Origin: Methanophagales archaeon
Lineage (GTDB): Archaea; Halobacteriota; Syntropharchaeia; Alkanophagales; Methanospirareceae
Reading direction: 5' to 3'
Assembly (NCBI GenBank): GCA_021159465.1
Contig: JAGGRR010000023.1
Span: 1 to 33,410, forward strand
DNA length: 33,410 bases
In this document: piece by piece, positions 1 to 33,410 of the stretch
Numbering within the stretch: the stretch's first letter is position 1
How the letters are laid out: every line of letters begins with the position of its first letter
The notes under the pieces: model-generated
Seen by the model: the letters and a program-made list of their open reading frames with translations, nothing else
Told to the model about the DNA's origin: nothing
The model's database searches: none
Position numbers and translations under genes: made by a program

Positions 1-49
1 ACAACCAGTCTTTATCGTGTAACCTGGGATATATTGCCCTTCTTCCCAC
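1..49 (-). CDS. Partial gene running off the left edge, possible HTH protein
   Basis: Only the first 16 codons are in the window. A GTG start at 49 is preceded, seven bases away, by GAGGTGA (57-63), a good match to the archaeal anti-Shine-Dalgarno. The frame stays open to the edge and reads MGRRAIYPRLHDKDWL. The DKDWL pattern resembles the opening of some helix-turn-helix and recombinase-associated proteins, where a similar segment precedes the recognition helix, but 16 residues cannot settle this. It lies downstream of the hairpin and T-tract at 86-120, so it may start a new transcription unit. Confidence 0.5.
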   Translation of the reverse strand, partial: MGRRAIYPRLHDKDWL

Positions 50-85
50 TAGAGCTTCACCTCGATAAAAATAGAAAAACCAATT

Positions 86-120
86 TAAAAAATATGTTGC
101 CCTGCCCTTCGGGGCAGGGC
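86..120 (-). terminator. Hairpin plus T-tract terminator
   Basis: A perfect 9-bp inverted repeat, GCCCTGCCC and GGGCAGGGC, closes a TTCG (CGAA on minus) tetraloop at 99-120 and is followed on the minus strand by a T6 run and two more T5 runs. It directly abuts the stop codon of the small frame ending at 121, like the hairpin terminator at 31483-31509. The sequence also vaguely resembles IS200/IS605 end hairpins (compare 28468-28504), so a decayed element end is an alternative. Confidence 0.55.
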
Positions 121-186
121 TTAAAGTGTTTTTGTTTTGCGACCCTTCCCTATCAGCTTTTCCAGCGTGCTCTCGTCTTCAGTCAT
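121..186 (-). CDS. Possible 21-aa basic peptide
   Basis: ATG at 186 follows the TAG of the 175-aa gene by four bases, and a GAGGAG Shine-Dalgarno lies inside the end of that gene. The 21-residue product ends in a Lys/Arg-rich tail (GKGRKTKTL). The stop at 121-123 touches the terminator hairpin. It is either a real last gene of the operon or a remnant whose 3' part was lost. No function can be given. Confidence 0.4.
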   Translation of the reverse strand: MTEDESTLEKLIGKGRKTKTL

Positions 187-190
187 ATCT

Positions 191-718
191 CTACTCCTCT
201 TCCTCTGGATACCAGGCGTTCTCCATCGCTTCGTCTAACTTCTTCGCTTCGGCGACTCTCGCATAGCATTCCTTCATGTTACTAGGGATAGGGCCTCCTA
301 TCTCTGCAGCAACATCCTCGAACCTCCCAGACGCACAGAGTTTGTAGAGTTTGTGAATGTTTAGTCTTCTGACCATCCTTGTAAGCGCCTTTCTACTCTG
401 GAGATCCCAGGCCTCATGAGCTTTGAACCTCAAATCTGCCCTTACTCTAGCACCCAAGTCTTCTGGCGCCGCCTCCCACACTTCTCTGTATCTATCACCG
501 AGTCTGATCTCCGCCGCTATTCTCTTGTAATCTCTTGTTGCATATCCTTCTGCCGCAGCTCTTGCATATCTTCCTTTATCTCCTGCAATCCCGGCCTCTT
601 TCGCAGCAGCTTCGAGCAGATCGCCGAGTTTTTCACCTTCGACCGTCGACCACGCCTCTTCCATCCCTTTTATTAGTGCATCTCTAACACTGCTGAGAAA
701 ACCTTTCACCTCAGCCAC
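191..718 (-). CDS. Hypothetical protein, 175 aa, helical
   Basis: Unrecognised. A GTG start at 718 follows an almost ideal Shine-Dalgarno (GGAGGTGATG), the best match to the 16S tail in this part of the window. The product is rich in Ala, Glu, Lys and Arg and looks wholly helical, with no Cys pairs, membrane segments or signal peptide, and an acidic C-terminus (PEEEE). Unlike most genes here it does not follow the T6/GGGGGTGA spacer. It is preceded by 144 non-coding bases holding a 10-bp-period repeat (771-815), so it may have its own control. A structural or nucleoprotein role would be guesswork. Confidence 0.75.
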   Translation of the reverse strand: MAEVKGFLSSVRDALIKGMEEAWSTVEGEKLGDLLEAAAKEAGIAGDKGRYARAAAEGYATRDYKRIAAEIRLGDRYREVWEAAPEDLGARVRADLRFKAHEAWDLQSRKALTRMVRRLNIHKLYKLCASGRFEDVAAEIGGPIPSNMKECYARVAEAKKLDEAMENAWYPEEEE

Positions 719-770
719 CTCACATCACCTCCTTTAAAAGATGAAAACGAAGGAGTTAAGAGCTTTTCGT

Positions 771-815
771 CTAACTCGTTCTAACTTTTTCCAACTCATT
801 CCAACTTGTTCCAAG
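771..815. repeat. Tandem 10-bp repeat, about 4.5 copies
   Basis: Four consecutive decamers of pattern CYAACTNNTT (ctaactcgtt, ctaacttttt, ccaactcatt, ccaacttgtt) plus a half copy (ccaag) run without gaps in the intergenic stretch 719-862. A 10-bp period puts each copy on the same face of the helix, as expected for cooperative protein binding. It lies just upstream, in the minus direction, of the 175-aa gene and is probably an operator. No TATA box is convincing nearby. The rest of 719-862 holds two imperfect copies of GCYTCGCAA near 837-856. Confidence 0.7.
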
Positions 816-862
816 TGGGATGGGGAGGGTGCAAGGCTCGCAAGACCCCAGCCTCGCAAAAA

Positions 863-2443
863 TCACTCTTTCTTCCGCTCTAGACTCTTCGCTTTTTCCT
901 CTCCAATTTCCTTAACTCTCTCCATACTCTCTTCAATCTTCTCCTCAGGAATGTAATCTTGCTTCTCGATAATCCGAAGAAGTTCTTCTTCACCCACACC
1001 CTTCCTTCTGGCAAGCTCACTAACAGCTTCTGGATAGAGCTCTGACAAAGCTTTGACGATCCAGGAAAGTCTCTCCTCTAAAGATTCAGCCTTGAAGGCC
1101 TCACGTGCACTAATAATGCGCCCTTCTTCAACCTCAACCTCTGCAGCACCGTACAGCTTTTCCGCAGCATCCTTAAAAACCTTCTTATATCTTTGCTTTC
1201 CGAGAAATGATAAAGGATAAAGAACGCTCTGTGGATACTCCCACAGCTCGCTATCTTCTTGACCTTCAACAATTCTGTACCGCTGCTTGAAGAATCCTTT
1301 CTTCCACTCTCTCCCCCCCACACGCTCAATAAGTCCTAACCGCTCCAAAATGTAGAAGTAGCGCCAGAATGATGTGTATGATGTTTTGTGATATAGAGGA
1401 ATACCTAACTCAATCATCCTCTTTTTGTAGTATTCAGGAACTCCTCTGGCGAGAAACTCTTTGACGACAATATCTTCGTCAATTGTGCCATCAACTCTAA
1501 TCCCTCTCTTTTTTTCAATTTCCTCTCGAAACTTCTCGTCCTTTATGATGAGTGTGATTGTGTGCACAAACGCTCTGTATACCTCGTATGGTGTAGCTTC
1601 TCCTTTCAGTTTCAGATATGAGCGTATGAATGTGGAGGTTTTGAAAGGCCAGACTGAGCGCCAAGGTCTTTTCGGCAACTTAGGCGGCTTCGGAACTTCT
1701 TCAGAGGGCTTCGGAACTTTTTCAGGAGGCTTAGGCGGCGGAGGTGTGGGCGGTGTAGGTGGTGCAGGAGGAGGTGCGGGCTTAAAACTCTCTATCGCTT
1801 CTCGTAGCACACTAGGCTCTTTCAGCAGGACACCATAAAGCGTTGAAAGCTGCAAATCTCGTAAAGATAAGAGCGTCCTTAGAACATCTTTCAAACCTTT
1901 CTTCTTCCACTCTACTAATCGACGTGCGTGTACAATGTAATCCATTAGCAGAGCCTTCAAAACATCTTTTAGCTCTACCCCCCACCTCTCGCTCAGATTT
2001 CTCCACCACTCACTTAACAAACGCACCTCCGCAGGATAATCTGTTAAAAGCTCGTATCCTTTCTCCGTAGGTTCTTTACCTTCCACTAACCTCTCGACTA
2101 GTGTTATAAACTCTTTCCGCAGCTCTTTAGGAATGCGTCTTATAGTTTCCCAAATTCCCTTCTTTATTATTTCCTCCAAAATGCTCTCTATTTCTTCATC
2201 TGAAATCTCAAGAAGCGTTATGAATGAGCCTTGTAGCTCCTTCGGAATACCTCTTACAGTCTCGATAATCTCTCGTATCTCTTCATCAGAAAGCTCGAGT
2301 AGTGGCGAAAGCGTCCTCAGAACATCTTCCCCTACATCACGAATTAGAATATTCTTGATTTCCTCTTTTACTCTTTCCCTCCTTTCCTCTAACTCTCCTC
2401 CCTTTCTCTTCTTCCTTCCTCGTCTTGGATTTTCCCCGCTCAT
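863..2443 (-). CDS. 526-aa protein: helical repeats, Pro-rich linker, winged-helix-like C-terminal region
   Basis: Three parts are visible. Residues 1-220 are charged and helical and contain a duplicated unit (SDEEI, then RxIPKEL, then FITLxE at about 52-80 and 81-115). Residues 222-260 are a proline-rich linker with Pro/Thr/Lys runs. Residues 268-395 resemble a winged-helix DNA-binding fold (SFWRYFYILERLGLIERV followed by a basic wing), and a helical tail follows. It sits directly downstream of the MCM-like gene, so a replication or partition accessory role is inferred. The ATG at 2443 lacks a recognisable Shine-Dalgarno and follows a T8 tract, unlike its neighbours, so a leaderless message from a nearby start is possible. 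Confidence 0.7.
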   Translation of the reverse strand: MSGENPRRGRKKRKGGELEERRERVKEEIKNILIRDVGEDVLRTLSPLLELSDEEIREIIETVRGIPKELQGSFITLLEISDEEIESILEEIIKKGIWETIRRIPKELRKEFITLVERLVEGKEPTEKGYELLTDYPAEVRLLSEWWRNLSERWGVELKDVLKALLMDYIVHARRLVEWKKKGLKDVLRTLLSLRDLQLSTLYGVLLKEPSVLREAIESFKPAPPPAPPTPPTPPPPKPPEKVPKPSEEVPKPPKLPKRPWRSVWPFKTSTFIRSYLKLKGEATPYEVYRAFVHTITLIIKDEKFREEIEKKRGIRVDGTIDEDIVVKEFLARGVPEYYKKRMIELGIPLYHKTSYTSFWRYFYILERLGLIERVGGREWKKGFFKQRYRIVEGQEDSELWEYPQSVLYPLSFLGKQRYKKVFKDAAEKLYGAAEVEVEEGRIISAREAFKAESLEERLSWIVKALSELYPEAVSELARRKGVGEEELLRIIEKQDYIPEEKIEESMERVKEIGEEKAKSLERKKE

Positions 2444-2480
2444 AACCGGAAAAGGAAAAAAAAGAAAAAAGAGAGAGGGG

Positions 2481-3812
2481 TTAGAACCACTGCTCCAGCG
2501 TCTCCTTGATAAGCGCTAGAGCTCTGCTCACGACTTCCGCATCCACATCTTTCCGCTCCGCTCTTGCAATTGCCATCGCCACTCTTCGCACATGCAGCGG
2601 AAACCTCGCATCCCTCCGCAAGAATGACTTTCCGTATTTTTCCATGATCGAAGCCACTTCGTCAACAACGCTGGAGATTGCATCTTCCGCAATCTTAGGT
2701 CTGTGCGCTCTCGCTGAGCGAAGCCACGCACCAAAAACCTTCCTTGTTCTCACATCTCCGTGAAGGAGTTTCTCCATGACGTAATCTCTGAGAGGTTTTC
2801 CTTGCACCTCCTCACTCTTCACGATGAGTGAGAAACGAGATAAGAGCGGAGGATCAAAGGGTAAGTCTCCTTCGCTGCCTTTGAAGACGCCGTATGTGGG
2901 ATTCGCCATAGCGATCAGCACGAAACGAGACCCGATTATCTTATGTATGTTCGCTGCGTGGACAATGCACCTTCCCGTCGAAATGAGCTCGTATGTGAGC
3001 TTGAAGTCTTGCTTCGGCGCCTTGTCAAACTCATCTATGACAATAATTTTACCATTTGCTCGAGGTAGCACGCCAAGCTCGCCGGATTGATAGTTTATCA
3101 CTAATCCCGCTCTCGTGACGAGAGGCCCTGCGATCTCAACATCCCTGAGAGATGAAAGCAAATCGACTGCGAGCGTCTTCGCAGTTCCAGGCTCACCGAC
3201 TACAAGCGTATGAACTGGTTCTTCAGGCGTTGAAAGCAGAGAGGCTGCGAGACACTTCTTCATAAGGTCGTTTCCGTGAATCTCTGAGAAGAAGAGAGAT
3301 GCAAACTCCTCGAAGGACTCTGGCTTTTCTCCTCCCTCTTCTAACTCTTCTAGCTCCTCCTCTTCTTCTTCCACAGCTGCTTCCTCACTTTCTTCTTCAG
3401 CTCCGATTGCAATTAAAGAGGAGAGGCGTGTTGCGGCCTCTCGCAGCGAGCTCTTGCACCACTCCAGAGACCTCTGACCAACATCCTCAGTCTTGCAGAT
3501 GACTTTGTAGCCATCCTCAGCTTCTTCTATTCGTCTATATAGTGAGCTGAAAAAGTGTTCGACTACTCTTTTCGTGACCGGGCCTTTCTCTGTCCTTATG
3601 AAGACTGAAGCATCGTCATATTCGACACTCTTGAAATACTTTCGTGCAAGTGCTAATGCAGCAGCGTTCAACACTCGTCCTGTGGCCGCCTTAGAGAGCG
3701 GGAGGTCGTAGCTGTGGTAGAGAATGAGCTGCTCAAGCGTTCTTATCCCTGCCCTTTTCAGAGGTTCCACATCTCTTTTTTGCAGAACATCTTCAATTTT
3801 TGTTTGCTTCAC
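2481..3812 (-). CDS. MCM-like AAA+ helicase
   Basis: Probable replicative helicase ATPase. The C-terminal two thirds is an MCM-type AAA+ module: Walker A GEPGTAKT (206-213), Walker B IIVIDEFDK (256-264), sensor 1 AMANP (N304), arginine finger LLSRF (R326), and an HVRR sensor-2-type motif followed by a helix (about 408-420), all in the MCM arrangement. The N-terminal part (1-165) is not the usual MCM OB-fold with zinc-binding loop. It has a short helix-hairpin-helix-like segment (about 15-50) and an acidic Glu-rich linker (138-165). At 443 aa it is shorter than cellular MCMs (about 650-700). A GTG start follows GGGGGTGAT. It lies between the 357-aa and 526-aa genes, likely a replication cluster. 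Confidence 0.85.
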   Translation of the reverse strand: MKQTKIEDVLQKRDVEPLKRAGIRTLEQLILYHSYDLPLSKAATGRVLNAAALALARKYFKSVEYDDASVFIRTEKGPVTKRVVEHFFSSLYRRIEEAEDGYKVICKTEDVGQRSLEWCKSSLREAATRLSSLIAIGAEEESEEAAVEEEEEELEELEEGGEKPESFEEFASLFFSEIHGNDLMKKCLAASLLSTPEEPVHTLVVGEPGTAKTLAVDLLSSLRDVEIAGPLVTRAGLVINYQSGELGVLPRANGKIIVIDEFDKAPKQDFKLTYELISTGRCIVHAANIHKIIGSRFVLIAMANPTYGVFKGSEGDLPFDPPLLSRFSLIVKSEEVQGKPLRDYVMEKLLHGDVRTRKVFGAWLRSARAHRPKIAEDAISSVVDEVASIMEKYGKSFLRRDARFPLHVRRVAMAIARAERKDVDAEVVSRALALIKETLEQWF

Positions 3813-3831
3813 TTACATCACCCCCAAATAA

Positions 3832-4896
3832 TTATCTTAAAGACCTCGCAATCCTTCTGAGAAAAGCCTCACTTTGCATCCTAAGCTGTCTGAGCCTCAG
3901 ACCTGCGGGTGGATTCGCAGCTCTCTCAACATCAACAACACCGAACATAACCCAATCTTGCCTTGCGCTTGTTGCACAACGCAATATCAAGCGAACATCT
4001 TCTTCAGAGCCTCTGCGAGCAGCATCAAAGAGTCTTCGCAGAGCGCCGTTTATTCTCAGCTCGCTTATGTGCTCACCCCCTCTTAAGAAGCACCTTACAA
4101 GGTAATCTTCCACAGGAAGTGCGGCAAGCTTATAAATGAAAACTGCCGTGTGATGCTCTAAAGAGAAGCAGAGATCGACGAAAGTGATTGGTGTGAGTCT
4201 GCTATACTCTCGCATCACAGTGGCGATCATAGCATAGTTTTTGCCACCATAACTTGCAATCCATCCTTTACACTCCTTATCATAGATGGAAAATATGCGC
4301 ATCACAGCATCCCAGAAGTAAAGACTCCTAAACTTCTGATAATACTCCAACCATGTTCGCACCCATCTCGCATTCTCTCTTGAATCATGAGGTTCAACCA
4401 TAATTCTAGGATGGTTGTTAAGCCTATCAACGATGCATGTCGTAAGCATGTGAACTGTCTCATACTTTCCTGGAAAATATCGGGGATACACCTTGTTTAT
4501 GCACCCACTAACTCGTCTCTCAACCCCTTCTTTGCCCTCTTCTTCGTAGATCTCTTGCCAGAATGCTTCCACCTCAGCAGGATCGATGTATTCGACGGAT
4601 GCTCTTTCACCTTTTACAAAAACGTATTCTTTAGAGGGCGGGATATAGAGAGGATAGAAGGCCTCGTAAGCGTGCAAGTTAAGCTCTTTCACGACCATGC
4701 AGATGCCGAAGTCGTAGAGGGCCTTTGCAAGCTCATTGCTAAACTCTCTCAGCTTGTGTGCGAATGAGGGAGAGCGATGCACTTCGCCAAGGATGTATAA
4801 GGCGTAGAAGAGCGTTGCGCTTGTTAGCGGTCTGCTTAGATATTTTACAACCCTTTGCACTCTCACACTTAGGGGCTCGTGCTCTACGTCAACCAC
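3832..4896 (-). CDS. Hypothetical protein, about 354 aa, next to MCM-like gene
   Basis: Unrecognised. It ends 20 bases before the helicase start, so co-transcription is likely. The GTG at 4896 sits eight bases after GGGGGTGG and is preferred to the GTG at 4905, which overlaps that site. The protein is alpha-rich with many aromatics (e.g. WVRTWLEYYQKFRSLYFW), scattered Cys without a zinc pattern, and a basic C-terminus (FLRRIARSLR). No primase, nuclease or polymerase motif could be matched. Its position beside an MCM-like helicase makes an initiator or primase role an attractive but unproved idea. Confidence 0.7.
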   Translation of the reverse strand: MVDVEHEPLSVRVQRVVKYLSRPLTSATLFYALYILGEVHRSPSFAHKLREFSNELAKALYDFGICMVVKELNLHAYEAFYPLYIPPSKEYVFVKGERASVEYIDPAEVEAFWQEIYEEEGKEGVERRVSGCINKVYPRYFPGKYETVHMLTTCIVDRLNNHPRIMVEPHDSRENARWVRTWLEYYQKFRSLYFWDAVMRIFSIYDKECKGWIASYGGKNYAMIATVMREYSRLTPITFVDLCFSLEHHTAVFIYKLAALPVEDYLVRCFLRGGEHISELRINGALRRLFDAARRGSEEDVRLILRCATSARQDWVMFGVVDVERAANPPAGLRLRQLRMQSEAFLRRIARSLR

Positions 4897-4911
4897 CCTT
4901 TCCACCCCCTC

Positions 4912-5106
4912 TCAGTCCCTATGAAAGTCATTTTCTTCCTCAATCTCCTTAATTGTTTTCTTCTCTCTTTTTCTTGCTTCTCCTACCTGCTTCCTTGTAG
5001 CTATCTTAAGGAGTGCTAATTTCACCACGCTTTTTCTGCAAAGCTTTTGAAGAGCGTTCGAAAGTTTTGTGGAAGGAATAGGAAAAGAAATAAAGAAGGA
5101 GTTCAT
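4912..5106 (-). CDS. Small basic protein, 64 aa
   Basis: ATG at 5106 overlaps the TGA of the upstream gene (ATGA), a typical translationally coupled junction, with AGAGGTGTG just ahead as Shine-Dalgarno. The product begins with a short hydrophobic stretch (MNSFFISFPIP) and becomes strongly Lys/Arg-rich, then Glu-rich. It ends six bases before the next gene's ribosome-binding site. The tight packing supports a real gene. No family was recognised. Confidence 0.55.
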   Translation of the reverse strand: MNSFFISFPIPSTKLSNALQKLCRKSVVKLALLKIATRKQVGEARKREKKTIKEIEEENDFHRD

Positions 5107-5369
5107 TGCAGCACACCTCTCGCTTTCAGTTCTCGTCCGTAGCGCTCAACCTTCTCCTTTAACTCCTTTATCTTGCGCTCACACTCAGCCTCTTTCTTAT
5201 CGCAGAATTCTGCCAAGGCTTCGTAGTTGTGCTCACGCAAGATCGCGGCGATGCGAGCGAAAATCACAGCTTCTCTTCTCGCCCTCTCAAGCATTGTGCT
5301 CGCCATCTGGTAGCGGCGACGCAATGTTCGTAGCTCTACGTCTGCGACCTCGTTACTTTCCTCTCTCAT
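5103..5369 (-). CDS. Small coiled-coil protein, 88 aa
   Basis: The ATG at 5369 follows GGAGGTGGGA and overlaps the end of the upstream gene by 17 bases. A longer frame to 5441 exists but would begin inside that gene without a ribosome-binding site. The protein is one long charged helix (ELRTLRRRYQMASTML, then a KKEAECERKIKELKEKVERY heptad-like stretch), so a coiled coil is expected. Function unknown. Confidence 0.65.
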   Translation of the reverse strand: MREESNEVADVELRTLRRRYQMASTMLERARREAVIFARIAAILREHNYEALAEFCDKKEAECERKIKELKEKVERYGRELKARGVLQ

Positions 5370-5907
5370 CCTCTCCCACCTCCTTTTCGTTTTTCTCACC
5401 CTTCTCTGCTTCTTCCTCAACTTCTTCAGATCCTTCCGCAACCTCTAGCTCTCTCATCTCCTCAAAAGCCTCTTTGAAGATGTGGAAGACGGTTTCGCCA
5501 ATTTCTCCAAGCAATGTTGCTATTGGACTGCAGTTTGCAGGAAAGACCTCTACCTGAAAGCCTCCTTCAATAAGCTTCTTCTGATACTCTTGCATCTCCG
5601 CAACTATGAGCAAAGAGAACACAGCTTCGCCACCCTCATAAAGCCGTTTGTGGTAATCTTCCATGATTCCTGCTGCAACTACGACGTCGTTGTAGTGGAA
5701 GGCGACAGAAAGGCCTGCTGCTTGCATCCACCTCATGAAGTCGTCTAACGATTCCGCTACGATGGGCTCAAGTATTGTGATTTTCTCGGCACCAATGCGC
5801 ACCTCAGCCTTGGCAGAAGGGGCTGTTACAAAAGTAAAGTTGAGGCCTTCTTCTCTCTCTTCTCTATCTTTACCTCTCCTACCTTTTTTCCTCTTTCTCT
5901 TCGCCAT
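5353..5907 (-). CDS. Hypothetical protein, 184 aa, basic head and acidic tail
   Basis: The start at 5907 follows GGGGGTGA of the standard spacer. Residues 1-20 are a basic cluster (KRKRKKGRRGK). Residues 25-145 look like an alpha/beta domain (e.g. EVRIGAEKITILEPI, then FSLLIVAEM, then VEVFPANCSPIATLLGEIGE). The last 35 residues are highly acidic (EEVEEEAEKGEKNEKEVGED). Basic-head, acidic-tail proteins often bind nucleic acid, but no specific family is recognised. First gene after the spacer downstream of the Gp88-like gene's neighbourhood. Confidence 0.7.
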   Translation of the reverse strand: MAKRKRKKGRRGKDREEREEGLNFTFVTAPSAKAEVRIGAEKITILEPIVAESLDDFMRWMQAAGLSVAFHYNDVVVAAGIMEDYHKRLYEGGEAVFSLLIVAEMQEYQKKLIEGGFQVEVFPANCSPIATLLGEIGETVFHIFKEAFEEMRELEVAEGSEEVEEEAEKGEKNEKEVGEDERGK

Positions 5908-5951
5908 TTTCCGTCACCCCCAAAGAAAAAATAGCGAGAGGAGAAAAATAA

Positions 5952-6530
5952 TCAGTAGTGGAATGCGACGTTGCCAGCAGCTCTAAAGCAATAGAGGCAG
6001 CTTGAGCAGACCATTTTCTGTTTCTGACAGACCTTGAACGGTTTGCGGTAGCACCTCTCAACCCCCGCCTCGAGAAAATCTTCTGGTGGTTCTCCAGTTG
6101 TCTCGTCTGTCGAAGCATAGATAACAAAGTTTTTCTCCTTAGCAAGCTTTCTCAGCTCCTCGAGAAGCTCTGGCACTCTCCAAACTCTCGTATATGCGAG
6201 AAAAGTTATTCTGCGATTTCTCCGTGCAATCTCTCTCCACGCCCTTATGTAAGAGCGTGAGTAAAAGTCACCAGTGACGTGCACACGAACATAGCCATGC
6301 ACAAACTTTAGTTCTTCGCACATCTTCCTCACGAAGTCCTTTGATTTGGAGAGATTATAGCATTTGAGTGTGTGTCTTTTGACCGTTCGGGTCGTAAAGC
6401 GGCCTTTGCGAGAGTAGCAGTTTTTCCTGCACCACTCACTCATTCCAGGGCATGTGATACCTCTGGGAAGACTAAATGATGGGATGAGGCCGAGATGTTG
6501 ATTGTATGGAGAAAGATAGGAGAACAACAT
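5952..6530 (-). CDS. Phage Gp88-like protein
   Basis: Resembles the gene product 88 family found in many phages and mobile elements, whose function is unknown. Hallmarks: SFSLPRGITCPG near residue 18-29, a Cys cluster (C27, C34, C38 in CPGMSEWCRKNCYS), a basic stretch RFTTRTVKRH, and the central HVTGDFYSRSY with later ITFLAYTR and the ASTDETTGEPPE segment. The C-terminus carries a second cluster (CYRKPFKVC and CSSCLYC). At 192 aa it is somewhat short for the family. The two Cys clusters suggest a bound metal or Fe-S cluster (inference). Start at 6530 follows AGGTGA. Confidence 0.75.
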   Translation of the reverse strand: MLFSYLSPYNQHLGLIPSFSLPRGITCPGMSEWCRKNCYSRKGRFTTRTVKRHTLKCYNLSKSKDFVRKMCEELKFVHGYVRVHVTGDFYSRSYIRAWREIARRNRRITFLAYTRVWRVPELLEELRKLAKEKNFVIYASTDETTGEPPEDFLEAGVERCYRKPFKVCQKQKMVCSSCLYCFRAAGNVAFHY

Positions 6531-6567
6531 TTTGATTCACCTTTTCCTTCTCTCTTTTCCCCTCTCT

Positions 6568-7062
6568 TCAATCCTCTTCCTCCTCGTCGCCGTAGATTTG
6601 CTTGAGTATTTGCTCTCGTTCCTCATCAGAGACTGAGACTACACTCAGCGAGGAGCACAACTCTGTAAACCTCTTACTTTCTCGGCGAGCGAGGGGCTTA
6701 TATTCTTTAATAATGCCGTTTCTGAAGAGGGTGTATTGGTAGAGTATCCACACCACGACATCAAAGTGTCCGCCACCGCCGAGATTATCAACATATTCAA
6801 TGTTGAAATGATCCACGATGCGCTGCAACAGCTCTCTCATGTAATTCTCGTCAATAGATGCGAGAACGATGTCCTCTCGAGTGATTTTAGGCGCATCATA
6901 TCGCTTCAAGTTCTTAGCGAAAAACTCTAAGCTTCCGCCATCGTCTGTGGCAACGAAGTGCAAATCACCCTTTATTTTCAAGACGAGCTCAGAGCATGTG
7001 GGTTGGAAAGGTGCTCTTTCCCTTGTTATTTCTCCTACGCACATCATAACACGCACACGCAT
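6568..7062 (-). CDS. Paralog pair 1, member a (PFQPTCSELVLKIKG protein)
   Basis: Unknown family shared only with the gene at 7932-8468. Both open with a basic stretch, then PFQPTCSELVLKIKG, a conserved ENxxRELLQRIVDxFxIE segment and YVDNLGGGG, and both end in an acidic tail. ATG 7062 lies downstream of GGGGGTG; upstream start codons (to 7128) fall inside the spacer or previous gene. A 43-bp stretch (6971-7013) is identical at DNA level to 8380-8422. Small alpha/beta protein, no metal or catalytic motif visible. Confidence 0.7.
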   Translation of the reverse strand: MRVRVMMCVGEITRERAPFQPTCSELVLKIKGDLHFVATDDGGSLEFFAKNLKRYDAPKITREDIVLASIDENYMRELLQRIVDHFNIEYVDNLGGGGHFDVVVWILYQYTLFRNGIIKEYKPLARRESKRFTELCSSLSVVSVSDEEREQILKQIYGDEEEED

Positions 7063-7090
7063 TCGCACACACACCCCCAAAAGGAAAAAA

Positions 7091-7945
7091 TCAGAGTTTC
7101 TCCGATAGAATGTATACGGCAAGCACATTCTTCATCCTTCTGATAATCTCTTTGTTGTGCTCTCTGATCTCGAGGGTTTTTGCAGCCCACTCGCTGAACA
7201 TCTCGTTGATGATGCCATACAGTTCAAAAAGCGCCTCAGCCTCTCCTAATCCGAAGATGTAGGTCGCATCCGCTTTTGAGAGCTCGATTGAGTAGGGCGC
7301 TAGGGGATAGAGTTTTATTTTGTTGAATGTCATGGGCTCTTCACCAAGCCACACTCTGAAACTTCCTTCACGCACAATCTCAAGCTCATCCAAGAACTTG
7401 AAATCCTTTGCTAAAGTCGTTAGCTCAAGAAAAGCTTCTCTGATAGGCTCACGCAGATGCGGCGCAATTACATCGGCGTATTTTATGAGCCTTCTGATGA
7501 AAACTCTTCTTGAATCTGGTGGATGAATGTCTATGCCTTCGGGTGCGATGTGAATGTATACATTGTCCTCGCTAATGGAAATAGGAATTGTGCAATCATC
7601 ATGAAGGCGTAAAGATATTAGTTGAGTGAATATGTCGTCAAGGTCGTTGAAAAGATCGAGGTTCGCAATCGTATCTAAGTCGCTTGAAAGTAGCTTTCCC
7701 TCTCCACGCTCAACTTTTGTCTCTGATATTGCCATCAATAAGTCTGTTAAGATGAACCACCATCCATGATACAGGCGAGTCTTTCTAAGCTCCTCAACCT
7801 TTTTCTTGAGGTGTTCTCTGAGCGCCTCAATCTCTGCAAGGGCGTCCATCACCAGCGCTTTGAGATGTTGTATTCTGTCTGCGCACGCCTTCAACTCTTT
7901 CACGAGCTCCTCTCTTTCTGTCTTACTCATCTCAGGTTTTACCAT
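7091..7945 (-). CDS. P-x2-R-x2-IRE family paralog A, 284 aa
   Basis: Most distant clear member of the seven-protein family. It begins with a predicted coiled coil (about 1-60), has a beta-rich centre, then the family core IKYADVIAPHLREPIREAF and the GSFRVW segment, and ends with a helix and the family C-terminus (RRMKNVLAVYILSEKL). ATG 7945 follows GGTGAG, and 14 bases overlap the upstream gene. It is flanked on both sides by the two members of paralog pair 1, suggesting duplication of a block. No enzymatic motif is seen. Confidence 0.7.
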   Translation of the reverse strand: MVKPEMSKTEREELVKELKACADRIQHLKALVMDALAEIEALREHLKKKVEELRKTRLYHGWWFILTDLLMAISETKVERGEGKLLSSDLDTIANLDLFNDLDDIFTQLISLRLHDDCTIPISISEDNVYIHIAPEGIDIHPPDSRRVFIRRLIKYADVIAPHLREPIREAFLELTTLAKDFKFLDELEIVREGSFRVWLGEEPMTFNKIKLYPLAPYSIELSKADATYIFGLGEAEALFELYGIINEMFSEWAAKTLEIREHNKEIIRRMKNVLAVYILSEKL

Positions 7946-8468
7946 CACTCTCACCTTCCCCCTCATCCTCGAGCTCTTCTTCATCCAACATCTCCAAATC
8001 AATGAGAATTCTGCGGTGCTCTTCGTCTGAGACTGCTCTTACGTCTAAAGTGTAGCATATTTCTTCGAATCTCCTGCTCTCCTCCCAGATTATCTTCTGA
8101 GGGTCGAACTCTTTTATCAAACCATTCTTGTAAAGGACGTACTGATAGAGAATCCACATGACGCTCTCGAATCTTCCACCACCGCCGATGTTGTCTACGA
8201 ACTCAATCTCAAAGAAATCAACGATGCGCTGAAGAACCTCTCGCAGATGATTCTCGTCGATAGCAATAAGGAGGAGGTCTTCCTGCGTAATCTCGGGCAC
8301 ATCCTCAAAAGACCGTATCGCTTCTGCAAACCACTCCAAATCGTCACCGTAATCTGTGTGGATGTCGTATACATCTCCTTTTATTTTCAAGACGAGCTCA
8401 GAGCATGTGGGTTGGAAAGGTGGTTTTTCTCTATTTATTTTCTCTAATCTGTACATTTTTACTCTCAT
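7932..8468 (-). CDS. Paralog pair 1, member b, 178 aa
   Basis: Homologous to the protein at 6568-7062: PFQPTCSELVLKIKG near residue 17, then DENHLREVLQRIVDFF, EFVDNIGGGG, and an acidic Glu/Asp-rich tail. The start at 8468 follows GGTGGTGA. No domain of known function. The two copies bracket paralog A, and the shared 43-bp identical DNA segment could support recombination that deletes or duplicates the gene between them. Confidence 0.7.
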   Translation of the reverse strand: MRVKMYRLEKINREKPPFQPTCSELVLKIKGDVYDIHTDYGDDLEWFAEAIRSFEDVPEITQEDLLLIAIDENHLREVLQRIVDFFEIEFVDNIGGGGRFESVMWILYQYVLYKNGLIKEFDPQKIIWEESRRFEEICYTLDVRAVSDEEHRRILIDLEMLDEEELEDEGEGESDGKT

Positions 8469-8491
8469 TTTTCACCACCTTGCCCATATAT

Positions 8492-8989
8492 TCACATCCG
8501 GATGCCCCTATTGAAGATTTCTTTGAATTCATCTACGAGATCTTTGTCTCCTTCCCAGACATCGCCGTAGTCAAAGACGTTCCAATGTCTCGCTTTTCTC
8601 CCGGAATCATCCGCAATTTCCTCCCAGCTTTCGAGGAGGAAGGCGTCGGCGTCAGCATTGAATTGATAGAACATCACGAGCTTTATTGTATATTTACCAC
8701 TCTTCAACGTTCTCTCTATTTTTATATTCTCAATCTCTTCTTCGAGTCTCAGCATTTCCTTATAGCGATCAGCGAGATATTTGTCTAACAGTTGCATTCC
8801 CTTCTCATAGAATGCCTTTTCCCCCTCGTGGTCACAGAACAATAGAAAATTTGTAATCACCTCATGCTTCAGAGATGTGTGGCGTCTTAGTAATGCATAG
8901 TAATCAAGTAGTTCGCTTGTTTTTTCATCCAACTCCTTCTTCATCTCGTTCCTCACCACACTTATCTCCTCTTCTATTTTCTCTTGCAT
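8492..8989 (-). CDS. Hypothetical coiled-coil protein, 165 aa
   Basis: ATG 8989 follows GGGGGTGAG. Two long charged helices (about 1-40 and 60-95, e.g. MQEKIEEEISVVRNEMKKEL) precede a beta-rich C-terminal part (KYTIKLVMFYQF, then WNVFDYGDVW). The architecture, N-terminal coiled coil plus beta region, loosely resembles the paralog families around it but I see no alignable motif. Function unknown. Confidence 0.65.
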   Translation of the reverse strand: MQEKIEEEISVVRNEMKKELDEKTSELLDYYALLRRHTSLKHEVITNFLLFCDHEGEKAFYEKGMQLLDKYLADRYKEMLRLEEEIENIKIERTLKSGKYTIKLVMFYQFNADADAFLLESWEEIADDSGRKARHWNVFDYGDVWEGDKDLVDEFKEIFNRGIRM

Positions 8990-9057
8990 TTCCCCGCTCA
9001 CCCCCAAAGGGAAAAAATAAGAGAGGGAATCGTAGTCACCAGCCCTTGCGAGCTTCC

Positions 9058-9279
9058 TTACGCTTCCTCTTTCACTGTGAAGTTTTCGATCATGTATTTC
9101 ACTCCATTTGCTTTGTAGTGCGTCGTGTTAGTATCGTAGAAATGAGCGAAGCGGACACGATACCTCTTACCACCGCTCAGAAAGAGGAGACAGCATCCAA
9201 AGTCGCAACCTCCGTCCCACTCATCCACTTGAAATCGCTCCTCTACATTCTCAGCAACGATCTCGACGATTTGTTTCAT
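9058..9279 (-). CDS. Small beta-rich protein, 73 aa
   Basis: Starts inside the last 29 bases of the upstream gene, in another frame, without a strong Shine-Dalgarno, so it may be translationally coupled. Sequence features: an N-terminal helix (MKQIVEIVAENVEERF), a CDFGCC cluster and beta strands (GKRYRVRFAHFYD). It ends just before a standard spacer. Probably real because it fills the gap tightly; no family recognised. Confidence 0.55.
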   Translation of the reverse strand: MKQIVEIVAENVEERFQVDEWDGGCDFGCCLLFLSGGKRYRVRFAHFYDTNTTHYKANGVKYMIENFTVKEEA

Positions 9280-9652
9280 AATCTCTTGTTATCATATAAA
9301 TTCTTGCAAGAGGAAGAATGTCGGGGTGTTCAATGTATGTTTCTACGAAAATTGTTCTTGCCGTGACACAGACATTTAAGACTTTTCTACACGCAAAGAT
9401 TTTACTTAGTTGTAATCTCGACATCTCTTCATCTGTTAAGTCTCTCTGAAAACTCGCTGCAACAATGTAAGATGGTGTGTGAATGATTGGAATGTTCTGC
9501 TCGGCTAATTGTTTGAAATGCTCTACGACTGATTTGCATTCGTTCAAAGCATTTTTGATTGCTTCTTTGATTTTATCTTTATCGTATTGAGTCAGTGTGA
9601 ATCCTTCCCTCTCTGCTATTTCTGCTATCTCAGTGATTTCGTCAGCTCTCAT
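9251..9652 (-). CDS. Hypothetical protein, 133 aa
   Basis: ATG 9652 follows GGGGGTGATG by five bases. The N-terminal third is helical and acidic, including a segment like a small regulatory helix bundle (ITEIAEIAEREGFTLTQYDK). The rest mixes helices and strands (VLNVCVTARTIFVETYI). No known motif. The frame extends upstream to 9694 but those codons precede the ribosome-binding site. Confidence 0.6.
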   Translation of the reverse strand: MRADEITEIAEIAEREGFTLTQYDKDKIKEAIKNALNECKSVVEHFKQLAEQNIPIIHTPSYIVAASFQRDLTDEEMSRLQLSKIFACRKVLNVCVTARTIFVETYIEHPDILPLARIYMITRDYETNRRDRC

Positions 9653-9669
9653 CGTCTCATCACCCCCTC

Positions 9670-9999
9670 TCACTGAATTTTGACTGCAAAACATCCTTCT
9701 CCCATTCTTCCAACTCCTCTTTCCACGCTTGCTGTAATTCTCTGAACTTCTCTTTCTCTATGAACTATTCTGTTTGAGATCTCTTCAGCCCTCTCCCAAT
9801 CTTCATCGCTCTCGATCTTGAAGTCAACCACTTCACCGTCGATTTCAATCACTAAGAAGTGATTGAAGATCGCAGTCGTCTTCAGATTTCCGAAAGTATC
9901 TACGTAGCTCTCACCGTGCGCCGCACTCTCAGTTACGACTTTCACTTCCTTCGCACCTTCTAATTTGTCAAGTATTTTTTCTAATTCTCTCTCAGTCAT
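9670..9999 (-). CDS. Hypothetical protein, 109 aa
   Basis: ATG 9999 overlaps the TGA of the upstream gene (AATGA), so translation is probably coupled. The protein has an N-terminal helix (MTERELEKILDKLEGAKEVK), a beta-rich middle (TTAIFNHFLVIEIDGEVVDFKI) and a basic helical end. The longer frame to 10095 would add a Cys-rich segment antisense to coding sequence in the neighbouring frame and lacks a ribosome-binding site. No recognised family. Confidence 0.6.
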   Translation of the reverse strand: MTERELEKILDKLEGAKEVKVVTESAAHGESYVDTFGNLKTTAIFNHFLVIEIDGEVVDFKIESDEDWERAEEISNRIVHREREVQRITASVERGVGRMGEGCFAVKIQ

Positions 10000-10259
10000 T
10001 CTCTCCCACTCCCAAGCTTCTTCACACGCACCTCGTAAACAACAGCAATTCGCAGCAGAAGCTCCGCTTTTCTCTTCGCTTCTTCTGTTTTGCACGGAAG
10101 CTCCGCAAGCTCTCGCAGAAGTTTCGCTCTGCGCAAAAGTTTATGTATTTCCTGTGCATCATCTTCATCAGTCCTCATCAGCTCGCCTATTTTTTCGCTC
10201 ACTCTCTCGCCCAGCTCTTCTAGTTTCTCACAAATCTTCTCCCGCAATTCCTCATCCAT
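9996..10259 (-). CDS. Small helical protein, 87 aa
   Basis: ATG 10259 follows GAGGGGGTGGG. The sequence is a charged helical hairpin (MDEELREKICEKLEELGERV, then LLRRAKLLRELAEL). A longer frame starting at 10319 would read through the T-tract of the spacer (PPLLIFSFLL) and is disfavoured, although it too has a GGGGGTGA ten bases ahead. The doubled ribosome-binding sites around 10265-10337 suggest a small gene was lost here. Confidence 0.6.
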   Translation of the reverse strand: MDEELREKICEKLEELGERVSEKIGELMRTDEDDAQEIHKLLRRAKLLRELAELPCKTEEAKRKAELLLRIAVVYEVRVKKLGSGRE

Positions 10260-10339
10260 CTCGCCCACCCCCTCAAGCAAAAAGGAAAAAATAAGAAGAG
10301 GAGGTTTGAGCTCTGTCATTTCACGCCTTCACCCCCAAA

Positions 10340-10504
10340 TTACCTCTTCTTTTTCTCACGCTCCAAAAACGCATCCACCGCAGCTCTCACCGCTTCAGAT
10401 ACGGTTTTATATCGCCCCTCTGCCACGAGCTTCTTCAACGCCTCGTATTTCTCCGCTGGCAACAGCACGCTCACAGGGAAATAACCTCGTACCTGTTCCT
10501 CCAT
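10340..10504 (-). CDS. Ribbon-helix-helix (CopG/MetJ-type) regulator, 54 aa
   Basis: A short DNA-binding regulator: strand residues GYFPVSVLLPAEKYEALKK, then helix-turn-helix residues VAEGRYKTVSEAVRAAVDAF and a basic end (EREKKKR). Length and pattern (strand, helix A, G-x-Y-x-T-V-S-E-A-V-R-A-A, helix B) fit the Arc/CopG fold, which dimerises and inserts its beta ribbon into the DNA major groove. It is the first gene to the left of the AT-rich control region (10505-11061), whose inverted repeats are plausible operators. ATG 10504 follows GAGGGG. Confidence 0.85.
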   Translation of the reverse strand: MEEQVRGYFPVSVLLPAEKYEALKKLVAEGRYKTVSEAVRAAVDAFLEREKKKR

Positions 10505-11061
10505 CCCCTCCTCACCACTCTTAATTAATTAGTGAGTATTTAAATAGTTGGTGGTTTGCGAGGGAAAAATAAGGAGAGAATGCGGGTGCCCGTCGTGAGG
10601 TTATAGCTTTGTGTGAGCCTTGGGGCACATCAAGCTCAGCCCCCTCTTGAGTTCATCGGAGACGTATCTTCGCTCTTACCCTCGTTTGTAGCAACCTGTT
10701 GTTGTGTCAATTCGCCATCCGTAACCTTTTTATAGATGTTGTTGATTTTTTTGCGTAAGCTTTTTATATAATTGAGAATCAACACAAAATTAAAACAGGG
10801 TTCTCCGCCGTTCTTTCCCTTATATATAATATATAAGAGGAGATTCGGTGTGTGTTGATTTGATTTTGCTGTTTACTTAATCAGCAAGAAAAAAATCCGC
10901 TCTTTTTGGCACACAAATCAAATCATATTATAATATATATAATAGCGAGGACGGCTCTGAGAGCTTTTCCAGTGCGTTAATGTGTTGAAACACTCTCCTC
11001 TCTGCTCGTGCGTAGCACGTAGCACAGGGGCTGAGGTGGCGAATCCATCTTAAGGAAAAAA
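10505..11061. promoter_or_regulatory. AT-rich control region, candidate origin or promoter hub
   Basis: About 560 bases with no gene on either strand. It contains an 11-bp inverted repeat (TGATTTGATTT at 10856-10866 and AAATCAAATCA at 10915-10925), two near-palindromic TATA-rich tracts (10819-10837 and about 10926-10944), and a direct or inverted ATCAACACAA motif near 10778. The part nearest the RHH gene (10570-10700) is GC-richer and can fold; it carries one TTCATCGG (10652-10659), a motif found three times in the GC-rich stretch at 30990-31497. The layout (AT-rich core, inverted repeats, adjacent RHH regulator) fits a replication origin or divergent control site. This is inference. Confidence 0.5.
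10724..10773 (-). promoter_or_regulatory. Two candidate archaeal TATA boxes reading toward the RHH gene
   Basis: On the minus strand AATTATATAAAAAGC (10759-10773) and CATCTATAAAAAGGT (10724-10738) each look like a BRE/TATA element. Transcription would start about 25 bases further left and give a leader of about 200 bases before the RHH gene, including the foldable GC-richer stretch. Opposite-strand use cannot be excluded because the boxes are nearly symmetric. Confidence 0.4.
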
Positions 11062-11772
11062 TCAGAGTGCGAGAGTAACTAGCAGCTCCTCTTTACCCTC
11101 ATTTCTCAGCAATCTCGCAAACGCTCTCGCCACATCTTTAGGAATTTGCCGTAGGTTCTTCTTCCTGAATGATCGGATTTTTCTGCCTTCGAGAAGATGT
11201 GCGAATGCAAGTTGACTCCTAAAAATATCCTTAGTTCTGTGTTCGTAAAGCTCGCCATCATCAGTGAGGTGGTGAATGTAGTAATACTCAGAGTTTCTAC
11301 CGTAAACTGTGACCCACCCACCACCAATACGCATTATTTTATCTGCATAGTTGCCAAGCCAAGCATCAAGAAGTTTCCAGTAGGTCTCAGCGTGCCTTCT
11401 ACGAACTTTCTCTTCGGCCTCCTTTTTAGCAATTGCCTCTTCTCTTCTCTTGAGAATCAAGTCTATATCTTCAACCGCTTTGTTCACGATATTGGCTGAG
11501 ATTATAGGATATAGTTCTAACACTCGCTCAAATTTCCTCACAAATGACTCATCCTCTAAGCGCTTTAGAAATGCCTTTGCACCTTCCTCTGAGAGAGACA
11601 CGAGACGAGTGTGCATGTGAGGGGACTCCTTCTCTGGCAGATTTACGTCGAGATATTCGTTTGTGAAGATTTCGAGAGATGACTGTATGCGTGGGAAGTG
11701 TAAGCAAATGAAGAGGCCTCCACCCAAGAGGTATCTCTTTGAGTAATACACCGGGGCCTCGCCTTGCACCAT
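11062..11772 (-). CDS. Hypothetical protein, 236 aa
   Basis: Unrecognised. ATG 11772 follows GGGGGTGATG of a standard spacer. Visible parts: a Gly-rich hydrophobic N-terminal segment (YLLGGGLFICLHF), a helical Lys/Glu-rich centre (about 105-140, REEAIAKKEAEEKVRRRHAE), a beta-rich YGRNSEYYYIHHL segment and a basic C-terminus. It stands between the control region on its left and the tRNA gene on its right. No catalytic signature or transmembrane helix is convincing. Confidence 0.65.
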   Translation of the reverse strand: MVQGEAPVYYSKRYLLGGGLFICLHFPRIQSSLEIFTNEYLDVNLPEKESPHMHTRLVSLSEEGAKAFLKRLEDESFVRKFERVLELYPIISANIVNKAVEDIDLILKRREEAIAKKEAEEKVRRRHAETYWKLLDAWLGNYADKIMRIGGGWVTVYGRNSEYYYIHHLTDDGELYEHRTKDIFRSQLAFAHLLEGRKIRSFRKKNLRQIPKDVARAFARLLRNEGKEELLVTLAL

Positions 11773-11805
11773 CTTTTTTCATCACCCCCAAATGAAAAAA
11801 ATAGA

Positions 11806-11880
11806 GGGCTCGTAGCTCAGCACGGACGGAGCGCCGGCCTTCTAAGCCGGGTGTCGCGGGTTCAAATCCCGTCGAGCCCG
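11806..11880 (+). tRNA. tRNA-Arg, anticodon TCT
   Basis: A complete cloverleaf: acceptor GGGCTCG/CGAGCCC, D stem GCTC/GAGC with the GG pair in the loop, anticodon stem CCGGC/GCCGG with loop CTTCTAA (anticodon TCT), five-base variable loop, T stem GCGGG/CCCGT with loop TTCAAAT, and discriminator G. CCA is not encoded and there is no intron. It reads AGA/AGG, codons that appear frequently in these genes. It is the only non-transposon gene on the plus strand. Its 3' 19 bases overlap, antisense, the last codons of the radical SAM gene. Confidence 0.95.
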
Positions 11881-12629
11881 CTGATGCAGCGCAGGTAAGG
11901 GCAACTGAATCTCAATTCCTCCCTCTTGCACGCCTCTAACGCCCTCTCCCAGTCGTCGCAACTGTTGAGCTTGTAGATGATGTTTGTGCTGAATGAGCAG
12001 CCCCGCACGCTTCCATCAGGATGGACTGAGATAAGTCTATGTGCGTAGCCGCAGGGCTCTTTCCATCGCAAGCCATACTTGAGCGTGAGATAGAGACATT
12101 CGTCGCAGAAGACATTCTCTTGCTGCAAGAGCGTGAGGATGAAGGGTTGTAAGCGGAAAGGCACGAACTTCGGCGACAGCAGGAACACGGGATGATGCTC
12201 CGCAAGCAGAATTACCCTTGCAAAGGTTTGCATCGGATTTCTGTCAATCAAGAGGTAATTTACGCCGACACCGTCAAGATTCTTGATGAGTTCGTAAAAC
12301 TCACGAAAGTCGAACTTGAACTCGTCAAAGCTCACAGATATGTCTGCATTTCTTACCCTGCGAGCCCGCTTTGGCAGCGCTGTTGTGATTGAGACTCTTA
12401 TGTCGTAATCCTCACAAAGCTCGACGAAGCGATTGCAGAAGTCTATGTGCTTTTCATCGTATAAAGGTTCGCCACCGCCGAGACATATACGATTAGTGTA
12501 AGGTACGATGTGTGGGATTAGTGATAAGAAGAAGGAGAAAGGTTTTGCTTGTCTCTCTTTCTGATAGCAGAAAGGACAATTTTTAGCACATTTAGTTGTG
12601 AAGTGAATCATTATGGCTTCAAACATCAT
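11862..12629 (-). CDS. Radical SAM protein with C-terminal Cys cluster
   Basis: A radical SAM enzyme: the CxxxCxxC motif (C14, C18, C21 in TKCAKNCPFC) binds the 4Fe-4S cluster that cleaves S-adenosylmethionine, followed by GGGEP. The C-terminal half has further Cys (CDECLYL, EPCGYAH, RGCSF, CPYLRC) spaced like a SPASM/twitch auxiliary cluster, and HPDGSVRGC fits that class. Such proteins often modify peptides or install cofactors; the substrate here is unknown. ATG 12629 follows AGGTGGG. The last six codons and stop lie inside the tRNA 3' end, suggesting that recombination at the tRNA replaced the gene's original terminus. Confidence 0.85.
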   Translation of the reverse strand: MMFEAIMIHFTTKCAKNCPFCYQKERQAKPFSFFLSLIPHIVPYTNRICLGGGEPLYDEKHIDFCNRFVELCEDYDIRVSITTALPKRARRVRNADISVSFDEFKFDFREFYELIKNLDGVGVNYLLIDRNPMQTFARVILLAEHHPVFLLSPKFVPFRLQPFILTLLQQENVFCDECLYLTLKYGLRWKEPCGYAHRLISVHPDGSVRGCSFSTNIIYKLNSCDDWERALEACKREELRFSCPYLRCISGLDGI

Positions 12630-12638
12630 CTTTCCCAC

Positions 12639-13109
12639 CTATATATCCTCTAATATGAAGGGCGTGAGAGCGTTCTTTAGCGCTTTGAGTATTTTCTCCC
12701 ACTCATCGTTTCTCTTCTCCCACTCCTCTATTTTTTTCTCAGCCCCTTTGATGAGGTCTTTTCCCTCCTTAAGGAAGCTTAATATGATATATAAGTATTT
12801 GACTGAGTGTGGGGAAAGAGGTTCGCCGAACTCTTCAGGAGGGTCGGTTGTGTACATAATGACGTCTACATAGCTTTCACTGATGTCGAGTCTTACTCTT
12901 AGATTGTCTGTACTGAAGGTGTAATGAGCAGATGTTTCCACACCCTCTAACTCGTTTTTAATCCTCTTTTCGAGAATCTTTCTGAGATTTCCTAAAATTG
13001 TCTTCGCCTCTTCTTCCAACTTCGCAGTTCTTTTAATTTCTTCACCCAATTTTCTGAGAGTGCCATGAAGATTTTCCAAGAGTTTATCCGCCGTCTTCTT
13101 CTCGACCAT
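12639..13109 (-). CDS. Paralog pair 2, member a, 156 aa
   Basis: Homolog of the next gene (13139-13615). Layout: N-terminal coiled coil, conserved IKNELEGV, a short beta segment (STDNLRVRLDISESYVDVIM) with TDPPEEFGEPLSPHS, then a charged helix ending LKALKNALTPFILEDI. The C-terminal pattern (K-x-hydrophobic-x-P-F/L-I/V-L) resembles the end of the 260-285-aa P-x2-R-x2-IRE family, so these may be shortened relatives. ATG 13109 follows GGGGTGAAA. Confidence 0.7.
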   Translation of the reverse strand: MVEKKTADKLLENLHGTLRKLGEEIKRTAKLEEEAKTILGNLRKILEKRIKNELEGVETSAHYTFSTDNLRVRLDISESYVDVIMYTTDPPEEFGEPLSPHSVKYLYIILSFLKEGKDLIKGAEKKIEEWEKRNDEWEKILKALKNALTPFILEDI

Positions 13110-13138
13110 TTTCACCCCAGGGAAAAAATAAGAGAATC

Positions 13139-13615
13139 TTATATATCTTCCAGTATAAGCGGCGCAAGCGCATTCTTCATCGCTTTGAGTATTTTAGCCC
13201 TCTCTTCACTCTCTTCCTCCCACACCTCCACCTGCTCTTCAGCCCTCTTGATGAGCTCTTCTCCTTCCCCGAGGAGTGTTAGAAGAGTGTTTAAACTCCT
13301 GGTTGAGTGAGGGGTGAGGGGCTCACTGAATTCTACAGGAGGTTCGGTTGCACTTATTACAACATTTACATTATACTCATCAGCATCAATTTTCACCTCT
13401 AGATTGTCTGTATAAAAAACATAGTAAGCTCTTTTTATCGCAACCCCCTCCAACTCGTTTTTAATTTCTTTCTCAAGAATATCTCTTAGATTCTTTAGAA
13501 TCCTCCCCGCTTCCTCCTCAAGCTCCATCATTCTTTTAGCTACTCTACTTGATTTTCTGATGATGTCGAGAAGCCTCTCCAAGAGTTTGTCCACCTTCTC
13601 TACAGCCTCTTCCAT
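13139..13615 (-). CDS. Paralog pair 2, member b, 158 aa
   Basis: Clear homolog of 12639-13109: long coiled-coil N-terminus, IKNELEGV, FYTDNLEVKIDADEYNVNVV, ATEPPVEFSEPLTPHS, helix, and C-terminus LKAMKNALAPLILEDI. The start at ATG 13615 follows GGGGGTGGAAGCG; the frame extends to 13630 only through the ribosome-binding site. Coiled coil plus small beta core suggests an oligomeric structural or adaptor protein, but this is inference. Confidence 0.7.
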   Translation of the reverse strand: MEEAVEKVDKLLERLLDIIRKSSRVAKRMMELEEEAGRILKNLRDILEKEIKNELEGVAIKRAYYVFYTDNLEVKIDADEYNVNVVISATEPPVEFSEPLTPHSTRSLNTLLTLLGEGEELIKRAEEQVEVWEEESEERAKILKAMKNALAPLILEDI

Positions 13616-13655
13616 CGCTTCCACCCCCAAGCGAAAAAAGTGATTGATGAGAAGG

Positions 13656-14225
13656 TTAGAGAGCTACTTCCATTATTACTATTGATCTTCCCTCCCCTTT
13701 TGTCGAATATCTGAGGTCGTAGCAAGGCCAGTTGTAAGGTTTGAGTGGGAACGGTTCGGTGTATGCGAACGGAGCTACACCCTTAATTGCTTGTATGTCT
13801 AGGAGCACTTCCAGAGCCAAAACATAATCTATTCGTGCTCTGCTTACAACACTCTCGCCAGTCAAAAGTTTTGGTAGCAAATCACCGTACGCATCCTGAA
13901 CTAAATCTATCAGCTTGACTATTAATTTGCGGGCCCACCTCTCAAGAGGCTCTCTCTCAAGTTCTTTTTCCACCGTGTTACGCAGTTCTGAGTCCCAATA
14001 GAAAATGTGGTGGAGTGTTTCCAGCCACGCAAGTCTGTGAGCTTCTTTCATCGTCTTTGCTGGAGTGGGTGCTTCATCTCCTTTGTATCCTGAAATCTCC
14101 CACTCGCCTTTATCATTCACCGCTAAAACCGTGCCGCACGGTGTACGCCACTCATCGCATTTATTAGACGCTGTTGCAATAGCTTCATCAAGATCTCTTT
14201 CCGATGTTAAAAAGAAGAGGGTCAT
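13656..14225 (-). CDS. Paralog pair 3, member a, 189 aa
   Basis: Homolog of 14236-14850. Shared marks: LERWARKLIVKLIDLVQDAY, DLLPKLLTGE, YVLALEVLLDIQ, and the signature PFAYTEPFPLKPYNW with C-x-DLRY and a terminal beta strand (GRSIVIMEVAL). No known family. Start 14225 follows AGGGTGAT, and the gene begins 10 bases after the stop of its paralog, so the two are co-translated. Predicted helical body with a short beta end; no catalytic residues obvious. Confidence 0.7.
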   Translation of the reverse strand: MTLFFLTSERDLDEAIATASNKCDEWRTPCGTVLAVNDKGEWEISGYKGDEAPTPAKTMKEAHRLAWLETLHHIFYWDSELRNTVEKELEREPLERWARKLIVKLIDLVQDAYGDLLPKLLTGESVVSRARIDYVLALEVLLDIQAIKGVAPFAYTEPFPLKPYNWPCYDLRYSTKGEGRSIVIMEVAL

Positions 14226-14235
14226 ACAAATCACC

Positions 14236-14850
14236 CTAGGTGTGTATGTCTACGACAAGAATAGTTTCTCCCTTCCTAGCCTCGGTGTAATAGCGCAGGT
14301 CAAAGCAGCGCCAGTTGTATGGTGTGAGGAAAAAGGGATTGTCGTAGGCAAAAGGTGGAGTTCTTCTACTTCTCTGTATCTCCAGAAGGGTTTCTAATGC
14401 GATGACGTATTGCCACCTCTTCATATATGTTGAAAAATTTTCTTCACCAGTTACAAGGTTAGGCAGCAAATCTTCGTATGCCTCTTGAACAAAATCTATC
14501 AGCATGCTGATAAGCTTTGATGTCCATCTGTTGAGAGGTTCTTTCTCAAACTCCTTCACCACTTTCTCGTAAACTTTCTCATCATCGTAGAAGAAAAGGT
14601 CATATAGTATACTTTTCCACGCTTTCCGATGAACGCTCTCTATAGTCCAATCGCTTGCTTTGATGCTCCCGTCTTTTAGTCTTTTGAGAAGTTCTTTGTT
14701 AAAAGCCGTGAGTGTGTTCTCTTCGTTCACGGCACAGACCAACTCATGATAGTTGTTCTCGTCGCAGTGTTTTTCAGCCCACCTGTGAAATGCTTCAACA
14801 GCCTCACTAGCATCGTTTGTCGGAACAAGGAAATAGTACAGCGCATGCAT
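14236..14850 (-). CDS. Paralog pair 3, member b, 204 aa
   Basis: Homolog of the gene just downstream: LNRWTSKLISMLIDFVQEAY, DLLPNLVTGEE, YVIALETLLEIQ, PFAYDNPFFLTPYNWRC then FDLRYYTEA and a C-terminal beta strand (GETILVVDIHT). ATG 14850 overlaps the TAA region of the upstream zinc protein gene and follows GCAGGTGAT. Unknown function; the strict conservation of the PFAY-PYNW segment suggests a binding surface. Confidence 0.7.
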   Translation of the reverse strand: MHALYYFLVPTNDASEAVEAFHRWAEKHCDENNYHELVCAVNEENTLTAFNKELLKRLKDGSIKASDWTIESVHRKAWKSILYDLFFYDDEKVYEKVVKEFEKEPLNRWTSKLISMLIDFVQEAYEDLLPNLVTGEENFSTYMKRWQYVIALETLLEIQRSRRTPPFAYDNPFFLTPYNWRCFDLRYYTEARKGETILVVDIHT

Positions 14851-14851
14851 T

Positions 14852-15067
14852 TTAATCACCTGCGTCTTCCAACACTGCCGGTAATTCCTCTGATTCTATA
14901 TTTAATTCTTCCAGCGTCTCTGATAACTCTTCTAGCGACCACACGCACCCACACTCACACTTACCAATCCACGAAGTTTGATACTGACCTCCTACAAGTT
15001 TCAGACAAACTTCCTTTCCACAAGTGCATTTGATTTTCATTACTAGAGGATGTCTTACCTCTGTCAT
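14852..15067 (-). CDS. Small zinc-ribbon-like protein, 71 aa
   Basis: The N-terminal half carries two Cys pairs, CTCGKEVC (about 14-21) and CECGC (about 37-41), a likely zinc ribbon. The C-terminal half is an acidic helix (LEELSETLEELNIESEEL). ATG 15067 follows GGGGTGAAAA. It differs from the larger MPKCP-type zinc-ribbon paralogs elsewhere in the window. Possibly a DNA-, RNA- or protein-binding adaptor. Confidence 0.7.
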   Translation of the reverse strand: MTEVRHPLVMKIKCTCGKEVCLKLVGGQYQTSWIGKCECGCVWSLEELSETLEELNIESEELPAVLEDAGD

Positions 15068-15097
15068 TTTTCACCCCTTGAAGGTGGAAAATAAGAG

Positions 15098-15367
15098 TTA
15101 TTGCTGCTGCTTTTTCTTCACGTTCTCGCAGACTCTTTCCCAGATTAGCACCGAGTCTATGTTTTTGATTTGCGCTAAATGCTTGAAGAATCTGTGGAAC
15201 TCACTCTCGTCCACACTTTCTCCGAGCTCAAGCTCCTCGCAGAACATACCACCGTTGTCTGCGAATGGGAAGCAAATCACGATGCGGTTGTTCTTCGGCG
15301 CATAGATTGCACAGGCATGCTTCAGGTCAAGTATTCTTCTTCCTTTCCCATCATATATAATTGCCAT
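15098..15367 (-). CDS. Small alpha/beta protein, 89 aa
   Basis: ATG 15367 follows GGGGGTGGTG. Beta-rich start (MAIIYDGKGRRIL, then NNRIVICFPFADNGG) and a helical end (EFHRFFKHLAQI) finishing in a Lys/Gln run. No family recognised. It is a separate cassette bounded by standard spacers on its upstream side. Confidence 0.65.
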   Translation of the reverse strand: MAIIYDGKGRRILDLKHACAIYAPKNNRIVICFPFADNGGMFCEELELGESVDESEFHRFFKHLAQIKNIDSVLIWERVCENVKKKQQQ

Positions 15368-15403
15368 TTTCCACCACCCCCAAAGGAAAAAATAAAGGGG
15401 AAA

Positions 15404-16216
15404 TTAGATAATCCTTGGGAGAAAATAGGGAGCTGCTATCTCCTTCATCTTACGAAGAATCTTGTTGTTGTTCTCAATGACCTTCGAGAGTTTGCTGTAG
15501 TACTCCTTTAGCATTTCGTATAGCACACCATAATGTTCTATAAGTGTGAGAATATAGCACGTTGGATATTTGAAATCTATAGGATAAAGATGTCCGCATA
15601 TTTCTTCACCCCTCTTTAGGATGAGAGCAAACAACGGGGAGGAAGAGTAAGAAGTCAGGAGAATCTCGCTGCATCTGTAAGCAGTCGTTTGCTCCAGATT
15701 CCATATTCTGAAGTCTCCTTTGCGTGAGATTTCCACGTGAGGAGGTGGGGTGCGAAGCTCTCTCGCTAACTCTGCGAGCTCGGAGAAATCCTCACGGATG
15801 CTTCGTCGCACATACGGACGAACCTCATCCGCATATTTAATAATGTATTTAGCGAGCCTTTTCTCTTGCGGCGCATATCTCCTTCCGAGATAGACAATTT
15901 CTGTGTAATCTCCTACATATATGCTGCTACCGATTACAAGCGCCTTTTTCACACCTTGCTCCTCTATCGGGACAGTTATCTTCTTGTAGGAGAAGGGCTT
16001 CAAAGCTGAGAAAATCTTACCAACTTCAAAAAGAAGGTTATCGTCAAAGAGATTTCTTGCTTCTTCGAGCTTCGACCATAAATCTTCGCTCGCTCTAAAA
16101 GATTCGAGCACACCGCACTCATCGCATATTTCTTCCACAACCTCTCTTGGAATGAAGATTCCGACGAGATGACTTTTGAATTTTTCAAACACACTCTTAA
16201 TTTTCTGCTCTTTCAA
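15404..16216 (-). CDS. P-x2-R-x2-IRE family paralog B, 270 aa
   Basis: Family order is clear: N-terminal helical region, LKPFSYKK strand segment followed by LVIGSSIYVGD, the core IIKYADEVRPYVRRSIREDF, the GDFRIW strand, a variable beta region, and a C-terminal helix ending MKEIAAPYFLPRII. The start is uncertain: the TTG at 16216 overlaps GGGGG, so translation may begin a few codons later. It is the last of four tandem members (B to E) downstream of the VWA gene. Function unknown; the conserved core and variable ends suggest a common fold with diversified binding. Confidence 0.7.
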   Translation of the reverse strand: MKEQKIKSVFEKFKSHLVGIFIPREVVEEICDECGVLESFRASEDLWSKLEEARNLFDDNLLFEVGKIFSALKPFSYKKITVPIEEQGVKKALVIGSSIYVGDYTEIVYLGRRYAPQEKRLAKYIIKYADEVRPYVRRSIREDFSELAELARELRTPPPHVEISRKGDFRIWNLEQTTAYRCSEILLTSYSSSPLFALILKRGEEICGHLYPIDFKYPTCYILTLIEHYGVLYEMLKEYYSKLSKVIENNNKILRKMKEIAAPYFLPRII

Positions 16217-16233
16217 CCCCCAAAAGGAAAAAA

Positions 16234-17028
16234 TTAGAGGGTTGTTGCGAGCAGGTACGGTGCAACTAAGCTCCTTATTTTTCGCAACACCTCTTCGTTC
16301 TCCGCCACGATTGTTTTGATTTTAGTGTATGCCTCCTTGTATGCTCCTTCCACATCATCGAGAATCTTGATTAGATTTAATATTCCGTTTTCTGTGATGC
16401 TTGTTTCTGTAACGTTAATCCAAAAATCTCTTTTAGATGAAAGTGGGTGGAAGATGAGGTCTCTCGGTCTCTCGTAAGAAACACTCAAAGCATTACATTT
16501 AATCCATTTGAAGCTCGCCCCCTCCCGATCATGGTAGCCATAGTAGAGAATCTCAAAGTCTCCGTTGCAGTAATGGAAACACTCATATTCTGCTCTAATT
16601 TTATCTAGATATTCTCCAAGCAGGATTACATCATCTAGTAACTCCCTGCCAAATTCGAAGATATCTTCCTCCATTCTTTGAAGGAAGTTGTCGAGAGATA
16701 TACAATAGCAACCCCCTTTCTCACTCTTACTTACCACCTCTATTTCCTTCATCCAATGTTTTCTGTATAAGTGTTTCTCATCCACCATTATTGGCGTACA
16801 TAATCTCCTGATCTCATCTCTAAGGCTGTGTAAATAATCTTTGAGGGAGGAGTTGCGCAACACATTTTTTATCTTGTGGGCGTAAGCTCTGATTGCTCTA
16901 CAACGAGCGTCTTTAGCAACAAATTCTTCAGCAAGCGCTCTGATCTCTTTGAGTAAAGGTAGGCGCTTGGCGGGCCGCTCACACTCTACCAACTTATCCA
17001 TAATTTCCATAATCTCCTCGGCTATCAT
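16234..17028 (-). CDS. P-x2-R-x2-IRE family paralog C, divergent, 264 aa
   Basis: Recognisable as a family member mainly by size, position between B and D, and C-terminus (RKIRSLVAPYLLATTL after a helix). The usual P-x2-R-x2-IRE core is degenerate (about GRELLDDVILLGEYLDKI), and it is unusually Cys-rich in the centre (GGCYC, ECFHYC). It may be a decaying or neofunctionalised copy. ATG 17028 lies just after the GAGGCGGGAGTG stretch; 11 bases separate it from the end of D. Confidence 0.6.
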   Translation of the reverse strand: MIAEEIMEIMDKLVECERPAKRLPLLKEIRALAEEFVAKDARCRAIRAYAHKIKNVLRNSSLKDYLHSLRDEIRRLCTPIMVDEKHLYRKHWMKEIEVVSKSEKGGCYCISLDNFLQRMEEDIFEFGRELLDDVILLGEYLDKIRAEYECFHYCNGDFEILYYGYHDREGASFKWIKCNALSVSYERPRDLIFHPLSSKRDFWINVTETSITENGILNLIKILDDVEGAYKEAYTKIKTIVAENEEVLRKIRSLVAPYLLATTL

Positions 17029-17038
17029 CACTCCCGCC

Positions 17039-17833
17039 TCATAGTTCGTTAACAAGCACATATTCGCCGACCACTTTTCTCATTCTCTCAAGAATCTCAT
17101 CGTTCTTCCTCTGAATTTCAGACCACTCTTCGTGGAATCTCTGATAAGCTTCGTAAATAGGCTTGTATAGTGCGAACAAGTCTTCCTTCCGAGTGATACT
17201 TAAGTGATAAACGTCTTTATCGCAGATTACTTTAATTTCTTCGAGAGGGGCGTCCATTGAGATTGAGATTTCCCTGCATGGAATCTTTACGAAACACATT
17301 ATTTCAGAGCGGTAAGCTTTTCTGTAAAGAAAGTATCCATCACACCTTTGCGTGATCGTCAAACCCAACCTCAGTTTCTTTGCTAGTTCAACGAGCTCTT
17401 CGAAAGCTTCTTGTATGGGCTTGCGAAGATGAGGAACTATTTTCTCGTGGTATTTGGTAACGACTTCGATGAAGTGGTGTTCGCTGAGCACCTCTCCTCT
17501 TCTCCGCTTCTTGCAAAGACTGGAGTAGAATCCAGCCCTTATATCGTTACTTATAACCAAAGCATCGTAGAAGTCAAGCACACCGCCGTCTTCTACACGG
17601 ATCACCGCTTTCCTATGAGCGAAAGGGTGCAATTTTCGGAATAAACGATACGCTTCCATTATATAGTGTGATGGTGTTTTCAGCGATACGATGGACTTCT
17701 GATAGAAATCGAGAACCTTCTTGTAATAAGGATTCTCTTCTTCCATTTTCGCCTTTCTGGCGTTGAGCGAGTCGATTGTCTCCATAACTAACTCATACCC
17801 CTCGACATATTCCTCGAAATCGCCCTCGCACAT
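17039..17833 (-). CDS. P-x2-R-x2-IRE family paralog D, 264 aa
   Basis: Contains LHPFAHRKAVIRV, the core KYHEKIVPHLRKPIQEAF with Gln in place of Arg in the IRE triplet, ELAKKL, a variable beta region, and the C-terminal ERMRKVVGEYVLVNEL. ATG 17833 follows AGGGGAA, a weaker site than usual. Part of the tandem array B-E. Predicted helix at both ends with a beta-rich centre, compatible with an elongated oligomeric protein. Confidence 0.7.
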   Translation of the reverse strand: MCEGDFEEYVEGYELVMETIDSLNARKAKMEEENPYYKKVLDFYQKSIVSLKTPSHYIMEAYRLFRKLHPFAHRKAVIRVEDGGVLDFYDALVISNDIRAGFYSSLCKKRRRGEVLSEHHFIEVVTKYHEKIVPHLRKPIQEAFEELVELAKKLRLGLTITQRCDGYFLYRKAYRSEIMCFVKIPCREISISMDAPLEEIKVICDKDVYHLSITRKEDLFALYKPIYEAYQRFHEEWSEIQRKNDEILERMRKVVGEYVLVNEL

Positions 17834-17857
17834 TTCCCCTAAGAAAAGAAAAAATAA

Positions 17858-18625
17858 TCAGACTCCGTTCGCAAGAACGTACGGTGCGACTATTTCTTTT
17901 ATCTGCTTTAGTCTTTCCTCGTTCCTCTTGAGCTCTTCTCTCAATCTCTGATGCGCCTCAGTCAGTATGTCGTAAATCACCTCATATACCTCGAAAAACT
18001 TCTCTAATTCGCTGATGTCGCCGGAGGCAAAAAATTCGTCTCTGAAAGAATAATGCACCCTGTAAAATCTGCTCGTGGCGCTTATGCAGATTTTGTCAGC
18101 GTGGTAAGCTTCCACTTCTCCACTTTCTATGTCCCAAATCCTGAATGAGCCTCTGCGAGAGATTTCCATCTCAAGACATCTCTGAATCTCTTCGACCAAT
18201 CCTACAATCTCAAGAAAATCTTCTCTGATGGTTTTACGCAGCAGCGGAACAATCTTGTCTTTGTACTTGAAGATAGTATAGAACATATTTTGGATGCTGA
18301 CCTCCTTCCTTCCACTATATTCTTCGGGATTCTGATAAGTCCATGTCGTGTATATTGAGTGACCGACGACAAGAATCTCAGAGCCGTATTTTTTCCGCTC
18401 AAGTTCCACGATGACTCTCTTCCTAGCAAACGGCTGCAAATATTTGAGCGCTTCCATGGCCTTTACCAGATGATCTAACTCTATTCTGAGTAGGAGATCT
18501 CTAACTTCTTTTTGGAGGTGCATGCACTTTGAGTAATATTCAACGTCTGCAGGGCTGATGATGTATACTTCGTTCTTCCGCCGAATCTTTTGAATTTTAT
18601 CCTCCAACCCTTTCAGCTCTCTCAT
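17858..18625 (-). CDS. P-x2-R-x2-IRE family paralog E, 255 aa
   Basis: Contains LQPFARKRVIVEL, VVGHSIYTTW, the core KYKDKIVPLLRKTIREDF, RRGSFRIW and C-terminal IKEIVAPYVLANGV. It begins 20 bases after the VWA protein gene, so both are probably on one message. The ATG at 18625 is only one base from GGGGG, an unusually short spacing that recurs in paralog F; initiation may be inefficient or use another codon. Confidence 0.7.
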   Translation of the reverse strand: MRELKGLEDKIQKIRRKNEVYIISPADVEYYSKCMHLQKEVRDLLLRIELDHLVKAMEALKYLQPFARKRVIVELERKKYGSEILVVGHSIYTTWTYQNPEEYSGRKEVSIQNMFYTIFKYKDKIVPLLRKTIREDFLEIVGLVEEIQRCLEMEISRRGSFRIWDIESGEVEAYHADKICISATSRFYRVHYSFRDEFFASGDISELEKFFEVYEVIYDILTEAHQRLREELKRNEERLKQIKEIVAPYVLANGV

Positions 18626-18644
18626 ACCCCCAAAAACAAAAAAA

Positions 18645-20015
18645 TCAGAGAGAAAGAGTGATATGAGTCCAGCCAGGCGCATCCACTGCTTTGCACGTAG
18701 TTACGATTACGCCTTTACCTCTTGTTGCTATTGCGGTGAACAGCGGTTTCGCCTCTTCTTCATCAAAGAGATAACCGTCAGTCATCACGACGACGACACT
18801 GCCACTCCGCATTTCTTGCAGCGTCTTCTTTAATGCTGGCGTTATTCTCGTGCCGCCACCACCACGCATCTTCTTCGCAATCACTTTAGCATCTGAAGGA
18901 CGTTTTACTTCAAGTCTCTCATAGACATCAGCGTCAAAGCATCTGACAAGAACTTTTGCACACTTCGCAGCACCGTAAATCTCACCAAGGAACTGTTCCA
19001 ACTCTTGCTTGCTTATAGAGCCTGAAGTATCTATGAGTGTGTAAACTTCTCTCAAGCCAAATCTCTGGAATCCTGGGAAGTTATCACTTTTTCTTGAGAG
19101 CCTCTTCCATGTTGAGATGTGTTTCTGAAGACCTATAGAAACAGCAGCTCTCAGCAAAGCTCTCCAATCGACTTTTGGCCTCAATATCGAGTCCAGCTCG
19201 GCAAGCAGAGCGCCCACAGGCTCTCTACCAGCCATCTTCGCTGCGAGCTGGGCGTTCTCCAAAACTTCCTTCCATCTCTCTTCTAATTCGCTCTCTGAGC
19301 CTTCGTAAAGTGAGCCGTCACCTTCTCTGATGACTTCTCCTTGCTGCTCGCCAACGAAATCACCAGTCAAATCGTGCTCTTCGCCTATACTCCTGCTCCC
19401 GCCTTTACCTGCACTCTCGGTATCTTCAGCTCCAACATCTCCGCCAGCTCTCGCACCACCTTCTTCACCACCTTCAGCACTCTCACCACCTTCAGTGGTG
19501 CTTACGCCGTCAGTCTCACCAGAGCCGCGAGGGTAAGGTCTATCTCCACCATTTCCAGACCCACCAATCGCATATTTTAGCAGCTCTCTGTATAAGCGTT
19601 CAACACTCCATCGCTTGATCTCATCTTCCGATTTCTCAATCAGTGAGCTTACATGATGTGCTCTCAAGGGATGTAAATCATCTCGGTGGTTGAAATCGTT
19701 ATCAATAAGAGCTTCGTTTACGATGATGTCTGCTGCTATATTGAAAAGCTCTTTACTTTCGACCCTATCTCCACGAAATGCGTGTCTGAATGCCGCATGC
19801 AGTACTTCATGCGCAACAATAAACGCTCTCGACTCTAACGAGAACTTCTTGAATCGCTCTTCGTTGATGTAGAGATTGCCGCGCTTATCAACACCGGCGA
19901 TTTCTGTTAGCCTACTTGTCTTCAGAACTCTGAGTTTGTAGAGGATTGAGCCGACGAAAGGGCTCTTTATCATTATGAGCGTTGCTGCTTCCTCAAACTC
20001 TCTCATTTCGCCCAT
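18645..20015 (-). CDS. VWA protein with N-terminal metallopeptidase-like domain (DUF2201 type)
   Basis: Residues 55-105 match the putative metallopeptidase domain that precedes VWA-like domains: HEVLH (69-73) with a further His at 78 and NIAADIIVNEAL (92-103). Residues 150-240 are a Gly/Glu-rich disordered linker. Residues 320-456 form a VWA domain with a complete MIDAS: DTSGS (329-333), T389 in GGGGT and D413 in MTDGY. These proteins usually work with MoxR AAA+ ATPases in assembling or remodelling complexes, and a MoxR gene lies 3 kb upstream on the same strand. ATG 20015 follows GGGGGTGA. Downstream are paralogs E-B, possible clients. Confidence 0.88.
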   Translation of the reverse strand: MGEMREFEEAATLIMIKSPFVGSILYKLRVLKTSRLTEIAGVDKRGNLYINEERFKKFSLESRAFIVAHEVLHAAFRHAFRGDRVESKELFNIAADIIVNEALIDNDFNHRDDLHPLRAHHVSSLIEKSEDEIKRWSVERLYRELLKYAIGGSGNGGDRPYPRGSGETDGVSTTEGGESAEGGEEGGARAGGDVGAEDTESAGKGGSRSIGEEHDLTGDFVGEQQGEVIREGDGSLYEGSESELEERWKEVLENAQLAAKMAGREPVGALLAELDSILRPKVDWRALLRAAVSIGLQKHISTWKRLSRKSDNFPGFQRFGLREVYTLIDTSGSISKQELEQFLGEIYGAAKCAKVLVRCFDADVYERLEVKRPSDAKVIAKKMRGGGGTRITPALKKTLQEMRSGSVVVVMTDGYLFDEEEAKPLFTAIATRGKGVIVTTCKAVDAPGWTHITLSL

Positions 20016-20045
20016 CTATCTCTCACCCCCAAGGGAAAAATAAAA

Positions 20046-20432
20046 TCACTCAATGTTGGCTTTGAGTATATCTGCGGCGAGCTCATTCTCTACAGATCTG
20101 AGATGTAGAAGCCTCTCTCCTTCCCTTATGATCTTATAAACTTTATTTCTGAAGAGGATGAAATCTCCCACTCTTTTGATCTCAGGGCCATCTGTGCGAA
20201 GAACGATGTATTTTTCTCTTAAGAAATCTCCCACCGTCCACGAGGAGAAAGGGAGTTCGCTCTCGCACTCAGGACAGACACATATTGCGTGCATTTCATC
20301 CTGATCTTCTACTCCCAGGCGTTTGTAACGCAGAGATTTTTTCTTATCTAGAGATAGCTCGTATCTCCATAGTTCTTGTATGTATGCGTGGACACTATTT
20401 ATCTCTCTCCCGCAAAAAGGACACTTAGGCAT
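20046..20432 (-). CDS. Zinc-ribbon paralog 1 (MPKCP family), 128 aa
   Basis: MPKCPFCG at the start and CVCPECESELP near residue 51 give four Cys in two CxxC pairs, a split zinc ribbon. The rest is family-typical: an FLxEKYIVLRxDxPEI segment, GDFILFRNKVYKI, and a helical end ENELAADILKANIE. ATG 20432 overlaps the upstream paralog by eight bases and follows AGGGGTGA. The fold may be a small beta barrel attached to a zinc ribbon; role unknown. Confidence 0.75.
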   Translation of the reverse strand: MPKCPFCGREINSVHAYIQELWRYELSLDKKKSLRYKRLGVEDQDEMHAICVCPECESELPFSSWTVGDFLREKYIVLRTDGPEIKRVGDFILFRNKVYKIIREGERLLHLRSVENELAADILKANIE

Positions 20433-20847
20433 CTTCCTCACCCCTCTCCTCTGAAGATTTTTCCGCATCAGTCTTAAGAATATCTGCAAGCACTTCGTCC
20501 TCTACAAGTCTGAGAATCAGAAGGTTTTGGTCGGATTCATCCTCATCAATTTTGTAGACTTTACCTCTGAAGATGATGATGTCACCTTTCCGAGCTTCAA
20601 TCTCAGGATCATCTGGACGAAGAACAACGTACTTCTCCTTTAGAAAGTCCTCGGTATCATCATACATAGGTATATGCTGATCGCAATGAGGGCAAACATC
20701 AGTCTCTAACGCCTCGCTATCTGATATGAAATCTTGTTCCCATTGTAAATCTCCGTTCTCGTCTAAAGAAACTCTGTAACGTGAGGTCTCTTGATACCAG
20801 GAATATAGATACTCTATCTCCTTCCCGCAGAAGGGACATTTAGGCAT
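20425..20847 (-). CDS. Zinc-ribbon paralog 2 (MPKCP family), 140 aa
   Basis: Same family: MPKCPFCGKEI, second pair CPHCDQHIP, FLKEKYVVLRPDDPEI, GDIIIFRGKVYKI, LVEDEVLADILK and an acidic tail. The start is placed at ATG 20847 by alignment with paralogs; it lacks a good Shine-Dalgarno, and a GTG at 20886 is an alternative. It lies between paralog 1 and the paralog split by the IS607 element, so three copies stood in tandem before the insertion. Confidence 0.7.
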   Translation of the reverse strand: MPKCPFCGKEIEYLYSWYQETSRYRVSLDENGDLQWEQDFISDSEALETDVCPHCDQHIPMYDDTEDFLKEKYVVLRPDDPEIEARKGDIIIFRGKVYKIDEDESDQNLLILRLVEDEVLADILKTDAEKSSEERGEEDA

Positions 20848-20887
20848 CTCTCTCGTTCTACCGATCTCAACACACCAAACAATCACT

Positions 20888-21183
20888 TCACTCTAAGTTT
20901 GCCCTGATGATGCTTGCTATAGTCTCATCCTCTACAAGCTTTAGATGTAGTAAAGCGCTGCATTCGTCCATTACTTTGTAGACTTTTCCTCTGAAGAGGA
21001 CAAAATCTTCTTTTCTTTTAATCTCAGGGTCGTCTGAGCGAAGGATGATGTAGTTCTCCTCTAGAAAATCTTCAATATCTCCGAAGTACTCGTCAAGAGG
21101 GATTTCCTCTCCACACTCTGGACAAAATGCTTTGTAAACTTTATCTCCTTCTTTACTATGCTGCCACACCCATCGCCCATCTG
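20888..21183 (-). pseudogene. C-terminal fragment of zinc-ribbon paralog 3, cut by IS607
   Basis: From the codon PDGRW onward the sequence is the C-terminal 98 residues of an MPKCP-family protein: CPECGEEIP, FLEENYIILRSDDPEI, DFVLFRGKVYKV, LVEDETIASIIRANLE. Joined at the GG core to the N-terminal fragment at 23053-23137 it gives 381 bases, an intact 126-residue frame with both CxxC pairs, matching the lengths of its paralogs. It is now fused in frame to the transposon's TnpB. Confidence 0.88.
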
Positions 21184-22426
21184 GGTAGACTTTAGGTTGT
21201 GCATTTTGAGCCTTTCGGCCCAAAATGCTTCGTGCGATGGAATCTTTTGTCCATCGCACAGGGTGCAACCCCACACCCTCTATCCCGTCCGCCTCAAAGG
21301 CTTCCGGGATTGCCTTCCTTATGATGTTGTATGCGGCGTTCACATCTGCATTTATGATAGTTCCTCTCGCACTCTTGAACAACCCTCTCATTCTTCTACC
21401 TGCGTATTCTTCTCTATGCTCTATTGGCTCGTTATCCAAGAAACTACACTTTGATGTGTGGTCTTCTTCCACGAGGATTACTTCTATCCCTCTTTCCTCT
21501 ACCTTATACTTGATCTGCTGAATCAGCGTCCAGATTGGAATTTGCACGAAATTCTGGTTATTCCTTTTACCTAAGTTCACCTCTTGCTTCCACTCCTTGT
21601 TATAACCGATCACTAATCTTCCGATGTTGTGCGAAGCGCACCACTCAGCAACGAACTTGCTGACCTTGTGCAAGAAATCCTTCAGCTTTCTTTCCCTCTT
21701 CGCTGATAGTCTCTTTAGCCTCTTGCTTGTCTTTATTCCTTGCTTCGCATATATGCGCTGCAATCTCGCTTTTTCCTTGTTGAAGAACTGGTTTATGGAC
21801 TTCGCAACCCCGCCCTTAACAACAATCGGCTTCTTGCCGATGTTGTTTGCGATGGTTACGAGGTTGCGAACACCTAAATCTATGCCTGCGACTCTGCCTT
21901 TGTCTCTTTCTGCGATATTTACCTCTTTTTCATATACAATCTCAACAACATAACCTACACCCTTTGGAATTATCCTGACCTCTCTTATTCCTTCCTTTAT
22001 CCTTGTCTTGAGCTTTAAGCAAACAATTTTTGGGAAAATTAGCTCTCCTTCTTTGACTTTGACCTGTTGATTCGTGAAGATGAGCATGAAGACACCATCT
22101 TTCTTCTTATATTTCGGTGGTCTCGGCCTTTCTTTGAACTTCTCAGGATGTTCCCTCCATTCATCCATTGCGTTGAAGAAAGATTTCCAGTTTCTGTCCA
22201 AAACTCTCAAAATCTGCTGAGCAGTCTGAGCTGGAAGCGCTCTGTAGTTCTCACTATTCTTCAAGAGTTTATCTAACTTGTTGTATCCTATGCGTTTTCC
22301 TGTTTTGAAGAACTCTTGTCTGACAATGTAATTTGCCTCGTTGTATAGGTTCTTAGATATATGACAGAGTTTTTGAAGGTTCTCGTCTCCTCTTATCCAT
22401 ATCTGTTCAGTCCTTAGAACTTTCAA
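20888..22426 (-). CDS. tnpB: TnpB (IS607-type) fused in frame to a zinc-ribbon fragment
   Basis: RNA-guided RuvC-type nuclease of the TnpB/Cas12 lineage. RuvC-I GIDLGVRNL (D183) and RuvC-III INADVNAAYNIIRK (D361) are present. The RuvC-II glutamate is not in the usual place: the segment reads LVIGYNKEWKQE, typical of a TnpB branch with rearranged catalytic residues. The zinc ribbon is reduced (TSKCSFLDNEPI). No stop occurs at the element end, so the frame passes through the right-end hairpins and from residue 415 onward consists of the disrupted zinc-ribbon protein, giving 512 aa. ATG 22426 overlaps the recombinase gene by 20 bases. Confidence 0.88.
   Translation of the reverse strand: MKVLRTEQIWIRGDENLQKLCHISKNLYNEANYIVRQEFFKTGKRIGYNKLDKLLKNSENYRALPAQTAQQILRVLDRNWKSFFNAMDEWREHPEKFKERPRPPKYKKKDGVFMLIFTNQQVKVKEGELIFPKIVCLKLKTRIKEGIREVRIIPKGVGYVVEIVYEKEVNIAERDKGRVAGIDLGVRNLVTIANNIGKKPIVVKGGVAKSINQFFNKEKARLQRIYAKQGIKTSKRLKRLSAKRERKLKDFLHKVSKFVAEWCASHNIGRLVIGYNKEWKQEVNLGKRNNQNFVQIPIWTLIQQIKYKVEERGIEVILVEEDHTSKCSFLDNEPIEHREEYAGRRMRGLFKSARGTIINADVNAAYNIIRKAIPEAFEADGIEGVGLHPVRWTKDSIARSILGRKAQNAQPKVYPDGRWVWQHSKEGDKVYKAFCPECGEEIPLDEYFGDIEDFLEENYIILRSDDPEIKRKEDFVLFRGKVYKVMDECSALLHLKLVEDETIASIIRANLE
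21195..21262 (-). ncRNA. Right-end hairpins, probable TnpB guide (omega) RNA 3' scaffold
   Basis: Two stable stem-loops occur near the element's right end: GTGCGATGG with CCATCGCAC (21232-21240, 21251-21259) and a 12-bp stem with one wobble and a GAAA loop (21201-21228). In TnpB systems the right end and 3' part of tnpB encode the guide RNA, whose guide is the flanking DNA. Here the guide would derive from the zinc-ribbon gene just left of 21184. Exact ends cannot be seen. Confidence 0.6.
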
Positions 22427-23003
22427 CCAAACTCACCTCTAGCTTCTCATTTTTCCTCTTGCTGTAAAGCTTCATCGAGAAGCAATGCAACAAAGAAACT
22501 ATTTCTTCAAAAATCTCTTCGGCATCTAATTTCTTATTTCCAACCTCTGAGACTACTATAATCTCAGTTCCGAAACGCTTGAAGAGTCTCTCAAAGAATG
22601 AGAAGCCAACTCTGCTCAGTCTATCTTTATGTGCAATTATCACTTTATCTACCTTGTAGTCCATAATTTCGTCAAGAAGCTTGAAGAACTCCTTCCTATC
22701 ATCGAAATTAATTCCTGATGCTATGTCTGCAAAGATACCATTTATCTGATAACCATTCGCAAAAGCCCATGCTTTCAGCATCTCTATTTGATTTTCAAGA
22801 GCTTTCTTCTGCTTCGGCGTGGAAACTCTCGCATAGATGTATGTCTTGCGTGGAAGTCCTCGATTCAAAAGCCTGAAGACATCTTCATCAAGATAATCGT
22901 AACGCTTCCCAATCTTTTTTCTCCTTATCAAGCCCTCCTTTGCATATCTGTGCAGCGTGCTCCGAGATATCCGAAGCACCTTCATTACCTCTCCCGCCTT
23001 CAT
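22407..23003 (-). CDS. IS607-type serine recombinase (TnpA)
   Basis: N-terminal MerR-like helix-turn-helix (MKAGEVMKVLRISRSTLHRY) followed by a serine recombinase catalytic domain with nucleophile S61 in YARVSTPKQK, and DRLSRVGF with the conserved Arg pair. IS607 recombinases have this reversed order, DNA-binding domain first. It moves the element between GG sites through a covalent Ser-DNA intermediate. A TATA-like CTTATATATACC (23024-23035) lies about 25 bases before the ATG, so the message is probably leaderless, unlike the host element's genes. Confidence 0.92.
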   Translation of the reverse strand: MKAGEVMKVLRISRSTLHRYAKEGLIRRKKIGKRYDYLDEDVFRLLNRGLPRKTYIYARVSTPKQKKALENQIEMLKAWAFANGYQINGIFADIASGINFDDRKEFFKLLDEIMDYKVDKVIIAHKDRLSRVGFSFFERLFKRFGTEIIVVSEVGNKKLDAEEIFEEIVSLLHCFSMKLYSKRKNEKLEVSLVESSKD

Positions 23004-23020
23004 ACATTTGATAATACGAT

Positions 23021-23137
23021 TTAGGTATATATAAGACTTTCGGTTGGAAATCGGTCATCATACTCGTGCACGCTGTGAACAGACTCACTTACGAGAAGAT
23101 GGTGTATTTCCTCTCCACATATCGGACACTTTGGCAT
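23021..23137 (-). pseudogene. N-terminal fragment of zinc-ribbon paralog 3, cut by IS607
   Basis: ATG 23137 follows GGGGGGGAT. The first 28 residues (MPKCPICGEEIHHLLVSES onward) belong to the MPKCP zinc-ribbon family; then the frame enters the IS607 left end and stops after ten foreign residues. The first CxxC pair is in this fragment and the second is in the fragment at 20888-21183. See that entry for the in-frame reconstruction. Confidence 0.88.
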
Positions 23138-23172
23138 TTCTATCCCCCCCAAAACAAAAAAGGAAAAAGAGG

Positions 23173-24303
23173 TTAAGCGACGACGCTCGCAGCCTCAGCG
23201 ATGCTCTCGAAAGCGTCAGGCGCTGCGTCCTTAACAGCCTTCAGGACTTTTCGCCTCGATTTCTTCGGAAGTGCTCTTGCGAAGACTATGAACAGCTCTC
23301 CTCTATCTCTAAGTATTTTCACAGCAACATGAATGATTTTCTTAATGTCGCTAACGTTTGCGAGCTGAATCGTAAGCATGTATTTTTGATCAAGTGAGAG
23401 GCTATCGTATTTGTCAGGATTCTTTATGATTTCGTTGACGTCCACACGAGCTCTGAGGAAAGTTCGGAACTTCAAGCCGAGCTCTCTTCCCACTAATGTC
23501 GGCGCATCTTTCTCGAGGTCAAGCGAGCGTGCTGCTAAAATCGTCCACGTTCGTGGTGTTGCAAATTGTTCAAGCGTTTCTGCATCGTCAGGCTTCTGCA
23601 CAAGATAGTTTTCTCCTTCGTAAGCTGCTAAAAACGCATAGACCCGCTTGTCCCAGGCATCTCCGTATTTCCTGTCCATGTAGTCAACCCAGTCTTTAAG
23701 ACTGGGTGGATCGACTCTTATGACTCTGAAGCGGTTGAGCAAAGGTGCTGGCAGTGGACGAGCAATCGCACTGTCTTCTGGCGTATTTCCTGCTGCGATG
23801 ATGAAAGTGCCGCCGTTTATTGAGATCTGACCGACCTTTCTGTCTAATGCTATTTTGTAAGCCGTTGATAAGACGTCATCTCGCTGGACGTTCGTTATTT
23901 GACGGGTGTGTGGCAACCTGACGACCAGACAACCAGGTACCACACACCTTTCGTCTAAAAACAAGATTCCGCTTGCCGCCTGTAAGCAGCGAGCCCAAAG
24001 CATCGGATAGTAGCGAACGTAATTGCCGTTAACACGAGGTATTCCTATTAGATCCGAGGGTTCGACCTCAGTCAGTCTGAAATCCACGAACAAGAAGTAT
24101 TTATCTGGTGCCTTTAGAATTTCCTGCGCCGCGTCATCACTGTAGTCAATAAATTCTTTGCCGTGCTCTCTTGCCAGCTCTTCAGCACATGTTCGCACCG
24201 TCTCGCTCTTCCCAATTCCTGACGAACCCAGTAGGAGACACGGTGTTTTAGGGTCTTTCTTATATAGACGCTTTAAATAATCAAGCAATTCGCTCGCCTT
24301 CAT
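23173..24303 (-). CDS. MoxR-type AAA+ ATPase with a probable spliced intron
   Basis: AAA+ ATPase of the MoxR (AAA_5) class: Walker A GSSGIGKS (26-33), Walker B ILFLDE (113-118), sensor 1 AAGN (170-173), and arginine finger PLLNRF (R191). Unusually, 17 codons (about 119-135, RCVVPGC onward) follow the Walker B glutamate and separate it from ITNVQRDD, which should come next. The DNA around this insert forms an exact bulge-helix-bulge, and excising 51 nt restores LDEITNVQRDD (see 23899-23949). MoxR ATPases act with VWA proteins such as the one at 18645-20015. It begins 23 bases after paralog F. ATG 24303 follows GGGGGTGA. Confidence 0.88.
   Translation of the reverse strand: MKASELLDYLKRLYKKDPKTPCLLLGSSGIGKSETVRTCAEELAREHGKEFIDYSDDAAQEILKAPDKYFLFVDFRLTEVEPSDLIGIPRVNGNYVRYYPMLWARCLQAASGILFLDERCVVPGCLVVRLPHTRQITNVQRDDVLSTAYKIALDRKVGQISINGGTFIIAAGNTPEDSAIARPLPAPLLNRFRVIRVDPPSLKDWVDYMDRKYGDAWDKRVYAFLAAYEGENYLVQKPDDAETLEQFATPRTWTILAARSLDLEKDAPTLVGRELGLKFRTFLRARVDVNEIIKNPDKYDSLSLDQKYMLTIQLANVSDIKKIIHVAVKILRDRGELFIVFARALPKKSRRKVLKAVKDAAPDAFESIAEAASVVA
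23899..23949 (-). other. Candidate 51-nt bulge-helix-bulge mRNA intron in MoxR gene
   Basis: On the minus strand the 5' side reads TTA, GACG, AAA, GGTGTGTGG and the 3' side reads CCACACACC, CGTC, AAA, TAA. Pairing gives a 9-bp inner helix (with a further CCTG/CAGG inside), a 3-nt AAA bulge, a 4-bp GACG/CGTC helix, a second 3-nt AAA bulge on the opposite strand, and an outer TTA/TAA helix. This is the archaeal tRNA-endonuclease substrate in the correct orientation. Cutting after the second base of each bulge removes 23899-23949 and joins GAA to ATA, restoring the conserved Walker B region in frame. Confidence 0.82.
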
Positions 24304-24326
24304 TCTCTCACCCCCAAAGGAAAAAA

Positions 24327-25184
24327 TCAGAGCTCCGAGAGCACAAAGGGTGCTGCAATCTCACGCATCTTTCTCACAATCTCTTCGCATCTTTCTTTCT
24401 TAGCTTGCAGTTTCTGATAGGCTTCATCGCACATATCTGCAAGCACATCATATAACTCGAGAAAGCGGAGGGAATTTACAAGAACCGTTCCTATGTCTTC
24501 CACACTTCTTATATTTCCGTCGTTGAATAGGATGATGCGAAAAGTTCCTGGCGGATAAGTTAAATCTACACGAATCGAGATTTTATCGAACGCCTCATAG
24601 CTTATCAGTGAGCCCTTATATTTCACATGTGGGTTAAGGATGAGCACTCTGAATTCACCCTCACGAGTGACGATATTCTCATCAAAATATAGTTCTGCGG
24701 TGAGAGATTTTGCAAGTGTGTGGAATTCGGCTAGTTCTTCTCTAATAGTCCTCCGAACATAAGGAACGACTTCATCTCCATATCTCACAAATGTCCGAAA
24801 AACCTCTTCCAGCGTAGGATACCTGCGTTGATCGCTCCAGAACGTCTCGTATATTAGATTTCCTACAATGAGGTAACCACCACCGAGAGGAATCACTCTT
24901 CTTTTGTAGCTGAATGGTTTGAAATAGCCAAACAATTTTATAGCTTCATATTTGTAGTATGAAATCTTCTTCACTAATTTCCACACTCTGTTCATAAGTT
25001 CCTTACACCTTTTGTAAATTTCTGTATCCTTTATCTCTCTGCTTATTCTCCCATTTAGGGTGTTGAGTGCTTTTTCCAAGCAGCTTTCGTAAGCTTCCTC
25101 AGCCCTTATATAATCAATTCTTTTCTTGTCAACCTCCTGTGCAATTCTTTCCAGTTCTTCCTTTATCTTCTCTATCTCTTTCAT
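24327..25184 (-). CDS. P-x2-R-x2-IRE family paralog F, 285 aa
   Basis: Contains a long N-terminal coiled coil (about 1-65), FKPFSYKRRVIPL, LIVGNLIYETF, the core RYGDEVVPYVRRTIREEL, REGEFRVL, a beta region, and the C-terminus RKMREIAAPFVLSEL. It is closest to paralog G, including DNA similarity at the 3' end. It directly precedes the MoxR gene, so family members flank both partners of the MoxR/VWA pair. The ATG is one base from GGGGGA, as in paralog E. Confidence 0.72.
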   Translation of the reverse strand: MKEIEKIKEELERIAQEVDKKRIDYIRAEEAYESCLEKALNTLNGRISREIKDTEIYKRCKELMNRVWKLVKKISYYKYEAIKLFGYFKPFSYKRRVIPLGGGYLIVGNLIYETFWSDQRRYPTLEEVFRTFVRYGDEVVPYVRRTIREELAEFHTLAKSLTAELYFDENIVTREGEFRVLILNPHVKYKGSLISYEAFDKISIRVDLTYPPGTFRIILFNDGNIRSVEDIGTVLVNSLRFLELYDVLADMCDEAYQKLQAKKERCEEIVRKMREIAAPFVLSEL

Positions 25185-25201
25185 TCCCCCAAAGAAAAAA
25201 A

Positions 25202-26041
25202 TCAGAGTCCTGAGAGCACAAAGGGTGCTACTACCTTCTTCATCTCCTTTAGAATTTCATCGCACCGCTCCTTCTTTGCTTGTAGCTTCTCATAGGCTTC
25301 TTCATACATTTCCGCTAATGTATCGTATAGCTCGCTGAGCCGAAGAGGAGCGTAGGGTGTATCGTCCATATCTACCACATCTCTGCTATTAGTGTTAGTG
25401 TTAATCAGGTAGACTGTGCACGATCGAAGAATCTGTGTGAGATCTACATAAATAGTGACTTTGTTGTATGTTTGCCAAAACACCCGCGCCCACCCTTCCG
25501 ACCGCTCAGAATATTCGAAAGAGAGAGTCCTAAACTTTCCCTCACGAGCAGCAAGCTCTCCCTTCATTTCAGCCATGAGTTCTCTTCCCAATCTGCAGAA
25601 CTCTGCAAGCTCTTCTCTAATATTTTTTCGAACATTTGGAATAATCACATCAGCATGTTCTAAGAGTATCTGAAAAATTTCCCTCGCTGTTGACTCTCTA
25701 TATATCTTCGTGTTGGGGGTTGTGGTTATCGTCCTACCTATCGTAAGATATTCTAAAGGTTGGAGTCGAATTACCTTTCTTTTATAGCGGAATGGTTTGA
25801 AATAATCGACAAGTCTTATAGCTTCTTCATCATATCGTGGAAAATTGGAGATTATATATTCGATTTTTCTCCGCAACTCATTACACTTTTTGTAATCCTC
25901 TCCTTCTACGATTTTGCTAGCTAACTTTTCACTCACACGCCCAAACCTTTCGAGAGCTTCACTGTATATTCTTTCTGCTTTCTGTAATTCCTCCACCGAT
26001 TCCTCTAAGTCCGTTATATCTTTTTTAAGGTCTTCCGGCAT
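25202..26041 (-). CDS. P-x2-R-x2-IRE family paralog G, 279 aa
   Basis: Closest relative of F: coiled coil with YSEALERFGRVSEKL, FKPFRYKRKVIRL, YLTIGRTITTT, core EHADVIIPNVRKNIREEL, REGKFRTL, LSELYDTLAEMYEEAYEKL and C-terminus KEMKKVVAPFVLSGL. ATG 26041 lies six bases after GGGGG, the expected spacing, and an in-frame ATG at 26047 touches the site. It follows the secreted transglutaminase-like gene. Function unknown. Confidence 0.72.
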   Translation of the reverse strand: MPEDLKKDITDLEESVEELQKAERIYSEALERFGRVSEKLASKIVEGEDYKKCNELRRKIEYIISNFPRYDEEAIRLVDYFKPFRYKRKVIRLQPLEYLTIGRTITTTPNTKIYRESTAREIFQILLEHADVIIPNVRKNIREELAEFCRLGRELMAEMKGELAAREGKFRTLSFEYSERSEGWARVFWQTYNKVTIYVDLTQILRSCTVYLINTNTNSRDVVDMDDTPYAPLRLSELYDTLAEMYEEAYEKLQAKKERCDEILKEMKKVVAPFVLSGL

Positions 26042-26067
26042 CTTCATCCCCCAAGGGAAAAAATAAA

Positions 26068-26916
26068 TCATATTCTTTTTCTGAGGAAGAGTGCAACGAT
26101 TATAGCCGCCACGAGTGGTGCTGTTGGAGTGGGTGTTGTCGGCTCGGGCGTTATTGGCGTTGGAGTCGGTGTTGTTGGAGTCAGCACAGCACCAGGATTC
26201 ATTCTCATGAAATCTTTGACCGTGTAGAAATCCACGAGGAAATACTCTAACTCAGGAATTACCGCTCCTGAGACATATCCGAAATGCTCTGAATACGTTC
26301 CATCAATCGGGATGAGCACCCAATCTTCAAAGCCATCACCAAGTTCGCAGTGGAGTTTCTGCGCAATCTCTTCAGGAGTGGTCTCAAACACATCAACGAC
26401 ATCGCTCAGCCCAAGCTCAAAAATTGCGTCTGCGGTTGATTCGGGTGCATAAAGAAGGCAAGTTGCGTGATCAACTTCGCCGTCTCCATCGCAGTCGATG
26501 TCGCCTACAAAGGCGATATAACCGTAATAGTTCAGAAGTGAAGCGAAGAGAATTGCGAAGTCCTCGCAGTCTCCTGCCTGCTCTCTCAGCGTTTCTTCAG
26601 GCGTCTGAAAGTAGTCAGGGCCTGGGCGTCCATCACCAACGATTGTTCCTGGCGCGGGCTCAGCGTTTTCATCATCATATCTGTATATGATTGTGGATGT
26701 GAGTGTGTCGTATGCGATTTTCATCTCGTCGAGGTCTAACAACCCGTCGTTGTTTATGTCAAAGGTTGCGAAGACGCTAACGACATAAGGTGTGTAGAAC
26801 TCTGAGGGTGTGCAATTGCTCAGAATTTCAGGCACTTGGGCTTGCGTGGGCGTGATTGAGAGAGGGATTAGTGAGAGCGATAGCACAAGCAGAGCCTTAC
26901 TCACGCTTACTCCCAT
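26068..26916 (-). CDS. Secreted, membrane-anchored transglutaminase-like protein with EF-hand-like loops
   Basis: Residues 1-28 form a signal peptide (KALLVLSLSLIPLS core). An EF-hand/dockerin-like calcium loop follows (DINNDGLLDLDEM), then a transglutaminase/cysteine-protease-like core with GDCEDFA (candidate nucleophile Cys), DHATCLLY (candidate His) and VLIPIDGTY (candidate Asp). A second Asp-rich loop, DIDCDGDGEVD, lies between. The C-terminus is a Thr/Pro stalk (TPTPTPITPEP), a transmembrane helix (APLVAAIIVALFL) and RKRI, so the domain is displayed outside the cell or virion. ATG 26916 follows GGGGGTGTG. It is the only clear membrane protein in the window and may act in virion or surface modification. 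Confidence 0.82.
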   Translation of the reverse strand: MGVSVSKALLVLSLSLIPLSITPTQAQVPEILSNCTPSEFYTPYVVSVFATFDINNDGLLDLDEMKIAYDTLTSTIIYRYDDENAEPAPGTIVGDGRPGPDYFQTPEETLREQAGDCEDFAILFASLLNYYGYIAFVGDIDCDGDGEVDHATCLLYAPESTADAIFELGLSDVVDVFETTPEEIAQKLHCELGDGFEDWVLIPIDGTYSEHFGYVSGAVIPELEYFLVDFYTVKDFMRMNPGAVLTPTTPTPTPITPEPTTPTPTAPLVAAIIVALFLRKRI

Positions 26917-27050
26917 CTCGCACACCCCCAGCACACTCTTCGTTAATCCTTATGAGAACATGGTAGAAAATTTCTGAGCTCTATCTCGTGAGAAAGAGGT
27001 AGCAGAAAGCCTTCAAAGGAAAAATAAGAAGAATTGATTGATCTTGCGGC

Positions 27051-27314
27051 TCAATCTTTCCTTTCCGTATCTTTCTTACGAGTCCCCTCCAGCGGTATTT
27101 TTATTGATACACTATCATCTACACGCTTGACTTCCCATACGGGAAGTTTGTTAGCGACAATCCATGTATAGAGTAGTGCCTCTATTGAGATAACTTTCTG
27201 CCTATCTGTGAGCTTCGGAGACCTAAGAATCTCGTCAAGCTCTTTGATCAGAACGCTTAGCGCAGCTTTGGTCTCTGCAGATAGCTCGGTGTGAACTTCC
27301 TCCTTTTCTTCCAT
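27051..27314 (-). CDS. Small helical protein, 87 aa
   Basis: ATG 27314 follows GGGGGAGAAAAAG. Sequence: acidic start, helices (KAALSVLIKELDEILRS, then KVISIEALLYTWIVANKL), a short strand pair and a Lys/Arg-rich end. No family recognised. A perfect hairpin lies 18-37 bases upstream (27332-27351). The downstream stretch 26935-27050 is non-coding with a T-tract but no clear promoter. Confidence 0.65.
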   Translation of the reverse strand: MEEKEEVHTELSAETKAALSVLIKELDEILRSPKLTDRQKVISIEALLYTWIVANKLPVWEVKRVDDSVSIKIPLEGTRKKDTERKD

Positions 27315-27331
27315 CTTTTTCTCCCCCTTCT

Positions 27332-27351
27332 CCTTCCGGCTGCCCGGAAGG
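27332..27351. promoter_or_regulatory. Perfect 8-bp hairpin in a 5' leader
   Basis: CCTTCCGG and CCGGAAGG enclose CTGC. It lies between the winged-helix gene and the 87-aa gene, just ahead of the latter's ribosome-binding site, and could pause transcription or modulate translation. A mini-frame with its own GGGGGGAG site starts near 27375 and runs through the hairpin; it may be a leader peptide or chance. Confidence 0.45.
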
Positions 27352-27382
27352 GGATATTACTGCCATTTTTCTCCCCCCATCT

Positions 27383-27601
27383 CTACAGCTCAAGAAGCTT
27401 CTTCCCACCGTCTGTTATCTGCACATACGTCTCCTCTGCTTTTATGATTTTCAGAAAGCCGTATGTTGCTAAGAAGTTAACAACACGCCCTACAGTCTCT
27501 CTGCCCAGATTTGTAATCTCGCATATCTCTGTTAGGCTCCTTTCCTTTCCATCTTGCAGGATTTCAAGCATTTCATCCAGCTTTTGAAATATCTCGCTCA
27601 T
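27383..27601 (-). CDS. Winged-helix DNA-binding protein, 72 aa
   Basis: A minimal winged helix: EIFQKLDEMLEILQDG, then the helix-turn-helix SLTEICEITNLGRETVGRVV, then NFLATYGFLKII and a wing (EETYVQITDGGKKLLEL). The pattern resembles archaeal MarR/ArsR-like regulators, probably a transcription factor for the element. ATG 27601 is two bases from GGGGG; the frame extends upstream to 27670 only inside the neighbouring gene. Confidence 0.8.
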   Translation of the reverse strand: MSEIFQKLDEMLEILQDGKERSLTEICEITNLGRETVGRVVNFLATYGFLKIIKAEETYVQITDGGKKLLEL

Positions 27602-27632
27602 TTCCCCCAAAGGAAAAGAGAGAAGAAAAATA

Positions 27633-28052
27633 TTAAAAGTTTGCGGAGAGTATTGCTTCAGCAAGCTCATCGTCTATAGCTTCTAAGAGCAGGAGATTGT
27701 CGTCGGTTTTTGGCAGAAAAGGCCCGATAATTTTGTAGACTTTCCCTTTGAAAAGGGCGAAATTACCTTTCACCTTAGCATCACTCTCTTTGGCGAGAGC
27801 GAGTTTTCCTTCTAAGAACAGTTCGAGCTCGTCGCTGCTTAGAGGCAGCGTTTCTCCACAGTTTGGACAACTGTATTCCTCTTCCTCTTCTACATCAACA
27901 ACATCAAGTGTTTCTACCTCTTCCTCGTTGTAAGAGAGATTGTGGTTGGTCGGATCAAGACACACTCTTGCAGCGATTTCAACATGTCTCACCTCTCTAT
28001 ACACCGCCTTGACTTCGTTTATTTCTTGCTTGCAGAAAGGGCAAAAAGCCAT
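27633..28052 (-). CDS. Zinc-ribbon paralog 4, 139 aa
   Basis: Family features: MAFCPFCKQEI at the start, a longer acidic insert (EEEVETLDVVDVEEEEEYS), CPNCGETLP, then FLEGKLAL, GNFALFKGKVYKI, and LLLLEAIDDELAEAILSANF. Start ATG 28052 overlaps the TGA of paralog 5 (TGATG) and follows GGGGTGAG, so the two are translationally coupled. Same architecture as the MPKCP copies 7 kb away, but with a Lys after the first CxxC. Confidence 0.75.
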   Translation of the reverse strand: MAFCPFCKQEINEVKAVYREVRHVEIAARVCLDPTNHNLSYNEEEVETLDVVDVEEEEEYSCPNCGETLPLSSDELELFLEGKLALAKESDAKVKGNFALFKGKVYKIIGPFLPKTDDNLLLLEAIDDELAEAILSANF

Positions 28053-28441
28053 CACTCGCTCACCCCTGCTTCAGCCTCTAAGATGCACTCAACAACTTCA
28101 TCTTCAAGGCGCTCAAGCAAGACAGCATCATCCTTCTTTCTCACAATCCTGTAGACTTTTCCGTTGTAGAGCGCTAAGTTTTTCCTCAGGTGTTTTATCT
28201 CTGAGATCAATGCTATTTTGAGCTCGCCTTTGAAAAATCTCTCAATCTCTTCCTCGTCGGCCTCTAATGGTAGACCTTTTCCACAGTATGGACAGTATGT
28301 TACCACAATTTTATCGTCAGGCCATACATCATCGCTATACTCCCACGACCCGTCCGGGGAATAATCGATTAGGCTTGATACTTCGTATACAGCTGACCTT
28401 ACGAAATCAAGTTTCTCCTTGCAGAAAGGACATACTGTCAT
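28052..28441 (-). CDS. Zinc-ribbon paralog 5, 129 aa
   Basis: MTVCPFCKEKLD, then YSPDGSWEYSDD, CPYCGKGLPL, an FFKGELKIAL segment, KNLALYNGKVYRI and LLERLEDEVVECILEAE. The PDGSWEY segment matches PDGRWVW in the IS607-split paralog, which helped fix the insertion point there. ATG 28441 follows GGGGGAA. Upstream is an IS200/IS605-like end remnant. Confidence 0.75.
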   Translation of the reverse strand: MTVCPFCKEKLDFVRSAVYEVSSLIDYSPDGSWEYSDDVWPDDKIVVTYCPYCGKGLPLEADEEEIERFFKGELKIALISEIKHLRKNLALYNGKVYRIVRKKDDAVLLERLEDEVVECILEAEAGVSE

Positions 28442-28571
28442 TTCCCCCAGAATGGTGGGAGTTTGTTGACATCCTCCCCGCCCCGAAAGGCGAGGCTTTC
28501 TTAGCGATATTCTGTAATTCGTCTAACTTCTCCCTCTTAATATACACCTCTAGCAGAACATCCCATATCAT
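28407..28571 (-). pseudogene. Truncated small gene ending in the IS end
   Basis: ATG 28571 follows GGGGGG. The first 25 residues (MIWDVLLEVYIKREKLDELQ and on) look like genuine coding sequence; the frame then runs through the IS end (SPFGAGRMS) and into the start of zinc-ribbon paralog 5. The original C-terminus appears lost. Confidence 0.45.
28468..28504 (-). repeat. Orphan IS200/IS605-type right end
   Basis: On the minus strand AAGCCTCGCC, a loop, GGCGGGGAGGATGTCA closely resembles the right end of the TnpB element at 30165-30200 (AAGCCTCGCCC, TTTA, GGGCGGGG, then TGACA). There is no tnpB or clear left end beside it, so it is a solo end or decayed element in opposite orientation. It truncates the small frame starting at 28571. 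Confidence 0.6.
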
Positions 28572-28638
28572 CCCCCCTCAACTCTTCTTCAAATACCCTC
28601 TTCGCTTTCCTTAACTTCTCTAGTAGCACATCTAACAT
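28537..28638 (-). CDS. Possible 33-aa peptide
   Basis: ATG 28638 follows GGAGGGTGA by five bases, a strong site after a standard spacer (28644-28665). The product MLDVLLEKLRKAKRVFEEEL is an amphipathic helix; it overlaps the next small frame, which starts MIWDVLLE. The similar VLLE motifs suggest that one is a duplicate or that a frameshift split one gene in two. Confidence 0.45.
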   Translation of the reverse strand: MLDVLLEKLRKAKRVFEEELRGDDMGCSARGVY

Positions 28639-28677
28639 GTATTTCACCCTCCCCAAAAGGAAAAAAAAGAAAAGTGA

Positions 28678-28886
28678 TTAACCAAATATAAGCTGTTCAA
28701 AAATCTTTGGGACTTTTCCTGATAAGTAGAGCTCTTGCAGTTTCACTCGCACCTCGCCTAATCTACAAAACTCGCCCTCTTTGTTTAAGGGGCATTTTCC
28801 ACATGCATCGTAATTTACACGAGCTCTTAGTTTGTTGAAGCACGGGGGTTGATGTTTGATACACTCGAACTCATAGAAAAAGTAGA
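28678..28886 (-). pseudogene. C-terminal part of a small Cys-rich gene split by the TnpB element
   Basis: Codes for FYEFECIKHQPPCFNKL, then CGKCPLNKEGEFC and a helical end. The CxxCPL-x-FC cluster resembles CEKCPLRRFC near the end of the 33-kb protein (32198-33013). Joined to the 43 bases at 30201-30243 it gives 252 bases, an uninterrupted 83-residue protein with its own ribosome-binding site. The apparent longer frame to 28926 starts inside the insertion. Confidence 0.8.
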
Positions 28887-28923
28887 AACCTCGCCCTTCA
28901 GGGCGGGTAGAAGATAAGAACAA

Positions 28924-28933
28924 CATTTAAATA
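28924..28933 (+). promoter_or_regulatory. TATA box of tnpB, probably leaderless message
   Basis: ATTTAAATAC lies about 25 bases before the ATG at 28955, the spacing expected if transcription starts at or next to the start codon. There is no Shine-Dalgarno, in contrast to the host element's genes. Confidence 0.6.
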
Positions 28934-28954
28934 CTTTCACTCACAACTTAGTAG

Positions 28955-30157
28955 ATGGTCACGCTATCTGTGAAGCTAAAGCTTGAACCTACGGAAGAGC
29001 AGAGGCAGAAGATTATGGATTTGGCAAAGAAGTATAAAGACGCCTTCAACGAGGTCAGCGAATACGCTTTCAGCAATCGTGTTTTCGACCACATCGGATT
29101 GCACAAAGCCCTATACCGTAAGCTCAAGGAGAAATATGCCTTTCAGGCTCAGATCGCCATCTCGGTCATAAGAGAGGTCGCTCAGCACTACGCTTCAGTC
29201 TTTGATCAGTTAGCTGAGAAGTTTCATGTCTCTAAGAGAGATCGCAAGAGGTTAGTTGAGTTGTTCTATAAAGAGGTTAAAAGACCGATCAAAAGAAGGA
29301 AGCTGATTGTCAAGCTCGTTAAGGGAAGAAGCTACGACTTGAAGATAGACCCAAGAGTTTGCTCCATCTCAGTTATTGGTGAAAGATTGAAGAGGATTCC
29401 TTACTACGGTTGGAGCAAGCACTACAAATATATAGAGCTTGGCTACGGAGACGCAACCCTATACTATGAGAGAAGCAACAAGCTCTGGTATCTCATCGTA
29501 TCGGTAGAAGTTCCTGAGAGCGAGCTTAAGCCTAAGAAGGTCGTTGGCGTTGATATAAATGAGCCTTCAGATAGTTTCGTGGCGTTATGTGATAGCTTAG
29601 GAAGAAGTAAGCTTATTGAGTTCTCTCAACAAGTTTTGAGGTTGAAGTCACATTATCAAAAGTTACGCTCACAACTCCAGTCTAAAGGCACTCGCTCCGC
29701 TAAGAGGCGTCTATCATCTCTTAGCGGAGTCGAGAAACGGCTGGTTAGGAACTTTCTGCATGTCGTTGCCAAAGAAATTGTTGAGAACTCGCCATGTGTC
29801 TTTGGTTTAGAGGACTTGAACGGTATCAGAGAGCGTAGAGAGAGACATGCTAAGTTCAGCGGCGAGAAAAGAAGGTTGTTCAGTCAGTGGTGTTTCAGAG
29901 AGCTTCAAACGCTGATCGAATACAAAGCCAAACTCTGCGGAAGCAAAGTCATTTACGTTGACTCGCAGTATACATCAATCAGCTGTCCGGTGTGTGGCTA
30001 CACTGCTAAGGAAAACAGAGACAAGAAGAGGTTCTGTTGCAGGAACTGTGGATTCGAAGAGCATGCAGATATTGTCGGTGCTAAAAACATTATGTTGAGG
30101 GTTTTGAAAGACCTTCAGAACGGGGCGCTTGTCAGCCGTCCCGATGCTCCCCCTTAA
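28955..30157 (+). CDS. tnpB: TnpB, RNA-guided nuclease (IS605/IS1341 type)
   Basis: 400 aa with all canonical motifs: RuvC-I GVDINEPSDSF (D200), RuvC-II FGLEDLNGI (E286), a zinc ribbon CPVCG (344, 347) with CCRNCG (362, 365), and RuvC-III HADIVGAKN (D371). TnpB uses an omega RNA from the element's right end to cut DNA matching the empty donor site and so favours retention of the element. It is the only protein gene on the plus strand. Active-site residues are intact, so it is likely functional. Confidence 0.92.
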   Translation: MVTLSVKLKLEPTEEQRQKIMDLAKKYKDAFNEVSEYAFSNRVFDHIGLHKALYRKLKEKYAFQAQIAISVIREVAQHYASVFDQLAEKFHVSKRDRKRLVELFYKEVKRPIKRRKLIVKLVKGRSYDLKIDPRVCSISVIGERLKRIPYYGWSKHYKYIELGYGDATLYYERSNKLWYLIVSVEVPESELKPKKVVGVDINEPSDSFVALCDSLGRSKLIEFSQQVLRLKSHYQKLRSQLQSKGTRSAKRRLSSLSGVEKRLVRNFLHVVAKEIVENSPCVFGLEDLNGIRERRERHAKFSGEKRRLFSQWCFRELQTLIEYKAKLCGSKVIYVDSQYTSISCPVCGYTAKENRDKKRFCCRNCGFEEHADIVGAKNIMLRVLKDLQNGALVSRPDAPP

Positions 30158-30200
30158 TAGGGGTTGAGCAAGCCTCGCCCTTTAGGGCGGGGTAGCTGAC
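30145..30200 (+). ncRNA. Right-end hairpins, probable omega RNA 3' scaffold
   Basis: Two stems, CCCC/GGGG around TTAATA (30150-30163) and CCTCGCCC/GGGCGGGG around TTTA (30173-30192), precede the element boundary. By analogy with studied TnpB systems the omega RNA ends here and its guide is the next flanking sequence (starting TTCTACAAGC). Confidence 0.6.
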
Positions 30201-30243
30201 ATTCTACAAGCTTTTTCAGCAGCTCTAACACTTCCTCTTCCAT
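30201..30243 (-). pseudogene. N-terminal part of the small Cys-rich gene split by the TnpB element
   Basis: ATG 30243 follows GGGGGTGA of a standard spacer. It codes for MEEEVLELLKKLVE and then is cut by the element. Together with 28678-28886 it makes the intact frame. Confidence 0.8.
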
Positions 30244-30352
30244 CTTCACCCCCAAGCGAAAAATAGAAAAAATGGAGAATGGTTAATTTGGCTTACTGCT
30301 CAAAGCATACAATGATGACTGTGTAACCCCCGTCTCTCTCCGCCTCTAAAAT

Positions 30353-30520
30353 TTATCCTCCACTCTCCTCGAGTTCTCGCAGCACCTCTCTCGCATCCTC
30401 GCCGAAGCCGACAGTGATGACATCTATATGTCGGTGGCATCTATCCTTCCAGTAGATTATGCTGCCATACTTTACCGCACATATCTCTGCCCCGCAGACG
30501 GGGCAGAATACTCTCACCAC
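30353..30520 (-). CDS. Small zinc-ribbon protein, 55 aa, with in-frame extension past a stop
   Basis: Starts with GTG (30520) and reads VRVFCPVCGAEIC, an N-terminal CxxC zinc knuckle plus a third Cys and later RCHRHID. It stops at TAA (30353). In the same frame the sequence continues for 19 codons (ILEAERDGGYTVIIVCFEQ) to a stop at 30293, after which the normal spacer follows. The extension looks like real coding sequence, so the TAA is probably a nonsense mutation or a sequencing error. Confidence 0.55.
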   Translation of the reverse strand: MVRVFCPVCGAEICAVKYGSIIYWKDRCHRHIDVITVGFGEDAREVLRELEESGG

Positions 30521-30577
30521 TTGTCATCCATCTCCATCACTCCCAAGCAAAAAATGAAAGAAAAATGAAAGAAATAA

Positions 30578-30736
30578 TTAGCCCCGCATCCTTCGAAGTC
30601 GCTTGAGGTTTGTTTGGAGCTCTTTTACAACTTGCTCTAAAAATCCTATGTCCCACTCGGTTGAGTGTGTGTGCGATGCAAGCGTTGTTATGAGTTCTTC
30701 TATATTTTCCTCTATGACTTCTACTTCCAACCTCAT
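30578..30736 (-). CDS. Small helical protein, 52 aa
   Basis: ATG 30736 lies after GGGGGT of a standard spacer. Reads MRLEVEVIEENIEELITTLA, a middle with HTHSTEWDIGF, then a basic helix ending LKRLRRMRG. Possibly nucleic-acid binding through the basic end (inference). Confidence 0.6.
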   Translation of the reverse strand: MRLEVEVIEENIEELITTLASHTHSTEWDIGFLEQVVKELQTNLKRLRRMRG

Positions 30737-30774
30737 TTTTACCCCCAAAGGAAAAAATGAGAGAGAAAAAAGAG

Positions 30775-30981
30775 TTAGTGGAGTAAGACATTCACAGGCG
30801 CGGGCTTTCTCCAGAGTTTCGGCGCTCTTAGATAGTATCCTCGCATCCCTTTAAAGAGGATAAAGCTTATACTCTCGTTATAAATCATTACCGTCTCTCC
30901 GCTGTAGTTTCTCTCCTTGTAAATCTCCGCCCCCTCAACGCACAGTCTTAATCCGTGCCGGAATTCTATATAGACCTTCAT
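30775..30981 (-). CDS. Small beta-rich protein, 68 aa
   Basis: ATG 30981 follows GGGGGTGATGTGG. Strands alternate: MKVYIEFRHGLRLCVEGAEI, then GETVMIYNESISFILF and a basic end. The segment RLCVEGAEIY resembles EVCVEGARIVYD in the protein at 32198-33013, perhaps a shared small beta unit. The frame extends to 31107 only into the GC-rich non-coding stretch. Confidence 0.65.
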   Translation of the reverse strand: MKVYIEFRHGLRLCVEGAEIYKERNYSGETVMIYNESISFILFKGMRGYYLRAPKLWRKPAPVNVLLH

Positions 30982-30989
30982 CCACATCA

Positions 30990-31497
30990 CCCCCAAGTCG
31001 GAAAGGCTCCCTTCCCCTTCATCGGTGGCGGGAGATCCGACCCCCCATCGGGGGCACGGGTTACCACCCCGCCTAGGTGGCGCATCCCCTCGAGGAGGAG
31101 CTCTCACCCCGTCAGACCTCCCCTCGGGTTAGGGGGGAGAGAGCTGGTGGAGTGGAGACCAGTCCCTCCTCCCGCGCCTTCCCATCCCCCGTTAGTCAAC
31201 CCACCCTCCATGCTCTTCGCACTTCATCGGGTGCCCGCCCTGGGGGAGGCGGGACTCTCCTCTGCGGAGAGTAAGAAAGGCAGAGGAGAGCGGAGCACCT
31301 CCAGGGAAGTGGCCCGGGGAGAAACGAGCAGACCTTCTGCAGGACTGGGGCAACATCCTGCTTCATCGGCGGCGGGGGTGACCGCCCTACCCTATAGGGT
31401 AGGGAGAACTGCTCGCTCCTCCCCTGTCGCTGTTGCACTTGAGAGAGCTCCAGACCCCTTTCGCAGCGGGTGGAGGGGTCGTAAAAAATGGGGGCGC
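30990..31497. ncRNA. Candidate large structured non-coding RNA
   Basis: About 500 bases, visibly far richer in G and C than all the surrounding sequence, with no credible gene. It holds at least eight inverted repeats: 30997-31002/31036-31041, 31042-31054, 31099-31105/31139-31145, 31234-31239/31248-31253, 31254-31272, 31339-31344/31356-31361, 31385-31404 (CCCTACCC, TATA, GGGTAGGG) and 31453-31459/31474-31480. The motif TTCATCGG occurs three times (31018, 31223, 31362) and once in the control region (10652). GC-rich islands in AT-rich archaeal genomes are usually structured RNAs. On the plus strand TCTATATAGA (30965-30974) would start a transcript near 30997, exactly at the first stem; strand is not certain. 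I could not match it to rRNA, RNase P, SRP RNA or tRNA. Confidence 0.6.
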
Positions 31498-31509
31498 TTA
31501 GGCGCCCCC
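31483..31509 (-). terminator. Hairpin plus T6 terminator
   Basis: On the minus strand GGGGGCGC, a four-base loop containing the stop codon, GCGCCCCC and then A and T6. It overlaps the stop of the coiled-coil gene and would end the right-hand operon before the GC-rich non-coding stretch, implying that stretch has its own promoter. Confidence 0.7.
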
Positions 31510-32085
31510 TCCAATCACATTTTTGTGCGCCTCTATCTCAGCCTCCAGTTCCTCAATCGTCATCTCTTTCCAATCTCCCGTTCTCTTCAAATCGTCAATC
31601 ACTTTCGCTCTGTAGTAAAGGCTCAGACGCCTGCCTTTCTTTGCAAGGTCGAGTTTTCTCTGCAATTCTTTGTCTTCTCTGTAAGCCTTCGCTACAGCAA
31701 TTTCTATAGCCTTAAGTCTCTGGAGCATCTCTCTCTCGTCCGCAACATCATCGAGCGTCTTTGCAACATCCACCCCAACTTTCTGCTCTATCTTCCTTAT
31801 AATTTTGTCAAGTGAAACACTTTTTCCAAGCGCTATGTTAGTGGCAAGGTCTTCGGCAGTGTTTTTCACCACCCTCTTCTTTGAGAAGTATTTCTGGTTC
31901 GCCTCTCTAAACCACTCTTTTCGTAGTTGCTCTGACTTTACATCAAGCCCCTCTCGCTTTGTTACAAGCCCTCTGAACGCTTTACTCTCCTTCTCAAGCT
32001 CTTCCACACGCTTCTTCAACTCTTCCACTAACTTCTCCATCTCTTCCACACTCTTCCCTCTCACACCCATATTTCCTCCCGTCAT
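31498..32085 (-). CDS. Coiled-coil protein, 195 aa
   Basis: ATG 32085 follows GGGGGTAGAGG; an in-frame ATG at 32070 follows GGGAGG and is equally good. Residues about 8-45 are a strong coiled coil (SVEEMEKLVEELKKRVEEL), the middle is basic and helical (FREANQKYFSKKRVVKN), and the C-terminal half is helical with an acidic end (MTIEELEAEIEAHKNV). The frame extends to 32214 through GC-rich leader sequence, which is unlikely to be translated. Unknown family; may be a scaffold or DNA-binding protein. Confidence 0.7.
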   Translation of the reverse strand: MTGGNMGVRGKSVEEMEKLVEELKKRVEELEKESKAFRGLVTKREGLDVKSEQLRKEWFREANQKYFSKKRVVKNTAEDLATNIALGKSVSLDKIIRKIEQKVGVDVAKTLDDVADEREMLQRLKAIEIAVAKAYREDKELQRKLDLAKKGRRLSLYYRAKVIDDLKRTGDWKEMTIEELEAEIEAHKNVIGGGA

Positions 32086-32089
32086 TTTT

Positions 32090-32197
32090 CCTCTACCCCC
32101 TCCCCTCCCCCGCTTTTGCGGGGGGCCTGGAGCTCTCTGCTTTAGGTGGAGACCCCTCTTGCACGGGAACGGGGGGATAGTTTTGATATGGGAAAAA
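32090..32197 (-). promoter_or_regulatory. GC-rich structured leader
   Basis: Between two minus-strand genes lie about 110 GC-rich bases, with a CCCCCGC/GCGGGGG stem around TTTT (32107-32124) and the motif GGTGGAGACC. Close variants of GTCTCCAC also occur at about 31154 in the GC-rich non-coding stretch and at 33033 just ahead of the upstream gene, so the three GC-rich patches may be related. It could be a 5' leader that controls the coiled-coil gene. Confidence 0.4.
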
Positions 32198-33013
32198 TTA
32201 GGGAGAGGGGGCAAACAACTTTTGAAGGAAAACGCATCCTTCTTCCATTAAAATCTCTCTCGCAAGGAAGTGAGCTGAACGGGCGAGTTTGCAGAACCTT
32301 CTGAGAGGACACTTTTCGCATAATCGAGAGTGGTCAAGGTGTAGGAGAGAGAGATCTTTCTTTAGTTTTTCTAGGTCTTTCTTGGTCATTGGTTGCCCGA
32401 GCCTGTGCTTCTTCAACCTTTCTACTGTTTCGTGAAATTCAGGAGTATCAACATCACCGCTTGTCTTTAGTGTAGTGTATTCTGTCCACAATCGCATGAA
32501 CTCAACTCTCTCAATACTTGAAGGGGTGGAAAGGCTTTGGAGTGTGTGGGAAGTCTTTGTTTCGAAGTAGTCCTTATAGTATTTTTGATGGTAGTGGTGG
32601 TATTTCTTCCTATATTTTATCCTCTTCCACTCCCTTTCAGTTACTTTCCCCTCTTCTTTCAGTCTCTCTGCAAAGCTTCTTGCCTCTTCAACTTCCTCTT
32701 CACTGATGCGATGCCCCGCACTACTGATTTCAAACAACGGCGTTATGATAGTCCATGCTTTCTCCACCTTATCGTATACAATACGGGCTCCTTCAACACA
32801 TACCTCCACAACACTATTATCGCCACTGAGCAGTGGTATATATTTCTTTATCTTCTTTACAAAATCTCTAAAGGTGTCTCCTTCACTATCCCTCCATGCA
32901 ATCTTGTGTGTCCTCTGAATGTGGCTGTCTATACTCTCGGCGACCACATCAAAAGTCCCCCCTCTCCGATATTGGCATAATTTACAGTAGCAGGTATAGA
33001 TTACAGGAGGCAT
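32198..33013 (-). CDS. Zinc-finger protein with C-terminal CxxCPL cluster, 271 aa
   Basis: The N-terminus has YTCYCKLCQY followed by SIDSHIQRTHK, a C2H2-type finger (two Cys, two His), a probable DNA-binding module. The centre is charged and helical with a His/Tyr/Lys-rich stretch (RKKYHHYHQKYYKDYF). The C-terminus has CEKCPLRRFCKLA and one more Cys, which may bind zinc or an Fe-S cluster. ATG 33013 follows GGGCGGGGGG; the frame continues to 33040 without a better site. First gene after the right-hand control region, so it may be an early regulator or replication initiator. Confidence 0.72.
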   Translation of the reverse strand: MPPVIYTCYCKLCQYRRGGTFDVVAESIDSHIQRTHKIAWRDSEGDTFRDFVKKIKKYIPLLSGDNSVVEVCVEGARIVYDKVEKAWTIITPLFEISSAGHRISEEEVEEARSFAERLKEEGKVTEREWKRIKYRKKYHHYHQKYYKDYFETKTSHTLQSLSTPSSIERVEFMRLWTEYTTLKTSGDVDTPEFHETVERLKKHRLGQPMTKKDLEKLKKDLSLLHLDHSRLCEKCPLRRFCKLARSAHFLAREILMEEGCVFLQKLFAPSP

Positions 33014-33040
33014 AAGCCCCCCGCCCCGACGGGTCTCCAC

Positions 33041-33410
33041 CTTTTTTGAGTGAGCGTTTTAAGCGTTATGAGTGTTTTAACGCATTAACGCATTATCGCT
33101 TTTAAATCACTATTTCCTACACATACCCCCACACCTAAACTTCAGAGGCTTATCCATAAGCGGTTATGCACCGCCTACTTCACTTTATACAGCTCGCACC
33201 CGCCCCTTCTTTTTAATTCAATTTTGAGAGCGGGTGCGAACCGTTTTTGAGAGCGTCCTTGTTCAAAACGCTCTCTTTTTTGAGAGCGTTTTCATCACAA
33301 AAACGCTCTCAATATAAAATATATTATAACTTCAGACAAACAGATATGTTTGTTTTGGCTCAAGAAAAGGGAGCGTTATTCTTGGAAAGAGAGGCTGGAT
33401 AGGTTTATTC
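33041..33410. promoter_or_regulatory. Right-hand control region, candidate origin
   Basis: No gene is visible in these 370 bases. In the minus direction ATTTAAAAG (33099-33107) is a TATA-like box giving a leader of about 60 bases to the zinc-finger gene. The leader contains tandem AACGCATT (33079-33094) and two TAAAACRCTCA direct repeats. Beyond lie the GAGAGCG iterons, a 10-bp inverted repeat TCGCACCCGC/GCGGGTGCGA (33194-33203, 33230-33239), an AT-rich tract (33311-33330) and ACAAACA/TGTTTGT (33336-33353). Iterons beside an AT-rich tract are typical of plasmid or viral origins. The window may end inside it. Confidence 0.55.
33226..33310. repeat. GAGAGCG iterons, five copies in 85 bp
   Basis: GAGAGCG lies at 33226, 33249 and 33282 on plus, and its complement CGCTCTC at 33269 and 33304. 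The central pair forms a perfect 11-bp inverted repeat (AAAACGCTCTC and GAGAGCGTTTT) around T6 (33265-33292). The shorter core GAGCGTTTT recurs at 33052-33060 close to the gene start, and GAGCGTTATT occurs at 33371. Likely binding sites for an initiator, partition or regulatory protein. Confidence 0.75.

Follow-up and report, generated by a model that had tools for sequence, protein, structure and literature searches.

How an ATPase gene can carry 17 additional codons directly behind its Walker B motif is the question raised by a locus on contig JAGGRR010000023.1 of the Methanophagales archaeon assembly GCA_021159465.1, a stretch of 33,410 nucleotides that was analysed as a whole and is here referred to as the window. 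The minus-strand ORF 24303-23173 codes for a protein of 376 aa that has a match to the phrog_1297 ATPase family (E 4e-44) and displays the features of MoxR-like AAA+ proteins, namely a Walker A (GSSGIGKSE) and a Walker B (GILFLDE) motif. As correctly described in a first-pass annotation of the sequence, 17 residues (RCVVPGCLVVRLPHTRQ, encoded by 23949-23899) are placed directly after LDE and are followed by ITNVQRDD; the insert has a length divisible by three, contains no stop codon and is in frame with the ATPase ORF. With a probability of roughly 0.8, these 51 nt constitute a bulge-helix-bulge (BHB) type pre-mRNA intron, recently gained by a MoxR-family AAA+ ATPase gene of an archaeal virus- or plasmid-like element. 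This reading is well supported, because the exact LDEITN[V/I]QR motif is restored by the predicted excision, the homologs examined are free of the insert and splicing enzymes are encoded in the MAG. The coordinates of the features are collected in Table 1.

Table 1. Features of the ATPase locus, its candidate intron and its partner gene (positions refer to the window).
Feature	Positions	Strand	Basis and remarks
Exon 1, MoxR-like AAA+ ATPase gene	23950..24303	-	Residues 1-118, ends with Walker B ...LDE; ORF, phrog_1297, homolog alignments
Candidate BHB intron, 51 nt	23899..23949	-	Reads RCVVPGCLVVRLPHTRQ if unspliced; BHB scan, homologs, codon score, AlphaFold2
Exon 2, ATPase gene	23173..23898	-	Spliced protein would be 359 aa; ORF and homologs
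Outer helix 5' strand TTA (exon)	23956..23958	-	Pattern scan; weak in fold
Central helix 5' strand GACG (exon)	23952..23955	-	Pattern scan; pair probability at least 0.99 at 37 C
5' splice-site bulge AAA	23949..23951	-	Predicted cut between 23950 and 23949; scan and folding
Inner (intron) helix 5' arm GGTGTGTGGTA	23938..23948	-	Pattern scan
Inner (intron) helix 3' arm TGCCACACACC	23905..23915	-	Pattern scan
Central helix 3' strand CGTC (intron)	23901..23904	-	Pattern scan and folding
3' splice-site bulge AAA	23898..23900	-	Predicted cut between 23899 and 23898; scan; not the preferred fold
Outer helix 3' strand TAA (exon)	23895..23897	-	Pattern scan; weak in fold
VWA / putative metallopeptidase-like protein (DUF2201), partner gene	18645..20015	-	Pfam; adjoins MoxR in relatives

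The insert is missing from the first four homologs and from all 34 others in a 35-member alignment (A2), and, in a separate survey, from 84 of 84 homolog alignments that span the site, drawn from genomes and viral contigs. Homologs with the same 17 residues had been named beforehand as evidence against an intron, and none of those examined carries them. The closest relative, encoded by a viral contig (L254, IMGVR_UViG_3300037558_002251), shares 51% identity and reads exactly LDEITNVQR without a gap, and the homolog of genome G177 (L134), 45-47% identical, reads LDEITNIQR, also ungapped, at the DNA sequence TTAGATGAGATAACGAACATCCAACG. This genome was placed in the Archaeoglobaceae, the family of G079, which we take to be Ferroglobus placidus. 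By the predicted excision, a piece of exactly 51 nt would be lost and GAA brought up to ATA (joined-exon DNA at the junction, TTAGACGAA/ATAACGAACGTCCAGCG). The product reads LDEITNVQR, in line with the in-frame restoration of LDEITNVQ anticipated in the first-pass annotation. As both bulges read AAA, a cut shifted by 1-2 bases would give an identical spliced product. A scan of genome contigs with the MoxR protein found no relative, matches to the VWA gene were absent from the rest of the order's genomes (53 searched, own included), and exact-peptide scans of viral contigs with the MoxR, VWA and MCM-like proteins and the 24327-25184 paralog found no sister element.

The insert also differs from its surroundings in codon usage and in predicted structure. 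Scored with a codon model that had been trained on the genes of the element itself, it obtains -0.32 per codon, whereas the element's 1783 coding windows average +0.125 (sd 0.128) and only 0.06% of them score as low; the hairpin itself constrains the sequence of the insert, so this test is supportive and not independent. The AlphaFold2 model of the unspliced protein has a mean pLDDT of 87, and the insert, with values of 25-41, is its sole long disordered stretch: values below 50 are found for residues 120-137, which lie behind the Walker B strand (112-117) and ahead of the following helix (142-154).

On the minus strand the site reads, in order, TTA, GACG, AAA, GGTGTGTGGTA...TGCCACACACC, CGTC, AAA, TAA, as revealed by a pattern scan. 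This order has the topology of a BHB motif, with a 4-bp central helix formed between exon and intron, a 5' bulge between the central and inner helices and a 3' bulge between the central and outer helices, the two bulges being on opposite strands. The motif had been called exact in the first-pass annotation; its elements, order and positions were confirmed, although the inner helix comprises 11 bp (one of them G-U) instead of 9, and little thermodynamic stability is predicted for the 3' bulge and the outer helix. Under a strict pattern (Watson-Crick central helix, 3+3 bulges, outer helix of at least 3 bp, inner helix of at least 7 bp with a maximum of one G-U, low-complexity matches removed), the candidate intron is the sole match in 281 kb of the MAG, both strands included, and an inner helix of at least 11 bp was obtained in 1 of 500 simulated minus strands (third-order Markov). 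A scan of the window and contig C20 for inner helices of at least 5 bp gave a few weak matches, none equal to the candidate. Relaxed criteria yielded about 60 other BHB-like sites in the window, mostly purine/pyrimidine tracts, and none of them persisted under the strict ones. One of the weak matches from the scan with shorter inner helices (10299-10340, minus strand: AAGAA, GAGG, TAA, TTTGGG...CTCAAA, CCTC, CTC, TTCTT) lies across the start of ORF 10319-9996; it is purine/pyrimidine rich and probably due to chance.

The same 51 nt might have arisen as a palindromic insertion, through a small mobile repeat or a replication error, to be kept as an unspliced 17-residue loop or in an inactivated gene, the BHB-like pairing being accidental. 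An in-frame, stop-free sequence is what a retained peptide would need, the flanking AAA could be a 3-bp target duplication, the outer helix is weak, and the 12-bp putative introns of SIRV1 may simply be translated (Yokobori et al., PMC2738675). However, when the insert was moved along its own strand, central and outer pairing occurred at a single one of 33,259 sites, its actual position, and thus accidentally at none of the remaining 33,258 or so; on the other strands of the element it occurred at 3 of 91,054. Moreover, the insert sits right after the catalytic Walker B glutamate, a position that is insertion-free in all homologs examined, its codons are unlike coding DNA and the stretch is predicted to be disordered, which makes this explanation unlikely. 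A chimeric insertion produced by assembly or sequencing is conceivable in a MAG of 268 contigs in which the insert is present as a single copy (no second copy of the intron sequence was found in the 281 kb sampled), but an artefact is very improbable for a sequence that matches nothing else in the genome, is placed precisely at a conserved motif and can pair with the sequence on either side of it. Group I or group II introns and inteins were discarded, the insert having only 51 nt (17 aa) and the sole Rfam match in the window being a tRNA located elsewhere.

The enzymes of the proposed splicing, the tRNA endonuclease EndA and the exon-joining RtcB, are both encoded in the MAG. Its EndA (on G000:C144) has 342 aa and two tRNA_int_endo domains and matches nearly over its full length the structures 1r0v/2gjw, which we take to be A. 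fulgidus EndA; by its sequence it would be of the tandem-repeat kind, with a subunit similar to that of the Archaeoglobus alpha'2 type. RtcB is also present and is 96% identical to that of the Methanophagales isolate G60ANME1, which identifies the MAG as ANME-1, a group of methane-consuming archaea. The MAG also contains a tRNA with a 32-nt BHB intron (G000:C62:11982-12088). In the proposed mechanism, exon GACG would pair with intron CGTC beside the 3-nt AAA bulges of the folded transcript, and each bulge would be cut behind its second base by the host EndA. Ligation of the exons by RtcB would then bring back LDEITNVQR and with it a functional Walker B site, while the excised 51-nt intron would probably be circularised. 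Transcription, cleavage, ligation and the loss of ATPase activity without splicing are all steps that we infer, excision by EndA and joining by RtcB being modelled on described systems (PMC2738675, PMC7714728, PMC12397907).

The hairpin could also be skipped by the ribosome, leaving the RNA whole. Translational bypassing of this kind is known from T4 gene 60 and the yeast mitochondrial byp elements, and the size of the insert, its hairpin and its presence in a gene of a virus-like element would be suitable. On the other hand, the in-frame take-off codon GAA does not match the last skipped codon, CAA, the AAA repeats are available only out of frame, and a central helix between exon and intron would not be expected, so that bypassing appears extremely improbable.

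Returning to the BHB intron, the predicted RNA fold agrees with the motif at one splice site more clearly than at the other. The fold of 81 nt exceeds dinucleotide shuffles in stability by 4.45 sd, and within it the central helix, the 5' bulge and the inner helix are predicted with near certainty: in the partition function the pairs of the central helix reach 0.99 at 37 C, as does the first inner pair, and at least 0.87 at 70 C. The outer TTA/TAA pairing has a probability of only 0.005-0.03, and a competing exon-exon helix (UUGUU/AACGA, with an internal loop and without the 3-nt 3' bulge), which also appears in the MFE folds, is favoured, the margin being about 6 kcal/mol at 37 C and some 4 kcal/mol at 60-70 C. 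The BHB motif is, therefore, canonical in its sequence, but in these folding models the 3' splice site does not clearly adopt the canonical fold; at this site EndA might select the BHB conformer or cut poorly. EndA of the alpha'2 type has been reported to be limited to canonical BHBs (PMC12397907), and a tension remains between this requirement and the weak 3' site. It could be imagined that the weak 3' bulge and the competing helix allow EndA supply or temperature to set the amount of active ATPase, the unspliced message giving a disrupted isoform; such regulation is considered improbable. A two-isoform switch had already been proposed in the first-pass annotation from the absence of stops and the length of the intron, but it has no support: a random 51-mer would be in frame and stop-free in about 15% of cases (1/3 x (61/64)^17), and lengths divisible by three also occur among the cbf5 introns (PMC2738675).

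What the first-pass annotation overlooked is the location of the gene on a virus- or plasmid-like element. In tetranucleotide usage, the first 20 kb of contig C20 (L109, L114) correlate with the window at r = 0.97, and three large chromosomal contigs, which among themselves reach about 0.92, at 0.57-0.65. The PCNA encoded by C20 resembles those of haloarchaeal tailed viruses, and several TnpBs are present as well; the window and C20 probably belong to one and the same mobile element or virus, binned with its host. It is this composition, matching a PCNA-bearing contig and not the chromosome, that assigns the ATPase gene to a virus- or plasmid-like element. Matches to PHROGs were limited to ATPase, VWA-type, MCM-like and radical SAM proteins in the window and to a PCNA-type protein in C20; no capsid or terminase was detected among the proteins of both contigs tested in this way, and the evidence reaches no further than a virus-like element. 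The element was assigned to the host bearing EndA and RtcB by binning only, and, as its composition is unlike that of the host chromosome, the host and hence the relevant EndA are not certain; we infer the ANME-1 lineage as host.

Other features of this neighbourhood were also recorded. MoxR-VWA pairs are found in relatives (L182/L183, L184, L185, L190 and L254); L254 (9245-11593 and 908-3249) combines an overlapping pair of this kind with a terminase-like gene that, judged by eye, is apparently split by an intein. An IS607-like element (20888-23003, minus strand) is composed of a serine recombinase (22407-23003) and a TnpB (20888-22426) whose ORF extends without a frameshift into the end part of a zinc-ribbon gene, a relative (43%) of the neighbouring 20425-20886, as if the element had inserted into a zinc-ribbon paralog. 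Beyond the TnpB core, residues 368-411 of 20888-22426 share 86% identity over 44 residues with a TnpB-adjacent stretch of C20 (L109 12491-12622); the two probably have an element end or a guide-RNA region in common. The window also contains paralogous families of unknown proteins with 27-57% identity (24327-26071, 7091-8002; 6568-7128 and 7932-8468). A tRNA-Arg (TCT) at 11806-11881, confirmed by Rfam, is on the plus strand, opposite to most genes, and overlaps the 3' end of a radical-SAM gene; the second ARAGORN call, a tRNA-Ala at 26116-26195, was not confirmed.

The BHB introns of the crenarchaeal cbf5 gene (16-44 bp, mostly unconventional, cut by a hetero-oligomeric EndA) belong to a cellular gene of Desulfurococcales and Sulfolobales (Watanabe 2002; Yokobori 2009, PMC2738675). 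Apart from the crenarchaeal cbf5, no archaeal coding gene is named in the literature searched as having a demonstrated BHB intron. The present candidate resembles it as a short BHB intron in a coding region, at the codon of a catalytic residue (some cbf5 introns have 33, 36 or 39 nt), and differs from it in its 51 nt, its virus-like element, its origin in Halobacteriota and the tandem-repeat EndA. With archaeal tRNA BHB introns, such as the one in this MAG, it shares the succession of 3-nt bulge, 4-bp helix and 3-nt bulge, although the outer helix of that tRNA has 5 bp (GGCTT/AAGCC), which stabilise its motif, and that of the candidate only 3 A-U pairs. Haloferax volcanii, which carries the intron of HVO_1309, belongs to the same archaeal phylum. 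That intron, like the candidate, is an mRNA BHB of similar size (46 nt) and is processed by EndA, but it lies in a 5' UTR and was confirmed experimentally (PMC7714728), whereas the one described here is coding and predicted from sequence. In the rudivirus SIRV1, small in-frame inserts in viral genes were likewise proposed as introns, although they measure only 12 bp, their splicing is undemonstrated in that account and the virus is crenarchaeal (Peng 2004, as cited in PMC2738675).

The ANME-1 virome paper makes no mention of introns (PMC9894754), and no BHB intron of an ANME element was found in the literature searched, which leaves out many subscription papers, so that priority is not certain. 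The candidate would be a rare new coding BHB intron beside that of cbf5. If this is true, introns of the tRNA type also enter protein genes of archaea other than Crenarchaeota and of mobile elements, which would suggest a way in which they spread. Such genes would then be mis-annotated by archaeal gene callers, to which an intron that is in frame and stop-free is invisible. The locus would also provide a clean case of recent gain, as the intronless relatives share the junction motif.

Follow-up and report, generated by a model that had tools for sequence, protein, structure and literature searches.

A GC-rich noncoding island on a mobile-element-like archaeal contig as a candidate structured RNA

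Results and discussion

The island and its surroundings

The window, by which we mean the whole stretch of DNA analysed, is a contig of 33,410 bases from an archaeal genome of 1.89 Mb in 268 contigs. It encodes a short MCM-like helicase, a MoxR-like ATPase, a VWA/metallopeptidase protein and a GP88-domain protein, together with IS607- and IS605-type insertion genes, a tRNA-Arg and many orphans. This gene content gives the contig a plasmid- or virus-like appearance, and it looks like a mobile element of one of these kinds. No virion protein was recognised among the contig proteins tested. Two orphan ORFs on the minus strand enclose a GC-rich spacer, and the features of this region are as follows.

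31000-31489, unstranded: GC-rich noncoding island, GC 0.649 (contig 0.45)
30775-30982, minus: orphan ORF of 68 aa, with a Shine-Dalgarno-like GGGGGTGAT at the left edge of the island
31498-32082, minus: orphan ORF, coiled-coil-like, ending at the island
31483-31509, minus: intrinsic-terminator-like hairpin followed by T6, at the stop codon of ORF 31498-32082
30959-30972, plus: BRE/TATA-like site, CGGAAT-TCTATATA
31240-31426, unstranded (drawn best on minus): folded core, from local fold z
31424-31409 with 31331-31316, minus: 16-bp helix closing a multiloop, the element spanning 31316-31424
31254-31291, minus: 12-bp hairpin with a 14-nt loop, adjoining the 16-bp helix domain
31385-31404, unstranded: perfect 20-nt palindrome, CCCTACCCTATAGGGTAGGG
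31361-31369, minus: CCGATGAAG copy 1, between two hairpins
31222-31230, minus: CCGATGAAG copy 2, after the hairpin CCCGCC..GGCGGG
31017-31025, minus: CCGATGAAG copy 3
31442-31479, unstranded: segment near the right border of the island, repeated in inverted, partly identical form (37 nt) at 32101-32138
32085-32180: second, smaller GC-rich structured spacer before ORF 31498-32082, fold z -4.2 on plus and -2.7 on minus

Base composition and coding potential

An earlier note on this DNA had described a sharp compositional island that holds no gene, and both descriptions agree with our measurements. In 100-nt windows the GC content runs from 0.60 to 0.71 between about 30981 and 31500, against the contig mean of 0.45. 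As the host background we used 20 stretches (349 kb) of the same genome, in which 490-nt windows have a mean GC of 46.0% (sd 3.6) and a maximum of 60.2%, the latter falling in the 16S rRNA gene. At 64.9%, the island lies about 5.3 sd above the host mean and above every 490-nt window of this sample. Its GC surpasses even that of host stable RNAs, where tRNAs have 62% in surroundings of 46% and rRNAs reach up to 60%.

Codon scores computed against the codon usage of the element are negative in all six frames of the island, compared with +0.22 to +0.49 in the neighbouring genes. GC is flat across the three codon positions, and neither of the two ORFs that cross the island has a Pfam match; no protein match to the island was found. 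In being noncoding, the island agrees with a generic large structured ncRNA. A protein product would have to come from the 286-aa plus-strand ORF 30955-31815, which runs antisense through ORF 31498-32082, or from the 80-aa minus-strand ORF 31196-31438. It could draw on the plus frame that stays free of stops for 160 codons inside the island, a modest oddity at such GC. Given the codon scores, the even codon positions and the Pfam result, we consider coding very improbable.

Local folding

At least eight inverted repeats had been counted in the island by eye. As a count this did not stand, since most of the stems are what chance provides at 65% GC: two perfect stems of at least 8 bp were observed vs 1.8 in shuffles. 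It does stand for about three of them. Perfect stems of at least 10 bp number two vs 0.16 in shuffles (p=0.01), and the longest minus-strand stem with G.U pairs allowed has 16 bp (p=0.03). Only the 16-bp helix with its three hairpins (31314-31424), the 12-bp hairpin and the 20-nt palindrome exceed chance. The multiloop closed by the 16-bp helix holds hairpins at about 31402-31387, 31386-31368 and 31361-31339, and the MFE and centroid structures agree for this domain on the minus strand. The helix departs from Watson-Crick pairing at two positions, which are G.U pairs on the minus strand and A.C mismatches on the plus strand.

The local fold z is about 0 across most of 31000-31239 and falls below -3 only in 31240-31419, so that the structural excess is limited to about 190 of 500 nt. 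In 120-nt windows it reaches -4.0 on minus and -3.6 on plus at 31240-31359, and -3.0 on minus and -2.2 on plus at 31300-31419. The whole island gives -3.2 (minus) and -2.4 (plus) over 508 nt, and -2.7 and -1.8 over 490 nt. Eighty random host windows of equal length have a mean fold z of 0.04 and a minimum of -2.6; the minus-strand value of the island is just beyond this background and the plus-strand value is within it. Windows in the sense strand of host rRNA range from -2.2 to -6.7 and are mostly stronger than the island, whose structural excess is moderate.

Repeated motifs

Three copies of TTCATCGG had been reported in the island. They are present, and the exact repeated unit is CTTCATCGG, found on one strand at 31017, 31222 and 31361 and nowhere else in the window. 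Any 9-mer occurs three times in 3% of 2000 shuffles of the island, and CTTCATCGG itself occurs 9 times on both strands of the 349 kb of host DNA. Read on the minus strand, the CCGATGAAG copies adjoin hairpins. We considered mimicry of rRNA and rejected it, as CCGATGAAG is absent from host 16S and 23S. A G-quadruplex motif at 31190 on the minus strand was also set aside (about 0.2 expected from composition), and the consensus pair of integron attC sites was not seen on inspection by eye.

The inverted pair 31442-31479 and 32101-32138 has a local alignment score of 39.5 vs a shuffle maximum of 32.5. Both spacers that flank ORF 31498-32082 therefore share sequence.

Search for relatives

The region resembles none of the common RNA families, as had been suggested from inspection. 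Searching Rfam 15 at gathering and permissive thresholds (including GOLLD, ROOL, OLE, rRNA, RNase P, SRP, introns and riboswitches) left the island below the curated scores; the permissive search of the region gave sub-threshold matches only, and the tRNA-Arg at 11806 is the sole Rfam match within the window. Comparison of the island DNA with its own genome, relatives, phages and plasmids returned short chance matches only, and no homologue was found in about 400 genomes of the phylum, phages, plasmids and pattern-scanned viral contigs. Scans of viral contigs with exact patterns of two island motifs gave, among the matches listed, chance occurrences only.

A single-sequence covariance model of the 16-bp helix domain was searched against 392 genomes of the phylum. 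Besides its own copy it matched two sequences of one genus at 32-33 bits. The match in L068, which is GC-rich, lies antisense to a 704-aa ORF, and the other is nearly identical to it in sequence; both were judged chance matches. The model had no match in the pattern-matched viral contigs, nor on the Syntrophoarchaeum and Thermoplasmatota contigs reached via the MCM-like helicase, the one protein of the element with clear relatives. Both flanking proteins are orphans in the searched genomes, save one weak coiled-coil match, and no sister elements were found via these proteins and a paralogue family of the contig.

Borders and strand

A hairpin terminator with T6 had been proposed for the right border and a plus-strand TATA-like element for the left, and both are in place. 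The terminator (31509-31483, minus) belongs to ORF 31498-32082 and is the only perfect hairpin-plus-T5 of the window; read on the plus strand, its hairpin is followed by T5 at 31520-31524. On the left, TCTATATA at 30965-30972 lies 25 nt ahead of the first plus-strand stem (30997). The BRE/TATA-like site to which it belongs would direct plus-strand initiation to about 30995, and no other position scored as high in a promoter scan whose weights were set after the site had been seen. It falls in Tyr-Ile codons of minus-strand ORF 30775-30982, so it may be a coincidence, and as a promoter signal for plus-strand transcription it is only suggestive. A motif derived from 28 host tRNA upstream regions was diffuse, AT-rich and unusable as a promoter matrix.

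The strand cues for an island RNA are in conflict. Those for the plus strand are the BRE/TATA-like site, the T5 run after the terminator hairpin and the unpaired bases of the core, which are purine-rich on plus and pyrimidine-rich on minus. For the minus strand, the 16-bp helix is fully paired and the total fold z is slightly lower than on plus; moreover, the island lies between co-directional minus-strand ORFs, right after the hairpin-T6 terminator, and directly precedes the Shine-Dalgarno-like sequence of ORF 30775-30982. No TATA-like site was found on the minus strand inside the island or just to its right.

Interpretation of the island

The island is noncoding, GC-rich like host stable RNAs and locally over-structured, and it carries a repeated motif. 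A structured ncRNA is the most economical reading of this combination, and we put the chances at about even that this noncoding stretch of a mobile-element-like contig gives rise to a structured RNA transcript. We infer its transcription, and likewise the strand, extent and function of the candidate RNA. The earlier suggestion of an independent structured RNA keeps its footing in the absence of coding, the GC content and the locally significant fold; it loses ground in that the excess is moderate and covers about 190 of 500 nt. A large independent structured RNA is thus possible. Roughly half of the island shows no folding advantage over shuffles, and the lack of a homologue and a fold excess below that of most host rRNA windows also count against such an RNA. 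At present the island is a single-sequence candidate with moderate statistics. Since it belongs to no Rfam family tested, it is placed only under the general kind of a structured ncRNA of a mobile element.

The best-formed part of such an RNA would be 31240-31426, where the 16-bp helix would close a four-way arrangement of three hairpins beside the 12-bp hairpin. The RNA may act as a scaffold, its hairpins holding three repeated, mostly unpaired CCGAUGAAG segments; if plus is the sense strand, the segments displayed would be CUUCAUCGG. A protein or a complementary RNA might recognise them. The RNA could be transcribed separately, or it could be the long leader that separates ORF 30775-30982 from the terminator of ORF 31498-32082.

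Two other readings, a DNA-level element and a spacer, fit much of the same evidence as a structured RNA. The island may be a GC-rich spacer that is functionless or decaying, made of foreign GC-rich DNA or the remnant of a pseudogene, with hairpins that arise mostly from composition. Since the element is otherwise gene-dense, a recent insertion is conceivable, and the chance-level stems, the poor folding across most of 31000-31239, the open plus frame and the conservation found nowhere all agree with such an origin. The codon positions, however, show no trace of a former gene, the island matches neither phage nor plasmid DNA, and the folding of the core and the repeated 9-mer exceed chance; we regard this origin as rather unlikely, if still to be reckoned with. 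Alternatively, the island may function at the DNA level, as a cis site rich in hairpins and repeats that serves replication, recombination, packaging or protein binding. On this proposal, the CTTCATCGG copies would be putative binding sites, and the palindrome and the long inverted repeat would form cruciforms. Such a site would account for the perfect palindrome and the 16-nt inverted repeat, the shared orientation of the three 9-mers, the related inverted 37-nt copy across one gene and a folding excess of the core that is alike on both strands. Yet AT-rich sequence is usual for origins, and the contig has an iteron-like region of that composition elsewhere (33030-33330); furthermore, on one strand the two mismatched positions of the 16-bp helix become precisely G.U pairs, something that function as DNA would not require. 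We think a DNA site unlikely.

Comparison with known RNAs

Guide (omega) RNAs of TnpB in IS605 and IS607 elements derive from the 3' end of the TnpB gene and extend to the right end of the transposon. TnpB genes are present on the same contig (20888-22426 minus and 28955-30157 plus). From the end of the nearer ORF (30157) it is about 850 bases to the island, small minus-strand ORFs lie in between, and the island is not at a transposon end; it was rejected as a TnpB guide RNA. Box C/D guide RNAs are short and carry the boxes C (RUGAUGA) and D (CUGA). This identity was likewise rejected, as two positions of CCGATGAAG deviate from box C and the match to sR53 reached 14 bits vs a cut-off of 49.

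Phages and prophages encode the large structured RNAs GOLLD and ROOL (PMC12286853). Like these RNAs, the island is long and noncoding, and the mobile-element-like contig around it has a tRNA gene as well. Unlike them, the island has no Rfam match and an archaeal host, is shorter, lies 19 kb from the tRNA, has no known conservation and shows only moderate evidence of folding. Bacteria and their phages are the known sources of such large structured RNAs of mobile elements, whose function is obscure; an archaeal example, if confirmed, would widen the class and offer a compact test object. We hold it improbable that the island encodes a mobile-element RNA of about 500 nt from the archaeal class Syntropharchaeia that is unrelated to known families, presents three unpaired CCGAUGAAG docking sites and is the counterpart of the large ornate phage RNAs.

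Where a genome is richer in AT, long GC-rich spacers have been published as indicators of ncRNA genes (Stav et al., PMC6429828, citing Klein et al. 2002 for GC-rich intergenic ncRNA candidates found by base composition). As described there, those candidates share with the island a long gene-free GC-rich spacer in a less GC-rich genome. The island differs from them in having no relatives that could lend comparative support to its structure, and is a candidate from sequence only.

Other features of the contig

The MCM-like helicase (2481-3812 minus, 443 aa) has relatives in Ca. Syntrophoarchaeum and on many Thermoplasmatota MAG contigs at about 32-42% identity, and is a possible marker for a group of archaeal replicons. 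At the contig end, 33030-33330, GAGAGCGTTTT-like sequences are repeated and inverted beside an AT-rich stretch, an arrangement that looks like an iteron-type origin. ARAGORN predicted a tRNA-Ala(ggc) at 26116-26195 on the plus strand, which has no Rfam support, overlaps ORF 26068-26934 and is probably false.

Seven paralogues on the minus strand occupy a large share of the element (7091-8002, 15404-16216, 16234-17061, 17039-17833, 17858-18682, 24327-25184 and 25202-26071). They have diverged, with about 25-29% identity to the first copy in the five aligned, and share a core motif resembling PYVRRTIREELAE; searches of 392 genomes of the phylum detected the family nowhere else. The VWA/metallopeptidase protein and the MoxR-like ATPase (18645-20015 and 23173-24303, minus) form a pair with distant relatives in many phages.
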